The notes under the pieces are model-generated. The model was not told the DNA's origin. It saw only the letters and a program-made list of their open reading frames with translations, and searched no databases. A stretch of DNA of 36,619 nucleotides, taken from assembly GCA_947467625.1 (NCBI GenBank), contig CANIJN010000019.1, forward strand, positions 1-36,619, in the 5' to 3' direction. Position 1 is the stretch's first letter. Each line of letters begins with the position of its first letter. The position numbers and the translations under genes are program-made. Of the stretch, positions 1-36,619 are shown piece by piece. Source of the stretch: Opitutia bacterium. GTDB taxonomy: Bacteria; Verrucomicrobiota; Verrucomicrobiia; Opitutales; Opitutaceae.

Positions 1-1554
1 CAGCAGGCTGAAGTTGAGCACGCCGTAAGCCGCCTTGTTCCGCGTCACCGAGAGATTATTGGTGGAGAAGGGCAACGTCACAGGATCGAAGTCGGTCGTG
101 TAGTCCCAGGTGGCGGAGTTCTTCATGTCCCAAACGGGGAAGAACTGCGCCGTGGCCGATTGCCGCAAGCGGCCGAAACCGCGCGACTCATTGTAGAGCG
201 CGCCGAACAGCGGTTTCACCTTGATACCGTTCAGCACAAGATTGCCGGCCAATTCCACCTGTGAAGACTTGCTCTGGCCAAACGACTCCTGGAGCCGTTT
301 GCGGCGGCCGAGCTGCGCAGCCGGCGCATTGAGCGCGAGATTGATATTATTGAGCAAATCCGCCGCATAGGCGCGGGCCGCGATCAGATAATTCGCCGAT
401 GAAATCGGCAGGGTCGCCCCGGCCGGATAGTAGCTGGGTGGCACGGTGATGCTCACCGCACCGAGGCCGGTGAGTTTTTGCGCAACCCGATTCTTGCTCC
501 AATTGAAATTCGTGCGCGTCGTCCACGTATCCGTGATCTTGGCCGTCAGCTCGGCATTGATTGTCTCATAATCCGTGAACCGATGGTCGTTGTTCGAAAC
601 ATAGTTGAACGAGCGGGGTAGCGGGTAGTAGCTCAGAAACCCGGGATCGCTGTTGTCGAGCGCGTTGATCAAAACGCCCGTGGCGCTCAGGATTCCGCTC
701 GCAGGCGGCAACGCGACCACTTCCGTGTTCGGCTTGATGTGCGCCTGAGGCGGCGTCTCCCGGCGCGAGAACCACTGGTAATCGACCGTCAGCGCGACTC
801 GGTCCGAGATCCGCCACGTCACCACCGGAGCCAAGACGGTCGTGCCTTGCTTGCCGGGTGTGATAAACTCGAAACCGTTTTCATAGGCGCCGTTGAAGCG
901 AAACAGTAATTTCTTATCAACCAGCGGTTGGTTAACATCGAGCGTCGTGCGCCAAAAACTCTGGGTGCCCACTTGTGCATTGACCGTGGTCGACGCTTTA
1001 GTGCCTGGCCGCTTCGTGATGTAGTTCACCGTGCCGCCCGGCGCCACCTGTCCGTAAAGCACGGACGACGGACCTTTCACGACCTCGACACGCTCGACCG
1101 TCAACGTGTCGATGTAGCCTTCGCCCACGAAACCGTTGTGCTGCGGAGTCTGATCAAAGCCGCGGATCGTGTAGACCGCGTTGCCGGCGTTAAACTCACG
1201 TCCCGCACTCGTAACGCTCGGAGCATACTGCACCACATCGAACAGGTCACGTGCGCCCACATCGGTGATGAATTGCTGCGTAAAAGCGCTGATCGAGAAA
1301 GGTAGGTCCTTAATCGGCGTATCGATCCGGGTGGCCGATACAGAATTACCGGCACGGTAGCCTTTATCGGACGCAGTGGTCACCTGAAACGTCGACAAGA
1401 CAATCGTTTCTTCGGTGGCTGCCGCAGCGGGTGCAGCGGCTGGAGTTTGCGCGCGCAATCCGACAGCAACGCACGCGAGCACCGCGCAGGTGACGCGGAC
1501 AAAACCAAGTCGTGCCGAAGCAACGACCCGGATGGTAGGGGAGGTTTTGGTCAT
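1..1554 (-). CDS. TonB-dependent receptor (5' part; C-terminus beyond window)
   Basis: Outer-membrane beta-barrel receptor that would import a large ligand such as a siderophore or oligosaccharide, energised by TonB. The frame is open from ATG 1554 to base 1 (518 codons), so the end of the barrel lies outside the window. An N-terminal signal peptide (about residues 1-35, ending near LRAQTPA) is followed by a short Ala-rich linker. Next comes a VLSTFQVTT segment typical of Opitutaceae receptors, then a plug domain with conserved stretches such as VQYAPSVTSAG, YTIRGF and VEVVKGPSSVLYGQVAPGG (residues about 80-180). Barrel-like sequence follows. The substrate cannot be read from the sequence. 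The spacer to the upstream xseA gene is only 114 bp. Confidence 0.9.
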   Translation of the reverse strand, partial: MTKTSPTIRVVASARLGFVRVTCAVLACVAVGLRAQTPAAAPAAAATEETIVLSTFQVTTASDKGYRAGNSVSATRIDTPIKDLPFSISAFTQQFITDVGARDLFDVVQYAPSVTSAGREFNAGNAVYTIRGFDQTPQHNGFVGEGYIDTLTVERVEVVKGPSSVLYGQVAPGGTVNYITKRPGTKASTTVNAQVGTQSFWRTTLDVNQPLVDKKLLFRFNGAYENGFEFITPGKQGTTVLAPVVTWRISDRVALTVDYQWFSRRETPPQAHIKPNTEVVALPPASGILSATGVLINALDNSDPGFLSYYPLPRSFNYVSNNDHRFTDYETINAELTAKITDTWTTRTNFNWSKNRVAQKLTGLGAVSITVPPSYYPAGATLPISSANYLIAARAYAADLLNNINLALNAPAAQLGRRKRLQESFGQSKSSQVELAGNLVLNGIKVKPLFGALYNESRGFGRLRQSATAQFFPVWDMKNSATWDYTTDFDPVTLPFSTNNLSVTRNKAAYGVLNFSLL

Positions 1555-1668
1555 AGGAAAAGGTGTCTCGGTAAACGGGCCGAACGGTCAGGGCGACCCG
1601 CCAAGCTTTCATAGTTATTAGCAGCTCCTGACTGCCAAGCGAAATGCTCTGCCGTGTCTCAACCCGAC

Positions 1669-2958
1669 CTACTCCGCCCGCATCTTTGTCATTCCGTCCG
1701 TAAACTCCGCCTGCAACACCTGTCCGATCTCCACTTCCGCACGCCGACCGACCGGCTTTCCGGCCTCGTCGCGCAGGATCACAAAACCACGATTCAACAC
1801 CGAAGCCGGACTCGCCGCCTGCAACCGCTTCCACAGGGAGAGCAGTCGATGGGATTCCCTCTGCACGCGAAATTCCGGCGAAACCCGCGCCAGCGCCGCC
1901 CGCACCTCACCCCACTGTTGCCGCCGCACCTGTACCGACGTGCGCAACGCCGCCCCCAGCCGGTTCGAAAGATCATCGAGTCGCAAAAAACCTTGTTCGA
2001 TTTGCGCCTCCGGCGACAACAACCTCAACCGCGACTGCGCGTGATCCAATCGCTCACCCGCCCGCGCCATCGCACCGTCGAGCGATGCCGTCATCGCGTC
2101 GTCCGCCTGCGCCGCACGTTGCGCACACGCCACAAATTCACTCGAGATCAGCTCCGCCGCCGCGCTCGGTGTCTCCGCCCGCCGGTCCGCCGCAAAATCG
2201 CACAGCGTAAAATCAATTTCGTGCCCCACCGCCGAAATCACCGGCACCGTGCACGCCGCCACCGCCCGCACGAGCACCTCTTCGTTAAAGGCCCACAGAT
2301 CCTCCAAGCTTCCACCGCCGCGCCCAATCACCATGACGTCAAAAATACCCAGCTCCTGCGCGCACGCCACCATCGCGGCCATTTCCGCCGCCGCTCCTTC
2401 ACCCTGCACTTTCGCCGGCAACACCACCACGCGTCCGCGCCAACCGCGGCGTTTCAAAATCCGCATAAAATCCTGCACCGCCGCTCCCGTCGGTGACGTA
2501 ATAAAACCCACGCACGCGGGCATCGCGGGAATCGCCCGCTTCGTTTCCACCGCAAATAATCCCTCCGCCGCGAGCCGCGCCTTCAGGGCCTCAAATTCGC
2601 GCTGTAATTTCCCCACCCCATCCTCGATCACGACACGCACGATCAGCTGATACTGCCCGCGCGCCTCGTAAACACTCACCTCGCCATACACGACGACCTG
2701 CGTGCCTTCGCAGACCTTCACCGTCTGCCGCGCCGCATCGCCGCGAAACATCACCGCACTCAATTGCGCCCCACCATCTTTCAGCGAAAAATACACGTGC
2801 CCACTCGCCTGCGCCCGCACGTTGGTCACCTCACCCCGCACCCACCCAGGGCGCAGCCCGCTTTCGAGCAGCGTCTTTACGCGCCGCGTAAACCCGCTCA
2901 CCGACTCTATTTCCGCCCCCGCATCACCGGCGAACAAGGACTCGTCCCGCGTCTTCAT
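1669..2958 (-). CDS. xseA: Exodeoxyribonuclease VII large subunit
   Basis: Catalytic large subunit of exonuclease VII, which degrades single-stranded DNA from either end into oligonucleotides (repair and recombination). 429 aa from ATG 2958. It has an N-terminal OB-fold (about residues 10-110, with GWVRGEVTN and GHVYFSLKD). The family signature block follows: GRGGGSLEDLWAFNEE, then VISAVGHEIDFTLCDFAADRRAETPSAAAEL. The C-terminus is helical. An upstream in-frame start exists at about 3006 but would overlap the preceding gene. ATG 2958 lies one base past that gene's stop (2960-2962), implying translational coupling. The small subunit gene xseB is not in the window. Confidence 0.93.
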   Translation of the reverse strand: MKTRDESLFAGDAGAEIESVSGFTRRVKTLLESGLRPGWVRGEVTNVRAQASGHVYFSLKDGGAQLSAVMFRGDAARQTVKVCEGTQVVVYGEVSVYEARGQYQLIVRVVIEDGVGKLQREFEALKARLAAEGLFAVETKRAIPAMPACVGFITSPTGAAVQDFMRILKRRGWRGRVVVLPAKVQGEGAAAEMAAMVACAQELGIFDVMVIGRGGGSLEDLWAFNEEVLVRAVAACTVPVISAVGHEIDFTLCDFAADRRAETPSAAAELISSEFVACAQRAAQADDAMTASLDGAMARAGERLDHAQSRLRLLSPEAQIEQGFLRLDDLSNRLGAALRTSVQVRRQQWGEVRAALARVSPEFRVQRESHRLLSLWKRLQAASPASVLNRGFVILRDEAGKPVGRRAEVEIGQVLQAEFTDGMTKMRAE

Positions 2959-2959
2959 A

Positions 2960-3685
2960 TCACGCGTCACCGACTGGCGGCACCCCGGTCGCCTTCTTTG
3001 CTCCATAATGATTCCTCAGTAAATGCGTGCCGACCGCCAACATCGCGATCAGGAGCGCCGCCGTGAGCGCCATTTTGCCGCGCCCCTGATTCAATGCGTC
3101 CCCAAACAATATGAAAGCAACATTGAGCGAACCCTGAATCGCGACCGACACCCAGAGGTAACGCACGAACGGCACGTCCGCGAGACCGAGCAAATAGTTC
3201 TGCACGAAAAACGGGACCACCGGTGTCACCCGGATCAGGACGATCAAATCGGTGACAGCCCCCTTCTCAACCGCCGGCAACGTGTAGCCAAACCGCGCCA
3301 ACAGCCGCGCACACAGCGGCCGCAACCAGCGCCGCGCGAGCCAATACGTGAGGGTCAGATTGAAAGTGATCGCGGCCAGACCCAACATCGTGACGACGGG
3401 CAAGCCCAACCGCTCGCCGAAAACCGGACCGGCCGCCAACGCGAAGGGACTGTTCGGCACGCCCAGCCCCGGCAGCACCGCCATCGCACTGAAAAATACG
3501 ACCGGCCCCGCGGCAGACATCCGCCCCACCACCGCCGTCTTGAGCTGCAGCGCCGCATCGAGGGCCACCCGCCAGCCCACGAAATACACGACCGCCACAC
3601 CGATCGCCCCACCCACCAATGCCCCCACCGCCAATTGCTTGAGCGGCAACTTTTTTTTCTCCCCGGAAACTTCGGACGACGACAT
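2960..3685 (-). CDS. DedA/TVP38/TMEM64 (VTT-domain) membrane protein
   Basis: Integral inner-membrane protein of the SNARE-associated/VTT family. Members are linked to membrane homeostasis and lipid scrambling, but the specific substrate is unknown. 241 aa from ATG 3685. After a charged N-terminus (SGEKKKLP) come several hydrophobic helices. Family hallmarks are a gly/pro-rich loop (LPGLGVPNSPFALAAGPVFG), a central FNLTLTYWLARRWLRP, and IRVTPVVPFFVQNYLLGLADVPFVRYLW. The frame stays open upstream to about 3934 with no stop, so an N-terminal extension of up to 83 residues is possible. ATG 3685 gives the normal family length. The gene is coupled to xseA by a 1-bp gap. Confidence 0.8.
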   Translation of the reverse strand: MSSSEVSGEKKKLPLKQLAVGALVGGAIGVAVVYFVGWRVALDAALQLKTAVVGRMSAAGPVVFFSAMAVLPGLGVPNSPFALAAGPVFGERLGLPVVTMLGLAAITFNLTLTYWLARRWLRPLCARLLARFGYTLPAVEKGAVTDLIVLIRVTPVVPFFVQNYLLGLADVPFVRYLWVSVAIQGSLNVAFILFGDALNQGRGKMALTAALLIAMLAVGTHLLRNHYGAKKATGVPPVGDA

Positions 3686-4323
3686 CCGCCGAGCCTGCCC
3701 GCCCGCGCGCGCCACCGTCAAGCGCTCCGCCAATTGCACCACCGGATCGCACGGCCCGGTCACGCTGGACAACGCCACAGCGAGCGCCTTCGTCCAAAAA
3801 ATCCGACGCTCATAGTGCGTCCGAAAGAAATCCACCGCCCGCCACGTCTCGTCGCACCACGCCGGAGAGAGCCCCCTCCACATCCCCCGCATCGCCACAC
3901 GGACTGTCCGTCCCCGCCACCGCCACCCGCGCACGTTGCGCCACCATCAGCACGACAACAACCACCGCCGCGAGCCATCCTCTGCTCCGCTCGCTTCGTG
4001 CCTCCGCGTCTCCTTGCGCCAGTCGAAATTTCTGGTTTCTCCGTCTCGGCTTCGCCAGCGACACTCCCCTTACATAAAAAATCGTTCGTCAAACACCGCG
4101 CCTATTCCCGCGCCCCTCCGCACCACCGAGCTCGCGGCTACCGAAAAATCCAGCGTTCGCAGGACGTGGGTATCCATTCCCGCCCACCTCAAAATCATCC
4201 GTCGAATCCGCGCCCTCCGCGGTAAAATACTCCGCCTCCTCATTCCAAGTCCGCCATTAAACGTTGAGCGTTCACCGTTGCACGTTGAGCGTTCGCCGCT
4301 CTCCTCCGCGCTCCCTCGCCTTC
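3686..4323. other. Intergenic stretch with possible degenerate ORF and dispersed repeats
   Basis: No gene can be assigned firmly. On the minus strand a reading frame from ATG 4064 to 3810 starts with a basic segment and a hydrophobic helix (GWLAAVVVVVLMVAQRA). A different minus frame (about 3870-3686) looks more protein-like (SPAWCDETWRAVDFF, TKALAVALSSVTGPCDPV) and runs in phase into the VTT gene, so a frameshifted small gene or a VTT N-terminal extension is possible. Around 3981-4020 there is low-complexity sequence of the dispersed type rich in 'ctccgcgtctcc'. At 4261-4272 and 4282-4293 the 12-mer acgttgagcgtt is directly repeated with a 21-bp period. Confidence 0.4.
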
Positions 4324-5073
4324 ATGACCGCCACCACCGCCGCACCTGCCCTCAGCGTCATTGTCGTCTGCAAAAACCCCGGCCCTCGCCTCCACGCCGC
4401 CCTCGCGAGCGTCTGGGAACAACGCCACGTCCACCCCGAGATCATCGTCATCGACGGCGCCTCCTCCGACGGCTCGCGCGAATGGCTCACCTCCCAACGC
4501 GCCCGCCTCGCCACGCTCGTCTCCGAGCCCGACGCCGGCCGCTATCACGCGATGAACCGGGGCGTCGCCCTGGCCACCGGCGAGTGGCTGCTCTTCCTCG
4601 GGGCCGACGACCGTCTCGTCGGCGACATGGTGCTGAGCGAGTCGCTCATTTGGATGAACAAGACCGAGGCCGGCATCGCCGTCGGCGAAATCGCCTACCA
4701 TGACGGACGCATCTCCAGGCTCCGCTCGAACGTGAATCCCTGCGCGAGAAATTTCGTCCCCTATCAGGGCACGTTCTACCGCCGCTCGTTGTTCGCCGAA
4801 AACGACGCCTTCGACACCTCGCTCGTCGTCATGGCCGCGTACGAATTTAATGTCCGCCTCTGGAAGAATCGCGTGCGCTTCAAACCCATCCCGCTCCGCA
4901 TCGCCGCCTGCGGCACCGGGGGCGCCAGTGACTTCGGGAGCTGGCGCGGCTACCGCGAAGAAATCACCGTCCGCCACCGCTATTTCTCCTTCGGCCGTTG
5001 CCTCGTCTGGGACGCCCTCACCCTCGTCCGCTACGTCCGCAAGAAAATTGCTCGCAGCTTTTCCAGGCACTGA
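4324..5073 (+). CDS. Family 2 glycosyltransferase
   Basis: GT-A fold transferase that would add a sugar from a nucleotide-sugar donor during surface polysaccharide or glycolipid assembly. 249 aa from ATG 4324. Family 2 features are LSVIVVCKNPGPRL at the N-terminus, IIVIDGASSDGSREWL, SEPDAGRYHAMNRGVALATGEWLLFLGADD (the DD is the metal-binding motif) and an acceptor-side segment YQGTFYRRSLF. An earlier in-frame start at 4264 would read through a repeat and adds nothing conserved. Its 3' end overlaps the convergent gene at 5031-6122 by 43 bp. Acceptor and donor are unknown. Confidence 0.85.
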   Translation: MTATTAAPALSVIVVCKNPGPRLHAALASVWEQRHVHPEIIVIDGASSDGSREWLTSQRARLATLVSEPDAGRYHAMNRGVALATGEWLLFLGADDRLVGDMVLSESLIWMNKTEAGIAVGEIAYHDGRISRLRSNVNPCARNFVPYQGTFYRRSLFAENDAFDTSLVVMAAYEFNVRLWKNRVRFKPIPLRIAACGTGGASDFGSWRGYREEITVRHRYFSFGRCLVWDALTLVRYVRKKIARSFSRH

Positions 5074-6122
5074 CCCGACCAGCGCCCGAGCCCGCCGCGC
5101 AGGTTGAAAAACTCGTCGCCAACCCGCAGCCAGCCGCCGCCAAACACCAGTCGCAGCAACCAGCTCCGCCCAAACTCCCGTGCGATCAGCACGGGGCGCC
5201 GTGTAAAATCGAAGCCCGCACGACGCGCCGCGAGTTCGTCGCGGGCCGCCAACAACGCGCGCCCATACGGACTATAAATCCTACGCCGCAACCGCCGCGG
5301 CATCACGCCGTAGTCGAGCTGGCCTGACTCCCACCACCAGTCCCCGTAGATCGGCCGGAACTGCGCAAAGTGAAAGAGCACCAGCGGCTCGCCGTCCACC
5401 CGCAGCTCATCCTGCGCCGCGCCCGCACCACCCACCTCGGCCGCGAGCTCCACCCCCGCCCCATTCCACGGCGCTAAATTCACGCCTGCATTCGGCAAGA
5501 CCAGCAACGCCGCGCCCACCCGCTCCGGCCACTCATCCAAGTATTTTTGATGCGTATACTTCCCCTCCTCCAGCCGGTCATGACACCACTCGAGACAACG
5601 CCCGCGCCACTCGTCCAAACACGCCCGACCCACGCCGTCGTTCTGGAAACTCAATAACCCCACGTTAAATTTTCCGTGCCGTTCATAGCGCTTCAGCCAA
5701 AGCGGCAACCGCTGCGCCGTCACGAGCACGCTCGCCTTCGCCGCGTCCATCGCTTCGAAAATCCGCGCCGGACTCGCGAAAAAAAACATCTCCGCCTCGA
5801 CAGAGGTGATCCGCTCGATCCCCACCCTCATCCCATGTTTCGCCAGCAACCACCGCGGCCAGCACGGCGACAGGGTAAAAAAATATTCCGCCCGCGTCCG
5901 GTTCGCCTTTGCCGCCGCCAAGTCCGCATCGCCCGCCTCCACTTCCGCCAAGGGCACCACGCGCAACCACGTGCCACCCACCTCCCGCAACACGTCCGCC
6001 GTAAATTCATCCAGCGCCAAAACCCACAACACGGAGTCCACATCACATTTCGCCAGCGACCGCCATAACGCCAGCCCCTGCGCCAGCAACCCACGATCAC
6101 AATAGGTACAGTAGTGATTCAT
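5031..6122 (-). CDS. Glycosyltransferase, GT8-like nucleotide-diphospho-sugar transferase
   Basis: 363 aa from ATG 6122. It starts NHYCTYCDRGLLAQGLALWRSL, the usual beginning of this polysaccharide-cluster transferase family. A metal or nucleotide-sugar region follows (VEAEMFFFASPARIF), then GKFNVGLLSFQND and a HQKYLDEWPERV segment near VNLAPWN. These are hallmarks of GT8-like enzymes found in O-antigen/capsule loci. It is the only intact gene in a minus-strand run whose upstream members (FkbM-like and Wzx-like) are broken, so its pathway may be incomplete. A GTG at 6143 is an alternative start. The C-terminal codons overlap the convergent GT2 gene. Confidence 0.75.
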   Translation of the reverse strand: MNHYCTYCDRGLLAQGLALWRSLAKCDVDSVLWVLALDEFTADVLREVGGTWLRVVPLAEVEAGDADLAAAKANRTRAEYFFTLSPCWPRWLLAKHGMRVGIERITSVEAEMFFFASPARIFEAMDAAKASVLVTAQRLPLWLKRYERHGKFNVGLLSFQNDGVGRACLDEWRGRCLEWCHDRLEEGKYTHQKYLDEWPERVGAALLVLPNAGVNLAPWNGAGVELAAEVGGAGAAQDELRVDGEPLVLFHFAQFRPIYGDWWWESGQLDYGVMPRRLRRRIYSPYGRALLAARDELAARRAGFDFTRRPVLIAREFGRSWLLRLVFGGGWLRVGDEFFNLRGGLGRWSGQCLEKLRAIFLRT

Positions 6123-6139
6123 GTCATACGCTCCGGCGC

Positions 6140-6529
6140 TCACCCCACTTCAACCAGCGCCACACCATCCGCGGCACGCCCTCCACCATGGCCACTCGCC
6201 GACGCCATCGCGTTGAAATTTCCGCCGCCAAACCACCCCGCCCCCGCTCCCGGCACCGACGCGACCAACCAGCCCGGCCAGCCGCGAATCTTTTTAAAAT
6301 AGCCGGTGTTGCTCGGCCGCACCCCGTCGTTCGCTCCCGCCTCAATAAGCACGCCGCCGTCGCGGGCGAGGCGACGCTCCCATGTCCGGTCAATGTCGTC
6401 GAGCGCCGGCCGCGAGGAGCTCGGCACACCCAGCGCCTCGACCCCGCCCGCGCCCCGCCGCAGGCGCTGAAGCGATTGGCGTCGGCTGGAAGAGATGTTC
6501 ATGCGCAGCGAAGATAACGCGACCCGCAT
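6140..6529 (-). pseudogene. FkbM-family methyltransferase fragment
   Basis: Only the N-terminal part of an FkbM-type SAM-dependent methyltransferase is recognisable. The SAM-binding segment is VLIEAGANDGVRPSNTGYF followed by KKIRGWPGWLV, matching the family's usual 'IEAGANDG...SNT.YFE..RGW.G.LVEP' pattern. After about residue 92 the frame loses similarity and ends at 6140. FkbM proteins are usually about 230-280 aa; this frame has 129 codons, and no continuation is visible before the glycosyltransferase starts at 6122. It is interpreted as a remnant left by deletion. The ATG at 6529 may not be the ancestral start. Confidence 0.6.
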
Positions 6530-6554
6530 CACGGAATCAACCCAGCCCGCGTTT

Positions 6555-6870
6555 TCATCGCCACCGTCGCCGGCGCCACACCCAACCCGCCCGCGCCGCG
6601 AAGCTGCTCGCCAGTAACTCCGCCGTCCGCTCGCCCGACGGCAATTGCGCGCGTTTCAAAATCGCGTCGAGTCCCAGCGCTGGCACGAAACCGAGCAGCG
6701 TCACCAGGGCCACACCGTCACTCAGGGGGCCCAACCGCTCCGACCCGAGGCCGCGCGACGAATAACCCCACGACCGTCCCGAGCACGAAACGCCCCGCCC
6801 GCTCCGCAATCCGCCAGCCCAAATCGGCCGCCGCCTCGCGAAAACCCAGCTTTGCCCAGACCTCGGCCAT
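6555..6870 (-). pseudogene. Wzx-like polysaccharide flippase fragment, frameshifted and truncated
   Basis: N-terminal remnant of an oligosaccharide flippase (MATE/MVF superfamily). From ATG 6870 one frame reads MAEVWAKLGFREAAADLGW, then RAGRFVLGTVVGLFVARP. At about 6750 the similarity jumps to another frame that continues LGSERLGPLSDGVALVTLLG, then FVPALGLDAILKRAQL, ERTAELLASSFAARAG. Together these match the usual 'R...FVLG..VG..VAR.LGPE.FG.LSYA.ALV.LF......GLD' beginning of Wzx proteins. A single-base loss near 6752 explains the shift. The second frame stops at 6555 after about 105 residues in total, against 420-480 for intact flippases. The gene is therefore both frameshifted and 3'-deleted. 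Confidence 0.65.
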
Positions 6871-6978
6871 CTCCTGCCTGCGGCGCACGGAGGGCGCCTC
6901 AGGCCTTGAGGACTTCCGCCGCCGTAATTGTTCTTCCCCCCGCCCCATCCCGCCCTAGCTTCCCTCACCTGCCTCCGC

Positions 6979-7668
6979 ATGAAACTCTCCATCGTCATCC
7001 CCTGCTACAACGAGACGAAAACTATCCGCGCCATCGTCGATCGCGTCCGCGCCGCCCCGATCGCGGAAAAGGAAATCATCATCGTGGATGACTGCTCGAC
7101 CGACGGCACCCGCGAAATCCTCCGCACCGCGATCGCCCCGCTCGTCGCCAAAATCATCTACCACGACGTCAACCAGGGCAAAGGGGCCGCGCTCCGCACC
7201 GGCATCGCCGCCGCCACCGGCGACGCTGTCATCATCCAGGACGCCGACCTCGAATACGACCCCAACGAATACCCGCGCCTCCTCAAACCCATTATCGACG
7301 GCAAGGCCGACGTCGTGTTCGGCTCCCGTTTCTCCGGCGGAGACGCCCACCGCGTCGTCTATTTTTGGCACATGGTCGGCAACAAGGTCCTCACGCTGCT
7401 CTCCAACATGGCGACTAATCTCAACCTCACCGACATGGAGACTTGCTACAAAGTTTTCCGCCGCGAGGTGATCCAAAAAATCAAGATCGAGGAAAATCGC
7501 TTCGGCTTCGAGCCCGAGATCACCGCCAAAGTCGCGCGTTCCGGCTCCGTGATCTACGAGGTCGGCATCAGTTACTACGGTCGCACCTACGCCGAGGGGA
7601 AAAAAATTGGCTGGCGTGACGGTTTCCGCGCACTCTGGGCCATCGGAAAATACAATTTCTTCCGTTGA
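6979..7668 (+). CDS. Family 2 glycosyltransferase, dolichyl-phosphate-mannose-synthase type
   Basis: 229 aa from ATG 6979. It resembles DPM1-type GT2 enzymes that transfer a hexose from a nucleotide sugar to a polyprenyl phosphate at the cytoplasmic membrane face. Motifs: [68 protein letters not shown] (the DAD is the metal site), [10 protein letters not shown] and a C-terminal [25 protein letters not shown] block typical of the subfamily. There are no transmembrane helices, unlike the DPM/GtrB enzymes that carry them. It is divergent from the broken flippase, with 108 bp between the starts. Confidence 0.9.
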
Positions 7669-7827
7669 GCGGGCACCACCCGCGCGCACCTCGCTTCGCT
7701 GTAAACGCCGGACCGGTTCGTTCGGAGGATGCGATCAGGGCTATTCCGTCGCCGGGAGTGTGCGCAGCGCCCTCCCACCGCAAACGAGCTCGCCGAGCCC
7801 GTCACACCCGCCCGCTGCGTCCTTCCC

Positions 7828-8922
7828 TCAAACCCGGGTTGCGCTGGCCAACTCAGATAAAAAGCGCGCGTTTTGTGCGGGCGTTCCCACGGTAATCCGC
7901 ACCCATTCTGGCAACCCATAGGACCTGACCGGCCGCACGATCACACCCCTCCGTTGCAGCGCCTGGAACACCCGCTCGCCGTCTCCCACGCGCACCAACA
8001 TAAAATTCGCGACACTGCGCACCACCTCAAGCCCCAGCCCTTCACATCCTCGCACGAGGTCGGCAAGGCCCGCGCGATTTTCTCGCGCCGTTTTTTCGGC
8101 AAAATCGCTGTCGTCCAGTGCGGCCAGCGCCGCCGCCTGGGCGATCGCGTTGACGTTGAAGGGTTGCTTCACGCGGTTCAGCAAAGCGCACATTTCCGCA
8201 CTGCCGTAGCCATAGCCCACGCGGACGGAGGCGAGCCCGTAAATTTTCGAAAACGTCCGCAGGCCGATTATCTTGCGCCCCTCGGCGATCAGCGGACGCA
8301 GGTCGGGGGCGTTGACGAGGAATTCCGCGTAGGCTTCGTCAAACACCCCGACCACGTGCTCGGGTAACGCTCGCGCAAACGCTAAAAGTTCGGCCTCCGT
8401 GTTCGCCGTCCCCGTCGGATTGTTAGGCGTACACACGAACACCAACTTTGTCCGCGGCGTGATCGCGGCCGCCATCGCGTCCAAGTCATGCCGCCATTCG
8501 CGCAAGGGCACTTCGACCGGCGTGGCGCCGAACAACCGCGTCACCAGTTTGTAGACCACAAATGCCGGCGCGGCCATCACCACCTCGTCGCCTTCCCGGA
8601 GAAACACGTGACCGAGGAGTTCGATGATTTCGTTGGAGCCGTTCCCCACGATAAACTGCTCAGCCGCCAACCCCCACCGGGTCGCCAATTTTTGCCTCAG
8701 CGAAAAACACCCGCCATCAGGGTAGAGCTCGCCGTGCTCCAGAGCCCGTTTGGCCGCCGCCACCGCGAGCGGCGACGAACCCCAAGGATTTTCATTCGAT
8801 GCCAGCTTGATGATCCCCGTCGGATCGAGCCCCAACTCGCGCGCCACATCCTCAATCGGCTTACCCGGTTCATAAACGGGCTGCGTGAGCACTGACGGTT
8901 TCACCAACATATCAAGTTTCAT
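7828..8922 (-). CDS. hisC: Histidinol-phosphate aminotransferase
   Basis: PLP-dependent fold type I aminotransferase converting imidazole-acetol phosphate and glutamate to histidinol phosphate (histidine biosynthesis). Related activity on aromatic keto acids is possible. 364 aa from ATG 8922. Motifs: IIKLASNENPWGSSP, YPDGGCFSLRQKLA, IVGNGSNEIIELL, VFVCTPNNPTG, VFDEAYAEF, TFSKIYGLASVRVGYG (PLP lysine in FSK), and C-terminal NFMLVRVGDG with VRPVRSYGLPEWVRITVGT (phosphate-binding Arg). In-frame codons upstream to 9012 lack family similarity. No other his genes are nearby. It lies in the same direction as the HAD and TauE genes upstream. Confidence 0.92.
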   Translation of the reverse strand: MKLDMLVKPSVLTQPVYEPGKPIEDVARELGLDPTGIIKLASNENPWGSSPLAVAAAKRALEHGELYPDGGCFSLRQKLATRWGLAAEQFIVGNGSNEIIELLGHVFLREGDEVVMAAPAFVVYKLVTRLFGATPVEVPLREWRHDLDAMAAAITPRTKLVFVCTPNNPTGTANTEAELLAFARALPEHVVGVFDEAYAEFLVNAPDLRPLIAEGRKIIGLRTFSKIYGLASVRVGYGYGSAEMCALLNRVKQPFNVNAIAQAAALAALDDSDFAEKTARENRAGLADLVRGCEGLGLEVVRSVANFMLVRVGDGERVFQALQRRGVIVRPVRSYGLPEWVRITVGTPAQNARFLSELASATRV

Positions 8923-9034
8923 TCGTTCACTGGAACACGGTTCCCCCTTCACCCGGAAGCACGAAATTGCCTGACACCCGGATAACGGCCGACGCCCATC
9001 AGTGGCCCCCACGACCCGGTGAATCCTCTGCTGA

Positions 9035-9625
9035 TTATTTCCGACTGGCGACCCGCACCCACTTCATCCCCGCCGCCTCCGCCGCACGCATCCCCGGCTC
9101 GGCATCTTCGAATACCAGACAATGCGTCGGCTCCACCGCTATTTTTTTCGCCGCCAATAAAAACATGTCCGGCGCCGGCTTCCCGTGCACCACATCGTCA
9201 GCCGACACCACCACCGGAAAAAGCGCAGCCAGCCCCTTCAGCTCCAGCGTACGACGCACGATGTCGCGGGGGCCACCCGACGCGATCGCCACCGGATGCG
9301 TCGCCGCAACCCGCCGCGCAAACGCAACGACCGGCTCGATCAGCGCCGCCTCGTGCGTCCGCGCCGAAAACAAGACTTCCTTCTCGTGAAACACCTTCCA
9401 TGGATCGATTTTCAACCCGTAATGCGTCGCCAGCAGCTCCGCCACCCGCAAAGTCGGCACGCCACCGAACGAGTAGAACAAATCTTCACTCAATGTACCG
9501 GGCATCCCCGCCCGTCGCATCGCCTCGTCCCACGCGTAATAGTGCAACGGCATCGTGTCCACGAGCGTGCCGTCGAGGTCAAATATGTAGCCAGCAAAGT
9601 TTCCGTCCGGAATCTCCAGTTTCAT
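9035..9625 (-). CDS. HAD-superfamily phosphatase/phosphoglucomutase-like hydrolase
   Basis: 196 aa from ATG 9625 (a GTG at 9643 is an alternative start). HAD subfamily IA. Motif I is FDLDGTLVDTMPLHYYAW (nucleophile Asp and acid Asp). A small helical cap follows. Motif II lies in AIASGGPRDIVRRTL, motif III is the HGKPAPDMFLLAAKKI lysine, and motif IV is VFEDAEPGMRAAEAAGM. This YqaB/beta-phosphoglucomutase-like architecture points to a small sugar-phosphate substrate; the exact one is not determinable. It sits 112 bp upstream of hisC and 58 bp downstream of the TauE gene, possibly co-transcribed. Confidence 0.88.
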   Translation of the reverse strand: MKLEIPDGNFAGYIFDLDGTLVDTMPLHYYAWDEAMRRAGMPGTLSEDLFYSFGGVPTLRVAELLATHYGLKIDPWKVFHEKEVLFSARTHEAALIEPVVAFARRVAATHPVAIASGGPRDIVRRTLELKGLAALFPVVVSADDVVHGKPAPDMFLLAAKKIAVEPTHCLVFEDAEPGMRAAEAAGMKWVRVASRK

Positions 9626-9683
9626 GCGATCGGTCACGCTCACATCCGCCCTTCATTTTTCAACGTTCAACTGCGCCGCCCCC

Positions 9684-10397
9684 TCAGGTGATCACAAGCT
9701 TCACCGCCGCCACCAGGAGCACGAGCGCCAACGCGGGGCGCAACTGCGCAGGCCGCGCCACTCGACTGCCCCAGCGCGAACCCAGCAGGCCCCCGACGGT
9801 CGCCGCGATCACCAGCCAAGGCCACGACGCCGGCAATTGACCCAGCGATCCCACATGGCCGAGCAGACCCGCCGCTGAATTGACCAAAATAAAGGGCGCC
9901 GATACCGCCGCCGCCGTCTTCGGCTCTCCCCAACGAAAAAACAAAATCAACGGCGTCAAAAAAATCCCTCCGCCCACCCCAATTAATCCTGAAATAAATC
10001 CGATCGACGCACCCACAACGACGATCACCCACCCCGACGGCCGCCGCACTTCTGCCCCCAACGCCGCTGGAATCAAGAGCCGCCCCGCCGCAAACAAAAG
10101 CGCCGCCGCGACGAGCCAACGAAACACCTCCGCACTCAACTGCCAGCCACCACCCAGATACGCGCAGGGTGCCGCCACCACCGCAAACGGCCAAAACAAC
10201 CGCCACGCGAAATGTCCGGCGCGGACAAAAATCACCGTCCCGATCAGCGAGACCACCACATTTAGCACGAGCGCCGTCGGCTTCATCGCCGTCGGCTCGA
10301 AGCCAGCGAGCGCCATCACCGCCAGGTAGCCGGACGCCCCACCATGCCCCACCGTCGCGTAGAGCGCAGCCACCAAAAAGAAAACGCCCGCGATCAC
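9684..10397 (-). CDS. TauE/SafE-family anion permease
   Basis: 237-aa integral membrane protein starting at GTG 10397; an in-frame stop just upstream (near 10434) leaves no better start. The two halves of the family are visible: LYATVGHGGASGYLAVMAL in the first and GFISGLIGVGGGIFLTPLIL in the second, with about 7-8 hydrophobic helices in total. Members export sulfite, sulfoacetate or other small anions. The substrate is not known here. It follows arsJ with 116 bp between them, so read-through from the arsenic operon is possible, but the protein is not a known Ars transporter. Confidence 0.85.
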   Translation of the reverse strand: MIAGVFFLVAALYATVGHGGASGYLAVMALAGFEPTAMKPTALVLNVVVSLIGTVIFVRAGHFAWRLFWPFAVVAAPCAYLGGGWQLSAEVFRWLVAAALLFAAGRLLIPAALGAEVRRPSGWVIVVVGASIGFISGLIGVGGGIFLTPLILFFRWGEPKTAAAVSAPFILVNSAAGLLGHVGSLGQLPASWPWLVIAATVGGLLGSRWGSRVARPAQLRPALALVLLVAAVKLVIT

Positions 10398-10513
10398 GGC
10401 CGCCCTTTCGGCTCTAGGGGAGTTCGGTGGTGTTTATCCATCGCCTTCGTCATTGCCGCGCGCACCGAGCCGACGCAATCAAACTGAGACGCGGCCAACC
10501 CAACACCGGCGCG

Positions 10514-11761
10514 TCACTCGCTGCCGCCAAGCTCCACTCCACCCGCCGCCAGTTTTTCCGGATGCGCCGCCTGCCGCGGCAACGCCAGCGCGATCACCGC
10601 TGCTGCCAGCCCAAACCCAAACGTGCCCCAAAGACATCCCTCCAGCCCGCCCCACTGAAAAAGCGCGCCCGACAACAGGCATCCCGCCAGCCGCCCACCC
10701 GCATTCGCCATGTAATAAAAGCCGACGTTTAACGCCACGTTGTCGCCGTCCGTGTAATCGAGAATCAGATAGGAATGAACCGCCGAGTTCAGCGCAAACA
10801 CCGCGCCAAACACCGCGAGCCCACTGACGATCACCACGCCCGCCGGCGCCCCCGCCGCCAGCGCCAGCGGCACCGCCGCCGCCACACCCGCAAGGCCGAA
10901 GGCCAAACCCGCCGCCATCCCGCCCGCCGGCACTCGCCCGCGAAACACCAGCGGCGCGGCCGATTGTACCAGGCCGTAACCAATCACCCAGCACGCCATG
11001 AACGCCCCCACCCGCGCCCCGCTCCACCCGAGCGACGCGCTCAAGAACACCGGCACACCCACCACGAACCAAATGTCCCGCGCTCCAAAGAGAAAAAACC
11101 GCGCCGCCGACAGTACGTTCACCGCCCGCGTCTTCGCAAACAGGTCCCCCCAGCCCGCCTTCTGCTTCGCCGTACCCATCGCCCCCGGCAACATCACCGA
11201 CGCCGCGATCAGCACCGCCAGCAACGCCCCGGCCATCACGACCAGCGCCCCCGCAAACCCCGCCGCACCCAGCAAAAACCCGCCGAGAAAAAAGCCGCAG
11301 CCTTTCAACGCGTTCTTCGATCCCGTGAGCAGCGCCACCCACCGGAACAGCGCCCCTCGCCCCTCGTCGCCCGTCGGCACCAGTACCTTGATCGCACTCT
11401 TCGCACTCATCTTCGTAAGGTCTTTCGCGATACCCGACAGCGCCTGCGCCGCCATGACGTAGCTCACCGCCATACCTGCGGCCCACGCCGGATTGAGCAA
11501 CGCCAGCATCCCCAGCGCTCCCACCTGCAATGCCAACCCCGCGAGCAACGTCACCCGTAGCCCCAGCCGACTCGCCAGCCACCCGCCGAACAGATTGGTG
11601 ACGATCCCGAAAAACTCATAAAACAAAAACAACATCGCCAGCCGCACCGGCGGGTACCCGAGCTGCGCGAAGTGCAATAACACGAGCATGCGCAGCGCCC
11701 CGTCCGTCAGCGTGAACCCCCAATAAGCCGCCGTGACCACGATGTAATTCCTCAGATTCAC
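10514..11761 (-). CDS. arsJ: ArsJ organoarsenical efflux MFS transporter
   Basis: 415-aa major facilitator protein with about 12 hydrophobic helices, starting at GTG 11761. It begins NLRNYIVVTAAYWGFTLTDGALRMLVLLHF, which is distinctive of ArsJ. The inner loop AIKDL-like region (ALSGIAKDLTKMSAKSAIK) is also characteristic. ArsJ exports 1-arseno-3-phosphoglycerate, the unstable product made when GAPDH uses arsenate in place of phosphate; once outside, it hydrolyses to arsenate. The GAPDH and arsR genes lie immediately upstream on the same strand, which strongly supports the assignment. Family function comes from characterised arsR-gapdh-arsJ operons; activity here is inferred. Confidence 0.93.
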   Translation of the reverse strand: MNLRNYIVVTAAYWGFTLTDGALRMLVLLHFAQLGYPPVRLAMLFLFYEFFGIVTNLFGGWLASRLGLRVTLLAGLALQVGALGMLALLNPAWAAGMAVSYVMAAQALSGIAKDLTKMSAKSAIKVLVPTGDEGRGALFRWVALLTGSKNALKGCGFFLGGFLLGAAGFAGALVVMAGALLAVLIAASVMLPGAMGTAKQKAGWGDLFAKTRAVNVLSAARFFLFGARDIWFVVGVPVFLSASLGWSGARVGAFMACWVIGYGLVQSAAPLVFRGRVPAGGMAAGLAFGLAGVAAAVPLALAAGAPAGVVIVSGLAVFGAVFALNSAVHSYLILDYTDGDNVALNVGFYYMANAGGRLAGCLLSGALFQWGGLEGCLWGTFGFGLAAAVIALALPRQAAHPEKLAAGGVELGGSE

Positions 11762-11850
11762 GTCAGGTCATTTCCCTTCTTCTCCGCCGGGCGCCGCGAG
11801 CGTGCGCGCGGGGCGTGCGCCCCGCCAACCCGTGAATTCGCCTCCTCCGT

Positions 11851-12876
11851 TCACAACGAAACCGCCACCTTTCGCGTCAACTCCGCCATCCGGTTCGAAT
11901 AACCCCACTCGTTGTCATACCATGCGTAAATTTTCACCATGCGCTGATTTACCACCATCGTCGAAAGCGCGTCGATAATCGCCGACCGCGGGTCTCCCTT
12001 GTAGTCCACCGAAACCAACGGCCGCGTCTCGAAACCTAAAATCCCTTTCAACGGCCCGCGCTCGCTCGCCGCCTTCAGCAACGCGTTAACCTCTTCGACA
12101 GTCGTGGCTCGCTTCATCTGGAAAACACAGTCCGTCAGCGAGCCCGTCAGCAACGGCACGCGCACCGCGTGGCCGTTCAACTTCCCGAGCAGCTCCGGAT
12201 AAATCATCCCGATGGCCGTCGCGCTCCCCGTCGTCGTCGGGATCAGCGACATCCCCGCCGCCCGCGCCCGTCGCAAATCCGAGTGCGGCGCGTCGACGAG
12301 CGTCTGCGTGTTCGTCACATCGTGCAGCGTCGTGATCGCCCCATGCTCGATGCCAATTCCCTCGTGCATCACTTTGACGACCGGCGCGAGACAGTTGGTC
12401 GTGCAGGACGCGTTAGTGAGCAACCGGTGCTTCGCCGGTTCGTAGAGCCCGTCATTCACACCCATCACGATATTGAGCGCATCACCCTTCACGGGCGCCG
12501 CCACGATCACTTTTTTCACACCACGCTCGAAATACACCGCGAGGTCCGCCGGCGTACGAAATTTCCCGCTACACTCGAGCACGATCTCCACGCCGTGCCC
12601 CGCCCAATCCACGTCGCCCGGCTGGCGGTGCCCAGTAAAAGCGATGCTCGCCGCACCCACCCGGATCAAATCGTTCCCGCCGACCCGTTCGGGCACCGCC
12701 TCCTGGGCCCACCGCCCCTGCACGGAATCAAAATTGAGCAAATGCGCCGCGCACGCCGCGCCGCCGACGGGGTCGTTGATCAGCGCCACCTCAAACTCCG
12801 GCCAGCCCCACGCTGCCCGCAGCGTCAGCCGCCCAATTCGTCCAAACCCATTGATACCTATTTTCGTTTTCTTCAT
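11851..12876 (-). CDS. gapdh: ArsJ-associated glyceraldehyde-3-phosphate dehydrogenase
   Basis: NAD-dependent GAPDH of 341 aa from ATG 12876. In an ars context it converts glyceraldehyde-3-phosphate plus arsenate to 1-arseno-3-phosphoglycerate for export by ArsJ. The Rossmann N-terminus is [13 protein letters not shown]. The active-site cysteine is about residue 158 in NASCTTNC, and the partner histidine is in [14 protein letters not shown]. That last segment is HAYTNDQ-like in glycolytic GAPDHs, and the difference marks the ars-linked branch. A C-terminal [12 protein letters not shown] closes the catalytic domain. It sits 34 bp after arsR and 89 bp before arsJ. Upstream in-frame codons to 12951 overlap the arsR end and are not conserved. 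Confidence 0.94.
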
Positions 12877-12910
12877 GGTAAAATATTTCCGCGTCGCCGT
12901 CCCGCGCCCC

Positions 12911-13291
12911 TCACCCACACCGGCACTGCCCCGGTGCCTTTCTCGGATCACCCGCCCGTACCCAAGCGCACGACGGCTCGATCTTCTTCAAGCGCGCGAG
13001 ATCGCGCTTGAACACCGGAATGCTCTGCGCGCACTCCTGCAAACACGCCAGATTCGCCTCCAATTCCCGCGACCGCTTCGCCGCCAACCCGTAAATCACC
13101 CAATTTCCCTGCCGCTCGCTCGCGACCAACCCTCGCGCGCGGAGGTAGGCGAGATGCTTCGAGATTTTCACCTGCGGTTCGCCGAGAACATCCTGGAAGT
13201 GGCACACGCACACCGGCCCCTGCGCGAGCACGTTGAGCAGTCGCAACCGCGTCGGGTCGCACAAGCACTCGTAAATTTCTACCAGCTCCAT
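12911..13291 (-). CDS. arsR: ArsR-family metalloregulatory repressor
   Basis: 126-aa winged-helix repressor, ATG 13291, likely controlling the arsR-gapdh-arsJ operon and released by trivalent arsenic or antimony. The DNA-binding helix-turn-helix is visible ([14 protein letters not shown], then [19 protein letters not shown]). The metal site probably uses the Cys pair in PVCVCHFQ (about residues 28 and 30), resembling the ELCVCDL site of classical ArsR proteins. Extra Cys pairs are C9/C11 and the C-terminal QCRCG. An ATG at 13303 falls inside the palindromic operator and is rejected as the start. The promoter and operator directly upstream are listed separately. Confidence 0.93.
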
Positions 13292-13298
13292 GGCTGAA

Positions 13299-13328
13299 AT
13301 CATATTCCTATCACGGAATATGCTTCAA
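13299..13328 (-). promoter_or_regulatory. arsR promoter with ArsR operator between -35 and -10
   Basis: Read on the minus strand: TTGAAG (13328-13323) as the -35 box, an 18-bp spacer and TATGAT (13304-13299) as the -10 box. The spacer and -10 contain the perfect inverted repeat CATATTCC-N6-GGAATATG (13301-13322), a good ArsR operator candidate. A repressor bound here would block polymerase directly. The -10 box ends only 7 nt before the arsR ATG, so the transcript would be leaderless or nearly so. The boxes are read by eye. Confidence 0.75.
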
Positions 13329-13482
13329 GCCTTAATTGCCCGCGTCACCCCGTCGCGACCAAATTCCCCCAGCGCCGGTGCGTACGTCTCATGGGGTCAC
13401 AGCAGAAGCTCAGCCGGCTTGGATGTAGCCACTTGCTGGTCACCGGCGACGAATTTTCGGCCGCCAGCCTCCAGGTACGAAC

Positions 13483-13513
13483 AAGGCGCGCATCGCTGCG
13501 CGCCTTTTATTTT
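13483..13513 (+). terminator. Rho-independent terminator (plus orientation)
   Basis: A perfect 10-bp stem aaggcgcgca/tgcgcgcctt (13483-13492 and 13497-13506) with a 4-nt loop is followed by ttatttt on the plus strand. The U-tract orientation fits transcription from the arsR side towards the helicase gene, yet no plus-strand gene precedes it. It may also serve bidirectionally as the end of the minus-strand helicase gene, whose stop is at 13550. Confidence 0.7.
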
Positions 13514-13549
13514 GGCCGGCCCAGCCGGTCCCGACCACCGCCGCACTCC

Positions 13550-15217
13550 TTAACGACGCACTCCGCGGTGCAGTCGGCTCACTGGCTTCGCGGCAGCCGC
13601 CACGGTGTCGGCCAAGGCCTTCTCATCGAAGAGCGCCGAATAGATGTAAGGGAATCCTTCAATTTTCTTCCGCTCCACCGTCACGCCCATGTAACGCTCG
13701 ATCGAACGCGCGTCGCGCACATCATCCTCAGTCACGAGCGTAAACGCATCCCCCGTGTTCTGGGCGCGCCCGGTGCGGCCGATGCGGTGGACGTAATCCT
13801 CGGCATTCTCCGGAACGTCGTAGTTGATTACGTGTGACACCCCCGCGATGTCGAGACCGCGCGCCGCAATGTCCGTCGCCACCAGGACTTCAAACTTGCC
13901 GCTCTTGAAACCATCCAGCGCTTCAATGCGCTCGCGTTGGCTCCGGTCGGAATGCATCACCCCGACGGTGTGCCCCTTGCTTTCGAGGCGATGCGCGATG
14001 CGATCTGCCCCCATCCGAGTGCGCGAAAAAATTAAGACGCTCTTGAAATCCGTCTGGTCCAACAGCAGCTGCAGCAAGTCGAATTTCTGCGAAGCCACGA
14101 CCGGATAAAACGCATGTGACACCGTCTCCGCCGGCGACCGCTGGCGACCGATCTCCACCTTCAAGGGATTGTTCAGCGCCCAGCCCGCGAGTTGCTCCAA
14201 TTCCGGCGGCAACGTGGCGGTGAAAAACAACGTTTGCCGGTTCTTCGGACATTTTTGCACGATGCGCTTCACGTCGGGCAGAAAGCCCATATCCAACATC
14301 CGGTCCACTTCGTCGAGGACGAGAATGTCCACGTCGGCCAGCGACACGTTGCCTTGTTCCATGTGGTCGAGGAGCCGACCCGGCGTCGCCGCCAGAATAT
14401 CCATCCCGCTCTTCAGGTCTTCCAACTGCTTCCCATAACCGACGCCGCCATACACGATCGTCACGCGGAGATCAGTGAACTTGGAAAATTTCTGAAACGC
14501 CTCTTCCACCTGCAGCGCCAGCTCGCGCGTCGGCTCAAGAATCAGGCAGCGCAACTTTCCGTGCGTACCGAGGCGTTGGATAATCGGTAGCGCAAACGCC
14601 GCGGTCTTGCCCGTACCCGTCTGCGCCGAACCGATGACATCCCCACCCTTCAGCACCACCGGAATCGCCTGCGCCTGAATCGGCGTCGGCGCCACATAGC
14701 CCATCTCTTGCACGCCGAACGCCAGCGCATCCGACAAGCCCAACGCCGTAAAAGCCGTATCCATCTTGGGCACATTCACCGGCACCGCCGGCTTGATCGC
14801 GGTCGTGCGCGGATGGTCAAACGTCTTGTCAATGACCGGACGTTCACGCTCGCCCCGCGCCCCACCGCGCGCGGCACCGCCACCCCCACGTGAAGGAAAA
14901 TCACGACCGCCGCGATCCTCGCTCCGGGAGCCATAGTCATCCCGGCGGGGACGCGCCTCGCGCCCGTCGCCAGCACCGGCTGCGCGTGGCTCGCGGTACG
15001 GTTCGTCACGCGGATCGCGCGGCTGGCCACGATATTTGTCGTACGGCCGCCCATCGTGGCTTGGCCCGCCACCCCGTTCGGGGCGCGACTCCCCGCGCGA
15101 CGTGACGGCGGAGGGCTTCGCAAGGGAAACAGGTTTTGCCGCTTCGGTTTGAGCCGGCTTTTTGGCACGCGACGGCGAGATTTTCTCGCGCAGCTTCGCA
15201 AATAATTTCTTCAGCAT
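13550..15217 (-). CDS. DEAD-box family ATP-dependent RNA helicase (motif II = DEVD)
   Basis: 555 aa from ATG 15217. RNA-duplex unwinding enzyme of the RhlE/CsdA type, acting in ribosome assembly, RNA decay or cold adaptation. Residues about 13-130 form a disordered, Arg/Gly/Asp-rich extension with RGG-like stretches. The helicase core then shows the Q motif (PTPIQAQAIP), motif I AQTGTGKT (about 198-205), PTRELALQ, ATPGRLLDH, motif II LDEVDRMLDMGF (about 301), motif III TATLPPE (SAT in most members), IFSRTRMGA, and the motif V/VI region (VATDIAARGLDIAGV, HRIGRTGRA). The DEVD and TAT variants are unusual but conservative. A 338-bp gene-free leader region lies upstream. Confidence 0.92.
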   Translation of the reverse strand: MLKKLFAKLREKISPSRAKKPAQTEAAKPVSLAKPSAVTSRGESRPERGGGPSHDGRPYDKYRGQPRDPRDEPYREPRAAGAGDGREARPRRDDYGSRSEDRGGRDFPSRGGGGAARGGARGERERPVIDKTFDHPRTTAIKPAVPVNVPKMDTAFTALGLSDALAFGVQEMGYVAPTPIQAQAIPVVLKGGDVIGSAQTGTGKTAAFALPIIQRLGTHGKLRCLILEPTRELALQVEEAFQKFSKFTDLRVTIVYGGVGYGKQLEDLKSGMDILAATPGRLLDHMEQGNVSLADVDILVLDEVDRMLDMGFLPDVKRIVQKCPKNRQTLFFTATLPPELEQLAGWALNNPLKVEIGRQRSPAETVSHAFYPVVASQKFDLLQLLLDQTDFKSVLIFSRTRMGADRIAHRLESKGHTVGVMHSDRSQRERIEALDGFKSGKFEVLVATDIAARGLDIAGVSHVINYDVPENAEDYVHRIGRTGRAQNTGDAFTLVTEDDVRDARSIERYMGVTVERKKIEGFPYIYSALFDEKALADTVAAAAKPVSRLHRGVRR

Positions 15218-15555
15218 GAGCAGGTGTTGGAGTTCCCAGATTCTGTGAACCCTCCGGCATTGCAACTCCGGATATGCCCCGACCGCGCCGACCGACACCG
15301 TTCCATCTTCGGCGAGATTAAGTGCGACGCTTAGAACCTAACATGATGGTAGAATTTAAGTTTACGTTAATCACGAACGGGGAACTCCCGCTTCGCCATC
15401 AGGGGCGACACCCATCCCGTCGTTATCCGCTGCACGCTATCCGCCTGGGTGAAAAGCGTGTGGCTAGAACGCTCCGCTCGCAACGCGCGACGAACCACCG
15501 ACGACCAATCACCGGCCCGCGAGCCTCGTTTCCTACCAGTCGTGTCCTTCGGCGC
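15218..15555. other. Gene-free leader/intergenic region upstream of the helicase
   Basis: No coding region is supported here. The stretch around 15335-15375 is clearly AT-richer than its surroundings and lies 120-160 bp upstream of the helicase start, so a minus-strand promoter and a long 5' untranslated leader are plausible, as in cold-inducible helicase genes. I could not identify convincing -35/-10 boxes. Confidence 0.4.
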
Positions 15556-15990
15556 TCAGACCCGGTCTGACTTTTTTGGCGCGTGCCGCAGCACGCTCTC
15601 GATCCGCCAGACCCCGTCGCGTTCTTTCAAGAGTCCGTAGTCGTAATCCGCGCGCTCCTCCTTGGAAAAAACCTGCACGCGCACCGTCGCGCGCGCACCA
15701 TCATCGCGCACGAGCCCACACTCCGCGCGCGTGTTCGCCCAAATCTCCGGATAATTATTTTCCACGATTTGGAGGAACTGACGCGCCGGACGCTGCGCCC
15801 GCAAGGGCGCCGCCGCAAACGCATAGGCCTTCTGCGTCTCGCCCGCACGAAACGCAGCGAGCTGCCCCTCAATCACCGCCACGACTTCCTTGCGTAACTC
15901 CGGTTTGCTCGCGCGCATGCCACCGTCGGCCCCGCGCACAAGAGCCAGCCCGAGTAACACGAGCGTCATTCGTATCAGCCATCGCTTCAT
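15556..15990 (-). CDS. Secreted DUF4864 protein
   Basis: 144 aa from ATG 15990 with a signal peptide (KRWLIRMTLVLLGLALVRGADGG, cut near residue 21-24). The mature part begins with a helix ending VVAVIEGQLAAFRAGETQKAYAFAA, the recognisable start of DUF4864 domains. It continues FLQIVENNYPEIWANTRAECGL and ends in a beta-rich part (YDYGLLKERDGVWRIESVLR). The fold resembles NTF2-like/SnoaL cone proteins; the function is unknown. It lies 48 bp from the stop of the next minus-strand gene upstream, so the two may be co-transcribed. Confidence 0.8.
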   Translation of the reverse strand: MKRWLIRMTLVLLGLALVRGADGGMRASKPELRKEVVAVIEGQLAAFRAGETQKAYAFAAAPLRAQRPARQFLQIVENNYPEIWANTRAECGLVRDDGARATVRVQVFSKEERADYDYGLLKERDGVWRIESVLRHAPKKSDRV

Positions 15991-16038
15991 CGCGTGACCC
16001 TGCCACGTCTCGGCACGAGTGCAACCCAGCTTCCCACC

Positions 16039-16611
16039 TCACGCGCGCGCCCGCGCATGCAGCCACCCACGCAGCGCGCGAAAATCCTCCGGCAAAAATA
16101 CGCCGCAGTTTTCCTCCAATATTCCCACCCCACCGCGCCAATCCCGTTTCAATAATTCACTGTGGCCTGCAGGCGTGAGCGCTACCCAATGCGGGCAATC
16201 CACACAATGCGTCCCGCTCACCCGCTGCCGCACGCGTGCCAACTCCTGCCGCTTACACGACCCGTCCTTCGCCGCCTCGCGAAACGAATCCCGGCACACC
16301 GTGAATTCCGGATAAAAACACGTCTTCACGAGCTGCGTCACCGTCTTCGCCAGCAAATCATCGTTCGCTCCCGCGAGGACCCGGGCCACGAGCGGCGTGC
16401 ACACCTCCTCGCTCATCCCGCCCGATAAACCGCACTCGCCTTCCCGCAACGCCCGCGGCAGCCCGCGCTCCCGCACGAGCGCCCACAGGCGCCCGCTCAC
16501 CGCCTCAGCCTCCGCCACCGCCAGCTCCGCACGCCCATTCTGCACGAAAAAGCGCTGCAGCACCGCCGTCACCAACCGGGAAAATTCCGTCGCTACCGCG
16601 TCATCGTTCAT
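16039..16611 (-). CDS. Cysteine-rich protein of unknown function
   Basis: 190 aa from ATG 16611; an upstream in-frame start at 16797 would read through a palindromic repeat and is unlikely. I do not recognise the family. There is no signal peptide or membrane helix. The N-terminal half is helical (EFSRLVTAVLQRFFVQNGRAEL). Eight cysteines occur at about residues 60, 71, 98, 106, 119, 136, 139 and 169, including an HCVDCPHW motif. This suggests a metal site (zinc or iron-sulfur) and a cytoplasmic protein. It is followed by the DUF4864 gene on the same strand. Confidence 0.7.
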   Translation of the reverse strand: MNDDAVATEFSRLVTAVLQRFFVQNGRAELAVAEAEAVSGRLWALVRERGLPRALREGECGLSGGMSEEVCTPLVARVLAGANDDLLAKTVTQLVKTCFYPEFTVCRDSFREAAKDGSCKRQELARVRQRVSGTHCVDCPHWVALTPAGHSELLKRDWRGGVGILEENCGVFLPEDFRALRGWLHARARA

Positions 16612-16674
16612 CGCCCGCACGTCGCCTGATCCCCACGCCCAAGTCAACGCCACCGTCACCCCGACCCTCACTCC

Positions 16675-16700
16675 GTCGCCCGCCTCGTGAGAGGCGGGAC
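16675..16700 (+). repeat. REP-like palindrome, copy 1
   Basis: A 26-bp element with a perfect 8-bp stem CCCGCCTC/GAGGCGGG and a 4-nt loop GTGA, flanked by GTNG- and -AC. Two further copies occur at 27133-27158 (inverted) and 27180-27205. It lies in the 303-bp gap between the divergent genes at 16611 and 16915; the rest of that gap shows no gene. Confidence 0.75.
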
Positions 16701-16914
16701 AGCCACCCCACACCGATCCCCTCGCACGGAAGCCTTGGTAGCCGCGAGCGCCAGCGAGGTGTCCGCCATTAACCAGTACACACGACTCCTTGGTCATTCA
16801 CCGCAGCCACCCTCCCGTCCGCCCTCTTACAAAAATTGTCATGGTCACACTTCGAGCGTAGTGCCCACTGTGCCGCTCTCAACTTTTTCCCTCCGCTCCT
16901 TCTCCACTACTGCT

Positions 16915-17832
16915 GTGAACACCGCTCCCTCCCGTACCGCCCTCATTTTTGCCTTCACTGCGATCTACCTCATCTGGGGGAGCACCTACCTCGGCATCCG
17001 CGTCGCCATCGAAACCATGCCGCCGTTCCTCATGGCTGCCGTGCGTTTCCTCATCGCCGGCACCCTCCTCTTTGTTTTTCTAAAACTCCGCGGTGCCGCT
17101 TGGCCCACGGCCCGCCAATGGCGCGCCAACGCCATCATCGGGACCTTCCTCCTTTTCGGCGGCAACGGTGCCGTCGTCTGGGCCGAGCAACACGTCCCTT
17201 CCGGCCTCACCGCTCTCCTCATCGGCGCCAGCCCACTCTTCATTGTGCTCACCGAGTGGGCGTGGCCCGGCGGCACGCGTCCCCGTACCGCGACCATCGC
17301 TGCCCTGCTCCTCGGTTTCGTCGGCGTCACTTGGCTCGCCGCCCCGTGGGAAACTCCCTCCCACGGCGGCCTCCACCTCGGCGGAGTCGCCGCAATTCTC
17401 CTCGGCTGCGTATCGTGGAGCCTCGGCTTGATCTATTCACGCCATGCCCAACACGGCGCCGATTCCTTCGTGGCCTCCGCTCTCCAAATGCTCGGCGGCG
17501 GCGGCGCGCTGCTCCTCGCAGCGATCTCCCACGGCGACTTCGCCGCGCTCCAGCTGTCCACAATCACGCCCCGCGCGTGGGCCGCCTTCTGCTACCTGAT
17601 CGTCATGGGCTCGCTCGTCGGCTTCTCGACCTTCGTGTGGCTAATGAAACACAGCACGCCCGCCCGCGTATCCACGTATGCTTACGTGAATCCCGTCGTC
17701 GCCGTCTTCCTCGGTTGGCTGTTCCTCGACGAACCCATCGGTCCGCGCACCCTCGTCGCCTCAGCCATTACCATCACCGCCGTCGCGATCATCACCGTGC
17801 AGAAAAACAAATCCGCCGATAGCGCGCGCTAG
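16915..17832 (+). CDS. EamA/DMT-superfamily transporter (YedA-like)
   Basis: 305 aa from GTG 16915, giving the standard 10-helix length. The upstream in-frame part of the open frame back to 16687 has no similarity to transporters. Two EamA repeats are visible. The first is IYLIWGSTYLGIRVAIETMPPF, then AAVRFLIAGTLLF, NGAVVWAEQHVPSGLTALL. The second is GCVSWSLGLIYSRHA, then GFSTFVWLMKHSTPARVSTYAYVNPVVAVFLGWLFLDEPIG. Such proteins export amino acids or other metabolites; the substrate is unknown. GTG 16861 and 16870 are alternative starts. Confidence 0.87.
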   Translation: MNTAPSRTALIFAFTAIYLIWGSTYLGIRVAIETMPPFLMAAVRFLIAGTLLFVFLKLRGAAWPTARQWRANAIIGTFLLFGGNGAVVWAEQHVPSGLTALLIGASPLFIVLTEWAWPGGTRPRTATIAALLLGFVGVTWLAAPWETPSHGGLHLGGVAAILLGCVSWSLGLIYSRHAQHGADSFVASALQMLGGGGALLLAAISHGDFAALQLSTITPRAWAAFCYLIVMGSLVGFSTFVWLMKHSTPARVSTYAYVNPVVAVFLGWLFLDEPIGPRTLVASAITITAVAIITVQKNKSADSAR

Positions 17833-18234
17833 TAGCGATACCATCCGAGAGCGGCAGAACGTCGGCGGTTTTTTCTCCGGTCTGGTCGGTTAGCTACTGC
17901 AGCGTCCCGTTCATGCGCTGCACGCTCGTGCGCGACTTCACCCCCCACCTCCCGCGGCGAGGAAAATACCGCAACCCCGTGGTCGTCTTTCAACCCGCAC
18001 ACGCCGCCCTCCGCAGAGAACTCGCCCCTGTCCGTCGCCGCCTTCGTCCGCGCCGCGCCACGCCGCAAAACCACCAACCGCACTGCCTTCGCGCGGCGCG
18101 CCCCCGGCCTCGCAACCTTTTCCCCCCGCTTCGTCCCAGAAGTATCGGCTCGGCGTGTGTCAGCGCTATCGATACGCCGCAGATGAAACGCCATCCCGGC
18201 GGTTCACCGCACAACCGGCCAAAAAAAGTCCTCC
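17833..18234. other. Gene-free interval
   Basis: About 400 bp with no coding region I can support. Open frames exist on both strands, but their products are Arg/Pro-rich shadows without any domain. The last 60 bp before 18235 hold a short imperfect palindrome (ccggcggtt...aaccggcc) and an A7 run just before the start of the next gene. Confidence 0.4.
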
Positions 18235-18648
18235 ATGAAAAACGTCCTCTCCGCCTTCGCCCTCCGCGTGACCCTCCTGTTCGCCGCGTTTGCCGTTGTC
18301 TCCGTCGTCACTTCCTCAGCGCAATCCTCCGCCCGCCGCACCCGTCCCGTGATGCTGCCGCCCTTCATCGTGGCCGAAGACCGCTTCACGCCTCCCGAAC
18401 TCCATTCCGACGACGCCCTCAGTCTGCCCGACGGCACCCTCGCGAACCACCTCAGCCGCAACGCCGACGGCTCCATCACCCTCCCCGACGGCTCCGTCAT
18501 GTGGGCTCCCGTGCACAATGCCGACGGCACCGTCACTTTCTACGACGGTACGGCCGTGACCCCGCCCACTCGCAACGCCGACGGCACCGTCATCGATCGC
18601 GCCCGCCGCCCCGCGCACCGCGAAAAACGTCCCACCGGCGACCGGTAA
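18235..18648 (+). CDS. Small secreted protein with three 19-residue NADG repeats
   Basis: 137 aa from ATG 18235, preceded by AAAAAAAGTCCTCC. A signal peptide is visible (LRVTLLFAAFAVVSVVTSSAQ, cleavage near residue 30). The mature protein starts with a basic segment and PVMLPPFIVAEDRF. Residues about 62-118 then form three 19-residue repeats, each carrying xPDGT/xYDGT and ending in N-A-D-G-S/T (NADG at 76, 95 and 114). The tail is basic (RRPAHREKRPTGDR). No known family is recognised; the periodicity suggests a short beta-solenoid or hairpin stack outside the cytoplasm. A strong hairpin lies 54 bp after the stop. Confidence 0.7.
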   Translation: MKNVLSAFALRVTLLFAAFAVVSVVTSSAQSSARRTRPVMLPPFIVAEDRFTPPELHSDDALSLPDGTLANHLSRNADGSITLPDGSVMWAPVHNADGTVTFYDGTAVTPPTRNADGTVIDRARRPAHREKRPTGDR

Positions 18649-18701
18649 GCTCGCCTCCTCCCGGCCCAACCTTTGTGCGGTCAGTGTTGGCTCAAAAAAA
18701 C

Positions 18702-18737
18702 ACGCAGCGTCTGTGAACTCTTTCGCAGACGCTGCGT
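18702..18737. terminator. Perfect 12-bp hairpin, terminator-like
   Basis: acgcagcgtctg (18702-18713) and its exact complement cagacgctgcgt (18726-18737) flank a 12-nt loop. On the minus strand the stem is followed by g then seven Ts, an intrinsic terminator arrangement. On the plus strand only a C/T-rich run follows. It probably ends the plus-strand repeat-protein gene, with weaker or bidirectional action, because no minus-strand gene lies to its right until about 21 kb. Confidence 0.6.
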
Positions 18738-18742
18738 CTCCC

Positions 18743-18790
18743 TCGTTCTCGTTCTCGTTCTCGTTCCCGTTCCCGTTCTCGTTCTCGTTC
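18743..18790 (+). repeat. Hexanucleotide microsatellite (tcgttc)8
   Basis: Eight consecutive hexamers tcgttc, of which the fifth and sixth are ccgttc. It lies directly after the hairpin and 88 bp upstream of the histidine-kinase start. In the kinase's own frame the region is open (Arg-Ser repeats) back to a stop at 18714, but no normal start codon precedes it, so it is read as untranslated leader or promoter DNA. Confidence 0.85.
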
Positions 18791-18878
18791 TCTCCGGCTC
18801 TCCCTCCGCCTCCATCCCGACCTCGACCTCACCGCCCCCACCGGCTTCACTCCCCGTGCGCCCGCTCCGTCTGCGTCT

Positions 18879-20228
18879 ATGTCCTCTCCGCTGCCAGTGT
18901 CTACTTTTCCTCCCAGCCGCGTCCGGCGCCCGCTCGCGCTGTTCGCCGTGCAAGCCGCCGTCTGGACCGCGCTCACGTTCGCCTTTGCCGCGTTGCTGCA
19001 CCTCGTCGGTCCCTTCGAGTGGGCCGACGCCCTCGGCATTTCCGCCGTAAATTGGATTCCGTGGGTCGCGTTTACGCCGATCATATTTTGGCTCTCCCAT
19101 CGTTTCCCCCTCGAACGCGGTCGCCTCCTGCGCAGCATCCCCATCCATGTCGTCGCCGCACTCCTCGCAACCATCATTTCCCTGACGGTCACCGCCGCCG
19201 TCTTCGCGCCAACTCGTGCGACCGTCAACGCCAGTCCCGGCGGCCCGCGCCCTCCCCGACCGGTCATCCGGGATCCCTCCGGCGCTCTCTTACCTCCGCG
19301 CCGCCCCCCACTCGACGCCCGCGACCCGAGGCCCCTCACCAGCTCCGGAAATTTCGACCCCGCCTCCACGGACGCTCCCCTGCCCAATTTCCGTTTCGAT
19401 CCCCGATTCCCTAAATCCCGCCCCGGCGGCCCCCCGCGCCCCGCAGGCTTCGGCTCCACCTACTTGGCGCCCTTAAATCCGCTCTCTCTCCGCGGAAATT
19501 TCGGCTTCGCGATGTATCTTATCCTGATGGCTGGTGCTCACGCGCTCGCCTACTATCGCCGCGCTCAAGACCGCGATCATCAGGCCCTCGCTCTGACCGC
19601 CAGCCTAAACCAAGCGCGCCTCGACGCACTGCGTCTCCAGCTCCAGCCCCACTTTCTTTTCAATACCCTCAACGCCATCTCCACCCTCGTCCACCGCGAT
19701 CCCCACGCCGCCGACGAACTCATTGCCGATCTCGGCGGACTCCTCCGCGCCTCCCTGGAAAACAAAGACCACGAAGTCCCCCTCGCCCGCGAGATCGAGC
19801 TGCTTGATCGCTACCTCGCCATTGAGCAGACGCGGCTCGGCGGTCGCCTCCTCATCGTGCGCGACCTCGATCCCGCGGCCTCCGCCGCCCTCGTACCCAC
19901 GTTTCTCTTACAACCGCTCGCCGAGAACGCCATCCGCCACGGCCTCGAGCCCCGCACCACGCCCGGCACGCTCACCATCCGCGCCTACCGCGAGGGTGAC
20001 GACTTGCACCTCTCCGTCACCGACGACGGCATCGGCCTCGCCACGCCCGCTGCCCGCACCGCGCGCCAAGGCATCGGCCTCTCCAATTCCACCGAACGCC
20101 TCCGCGCCCTCCACCACGGCCGCGCCCGCCTCGCACTCATTTCTCCTCCTGAGGGCGGCGTTCGCGTCGAGATCGTGTTGCCCTTCCTCACCGAGCGCTC
20201 AGTCGCGACCTCCGTCGCCCCCGCATGA
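18879..20228 (+). CDS. LytS/YehU-type sensor histidine kinase with Pro-rich extracytoplasmic loop
   Basis: 449 aa from ATG 18879. Membrane sensor kinase of the His_kinase (PF06580) class that phosphorylates LytTR regulators. Transmembrane segments lie at about 20-44, 58-75, 85-110 and 207-226. Residues about 111-205, between TM3 and TM4, form a Pro/Arg-rich loop predicted to be periplasmic, which is unusually long for the class. The catalytic part shows LRLQLQPHFLFNTLNAIS with phospho-accepting His at about 258, the N box PLAENAIRHGLEP, and G boxes DDGIGL and QGIGLSNSTERL. Its stop overlaps the start of the response regulator (ATGA), so the pair is translationally coupled. Confidence 0.93.
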   Translation: MSSPLPVSTFPPSRVRRPLALFAVQAAVWTALTFAFAALLHLVGPFEWADALGISAVNWIPWVAFTPIIFWLSHRFPLERGRLLRSIPIHVVAALLATIISLTVTAAVFAPTRATVNASPGGPRPPRPVIRDPSGALLPPRRPPLDARDPRPLTSSGNFDPASTDAPLPNFRFDPRFPKSRPGGPPRPAGFGSTYLAPLNPLSLRGNFGFAMYLILMAGAHALAYYRRAQDRDHQALALTASLNQARLDALRLQLQPHFLFNTLNAISTLVHRDPHAADELIADLGGLLRASLENKDHEVPLAREIELLDRYLAIEQTRLGGRLLIVRDLDPAASAALVPTFLLQPLAENAIRHGLEPRTTPGTLTIRAYREGDDLHLSVTDDGIGLATPAARTARQGIGLSNSTERLRALHHGRARLALISPPEGGVRVEIVLPFLTERSVATSVAPA

Positions 20229-20995
20229 AACTCACCGTCCTCATCGTCGACGATGAGCCGCTCGCCCGCGAGCGCATCCGCACGCTCCTCGCCACCGAGC
20301 CTGACATCGAGATCATCGGCGAATGCGGCGACGGCCGCTCCGCCCTCACCACTCTGCGCGAGCGCCTCCCCGACATCCTTTTCATCGACGTCCAAATGCC
20401 CGAGCTGACCGGCCTCGCCGTCCTGCGTGAGCTGGAGAAAAAACCCGCCGCCGTGATCTTCGTCACCGCCTTCGACGAACACGCCGTCAACGCCTTCGAG
20501 GTCCACGCGCTCGACTACCTCCTCAAGCCCTTCAAGCCCGCCCGGCTCCGCGCGGCCCTGGAGCGCGCCCGCGAGCAACTCGCTAAAAAAAGCTCCACCG
20601 AAGACGCCACGGCTCGCCTCCTCGCGCTCCTTGAATCCCGCCAAACCCCCGACGCTGCGCCCGCGCCCGTCACTCGTTTTTCAGTGCGAGACCGCGACCG
20701 CACGCGCTTCGTGAAGGTGACGGACATCGATTGGATCGAAGCCTCCGGCAACTACGTCGTGATGCACGCCGGCAAAGAAACATTCGTCCTCCGCGAAACC
20801 CTCGCCGCCGTCGAAGCGCAGGTGTCGCCCAAAGAGTTCTTCCGCCTCAACCGCTCCGCCCTCGCCCGCCTCGATCGCATCCGGGAAGTAGAACCTACCT
20901 TCAATGATGAACACGTCGTTGTCCTCACGACCGGCGCCCGCATCCCGCTCACCCGCGGCGTCCGCGAGCTCCAGGAGCGCCTAAAATTCGCGTAG
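20225..20995 (+). CDS. LytTR-family response regulator
   Basis: 256 aa from ATG 20225, sharing 4 bp with the kinase gene. The receiver domain (residues 1-120) has the acidic pair DDE (9-11), phosphorylatable Asp at about 55 (ILFIDVQMPEL), the T in FVTAFDEHA and Lys at about 101 (LLKPFKP). The C-terminal LytTR DNA-binding domain covers about 148-254 (DIDWIEASGNYVVMHAG, FFRLNRSALARLDRI, LTRGVRELQERL). LytTR proteins bind short direct repeats upstream of targets. The target may be the DUF485-actP pair about 1.9 kb downstream, or self-regulation; that is inference. Confidence 0.95.
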   Translation: MKLTVLIVDDEPLARERIRTLLATEPDIEIIGECGDGRSALTTLRERLPDILFIDVQMPELTGLAVLRELEKKPAAVIFVTAFDEHAVNAFEVHALDYLLKPFKPARLRAALERAREQLAKKSSTEDATARLLALLESRQTPDAAPAPVTRFSVRDRDRTRFVKVTDIDWIEASGNYVVMHAGKETFVLRETLAAVEAQVSPKEFFRLNRSALARLDRIREVEPTFNDEHVVVLTTGARIPLTRGVRELQERLKFA

Positions 20996-21072
20996 GTCGC
21001 GGCTCTCCCCGCGAGCCCGCCCCCGTTCTAGACCCTCGGTTGTAGGCCCTGCCGCCGGCCGGGTTTCCCCCG

Positions 21073-21711
21073 CTAGGCCGCCACCGCCATCCGCGCCCGC
21101 GCCGGCTGCCGCCACTTCCCACTCGTCGGCGCACCCACGCGCACCCCGACCGCGGCGCCGACGCTCACGCGCAAAAACGGCCGCACGCGGTTCAGTCGCA
21201 CTTTCACCGCACCCACCGTCAGCCCCTCGCGGGCCGCCACGGTTTGGTAGCTGTTCCCCTCCACGATCATCGTCACCAAATTTCGGTCTTTCGGGCTCAG
21301 CTGCGTCAAAGCGATCGCCAGCGCCTCCATGATTTCCGCCACCGCATGCTCGCTGCTCGTGTCCGGCGCCCGCTCAAACTCGATATCGTCCGACACCAGG
21401 GTCGGCCGACAACGCCGCCGCCGCAGAAAATCCACCGCCGTGTTCCGCGACAGCCGAAACAACCACGACTCGAACACCGCCGGATCCCGCAAGATCGTCA
21501 ACCGGCGCACCATTTTAATGAATACCATCTGGACGACATCCTCGACGCTACTCGGTTGCAGCAGAATCGGCCGCACAAACGCCGAGATGCGCACCGTGTA
21601 GCGCCGCACCAGCTCCGACTGCGCCGCCATCTCGTTGCGCTGGGCGCGCAGCACCAGATCGATCAACTCCGCCTTCTCCTGGGCCGCCAATGCCTCGGCA
21701 TGGGCGGACAT
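21073..21711 (-). CDS. ECF-like RNA polymerase sigma factor
   Basis: 212 aa from ATG 21711. Region 2 is seen at about residues 35-105 (SELVRRYTVRISAFVRPIL, VEDVVQMVFIKMVRRL, FESWLFRLSRNTAVDFLRRRR). Region 4 lies at about 140-185 (LTQLSPKDRNLVTMIVEGNSY, GLTVGAVKVRLNRVRPFLR). Region 3 is absent, as in ECF sigma factors. The C-terminus is an uncharacterised basic tail of about 25 residues. No anti-sigma gene lies beside it, so its control is unknown. It is convergent with the LytTR regulator gene (77 bp between stops). Confidence 0.88.
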   Translation of the reverse strand: MSAHAEALAAQEKAELIDLVLRAQRNEMAAQSELVRRYTVRISAFVRPILLQPSSVEDVVQMVFIKMVRRLTILRDPAVFESWLFRLSRNTAVDFLRRRRCRPTLVSDDIEFERAPDTSSEHAVAEIMEALAIALTQLSPKDRNLVTMIVEGNSYQTVAAREGLTVGAVKVRLNRVRPFLRVSVGAAVGVRVGAPTSGKWRQPARARMAVAA

Positions 21712-21863
21712 TTCGGCAACCGGGCGGAAAGAGGCGCGGGGGGGATTCACATTACAATAAAAGCTCCGAATGAGCCCGCCGGCCAACGCCCATGGGACGA
21801 ATGCGCCTTTTGGCGGTGTGAACCGCCCGTTCCCGGGGGCGAGTTTCTCCGCGTTTTCGACCC

Positions 21864-22736
21864 CTACGGCCGCGTCACCCGCCCGACGATCACTTCCTTC
21901 GTCCGCTTCAAAACCGAATACAGCACCCCCGCCTCATGCGGGTCCCAACAAAACGCCTGCCCCTCGGAGGGAAACGGAATCGTCGCGATCCACTTCATCA
22001 CCGATCCCGCCTGGGGAAATTCTATCACGTAGAGCTCCGTATTGTCGTGGCCCGTGAGGTAAAGAAATCCGCCCGGCCCAAACGCACCGCCCGATGCACT
22101 GAAGCCGCGTCCGCCAAAGCGCGCGATCAGGTCCGCGGGCAAGGCCCATCCCGCCGTCCGGCGCCACTCGTCGTCCAGCGCGATGATCTGCGTCCACGCG
22201 GCGTCACGATTCGGCTCCGCTGCGCGATTTCCATAATGCACAAAGCACGCAATCCACCGTCCCGCCGCCGGTCCATTCCCGCGGCCCGCCGTGAGCTCGG
22301 TCGAACGGTCCAGCCAGGTAAACGAACCGTCCATGCGTCCGAAACTGTGCGAACCCACGTGCTTGAGCGTCGCGGTGTCGAAGCACTCCAACGAACTCAA
22401 CATCGGCACGCCCGGGTAGTTCGAGTGCACGCCATAGATCCGCCCTTCGCGCACAAAACCGGCGTTGAGGTGGATGATCTCGCCACCCGCGCCGCCTTCC
22501 CAGCCCGCGACGCGCTCGCCCGTCGTCCTCCGATATTTCCCGATCGTATGATTGTTGATCGCGTAGAAAAACTCGCGATCCACCGCCACCCCCTGCCCCG
22601 CCTCCGGCGCCTTGAACCGCCGCAACTCCTCGTAACGCCAGCCAGGCGTCATGAGCTGCCCGATCGGCGGCATCACGATGGGCTCGCCGGCCCGCATCGT
22701 CGCCCCCAGCAACAGAAAAAGCAGCGTTAATTTCAT
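21864..22736 (-). CDS. Secreted protein of unknown function, probable beta-propeller
   Basis: 290 aa from ATG 22736 with a signal peptide (KLTLLFLLLGATMRAG). The mature part alternates short beta-strands with repeated aromatic and glycine residues (QGVAVDREFFYAINNHTIGKY; IIHLNAGFVREGRIYGVHSNYPGVPM; SLECFDTATLKHVGSHSFG; SGGAFGPGGFLYLTGHDNTELYVIEF). This blade-like periodicity suggests a propeller, as in secreted lactonase/cycloisomerase-like proteins. No catalytic motif can be assigned. It is divergent from the DUF485 gene, with 135 bp between starts. Confidence 0.7.
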   Translation of the reverse strand: MKLTLLFLLLGATMRAGEPIVMPPIGQLMTPGWRYEELRRFKAPEAGQGVAVDREFFYAINNHTIGKYRRTTGERVAGWEGGAGGEIIHLNAGFVREGRIYGVHSNYPGVPMLSSLECFDTATLKHVGSHSFGRMDGSFTWLDRSTELTAGRGNGPAAGRWIACFVHYGNRAAEPNRDAAWTQIIALDDEWRRTAGWALPADLIARFGGRGFSASGGAFGPGGFLYLTGHDNTELYVIEFPQAGSVMKWIATIPFPSEGQAFCWDPHEAGVLYSVLKRTKEVIVGRVTRP

Positions 22737-22871
22737 GCTTCATTGTCTTGGCGGATCTACGCGGAGCCGACGAGCCGCAACTCCCGCCAACCGTGTAACA
22801 ATTCAGTTTCGGTATCTTGGACGAAAAAACCCTTTGCCGCGTCTCGGGCGGACCGCCACGTTCCCCCTCTC

Positions 22872-23174
22872 ATGTCTTCCCCCACCCCCGCCCACGACAA
22901 CGTCGTGCACAGCGAGCCCTTCCTCCGCTCGCTGATGCGTCGCCAACTCAGCCTCTCCATCGCCTGCGCCGCGACCTTCCTCCTCGCCTTGCTCGGAATG
23001 CCACTCCTGAACTATTTCGCGCCCGCATTCATGGCAACGCGCGTCGCCGGCTTCACGCTCAGCTGGCTGATTCTGGGCATTCTGTTTTTCCCCTTCGTCT
23101 GGATTATTTCCTACGTCTTTATTAAGCGCTCGCTGCGCCTAGAGGAAGATGAAGTCAACGAAGCGCGCCGCTAA
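22872..23174 (+). CDS. DUF485 membrane protein, partner of ActP-type symporter
   Basis: 100 aa from ATG 22872. It has two hydrophobic helices (SLSIACAATFLLALLGMPLLN and FTLSWLILGILFFPFVWIIS) after a short soluble N-terminus, and ends YVFIKRSLRLEEDEVNEARR. This is the DUF485 pattern, nearly always encoded just before acetate/pyruvate sodium-solute symporters. Its stop is 3 bp before the actP start, so the two form an operon. The role is thought to be accessory to the symporter, but its mechanism is not established. Confidence 0.88.
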   Translation: MSSPTPAHDNVVHSEPFLRSLMRRQLSLSIACAATFLLALLGMPLLNYFAPAFMATRVAGFTLSWLILGILFFPFVWIISYVFIKRSLRLEEDEVNEARR

Positions 23175-23177
23175 GCC

Positions 23178-24980
23178 ATGAACCTACCGCTCGCATTGCT
23201 CAACGGCGTCGATCCTTGGATCTTCGGCTGCTCATTTCTCACCGTCGCCGTGACCCTGTGGATGGGTTTTCGCTCCGCGAAAACCTCCAAGACCGCGAGC
23301 GACTTCTTCGTCGCCGGCCGCTCCGTCTCCGTCGGCTGGAACGCCTCCGCCATCTCCGGCGAATACCTCTCCGCCGCGTCCTTCATGGGCGTCGCCGGCA
23401 TGGTCATGTCCTCCGGCTACGATGCGCTGTGGTATCCGGTGTGTTACGCCTGCGGCTACCTGTTTCTACTGCTCTTCATCGCAGGCCCCCTGCGTCGCTT
23501 CGGTGCCTACACCATTCCCGATTTCGCCGAGGGCCGGTTTGACTCGCCGCTCTTCCGTAAAATCGCCGTCTGCTTCGTCCTCTTCATCGGCTTCTTCTAC
23601 ACCATGCCGCAGATGAAGGGCGCGGGCGTCACCCTCGCCTACATCTTCCCAGGTCTCCCCTACTGGGTCGGCGTCGTGCTCGTCGGCGCAGTGATCACCT
23701 TCAACGTCGCGCTCGGCGGCATGAAGGGCATCACCCTCGTGCAGGCAGTCCAATATTGGATAAAAATGTTCGCGATTAGCGTGCCGGTTTTCGTGCTGAT
23801 GGCCGTCGTTGGCTTCTACAACACCCAGATCGGCGCCAACCTCGCCCCCGGTGAAACCGCGGCACCCGTTTCCTCGGTCGAACGCAAACCCCTCGTCGAA
23901 AAAGCCCCGAAAGACACCGCGTGGATCGCCCCCTTCGGCCCGCTCACGACGAAGGCCGTCACCGCCGCCGCCAACGCGCTCCCCGCCGAACAGCGCCCCG
24001 CGTTTCTCGCCGAACACCAGAAGCCCTATTCCCTCCTCTACACCTACTCGCTCATCATCGCGCTCGTCTGCGGCACCGCCGGACTCCCGCACATTTTGGT
24101 CCGCTTCTACACGAATCCCGACGGCGTCGCCGCTAAGAAGACCACCATGTGGGTAATGATTCTCATCGGTGTGTTCTACGTTTTCCCTCCCGTCTTCGGC
24201 GTGATCGGCCGCAATCTCCTGCCCGAACTCTACAGCGGCGTCGGCGCGAAGGGTACGGACAAGATCGTCCTCGAACTCCCCACCCTCATCAGCGCGAAAT
24301 ACGGTGTCGTCGGCTCCATCCTCAGCGGCATCACCTGCGCTGGCGCATTTGCGGCCTTCATGAGTACGTTCAGCGGACTGCTCGTCTCGATGACGGGCGC
24401 GCTCGCCCACGATGTCTACGGACGTATGTTGCGCCCCAAGTCCCAACCGGCCGAGCGGATGTTGGCCTTCAAAGTTGCGGCTGTGCTCATCGGCGGCGTC
24501 GCGGTCGCGCTCGGGTGCTTCGTCGAGCCGCTCGAGATCAACTTTATGGTCGGCCAAGCCTTCGCGATCGCGGCTGCGAGTTATTTTCCGCTGCTCTTCA
24601 TGAGCGTGTGGTGGCGTGGGATGACGATGAAGGGTGCCGCTACCGGCATGCTCACCGGCGGCCTGTGCGCGCTCGGCGCTGCCGCGCTCACCAATCTCGG
24701 CACGCTCGCCCTCGACAAGGGACCGATGGGCAAAATCTTCGCCGGCTTCGCCCCACTCAACGGCTTCTGGGCGCAACACCCGCTCCTCCGCATCCTCTGC
24801 GAACAGCCCGCGATCTGGACCGTACCGCTCGCCATTGGCCTGATGATCGTCGTCTCCAAAGCGACCTCCGCCCAAGTCCCCGCCGACATTCGCATGAAAA
24901 TGCTCGTTCTCCACGCCCCCGAGAAACTCGGCCTGAAGCAGGAATACATCCAAGAGCACCAAGCCGGCGCCGGCCACTGA
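23178..24980 (+). CDS. actP: Sodium/solute symporter, cation-acetate (ActP)-like
   Basis: 600 aa from ATG 23178. Inner-membrane SSS-family carrier importing small monocarboxylates such as acetate or pyruvate with a cation. Motifs: DFFVAGRSVSVGWNASAISGEYLSAASFMGVAGM, GAVITFNVALGGMKGITLVQAVQYWIKMFA, GLPHILVRFYTNPDGVAAKKTTMW and ITCAGAFAAFMSTFSGLLVSMTGALAHDVY. An extended hydrophilic loop (about residues 215-275) occurs between helices and is longer than in E. coli ActP. Together with the upstream DUF485 gene this supports a carboxylate substrate, but which one is not proven. Confidence 0.9.
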   Translation: MNLPLALLNGVDPWIFGCSFLTVAVTLWMGFRSAKTSKTASDFFVAGRSVSVGWNASAISGEYLSAASFMGVAGMVMSSGYDALWYPVCYACGYLFLLLFIAGPLRRFGAYTIPDFAEGRFDSPLFRKIAVCFVLFIGFFYTMPQMKGAGVTLAYIFPGLPYWVGVVLVGAVITFNVALGGMKGITLVQAVQYWIKMFAISVPVFVLMAVVGFYNTQIGANLAPGETAAPVSSVERKPLVEKAPKDTAWIAPFGPLTTKAVTAAANALPAEQRPAFLAEHQKPYSLLYTYSLIIALVCGTAGLPHILVRFYTNPDGVAAKKTTMWVMILIGVFYVFPPVFGVIGRNLLPELYSGVGAKGTDKIVLELPTLISAKYGVVGSILSGITCAGAFAAFMSTFSGLLVSMTGALAHDVYGRMLRPKSQPAERMLAFKVAAVLIGGVAVALGCFVEPLEINFMVGQAFAIAAASYFPLLFMSVWWRGMTMKGAATGMLTGGLCALGAAALTNLGTLALDKGPMGKIFAGFAPLNGFWAQHPLLRILCEQPAIWTVPLAIGLMIVVSKATSAQVPADIRMKMLVLHAPEKLGLKQEYIQEHQAGAGH

Positions 24981-25322
24981 GGCAGTCTACAGTCGGGTGA
25001 GTTCTTCGCCCCACCCTCAGAGTTATGCCGCGCTCGATCCGAGTAGCTCTGACGGTCGGTCTGCCGGCGGAGGGCATTCGCCGTAGCGATGGGGCCCCTG
25101 TCGGGGAGCACCCCGCGGTGCCGGACGCCTGGCATCGCGCCCGGCTATTCCGTCGAGGTCTTTAATCACATCGGTGAGACGTTCGCTGGACTCACGTTGC
25201 CGAGGTCGCAGAGGGAGTCGTTGCGCCGGGAAGAGGTTTTGAGCGCATGGAGTCTGGTATCACCCGCGGCCTCGTTTCGCCGCCCGGCTAGGACGCTCCA
25301 AGGTTATGGTTCAAATCCGATT
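24981..25322. other. Gene-free interval
   Basis: About 340 bp between the convergent actP and aat genes. I see no coding region, tRNA or convincing terminator. A short stretch at about 25310 (ggttcaaatcc) looks like a tRNA T-arm, but its flanks do not pair. Confidence 0.4.
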
Positions 25323-26024
25323 TTACGGATCATCGTTTTTCCCGCCGATTTCTCCGGACCCAAACACCACTCGCCCCTCCGTAATTTCCTTTGCCAGCTC
25401 CGCGAGAAATGTCGCCCGTGTCACCTCCCGCGCGCCGAGCCGCTCCATGTGCGGCGTGAGCTGCTGGATATCCATCCACGTCTGCCCGCGCTCGGTCAGG
25501 TGGCGGGCCAGAAAACAAATCGCGAGCTTCGACGCGTTATCCACGTGGTGAAACATACTTTCGCCACCGAAAAATCCGCCCGCATCGACGCCGTAGAGCC
25601 CGCCGACAAGTTCGCCATCACGCCATACCTCAACACTGTGCGCCCAGCCAGCCCTGTGCAGAGCCGTGTAGGCCCCCACGACCTCCGGGCTGATCCACGT
25701 GCCGTCCTGCCCCGGCCGCGGTGCCGCCGCGCATGCCGCGATCACTGCGGGAAATGCCCGATCAATCGAGTAACTCCAACCGGGCTTCCGTGCTGTTTTC
25801 TCCAACGTTCGCCCGGTAGTAATCTCGCTAAATTTCAGCACAGCCCGCCGTCGCGGACAGCACCACGGCACAGGATCGCCCGGTCGGCCCGGCCACGGAA
25901 AAATCCCCCGCCGATACGCCGCGCGTAAATTTTCCACGGTCAGCGCTGCTGCGGACGTTTCAAAAATCACCTCCGACCCGCGATTCAACTGCACCGCATC
26001 CGGAAAACTCAGCGTCGGCTGCAT
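25323..26024 (-). CDS. aat: Leucyl/phenylalanyl-tRNA-protein transferase
   Basis: 233 aa from ATG 26024 (a GTG at 26030 is two codons upstream). It transfers Leu or Phe from tRNA to the N-terminal Arg/Lys of proteins, marking them for ClpS/ClpAP (N-degron pathway). Motifs: LRAAYRRGIFPW, VPWCCPRRRAVL, TWISPEVVGAYTALHRAGWAHSVEVW, LVGGLYGVDAGGFFGGESMFH and ASKLAICFLARHL, ending in WMDIQQLTPHMERLGAREV. All core family blocks are present. It follows gpsA by 28 bp on the same strand, an operon that is not functionally obvious. Confidence 0.95.
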   Translation of the reverse strand: MQPTLSFPDAVQLNRGSEVIFETSAAALTVENLRAAYRRGIFPWPGRPGDPVPWCCPRRRAVLKFSEITTGRTLEKTARKPGWSYSIDRAFPAVIAACAAAPRPGQDGTWISPEVVGAYTALHRAGWAHSVEVWRDGELVGGLYGVDAGGFFGGESMFHHVDNASKLAICFLARHLTERGQTWMDIQQLTPHMERLGAREVTRATFLAELAKEITEGRVVFGSGEIGGKNDDP

Positions 26025-26052
26025 GATCACCAGCGCGCCTCGTCGACCCGCC

Positions 26053-27051
26053 TCACTCGCGTTTCAATCCACGCGTCATCAACGCAGACAACGCGGCGGC
26101 GGGCTGCTTGCCCTCAAACAAAATGGCGTGCACCTCGCGCAAGATCGGCGCGTCGATACCCTTCCCCGCACACAATCCTGCAAACGATTCCGCCGACTTG
26201 TGTCCTTCGACGACGGTTTTCCGATGCGCGAGCAGCGACGCGACACTCGCACCTTCGCCGAGACGCAGACCGAACTCGCGATTACGACTCCACTCCCCGT
26301 GGCACGTCGCCACGAGATCGCCGAAACCACTCAAGCCGTAAAAGGTTTCGGCCCGCGCGCCAAGCGCCTCGCCGACTCGCACCATCTCGGCGAGCGCACG
26401 CGTGAGCAGCGCGGCCCGCGTGTTGTCCCCCAGTTTCAATCCGTCGCAGCACCCCGCCGCGATCGCGTAGATATTCTTCAGGCACCCGCCAAATTCAACA
26501 CCGGACAAATCGCTACTGGTGTAAACTCGCAGCGTCGGCCCGCTGATCGCCGCTTGCACCTCGGCTAAGCACGCCGTCGGCCCCGTCGACGCCAGCACCA
26601 TCGCCGCCGGCAATCCCCGCGCCACTTCGCCCGCGTTGGTCGGCCCGGTGAGCGCCCCCGCCACTCGTCCGAGCAACACCTCGGCGATCACTTGCGAGGG
26701 CCGCAGGTGCGTCTCAAGCTCGAGCCCCTTCGCCAGACTCACGGTCATCATTATCCGCGCATCGGCCGCCAGCGCCGTCCGAACCCGCCCACACGTTTCC
26801 CGCAACGCCTGGGTGGGACACGCGAGCAACACCACGTCTGCGCTCGCGAGCGCGGCCCGAAGATCTGCCGTGACCAGCACAGAGACCGGTAAAACAATAC
26901 GGGGAAGATAGTCCGTGTTTTCACGGGCCGCCGCCATCGCCGCCGCCTGCTCCAGCCGCCGCGGCACGAGTACGGTCGCGTGACCGGCGCGCGCGAGGTG
27001 CAGCGCGAAGGCCGTGCCCCAAGCCCCGGATCCGACGACGACGAATTTCAT
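26053..27051 (-). CDS. gpsA: NAD(P)-dependent glycerol-3-phosphate dehydrogenase
   Basis: 332 aa from ATG 27051. It reduces dihydroxyacetone phosphate to sn-glycerol-3-phosphate, the first step of phospholipid synthesis. N-terminal Rossmann motif VVVGSGAWGTAFALHLA; LPRRIV-like substrate loop (YLPRIVLP); SLAKGLE; LTGPTNAGEVARGLP (usually SGPs.A.E); the catalytic lysine block GCLKNIYAIAAG; then GDNTRAALLTRALAEM and YGLSGFGDLVATCHGEWSRNREFG. Upstream in-frame codons to 27216 consist of repeat DNA. A 236-bp repeat-containing spacer separates it from lysA. Confidence 0.96.
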   Translation of the reverse strand: MKFVVVGSGAWGTAFALHLARAGHATVLVPRRLEQAAAMAAARENTDYLPRIVLPVSVLVTADLRAALASADVVLLACPTQALRETCGRVRTALAADARIMMTVSLAKGLELETHLRPSQVIAEVLLGRVAGALTGPTNAGEVARGLPAAMVLASTGPTACLAEVQAAISGPTLRVYTSSDLSGVEFGGCLKNIYAIAAGCCDGLKLGDNTRAALLTRALAEMVRVGEALGARAETFYGLSGFGDLVATCHGEWSRNREFGLRLGEGASVASLLAHRKTVVEGHKSAESFAGLCAGKGIDAPILREVHAILFEGKQPAAALSALMTRGLKRE

Positions 27052-27060
27052 CTCCTCTGT

Positions 27061-27095
27061 TTGCCCACGGAATACGCGGAATACACGGAAAAAGA
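27061..27095 (-). repeat. Dispersed 'cacggaata' tandem element
   Basis: cacggaatacgcggaatac followed by acggaaaaagaaac: a nine-base unit (c-a/g-c-g-g-a-a-t-a) repeated nearly three times. It sits just upstream of gpsA. Similar low-complexity units are frequent in verrucomicrobial intergenic regions (general knowledge, not checked here). A further degenerate stretch, gatccgcgtccatccgcgg, lies at about 27260. Confidence 0.6.
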
Positions 27096-27132
27096 AACCG
27101 ACCACCCGAAGGGACGCTCTGTCTCTGTCGCA

Positions 27133-27158
27133 GTCCCGCCTCTCACGAGGCGGGCTAC
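27133..27158 (-). repeat. REP-like palindrome, copy 2
   Basis: Same 26-bp element as at 16675-16700, in inverted orientation: stem CCCGCCTC/GAGGCGGG (27135-27142 and 27147-27154) with loop TCAC. It is 22 bp from copy 3, forming an inverted pair in the gpsA-lysA spacer. Confidence 0.75.
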
Positions 27159-27179
27159 CCGACGAGCACGTTCGCCCTT

Positions 27180-27205
27180 GTAGCCCGCTTCGTGAGAAGC
27201 GGGAC
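27180..27205 (+). repeat. REP-like palindrome, copy 3
   Basis: Stem CCCGCTTC/GAAGCGGG (27184-27191 and 27196-27203), loop GTGA. It differs from the other copies by one compensating C:G to T:A exchange in the stem, showing that the base pairing itself is conserved. Confidence 0.75.
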
Positions 27206-27287
27206 GACCGCAGCAAGCGACCGATAACTCCGAGTCGCTCCCGGCCGAAGCTTCCGTGCGATCCGCGTCCATCCGCGGCGAACGAAC

Positions 27288-28592
27288 TTACTTTAGAAAC
27301 GCTGGGATTTTTTCGCCTGCGATCATCTGCTCGAAGGTCTCCCGCGCATTAATCAACTCAAACGAGCTGCCCTTGACGAACACCTCGGCCGCCATGCCGC
27401 GCGTATTGTAGCGGTTCGCCATCGAATAGCCATAGGCGCCAGCGCTCATGAACGCCAAGAGTTCGCCTTCGCCGACCTCTTGGATCTGGCGGTCCTTCGC
27501 AAAGCAGTCACCGCTCTCGCAAATCGGTCCGACGATGTCGGCGAGGAGAGCACGGCGCGAAGAGTCGCGCTGCAGGGGGACAATCTCGTGAAAACTGTCA
27601 TACATCGCCGGACGAACCAGATCGTTCATCGCCGCATCGACGATCAGAAAATTCTTGCCGGCACCCCGCTTGAGATGTTCGACGCGCGAAAGGAGCACGC
27701 CGGCATTGCCGACCATAAAACGCCCGTGTTCGAGGAGAATCTTGAGGCCCAGCGGTTGCAGCAAAGGCACGAGCGCCGCGCCATAGCTCTCGGGAGTGAG
27801 CGGGCGCTGCTCGGCGGGTTGAGCATCCCACCACGCTTTCTCACCGCTCGCGAGCGCGTCCTTGTAAACGATACCCATCCCGCCACCGATCGAGAAGTAG
27901 GTGATGCCATACTTCACCTTCAATTCGGCCACAAAGGACGAAACTTTTTCTACGGCTTCGACAAACGGACCCACCGAAGTGAGCTGCGAGCCAATGTGCA
28001 TCTGCACGCCCTTGATCGCGATGTGCGGATACTTCGAAGCCGCCTCATACGCCGCCGCCGCGTGCTTCAGAGGAATACCAAACTTGTTACCGCTCTTACC
28101 CGTCGTGATTTTCGCATGCGTGTGGGCGTCAACGTCGGGATTGATGCGGATCGCAATCGGGGCCTTCACGCCGAGCGTGCCGGCGACGTGATTAATGCGG
28201 GCCAACTCGGGCTCGCTCTCGACATGGAAGGCGAAAATGCCGTTTTCCAGCGCCAGCCTGATCTCCCCTTCCGTCTTGCCGACGCCCGCAAAGACACTCG
28301 TGTTCACATTCGACCCAGCTGCGAGCACCCGGCGGATTTCGCCACCGCTCACCAGGTCGAAGCCCGCGCCGAGATTCGCAAAGTGGCGCAGCACGGCGAT
28401 GTTTGAGTTAGCCTTCATCGCGAAGCATAGCTGCACATCGAGTCCGGCGAGCCCGCGGGCAAGGCGCGTGTAATTTTCCGCCATCGTCGCCGCGCTGTAG
28501 ACGTAGGTGGGCGTGCCGTAAAGTTTGGCGACGGCGGCGAGATCGACGGACTCACAGTGCAGATTATGGCCGGAGTATTGGAAGTGGTGCAT
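27288..28592 (-). CDS. lysA: Diaminopimelate decarboxylase
   Basis: 434 aa from ATG 28592. PLP-dependent fold type III enzyme making L-lysine from meso-diaminopimelate, the last step of lysine synthesis. Motifs: CFAMKANSNIAVLR (PLP lysine about residue 60), GAGFDLVSGGEIRRVL, HTHAKITTGKSGNKFGI, VQMHIGSQL, YFSIGGGMGI, LLEHGRFMVGNAG, DAAMNDLVRPAMYDSFH and CESGDCFAKDR (catalytic Cys from the partner subunit). The EHGR block is EPGR in most members. Upstream in-frame codons to 28967 are antisense to a small plus-strand ORF and not conserved. Confidence 0.95.
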   Translation of the reverse strand: MHHFQYSGHNLHCESVDLAAVAKLYGTPTYVYSAATMAENYTRLARGLAGLDVQLCFAMKANSNIAVLRHFANLGAGFDLVSGGEIRRVLAAGSNVNTSVFAGVGKTEGEIRLALENGIFAFHVESEPELARINHVAGTLGVKAPIAIRINPDVDAHTHAKITTGKSGNKFGIPLKHAAAAYEAASKYPHIAIKGVQMHIGSQLTSVGPFVEAVEKVSSFVAELKVKYGITYFSIGGGMGIVYKDALASGEKAWWDAQPAEQRPLTPESYGAALVPLLQPLGLKILLEHGRFMVGNAGVLLSRVEHLKRGAGKNFLIVDAAMNDLVRPAMYDSFHEIVPLQRDSSRRALLADIVGPICESGDCFAKDRQIQEVGEGELLAFMSAGAYGYSMANRYNTRGMAAEVFVKGSSFELINARETFEQMIAGEKIPAFLK

Positions 28593-28685
28593 GGTCGTGG
28601 ATGGGTTTGAGAAAAAAGGCGTGAAAAATAGAAACGTAGCGAGTTTCCCCTTGATAAAACGACACCAAATTTTCGAGATGCCAAC

Positions 28686-28940
28686 GTGCTTCGCGCGCTG
28701 CTCAATTTCTTTCGTCGTCCGCCCCCCCGGATTCACTTGCGCAATGATCGGCCCGGCCGTTTTCGGGATCCTCGGTTCGCCAGCTTTATCGGTCAGAACA
28801 ACCGGACCAAGCTCGACACAGACCTGAACGACACCGTCCTCCGCGGGCGCAAGTTGATGAAAAACCTCTTCCGCCTGGCCCTCTTCGGTGGCAGCGCTTG
28901 GGTCGTCGTCGAAAGCGCCAAAGCACTGGCCGTGTTTTGA
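28686..28940 (+). CDS. Small protein of unknown function with a C-terminal hydrophobic segment
   Basis: 84 codons from GTG 28686 to TGA 28940, divergent from lysA with 93 bp between. The product has a basic N-terminus (LRALLNFFRRPPPRIHLRNDRP), then GRFRDPRFASFIGQNNRTKLD, and a C-terminal hydrophobic stretch (NLFRLALFGGSAWVVVESAKALAVF) that could be a single membrane helix. Third-codon positions are strongly G/C as in neighbouring genes, which favours real coding. No family is recognised, and the start codon is uncertain. Confidence 0.55.
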   Translation: MLRALLNFFRRPPPRIHLRNDRPGRFRDPRFASFIGQNNRTKLDTDLNDTVLRGRKLMKNLFRLALFGGSAWVVVESAKALAVF

Positions 28941-29014
28941 GAAAAAAGCCGCTCCCGCGCGAGGCACCGCACGTTAAGAAAAAGGCAGGACCTCCTAGCC
29001 TCTGGAATAGAAAC

Positions 29015-29032
29015 GGTCAGCGAGAGCTGACC
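29015..29032 (-). terminator. Hairpin, possible sdh operon terminator
   Basis: ggtcagc (29015-29021) and gctgacc (29026-29032) form a perfect 7-bp stem with a 4-nt loop. On the minus strand it is followed by gtttctattcc. It lies about 140 bp past the sdhB stop. The T-tract is interrupted, so this is tentative. The rest of 28941-29172 holds no supported gene. Confidence 0.4.
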
Positions 29033-29172
29033 CGTAGCTAGGACGTCGAAGCTCGTTTTACAGATGAAAACGTGGAACCCACGATGGATTTAGCGCTGGC
29101 ACTCGGCACCACGCCGGATGTTTCAGTCGCAGGACTGCGCGACGGCCCGACACTCCACGGCGTCGTTATGTC

Positions 29173-29982
29173 CTAAGCGCCACCCGCGGAGCTTGCAGCT
29201 TCGGGGTTGAATGCACTCCGCAAGGTCGCGCCGAGATAATCGCGATTCATGCGCGCGATGAAGTCGTGACTGATCGTCTTCGGGCACGCCGCACTGCACT
29301 CATATTGATTCGTGCAGTTGCCAAAGCCTTCCTCGTCCATCGTGTGCACCATCGCGAGCACCCGACGATCCCGCTCGGCTTGCCCTTGTGGCAACAATCC
29401 GAGGTGACCCACTTTTGCGGATACAAAGAGCATCGCACTCGCGTTCTTGCACGCCGCGACGCACGCGCCGCAACCGATGCACTGCGCGGCGTCCATCGCC
29501 AAATCGGAATCGCCCTTCGGCACCGGTGCCGCATTCGCTTCGGGCGCCGAGCCGGCACGCGCGGTGATGAAGCCACCCGCCTGCATGATTTTGTCGAACG
29601 ACGTGCGGTCGACCACGAGGTCTTTGATCAACGGAAACGCGGCCGCGCGGAAGGGCTCGACGACGATGATGTCACCATCGCGGAAACTGCGCATGTAGGT
29701 CTGGCAGGTGGCGATGCCTTTGCCGGGACCGTGGGGCTTGCCGTTGATCGTGAGCGAGCAGGTACCGCAGATGCCTTCACGACAATCGTGCGCAAACGCG
29801 ATCGGCGCTTCGCCCGTCAAGGTCAGCTCGTCGTTCACAACGTCGAGCATCTCCAGGAAGGACATATTCGAATTCAGATCTTTCGCTGGGTAGTCCTTGA
29901 ATTGACCGAGAGCCTTGGGACCAGCTTGGCGCCAAACACGGAGAGTGACGCTGATCGTGGAGGAAGTAGTTGCTGCGACCAT
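29173..29982 (-). CDS. sdhB: Succinate dehydrogenase/fumarate reductase iron-sulfur subunit
   Basis: 269 aa from ATG 29982. Electron-transfer subunit of complex II, passing electrons between the FAD subunit and the membrane cytochrome. The [2Fe-2S] cluster cysteines are at about 67, 72, 75 and 93 (CREGICGTC...C). The C-terminal ferredoxin-like domain carries [12 protein letters not shown] (168-178) and [12 protein letters not shown] (223-233) for the [4Fe-4S] and [3Fe-4S] clusters. Last gene of sdhC-sdhA-sdhB, 20 bp after sdhA. The sequence alone does not decide the physiological direction of the reaction. Confidence 0.96.
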
Positions 29983-30002
29983 GGAGAGTAAGGGTTGGCG
30001 GC

Positions 30003-31922
<1,920 letters not shown>

Positions 31923-31935
31923 GGCAGAAGAGGGA

Positions 31936-32712
31936 TTAGCGTTGGACCGCGGGAGCGACCTTGACGGAGTGCGGCTGGAGTTTGCCGGCGAGCACGGCGC
32001 CGGGGATGGCGAGGTTGCCGAGGAAGTAGACCCAGCAGAGCGCGAGCGCCACCTTGTGCAGGAGCGCGGACCATTTGGCGTTCCGCAGGCCGAGCGTCTG
32101 GAAGAGGCTGTCGAAGCCGTGCAGGAGGTGGATGCTCAGCAAACCGACGGCGATGATGTAGAACAGGGCGACGGCTTTGTTCTGAAATCCTAGGACCACC
32201 ATGTTGTAGACATTGGCGACATCTGCGCCGGCCTTCACGACCGTGAATCCCGCTACGCGGTAATCGTTGGCCATCGCGTAGTGATTCAACGGCGGCGTCT
32301 CTTTGAAGGTCTCGGTCTGCACGACACCCCAAGTGAAGTGGGCCAAATGATAGATCACAAACGCGAGGACGACAACGCCCGTCCAGCGCATCGCGCGGGA
32401 GGCGAACGTCGCCCGGATCGTGTGCTTGAAGCCATACTCGGTGCCGCGGGCCTGCTTGTTTTCAAGCGTCAGCACGGTTGCCGTCCAAATGTGCAGCACC
32501 ACGGCGACAATGAGACCGATGCGCGCGACCCACAGGAGCGGACCGAGCTGATGGAGAAACTGAGCGTAGCCGTTGAGGTGATCAGGGTCCTGGAAAATCT
32601 GGAGGTTACCCACCAGATGACCGACCACGAAGCCGATCAGAATCACCCCAGTGAGGGCCATGATTATTTTCCGGCCGATAGAGGAGCCGAAGAGGGAGCC
32701 AACGAGGTTCAT
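31936..32712 (-). CDS. sdhC: Succinate dehydrogenase cytochrome b subunit (b558 family)
   Basis: 258 aa from ATG 32712. Membrane anchor that binds two b hemes and reacts with quinone. Five hydrophobic helices are visible ([102 protein letters not shown]). Histidines at about 32, 74, 122 and 195 are likely heme ligands. The start at 32712 fits the family; codons upstream to 32850 do not. First gene of the sdhCAB operon; 156 bp separate it from the PaaK-like gene. Confidence 0.94.
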
Positions 32713-32868
32713 CGCAAAGAATTGCAGGGGGAGTGGAAACGCAAGAATCCGAAAAGCTGATGACCAATCCGCTCGAAGTAAAGGAGCCCGTGTTCCCAGG
32801 CACGCAAAATTAGCGAGCCTAAACCTTTTAAGAAGGCATCCCACGATCAACCGACCCGCCCCGTCCCG

Positions 32869-34128
32869 TTACCGCGCCAAGGGCTTCAACAAAGAAAACT
32901 TACCACTCGCCGCCGGTGCGATAAACTTGCGACGGAAGGCGTTTACGCGGGCCCCGCCGCCGAGCAGCTGCGCAAGTGCAGTTTCGACTTCACGGTGCGC
33001 GGCCGTCTCATCGGCCACATAGTGAAAGTCCCAGCGCGTCTCTCCGGTCTGCACGAGCGAGTAGTGCCAGCACGCGAAGTCCAGTGGCAGCGCCGCGTCG
33101 ACCTCAGTCGGCGAGACCAACGATCCGTCGCCGCGGAAAAACAGGTTACCCTCACGGCCCAACAGGCGAAATCCGCCGGCGAATTTCTGCACAATGTCGC
33201 CGGTGTGATAACGCAACAGCGGCATGGCCTCGCGGTCACGCGTGGTGACGTAGATCTGAAACACGTCCGGCAGACTGGCACGCCACGGCACGAGTTCGAT
33301 AAAGGCGTTCGTGTCGACGGCCTGCGAGTTTTCCTTGAAGGCCTCGCCGACAAACAAGTAACCCGCCTCCGTCGAACCGTAGAGATCGACCTGCGCCGCC
33401 GGAAAAGTCTCCGCTATGCGCCGGCCGTGCTGGGTGCTCGCCTTCCCATAGGTCAGAATCACCGCACGCACGCTTGGCACGGTGACACCACGCTTCTTGG
33501 CCGCGCGCGCCAGGAGCGAAAGATACACCGGCTCGCCTTCGATGACTTCAGGTTTCGTCGCCTGCAACTCGCGCACAATCCGGTCCCACTCTCCCTCCGG
33601 AAAGGCAAACGGATCACTCGAAAGATTGAGGTAAACCACCCCGTCAAAATACCGGTGCGGAAACGGATGATCCTCGAAAGGGCAGAGATTGCTCGAGCAG
33701 CCCACCGGAGCGAGGACGCACTTGCGATACGGCCGACCGGCAAATTCGCTCAGGATCGGCGACGCGCGATAGGCCCGCTCGGTCTGCGCATTCCACCAGC
33801 CCGCTTCCATAATAACCGTCATCGGCGATTGCGTGGTGCCGCCGGTGCTTTCGTATTCAAATTTCTTCTCCGTCAACCCGCGTTCGATCTGTTCGTAGTC
33901 AGCGAAAAACGCTTGGTGTCCGCGCTCCACGATTTCTTTTTTCGACAGAGCCGGAATCTCACGAAAACACGACCATTTCAAGCGCTCGGAGTGCAGAGGG
34001 AAACGCTGCACGTAAACGGGACTGCGTTCGTAAATTTTCCGCACTTCCCGCTCCAGCCGCTCAGGCAAATAACCCGCCGGTGCGGAGCCCAGCGTGTCGG
34101 GAGCGTTGGCGAAAAGGGGAGCAGACAT
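32869..34128 (-). CDS. Adenylate-forming enzyme, PaaK/LuxE-like
   Basis: 419 aa from ATG 34128. It resembles phenylacetate-CoA ligase/LuxE-type acyl-activating enzymes: ERSPVYVQRFPLHSERL near the start, EIPALSKKEIVERG, the phosphate-binding loop FEYESTGGTTQSPMTV, VILTYGKAST, adenine-pocket LYGSTEAGYLF and a hinge region LLRYHTGDIVQKF, then GREGNLFFRGDGSLVSPTEVD. The substrate acid is not determinable. LuxE-like members activate fatty acids; PaaK members activate aryl acids. It follows the NUDIX gene by 47 bp. Confidence 0.82.
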   Translation of the reverse strand: MSAPLFANAPDTLGSAPAGYLPERLEREVRKIYERSPVYVQRFPLHSERLKWSCFREIPALSKKEIVERGHQAFFADYEQIERGLTEKKFEYESTGGTTQSPMTVIMEAGWWNAQTERAYRASPILSEFAGRPYRKCVLAPVGCSSNLCPFEDHPFPHRYFDGVVYLNLSSDPFAFPEGEWDRIVRELQATKPEVIEGEPVYLSLLARAAKKRGVTVPSVRAVILTYGKASTQHGRRIAETFPAAQVDLYGSTEAGYLFVGEAFKENSQAVDTNAFIELVPWRASLPDVFQIYVTTRDREAMPLLRYHTGDIVQKFAGGFRLLGREGNLFFRGDGSLVSPTEVDAALPLDFACWHYSLVQTGETRWDFHYVADETAAHREVETALAQLLGGGARVNAFRRKFIAPAASGKFSLLKPLAR

Positions 34129-34175
34129 CAGGTTGATCGAAAGAGGAGCTGAAGTAATCGGGCGATATCCGCAAG

Positions 34176-34769
34176 TCAAACGGCCGCCTCGGAAGCGTGC
34201 TTTCGTGCGCGCCAATGCGGTTCCAATAAAAAAAGCGCGTTGAGCACGAGTGCGTGGGTGAGACCGCCAACCCGCGCGTGCGCGAACACCGCGTCCACGG
34301 GCATCGTCACGACTGCGATTTCTTCGTCGGCATCCCAGGCCAGCGAGGCGGATTGCACCGCATCCTCGACCAGCACAAAGTGGCAGCGGTTCGACTGAAT
34401 CGCCGGATTCGGATGCACGCTCCCAAGCAGACGCGCCCGCTCACCCGTGAAGCCCGTTTCTTCGCGCAATTCGCGCAATCCGGCCTCGATCGGATCCTCG
34501 CCCACCTCCATCATACCGCCCGGAATCTCCAAGGAAAATCCATCGATCCCGAAGCGGAACTGCCGCACCAACACGAGCCGACCGTCGGGCGTAATGGCGA
34601 GGACATTACACCAATCCGACGGCGCCACGACGACAAAGTCCTTCTCGGTTCCACGCACCGGATGCCGGTAACGCACACTGAGTAAATCGAGCACGCGCGT
34701 CTGCGCCACCGTCGTTGAACCGAGTTTTTCCCAGCGCGACGGGCTAGTGGAAGCGGCAGCAATAGACAT
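34176..34769 (-). CDS. NUDIX hydrolase (ADP-sugar pyrophosphatase-like)
   Basis: 197 aa from ATG 34769. A perfect Nudix box GX5EX7REUXEEXGU lies at residues 85-107 (within GGMMEVGEDPIEAGLRELRE, then ETGF). The preceding NVLAITPDGRLVLVRQFRFG and FSLEIPGG resemble ADP-ribose/ADP-sugar pyrophosphatases, which cleave a nucleoside diphosphate linked to a sugar. A proline about 14 residues past the box (SVHPNPAIQSNRCH) fits that subgroup. A strong terminator lies only about 15 bp upstream of the start codon, so expression must come from read-through or from a promoter within the terminator region. Confidence 0.9.
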   Translation of the reverse strand: MSIAAASTSPSRWEKLGSTTVAQTRVLDLLSVRYRHPVRGTEKDFVVVAPSDWCNVLAITPDGRLVLVRQFRFGIDGFSLEIPGGMMEVGEDPIEAGLRELREETGFTGERARLLGSVHPNPAIQSNRCHFVLVEDAVQSASLAWDADEEIAVVTMPVDAVFAHARVGGLTHALVLNALFLLEPHWRARKHASEAAV

Positions 34770-34784
34770 GGGGTGAAAGCCGAG

Positions 34785-34822
34785 AAATAAAAATGCCTCC
34801 CAGCCGCGGGGCGAGGAGGCAT
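34785..34822 (-). terminator. Rho-independent terminator after the LysM gene
   Basis: On the minus strand the perfect 8-bp stem ATGCCTCC/GGAGGCAT (34822-34815 and 34800-34793) with a GC-rich 14-nt inner loop is followed by TTTTATTTCT. It lies 28 bp past the LysM-protein stop. This is the clearest intrinsic terminator in the window. Confidence 0.88.
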
Positions 34823-34849
34823 CAGGACATCGCGCGGCCGGCGCGAAAA

Positions 34850-35374
34850 TTATTTCTTGGGAAGCTTAACCTTCTGGCCAACCTTCAATTTGGTCCAATC
34901 AACGCCAGGGTTGACGGCCTGAAGATCGGCGAGCGAGACCCCACTCGCTTTCGCGATTTTGGCGCCACCATCACCAGCCTTGACGACGTATTCTCCGGGA
35001 CCCGCAACCGCAGGACCACTCTTGCCACCTTTTTTGTCGGCAGCCACGGGGGCGGGCTTCTTGGCCGCTTCCTCGAGTTTGGTGATCGAGCCGCGGAGAT
35101 TTCCGAGCTCACCACCGACCTGATTGAAAGCGTCCTGCGTCGAACGGGTAAGCCCCGCGACTTCCTTGGCGGTTTTTTCGGAAACTGCCGCAGCGGTTTC
35201 AGCCTGACCTTTGACGGTATCCACCAAATCCACTTTTGCTTGGTGTTCAGCGAGGGTCTTGTTGACCTTCGAAATTTGGATCAAGGCGATGCCGCCGAGC
35301 AGCAAGCCGATAACGCCGACGACGATGCCGCCTACCGGAAGCATGCTGTTATTTTCGCGAGAAATGGTGTCCAT
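34850..35374 (-). CDS. Membrane-anchored LysM-domain protein
   Basis: 174 aa from ATG 35374. A single transmembrane helix at about residues 13-34 (PVGGIVVGVIGLLLGGIALIQI) is followed by a coiled coil (about 35-105), a Lys/Ala/Pro linker and a C-terminal LysM domain (about 127-173; GEYVVKAGDGGAKIAKASGV, LADLQAVNPGVDW, LKVGQKVKLP). This places a peptidoglycan-binding LysM in the periplasm, tethered to the inner membrane. The function is probably cell-envelope organisation; no enzymatic domain is present. It ends at a strong terminator. Confidence 0.88.
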   Translation of the reverse strand: MDTISRENNSMLPVGGIVVGVIGLLLGGIALIQISKVNKTLAEHQAKVDLVDTVKGQAETAAAVSEKTAKEVAGLTRSTQDAFNQVGGELGNLRGSITKLEEAAKKPAPVAADKKGGKSGPAVAGPGEYVVKAGDGGAKIAKASGVSLADLQAVNPGVDWTKLKVGQKVKLPKK

Positions 35375-35600
35375 GGTTGAAATGTGAAAACGCAGAAGAA
35401 GGATTATCGCAGAACGAGGCAAGCAGAGATTATTTACCCTCTCCCCCGGAAACGAATCCGTAAGATCCGCCCGTTTTGAGCCCGCGCTTTAACCAGCCCC
35501 CCTGGACGGAAACCAGCCCCACCCCGCTAGAAGATTTATTGCCAACGCGTCCCGTGTCCGACCCCTTTGGAAAATTTAGAACAATAAGCCAAAGTCGCCA

Positions 35601-35629
35601 TTGACACGCCACCCCTTCCCCCGTCCTCT
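35601..35629 (+). promoter_or_regulatory. Candidate tRNA-Pro promoter
   Basis: A perfect -35 box TTGACA (35601-35606), 17 bp, then tcctct (35624-35629) in the -10 position, ending 10 bp before the mature tRNA start. The -10 is a poor match, so only the -35 is convincing. Confidence 0.4.
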
Positions 35630-35639
35630 CTGGTCTTCT

Positions 35640-35716
35640 CGGGGTGTAGCTTAGTCTGGTAGAGCGCCTGGTTTGGGACCAGGAGGTCGTAGGTTCGAAT
35701 CCTATCGCCCCGACCA
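35640..35716 (+). tRNA. tRNA-Pro (anticodon UGG)
   Basis: 77 nt with an encoded CCA end. Acceptor stem CGGGGTG/CGCCCCG (one T-G pair), D-arm GCTTAGTCTGGTAGAGC, anticodon stem CCTGG/CCAGG around loop TTTGGGA (anticodon TGG), and T-arm GTAGG-TTCGAAT-CCTAT. The discriminator base is A. An integrated element appears to begin immediately downstream. Confidence 0.98.
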
Positions 35717-35728
35717 TTTTCTGAAAGT

Positions 35729-35784
35729 ATCCGAACTTAGTTCGGATCGTTTAACGACCGGGATGATATCCCGGGGGTTAAACG
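35729..35784. repeat. Paired inverted repeats downstream of tRNA-Pro
   Basis: First palindrome: atccgaact-t-agttcggat (35729-35747), perfect 9-bp arms. Directly adjoining is cgtttaacgaccggga (35748-35763), loop tgata, tcccgggggttaaacg (35769-35784), with 14 of 16 bases pairing. They contain no gene and lie 12 bp past the tRNA end; they may be recombinase or regulator binding sites. Confidence 0.75.
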
Positions 35785-35799
35785 TGTTACGGAACCCGC

Positions 35800-35903
35800 G
35801 CGTTAAACGCTTCGGGAGTTTAGTTCGGATTTTCCCATTAGAAATCCACGCCGTTGGCGGATTTTTCAGCGTTTCTCCCGGGAAGTGTTTAACGCTCCGG
35901 GAT
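35800..35903. repeat. Further copies of the gttaaacg/gtttaacg motif
   Basis: gcgttaaacgc (35800-35810, palindromic), then ttagttcggat (35820-35830, repeating the arm at 35737-35747), and gtttaacgctccgggat (35887-35903), a near copy of gtttaacgaccgggat at 35749-35764 with one extra base. The motif thus recurs in both orientations over about 150 bp. Confidence 0.7.
35843..35867 (+). terminator. Possible terminator between tRNA-Pro and recombinase
   Basis: atccacgcc-gtt-ggcggat with one unpaired A in the stem, followed by tttttc. It could end the tRNA transcript or protect the recombinase gene from read-through. Confidence 0.5.
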
Positions 35904-35998
35904 TGAAAGCCGCGGGAAATTCTCCAGTCTCTGCGCCGTAAACCATATCTCGGGCAGAGGCCAATTGGATCGCCCATCAACCCTCAACGGAGGTTTCG

Positions 35999-36619
35999 AT
36001 GCAGCCGATCCAACAGTCACCCAAGCATGCCGCGCCCAGTGTTGTCCCCGTCGCGATCTACACGCGCGTTTCCACTCTGCACCAAGTCGGCGGACGTTTT
36101 GACTCCTGCGAGAGTCAGGCGGCGATCTGCCGCGACTACATCAGAAAACGCGCCCACGAGGGCTGGACGGAATTTTCCTGCCACACCGACGCGGCCTACT
36201 CTGGCGGTTCGATGAACCGGCCCGGCCTGCAGGCCCTCATGCGCCAGATCGAGGCCGGCGAGGTGAAGGTGGTCTTGATTTTCAAATTCGAGCGGATGCT
36301 GCGCAACACGGACGAATGGGCGCCGTTTCGCTCGTTCCTCGCCCGGCACGGATGCCGCCTCGTCAGCACGACCGAGGACCTTTCGGAGGAGACCCCGTCG
36401 GGTCGGCTGAAAAACAACATGCTCGTGAGCGTAGCGGAATACGAGCGGCTCAACACCGCGGAAAAAGTCAGGGCGAAACTCGCGGAGTTGGCCAAGCGCG
36501 GAATCTGGAACTGCGGTCTCGTGCCTTTCGGCTACGACTACGACGCCGCGGCGAAGTTGCTTTCACCGAACTCGCAGGAAGCAGCCATCGTGAAGCGTAT
36601 CTATGCAGAAGCGGCCCGA
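35999..36619 (+). CDS. Serine recombinase, 5' part (runs off window)
   Basis: 207 codons from ATG 35999 to the window end. Site-specific DNA recombinase of the resolvase/invertase family, large-serine type. A canonical ribosome binding site (ggagg, 6 bp before ATG) sets it apart from the rest of the window. The catalytic domain has AIYTRVST with nucleophile Ser at about residue 25, SQAAICRDYI, DAAYSGGSMNRPGLQALMRQI, FKFERMLRNTDEW (usually KLDRLSR) and EETPSGRLKNNMLVSVAEYE. The beginning of the recombinase domain follows (GIWNCGLVPFGYDYDAAAKLL). The gene probably belongs to an integrated element extending beyond the window. Confidence 0.93.
   Translation, partial: MQPIQQSPKHAAPSVVPVAIYTRVSTLHQVGGRFDSCESQAAICRDYIRKRAHEGWTEFSCHTDAAYSGGSMNRPGLQALMRQIEAGEVKVVLIFKFERMLRNTDEWAPFRSFLARHGCRLVSTTEDLSEETPSGRLKNNMLVSVAEYERLNTAEKVRAKLAELAKRGIWNCGLVPFGYDYDAAAKLLSPNSQEAAIVKRIYAEAAR

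Follow-up and report, generated by a model that had tools for sequence, protein, structure and literature searches.

Phased repeats between tRNA-Pro and a large serine recombinase gene in an Opitutaceae genome, a probable left end of an element inserted at the tRNA 3' end

The tRNA-Pro locus and its repeat block

The DNA analysed (the window) was the entire contig C19 (36,619 bases), one of the 362 contigs of a draft genome. A complete tRNA-Pro(TGG) gene, the presumed target gene, was identified by ARAGORN on the forward strand (35640..35716). It was followed on the same strand by the 5' part of a large serine recombinase gene (35999..36619). The latter was open over 207 codons from the ATG at 35999 to 36619, where it was cut by the contig end, and matched PF00239 with an E-value of 2.4e-27. 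Among open reading frames of at least 80 aa, only one lay mostly inside the block between both genes, a 92-aa frame with a TTG start on the minus strand. The stretch 35717..35841 (forward strand) was also present in copies without a recombinase and is referred to as the left end of the element. The proposed att core, GCCCCGACCATTT, was located at 35707..35719 on the forward strand.

The block was rich in direct and inverted repeats. The perfect palindrome with 9-bp arms described in the earlier note was found at 35729..35747 as ATCCGAACT-T-AGTTCGGAT; the left arm is also complementary to 35822-35830, and an outer arm, TTAGTTCGGAT, was located at 35820..35830 (forward strand). The second palindrome was present with slightly different dimensions: the imperfect inverted repeat at 35748..35784 has 17-bp arms (35748-35764 and 35768-35784) about GAT, of which 15/17 positions (88%) are complementary, instead of 16-bp arms with 14 matches. 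Of the at least four copies of the octamer GTTTAACG that had been reported, three were exact, at 35749 (+), 35801 (-) and 35887 (+), and the fourth, near 35777, carries a mismatch. CCGGGAT comes directly behind the octamer at 35749 and at 35887, in agreement with the earlier note. In extended form, these repeats were designated site a, ATCGTTTAACG (35746..35756, plus strand, +30 from the tRNA end), site b, AGCGTTTAACG in minus-strand reading (35801..35811, +85, inverted relative to site a), and site c, AGTGTTTAACG (35884..35894, plus strand, +168). A weaker additional copy, GTTAAACGTG, was located on the minus strand at 35777..35786. Ahead of the recombinase start lay a leader motif, GAGGCCAATTGGATCGCCC (35957..35975, plus strand), which was matched with up to four substitutions in 22 of 40 blocks and absent from the other 18.

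The repeat cluster is real and exceeds chance. The octamer occurred five times in the whole window against 0.77 expected, a count reached by none of 100 shuffles. Folding of the first 124 bp of the block as single-stranded DNA gave z = -5.25, and none of 200 shuffles was equally low. The same 124 bp held seven inverted 8-mer pairs, as many as were found in only 2 of 1149 other 124-bp segments of the contig and in 5 of 2000 shuffles.

Occurrence of the left block across genomes

Within the same genome, the block recurred beside a tRNA-Pro(GGG) gene together with a decayed recombinase gene. In other genomes, related blocks adjoined tRNA-Pro genes of the TGG or GGG type. A 27-base core pattern with at most three mismatches was found at nine places in 7 of 252 genomes of the family and nowhere in the reversed control. 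All places examined lay beside tRNA-Pro, beside members of the recombinase family or within units of a left and a right end (L/R units). tRNA-Pro genes not followed by the block were common: 21 of 23 further tRNA-Pro(TGG) loci (L018-L040) had other sequence after the tRNA. Of the remaining two, one was cut off at the tRNA and L032 carried the block of another recombinase lineage. Two block-less loci, L019 and L023, belonged to the same genus, with a different, tyrosine-recombinase-like element in L019. The block-less loci suggest that the block most likely arrived with an element.

In eight copies (L045/L066, L046, L047, L048/L067, L049, L050, L051 and L064), the left block follows tRNA-Pro, or the 3' portion of it, and no recombinase was detectable. 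Taken literally, they are what the earlier note had named as evidence against a link to the recombinase, namely the same repeats downstream of tRNA-Pro in relatives that lack the enzyme. They were not taken as refuting, however, because two of the eight (L051 and L064) are closed by a right end, because decay of the recombinase occurs in other copies and because 21 of the 23 other tRNA-Pro loci are without the block. Among the copies closely similar to the integrase of the window, four were decayed or truncated and others were cut by contig ends or consisted of short fragments. In the four tRNA-Pro copies L044, L062, L063 and L005, the recombinase ends or breaks within the first ~180 codons, each at a different point. 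A relative with 81% identity in genome G138 has a full-length open frame.

A separate element of ~4 kb was observed inside a tRNA-Pro(TGG) gene of G002 (L065:5100-9300, contig C3), flanked by a ~53-bp repeat of the tRNA 3' half. Its frames, named by eye, were tyrosine-recombinase-like and Rep-like.

Right ends, att core and tandem units

When the copies of G007 and G270 were compared, a right end became apparent whose sequence terminates in the 3' end of tRNA-Pro. Matching right ends were detected at 17 places in 12 of the 252 genomes. The tRNA-Pro tail CCCCGACCA was exact in ten of these places, had one mismatch in three and was present in neither form in four. The places in G271 and G110 are one sequence (99.3% over 2392 bp) and were therefore counted once, so that the 17 places represent 15 or fewer independent ones. 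The earlier note had suggested searching the far end for the repeated motif; the family repeat, tested in the right end of its own family, was not family-specific. The right end of the window's own element was not found in its genome in a search at E 1e-8.

The tRNA tail of a right end was followed by chromosome or directly by another left end. G156 had two such direct junctions and G271/G110 one; a weaker case was G001, where the left end was not registered by blastn. The proposed core GCCCCGACCATTT was common to the junctions of tRNA and left end (six compared) and of right and left end (five), and to part of those of right end and chromosome (six), with L289 and L290 being near-identical. 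tRNAs of the GGG type have GCCCGACCA in common at the core. Variants were also observed: CCGACCA is followed by CTTT in L289/L290 and by TCGT in L292, and L293 has CCGACCG.

In G271, the order was tRNA-Pro(TGG), AbiEii/AbiEi, right end, left end, Xre/RES, right end and other sequence, with an eroded left end in the first unit. Contig C65 of G156 held two right/left junctions behind tRNA-Pro(TGG), the last ahead of a 43-codon recombinase fragment. Tandem units of left and right end without a recombinase, as in a CIME accretion array, were represented by L289/L290 (one sequence in two genomes) and L291. Junctions and tandem units of this kind are characteristic of elements accumulating site-specifically at the 3' end of a tRNA gene. 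The array of L291 (G156:C65) also contains a gene for a Y1-type (IS200-like) transposase at 9817-10353. The genomes of L289 (G271:C139) and L290 (G110:C299) are assigned to different genera, and their shared array may reflect either recent transfer or a mis-binned contig.

An element that begins at a tRNA 3' end and ends in its copy was found for relatives of the Pro family, the window holding the left side alone. Tested with tRNA-end patterns, the tRNA-Ser(GCT) element had attR candidates ~68.8 and ~72.6 kb downstream (13/14 bases each) and the tRNA-Tyr element one at ~35.4 kb (11/11 bases). Neither left-block similarity nor tRNA-end patterns revealed an attR for G138, the Ser element of G047 or G196. 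Left-block similarity gave no convincing match for five elements, the strongest being 47 bp at 96 kb for the Tyr element of G047. Synteny was followed through the NtrC gene beside the tRNA-Pro of G002 and did not lead to the far end; the gene was present in all nine genomes of the genus, and ARAGORN found no tRNA at the nine loci. The VanZ flank matched ten times in 13 genomes of the genus of G270 without an empty tRNA-Pro(GGG)-VanZ site. Three relatives had a tRNA-Leu there, and the common sequence started ~70 bp past the right end. For tRNA-Pro(CGG), tRNAs without the block were found, but no right flank in common.

Two left-end arms face each other about a GATATC palindrome in L052 (350-2200, G006:C394), with a recombinase fragment on one side, an Xre/RES-like pair on the other and no tRNA. 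This layout may be an inversion or an attP-like product. The GATATC palindrome had been considered as the crossover point because the sequences of L046, L047, L049, L051 and L052 diverge close to it or beyond it; it was dropped as the main idea, as the L/R junctions lie at the tRNA end, which does not account for the inverted duplication of L052.

Phased repeat sites

In divergent families, a repeat was found near +30, +85 and +166 from the tRNA end, and its sequence varied by family. Repeats of two families were GTTTAACG, as in the window, and GATTAGGAAAC; the Asn family has three unchanged copies of GTGTTAAAATG and the Arg family GATTAGGAAAT/C. In 14 divergent blocks of 260-315 bp, similarity of sites within a block exceeded that between blocks for a-b (p 0.0002) and b-c (p 0.003 with 9-mers, 0.0002 with 11-mers) and was borderline for a-c (p 0.057 and 0.018, respectively). 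Shuffled blocks were as high in 0 of 1000 cases in five of six tests and in 4 of 1000 for a-c with 9-mers. An all-pairs position scan of the same blocks returned the best inverted pairs near (83,165) and (33,86) and the best direct pair near (35,166).

In a wider test of 37 blocks of 240-315 bp, with search ranges of 10-65, 66-130 and 131-215, 20 blocks reached the 99% shuffle level, several of them closely related. In these 20, site a was placed within 4 bp of +30 in 17 cases, site b within 4 bp of +84.5 in 14 and site c within 4 bp of +166.5 in 14; measured from the ATG, the corresponding numbers were 11, 10 and 10. The other 17 blocks remained below the 99% null, and L071, L075 and L103 reached the null level at other positions.

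The sites differed in their retention in the eight copies without a recombinase. Site a was kept with 10 or 11 of 11 bases in all eight, site b in five (degraded in L046, L047 and L050) and site c in three. This pattern fits sites a and, less surely, b as part of the mobile end, and site c as belonging with the gene.

The recombinase family and its tRNA genes

Relatives of the recombinase with E 1e-40 or better were present in 42 of the 252 genomes. Named contigs matched by the recombinase were mostly from metagenome assemblies of Opitutaceae or other Verrucomicrobia, and family members also occur in Geminisphaera colitermitum TAV2. Eighty distinct recombinase genes were fetched, nine of which were left out (less than 340 bp upstream and no tRNA seen), so the following numbers refer to 71 genes of the fetched loci rather than to all family matches. 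A tRNA gene on the same strand within 600 bp upstream was found for 39 of the 71, at a distance of 250-312 bp for 36, with 11 anticodons. The tRNAs upstream of the 39 genes were Ser (23), Pro (10), Arg (3), Glu, Tyr and Asn (one each). tRNA identity clustered on the recombinase tree, with 17 changes against a shuffled mean of 31.9 and 0 of 200 shuffles as low, a statistic to which near-copies contribute.

The remaining 32 recombinases had no upstream tRNA. In five of these (L105, L114, L118, L127 and L239), a tRNA-Gln or tRNA-Asn gene of the opposite strand lies opposite the 3' end of the recombinase gene, facing it, perhaps a second layout with the att site at the other end of the recombinase gene. 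The genome of the window holds two more family recombinases, L042 and L043 (C170 and C267), with no tRNA in the fetched stretch; L042 has a long upstream frame resembling the helicase of other elements. Close family members were also encountered in assemblies labelled Acidobacteria, Magnetospirillum or Dechloromonas (L235, L238, L244 and L261), which may reflect transfer between phyla or mis-binning.

The tRNA-Pro(CGG) region of G196 encodes a TrwC relaxase, a T4CP coupling protein and an N6-methylase/helicase, as in ICEs and IMEs; its right end was not found. A second recombinase was not detected among its five ORFs of at least 200 aa, four of which were scanned.

Domain structure of the recombinase

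The recombinase belongs to the large serine integrases and carries an additional domain, similar to ParB/Noc, at its C-terminus. Pfam assigned Resolvase, Recombinase and zinc-ribbon domains to the full-length relatives L041, P0002 and P0003, and the Resolvase part alone to the fragment in the window. By profile and fold, the solved relatives were the integrases of SPbeta, TP901-1, A118 and Bxb1. Full-length enzymes of the family comprise ~700 aa, with an extra helical domain at residues ~600-690. In profile searches, the best solved relatives of this domain were Spo0J, Noc, ParB and KorB, with E-values from 0.0019 (6sdk) to 0.14, the six best matches all being Spo0J, Noc or ParB. The fold comparison with Noc gave a Z of 10.8 over 86 residues (2.0 A, 27% identity), a value that all-helical models can also reach by a common helix arrangement. 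In Foldseek, Noc, Spo0J and ParB led (E 0.01, probability 1.0) and no match reached E 0.001. Pfam HTH_ParB was matched by 17 of 22 proteins at E <=0.01, with two matches among the full-length proteins falling under the curated cut-off; the G138 protein matched HTH_24 instead. Each test is modest alone, and the assignment to ParB/Noc was made because sequence and fold name the same family. A CTP-binding N-terminal ParB domain was not listed by Pfam at E 0.001 for the three full-length proteins. GTTTAACG or AACGTGAAAG may resemble parS.

In alignments of proteins of 640-800 aa, motif similarity tracked RD and ZD no less closely than it did the ParB-like domain, and it was correlated with middle regions too. 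The ParB-like domain was not singled out as the reader of the motif and added nothing with RD fixed (partial r 0.017, p 0.39).

Proposed function of the block and alternative explanations

The block is probably the element side of attL, belonging to an element whose own large serine integrase inserted it at the tRNA-Pro 3' end. Recombination would occur within or beside a stretch of ~13 bp made up of the final bases of the tRNA gene and those directly behind it; the element would carry this stretch, so that the tRNA stays whole. The integrase would recombine a circular attP, composed of right end, tRNA tail and left end, with the tRNA gene. The repeats are predicted binding sites, most likely of the integrase, which may contact them with its ParB/Noc-like C-terminal domain. 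At the left end, sites a and b would assist in building the recombination complex; a link from this complex to the control of the integrase gene would be provided by site c. The repeats may also bind an excisionase or act as an operator, as the earlier note had suggested. The suggestion of the earlier note that the palindromes are core or accessory sites of the recombinase would then need dividing, since the att core is apparently the tRNA 3' end (35707-35719) and the palindromes lie 13-180 bp inside the element. Copies that carry toxin-antitoxin genes and no recombinase could be mobilised by an integrase made elsewhere. Several findings count against this attL assignment: four of the 17 right ends lack the tRNA tail, even allowing one mismatch; the recombinase gene of the window is cut off, and no right end of the window's element was found in its genome; and the ~13-bp core slightly exceeds the range of 2-12 bp stated for serine integrases in the excerpted text of PMC4111918.

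It is rather unlikely that the repeats are purely an operator array through which the integrase or a small HTH protein controls the recombinase gene, with no role in recombination. Palindromic sites upstream of genes are often operators, and the poor retention of site c, upstream of the gene, in copies that have lost the gene (3/8) would fit such a function, as would the degradation of site b in three of the eight. Site a, by comparison, lies ~250 bp from the start codon and was kept in all eight gene-less copies, and site b in five, which argues against control of the gene as the sole function; the same applies to the 20 scoring blocks, whose sites keep a more constant distance to the tRNA end than to the ATG.

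A duplicated tRNA 3' end typically points to a tyrosine integrase. A division of labour in which a tyrosine integrase inserts the elements into the tRNA and the serine recombinase merely resolves or inverts DNA at the palindromes is nevertheless improbable. The apparently tyrosine-recombinase-borne element in the tRNA-Pro of G002 with its ~53-bp repeat speaks for it, and so does the inverted duplication about the palindrome in L052. It is contradicted by the serine recombinase occupying the same end with the same spacing in 36 of 71 cases and next to 11 anticodons, and by the lack of a tyrosine integrase among the five G196 ORFs of at least 200 aa (four scanned). A 13-nt core at a tRNA 3' end is moreover used by the serine recombinase of phiRSM, according to the excerpted text of PMC3816273. 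Very improbable are ordinary terminator hairpins of the tRNA, or a REP-type repeat family that came to lie behind tRNA-Pro by chance. A strong hairpin does lie close behind the tRNA, but no T run follows it, unrelated sequence was found downstream at 21 of 23 other tRNA-Pro loci, and the block places examined are tied to tRNA-Pro, the recombinase family or L/R units.

An extension of the attL assignment is a bivalent integrase, whose catalytic part would act at the tRNA 3' end and whose ParB/Noc-type domain would bind family-specific arm sites at constant spacing inside the element. We regard this as possible but doubtful. If true, it would provide a core and arm complex like that of lambda Int for a serine recombinase, and modular retargeting among tRNA genes. 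Serine integrases are valued as tools since their sites are thought to be short and self-sufficient, and tRNA genes are regarded mainly as the territory of tyrosine integrases. With members next to tRNA genes of 11 anticodons, an added ParB-type domain and phased repeats, the present family supplies naturally matched integrases and targets and opens questions on the evolution of target choice and on the use of arm sites by serine integrases.

Comparison with known systems

Serine recombinases at tRNA genes exist and are called rare in the excerpted text of PMC3218068. The large serine integrases of SPbeta, Bxb1, A118, TP901-1 and phiC31 have Resolvase, Recombinase and zinc-ribbon domains like the present family, which differs by its ~700 aa, the extra ParB/Noc-like C-terminal domain and the tRNA target. 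Their known att sites are typically <=50 bp, as stated in the part of PMC4111918 available, whereas the phased repeat array here extends to ~+180. According to the excerpts of the respective papers, phiRSM of Ralstonia (tRNA-Ser; PMC3816273) shares a serine recombinase, a tRNA 3' end and a 13-nt core, and the AICEs of Mycobacterium (tRNA-Leu; PMC3218068) share a serine recombinase with a tRNA gene as site. The recombinase of phiRSM is a small serine recombinase, in contrast to the large one here, and both systems, as described there, use one tRNA each, whereas one family is found here at Pro, Ser, Arg, Glu, Tyr and Asn. Among the matches listed from open-licence PMC papers, none concerned a family of serine integrases that occupies many different tRNA genes and combines a ParB-like domain with phased repeats.

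We know of no comparable repeat array in SCC or ECC cassettes. In the excerpted text of PMC6222049, SCC/SCCmec and ECC cassettes (CcrAB, 3' end of rlmH) resemble the present family in the large size of their serine recombinases, in their position at a conserved gene's 3' end, and in leaving remnants and several attR sites. Their target is the protein gene rlmH and the ECC att comprises 50 bp, whereas a tRNA gene is used here, which places the family outside SCC. ICE/IME and CIME accretion arrays, as portrayed in the available part of PMC5704250, likewise form tandem stacks that keep attL and attR without genes for integration or transfer. The legend of Figure 1 in that paper places the sites of serine-recombinase IMEs within genes and those of tyrosine ones at gene ends; here, a serine family is found at tRNA 3' ends, with toxin-antitoxin cargo. 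In their way of life, SCC/ECC cassettes and CIME arrays come closest to the present elements.
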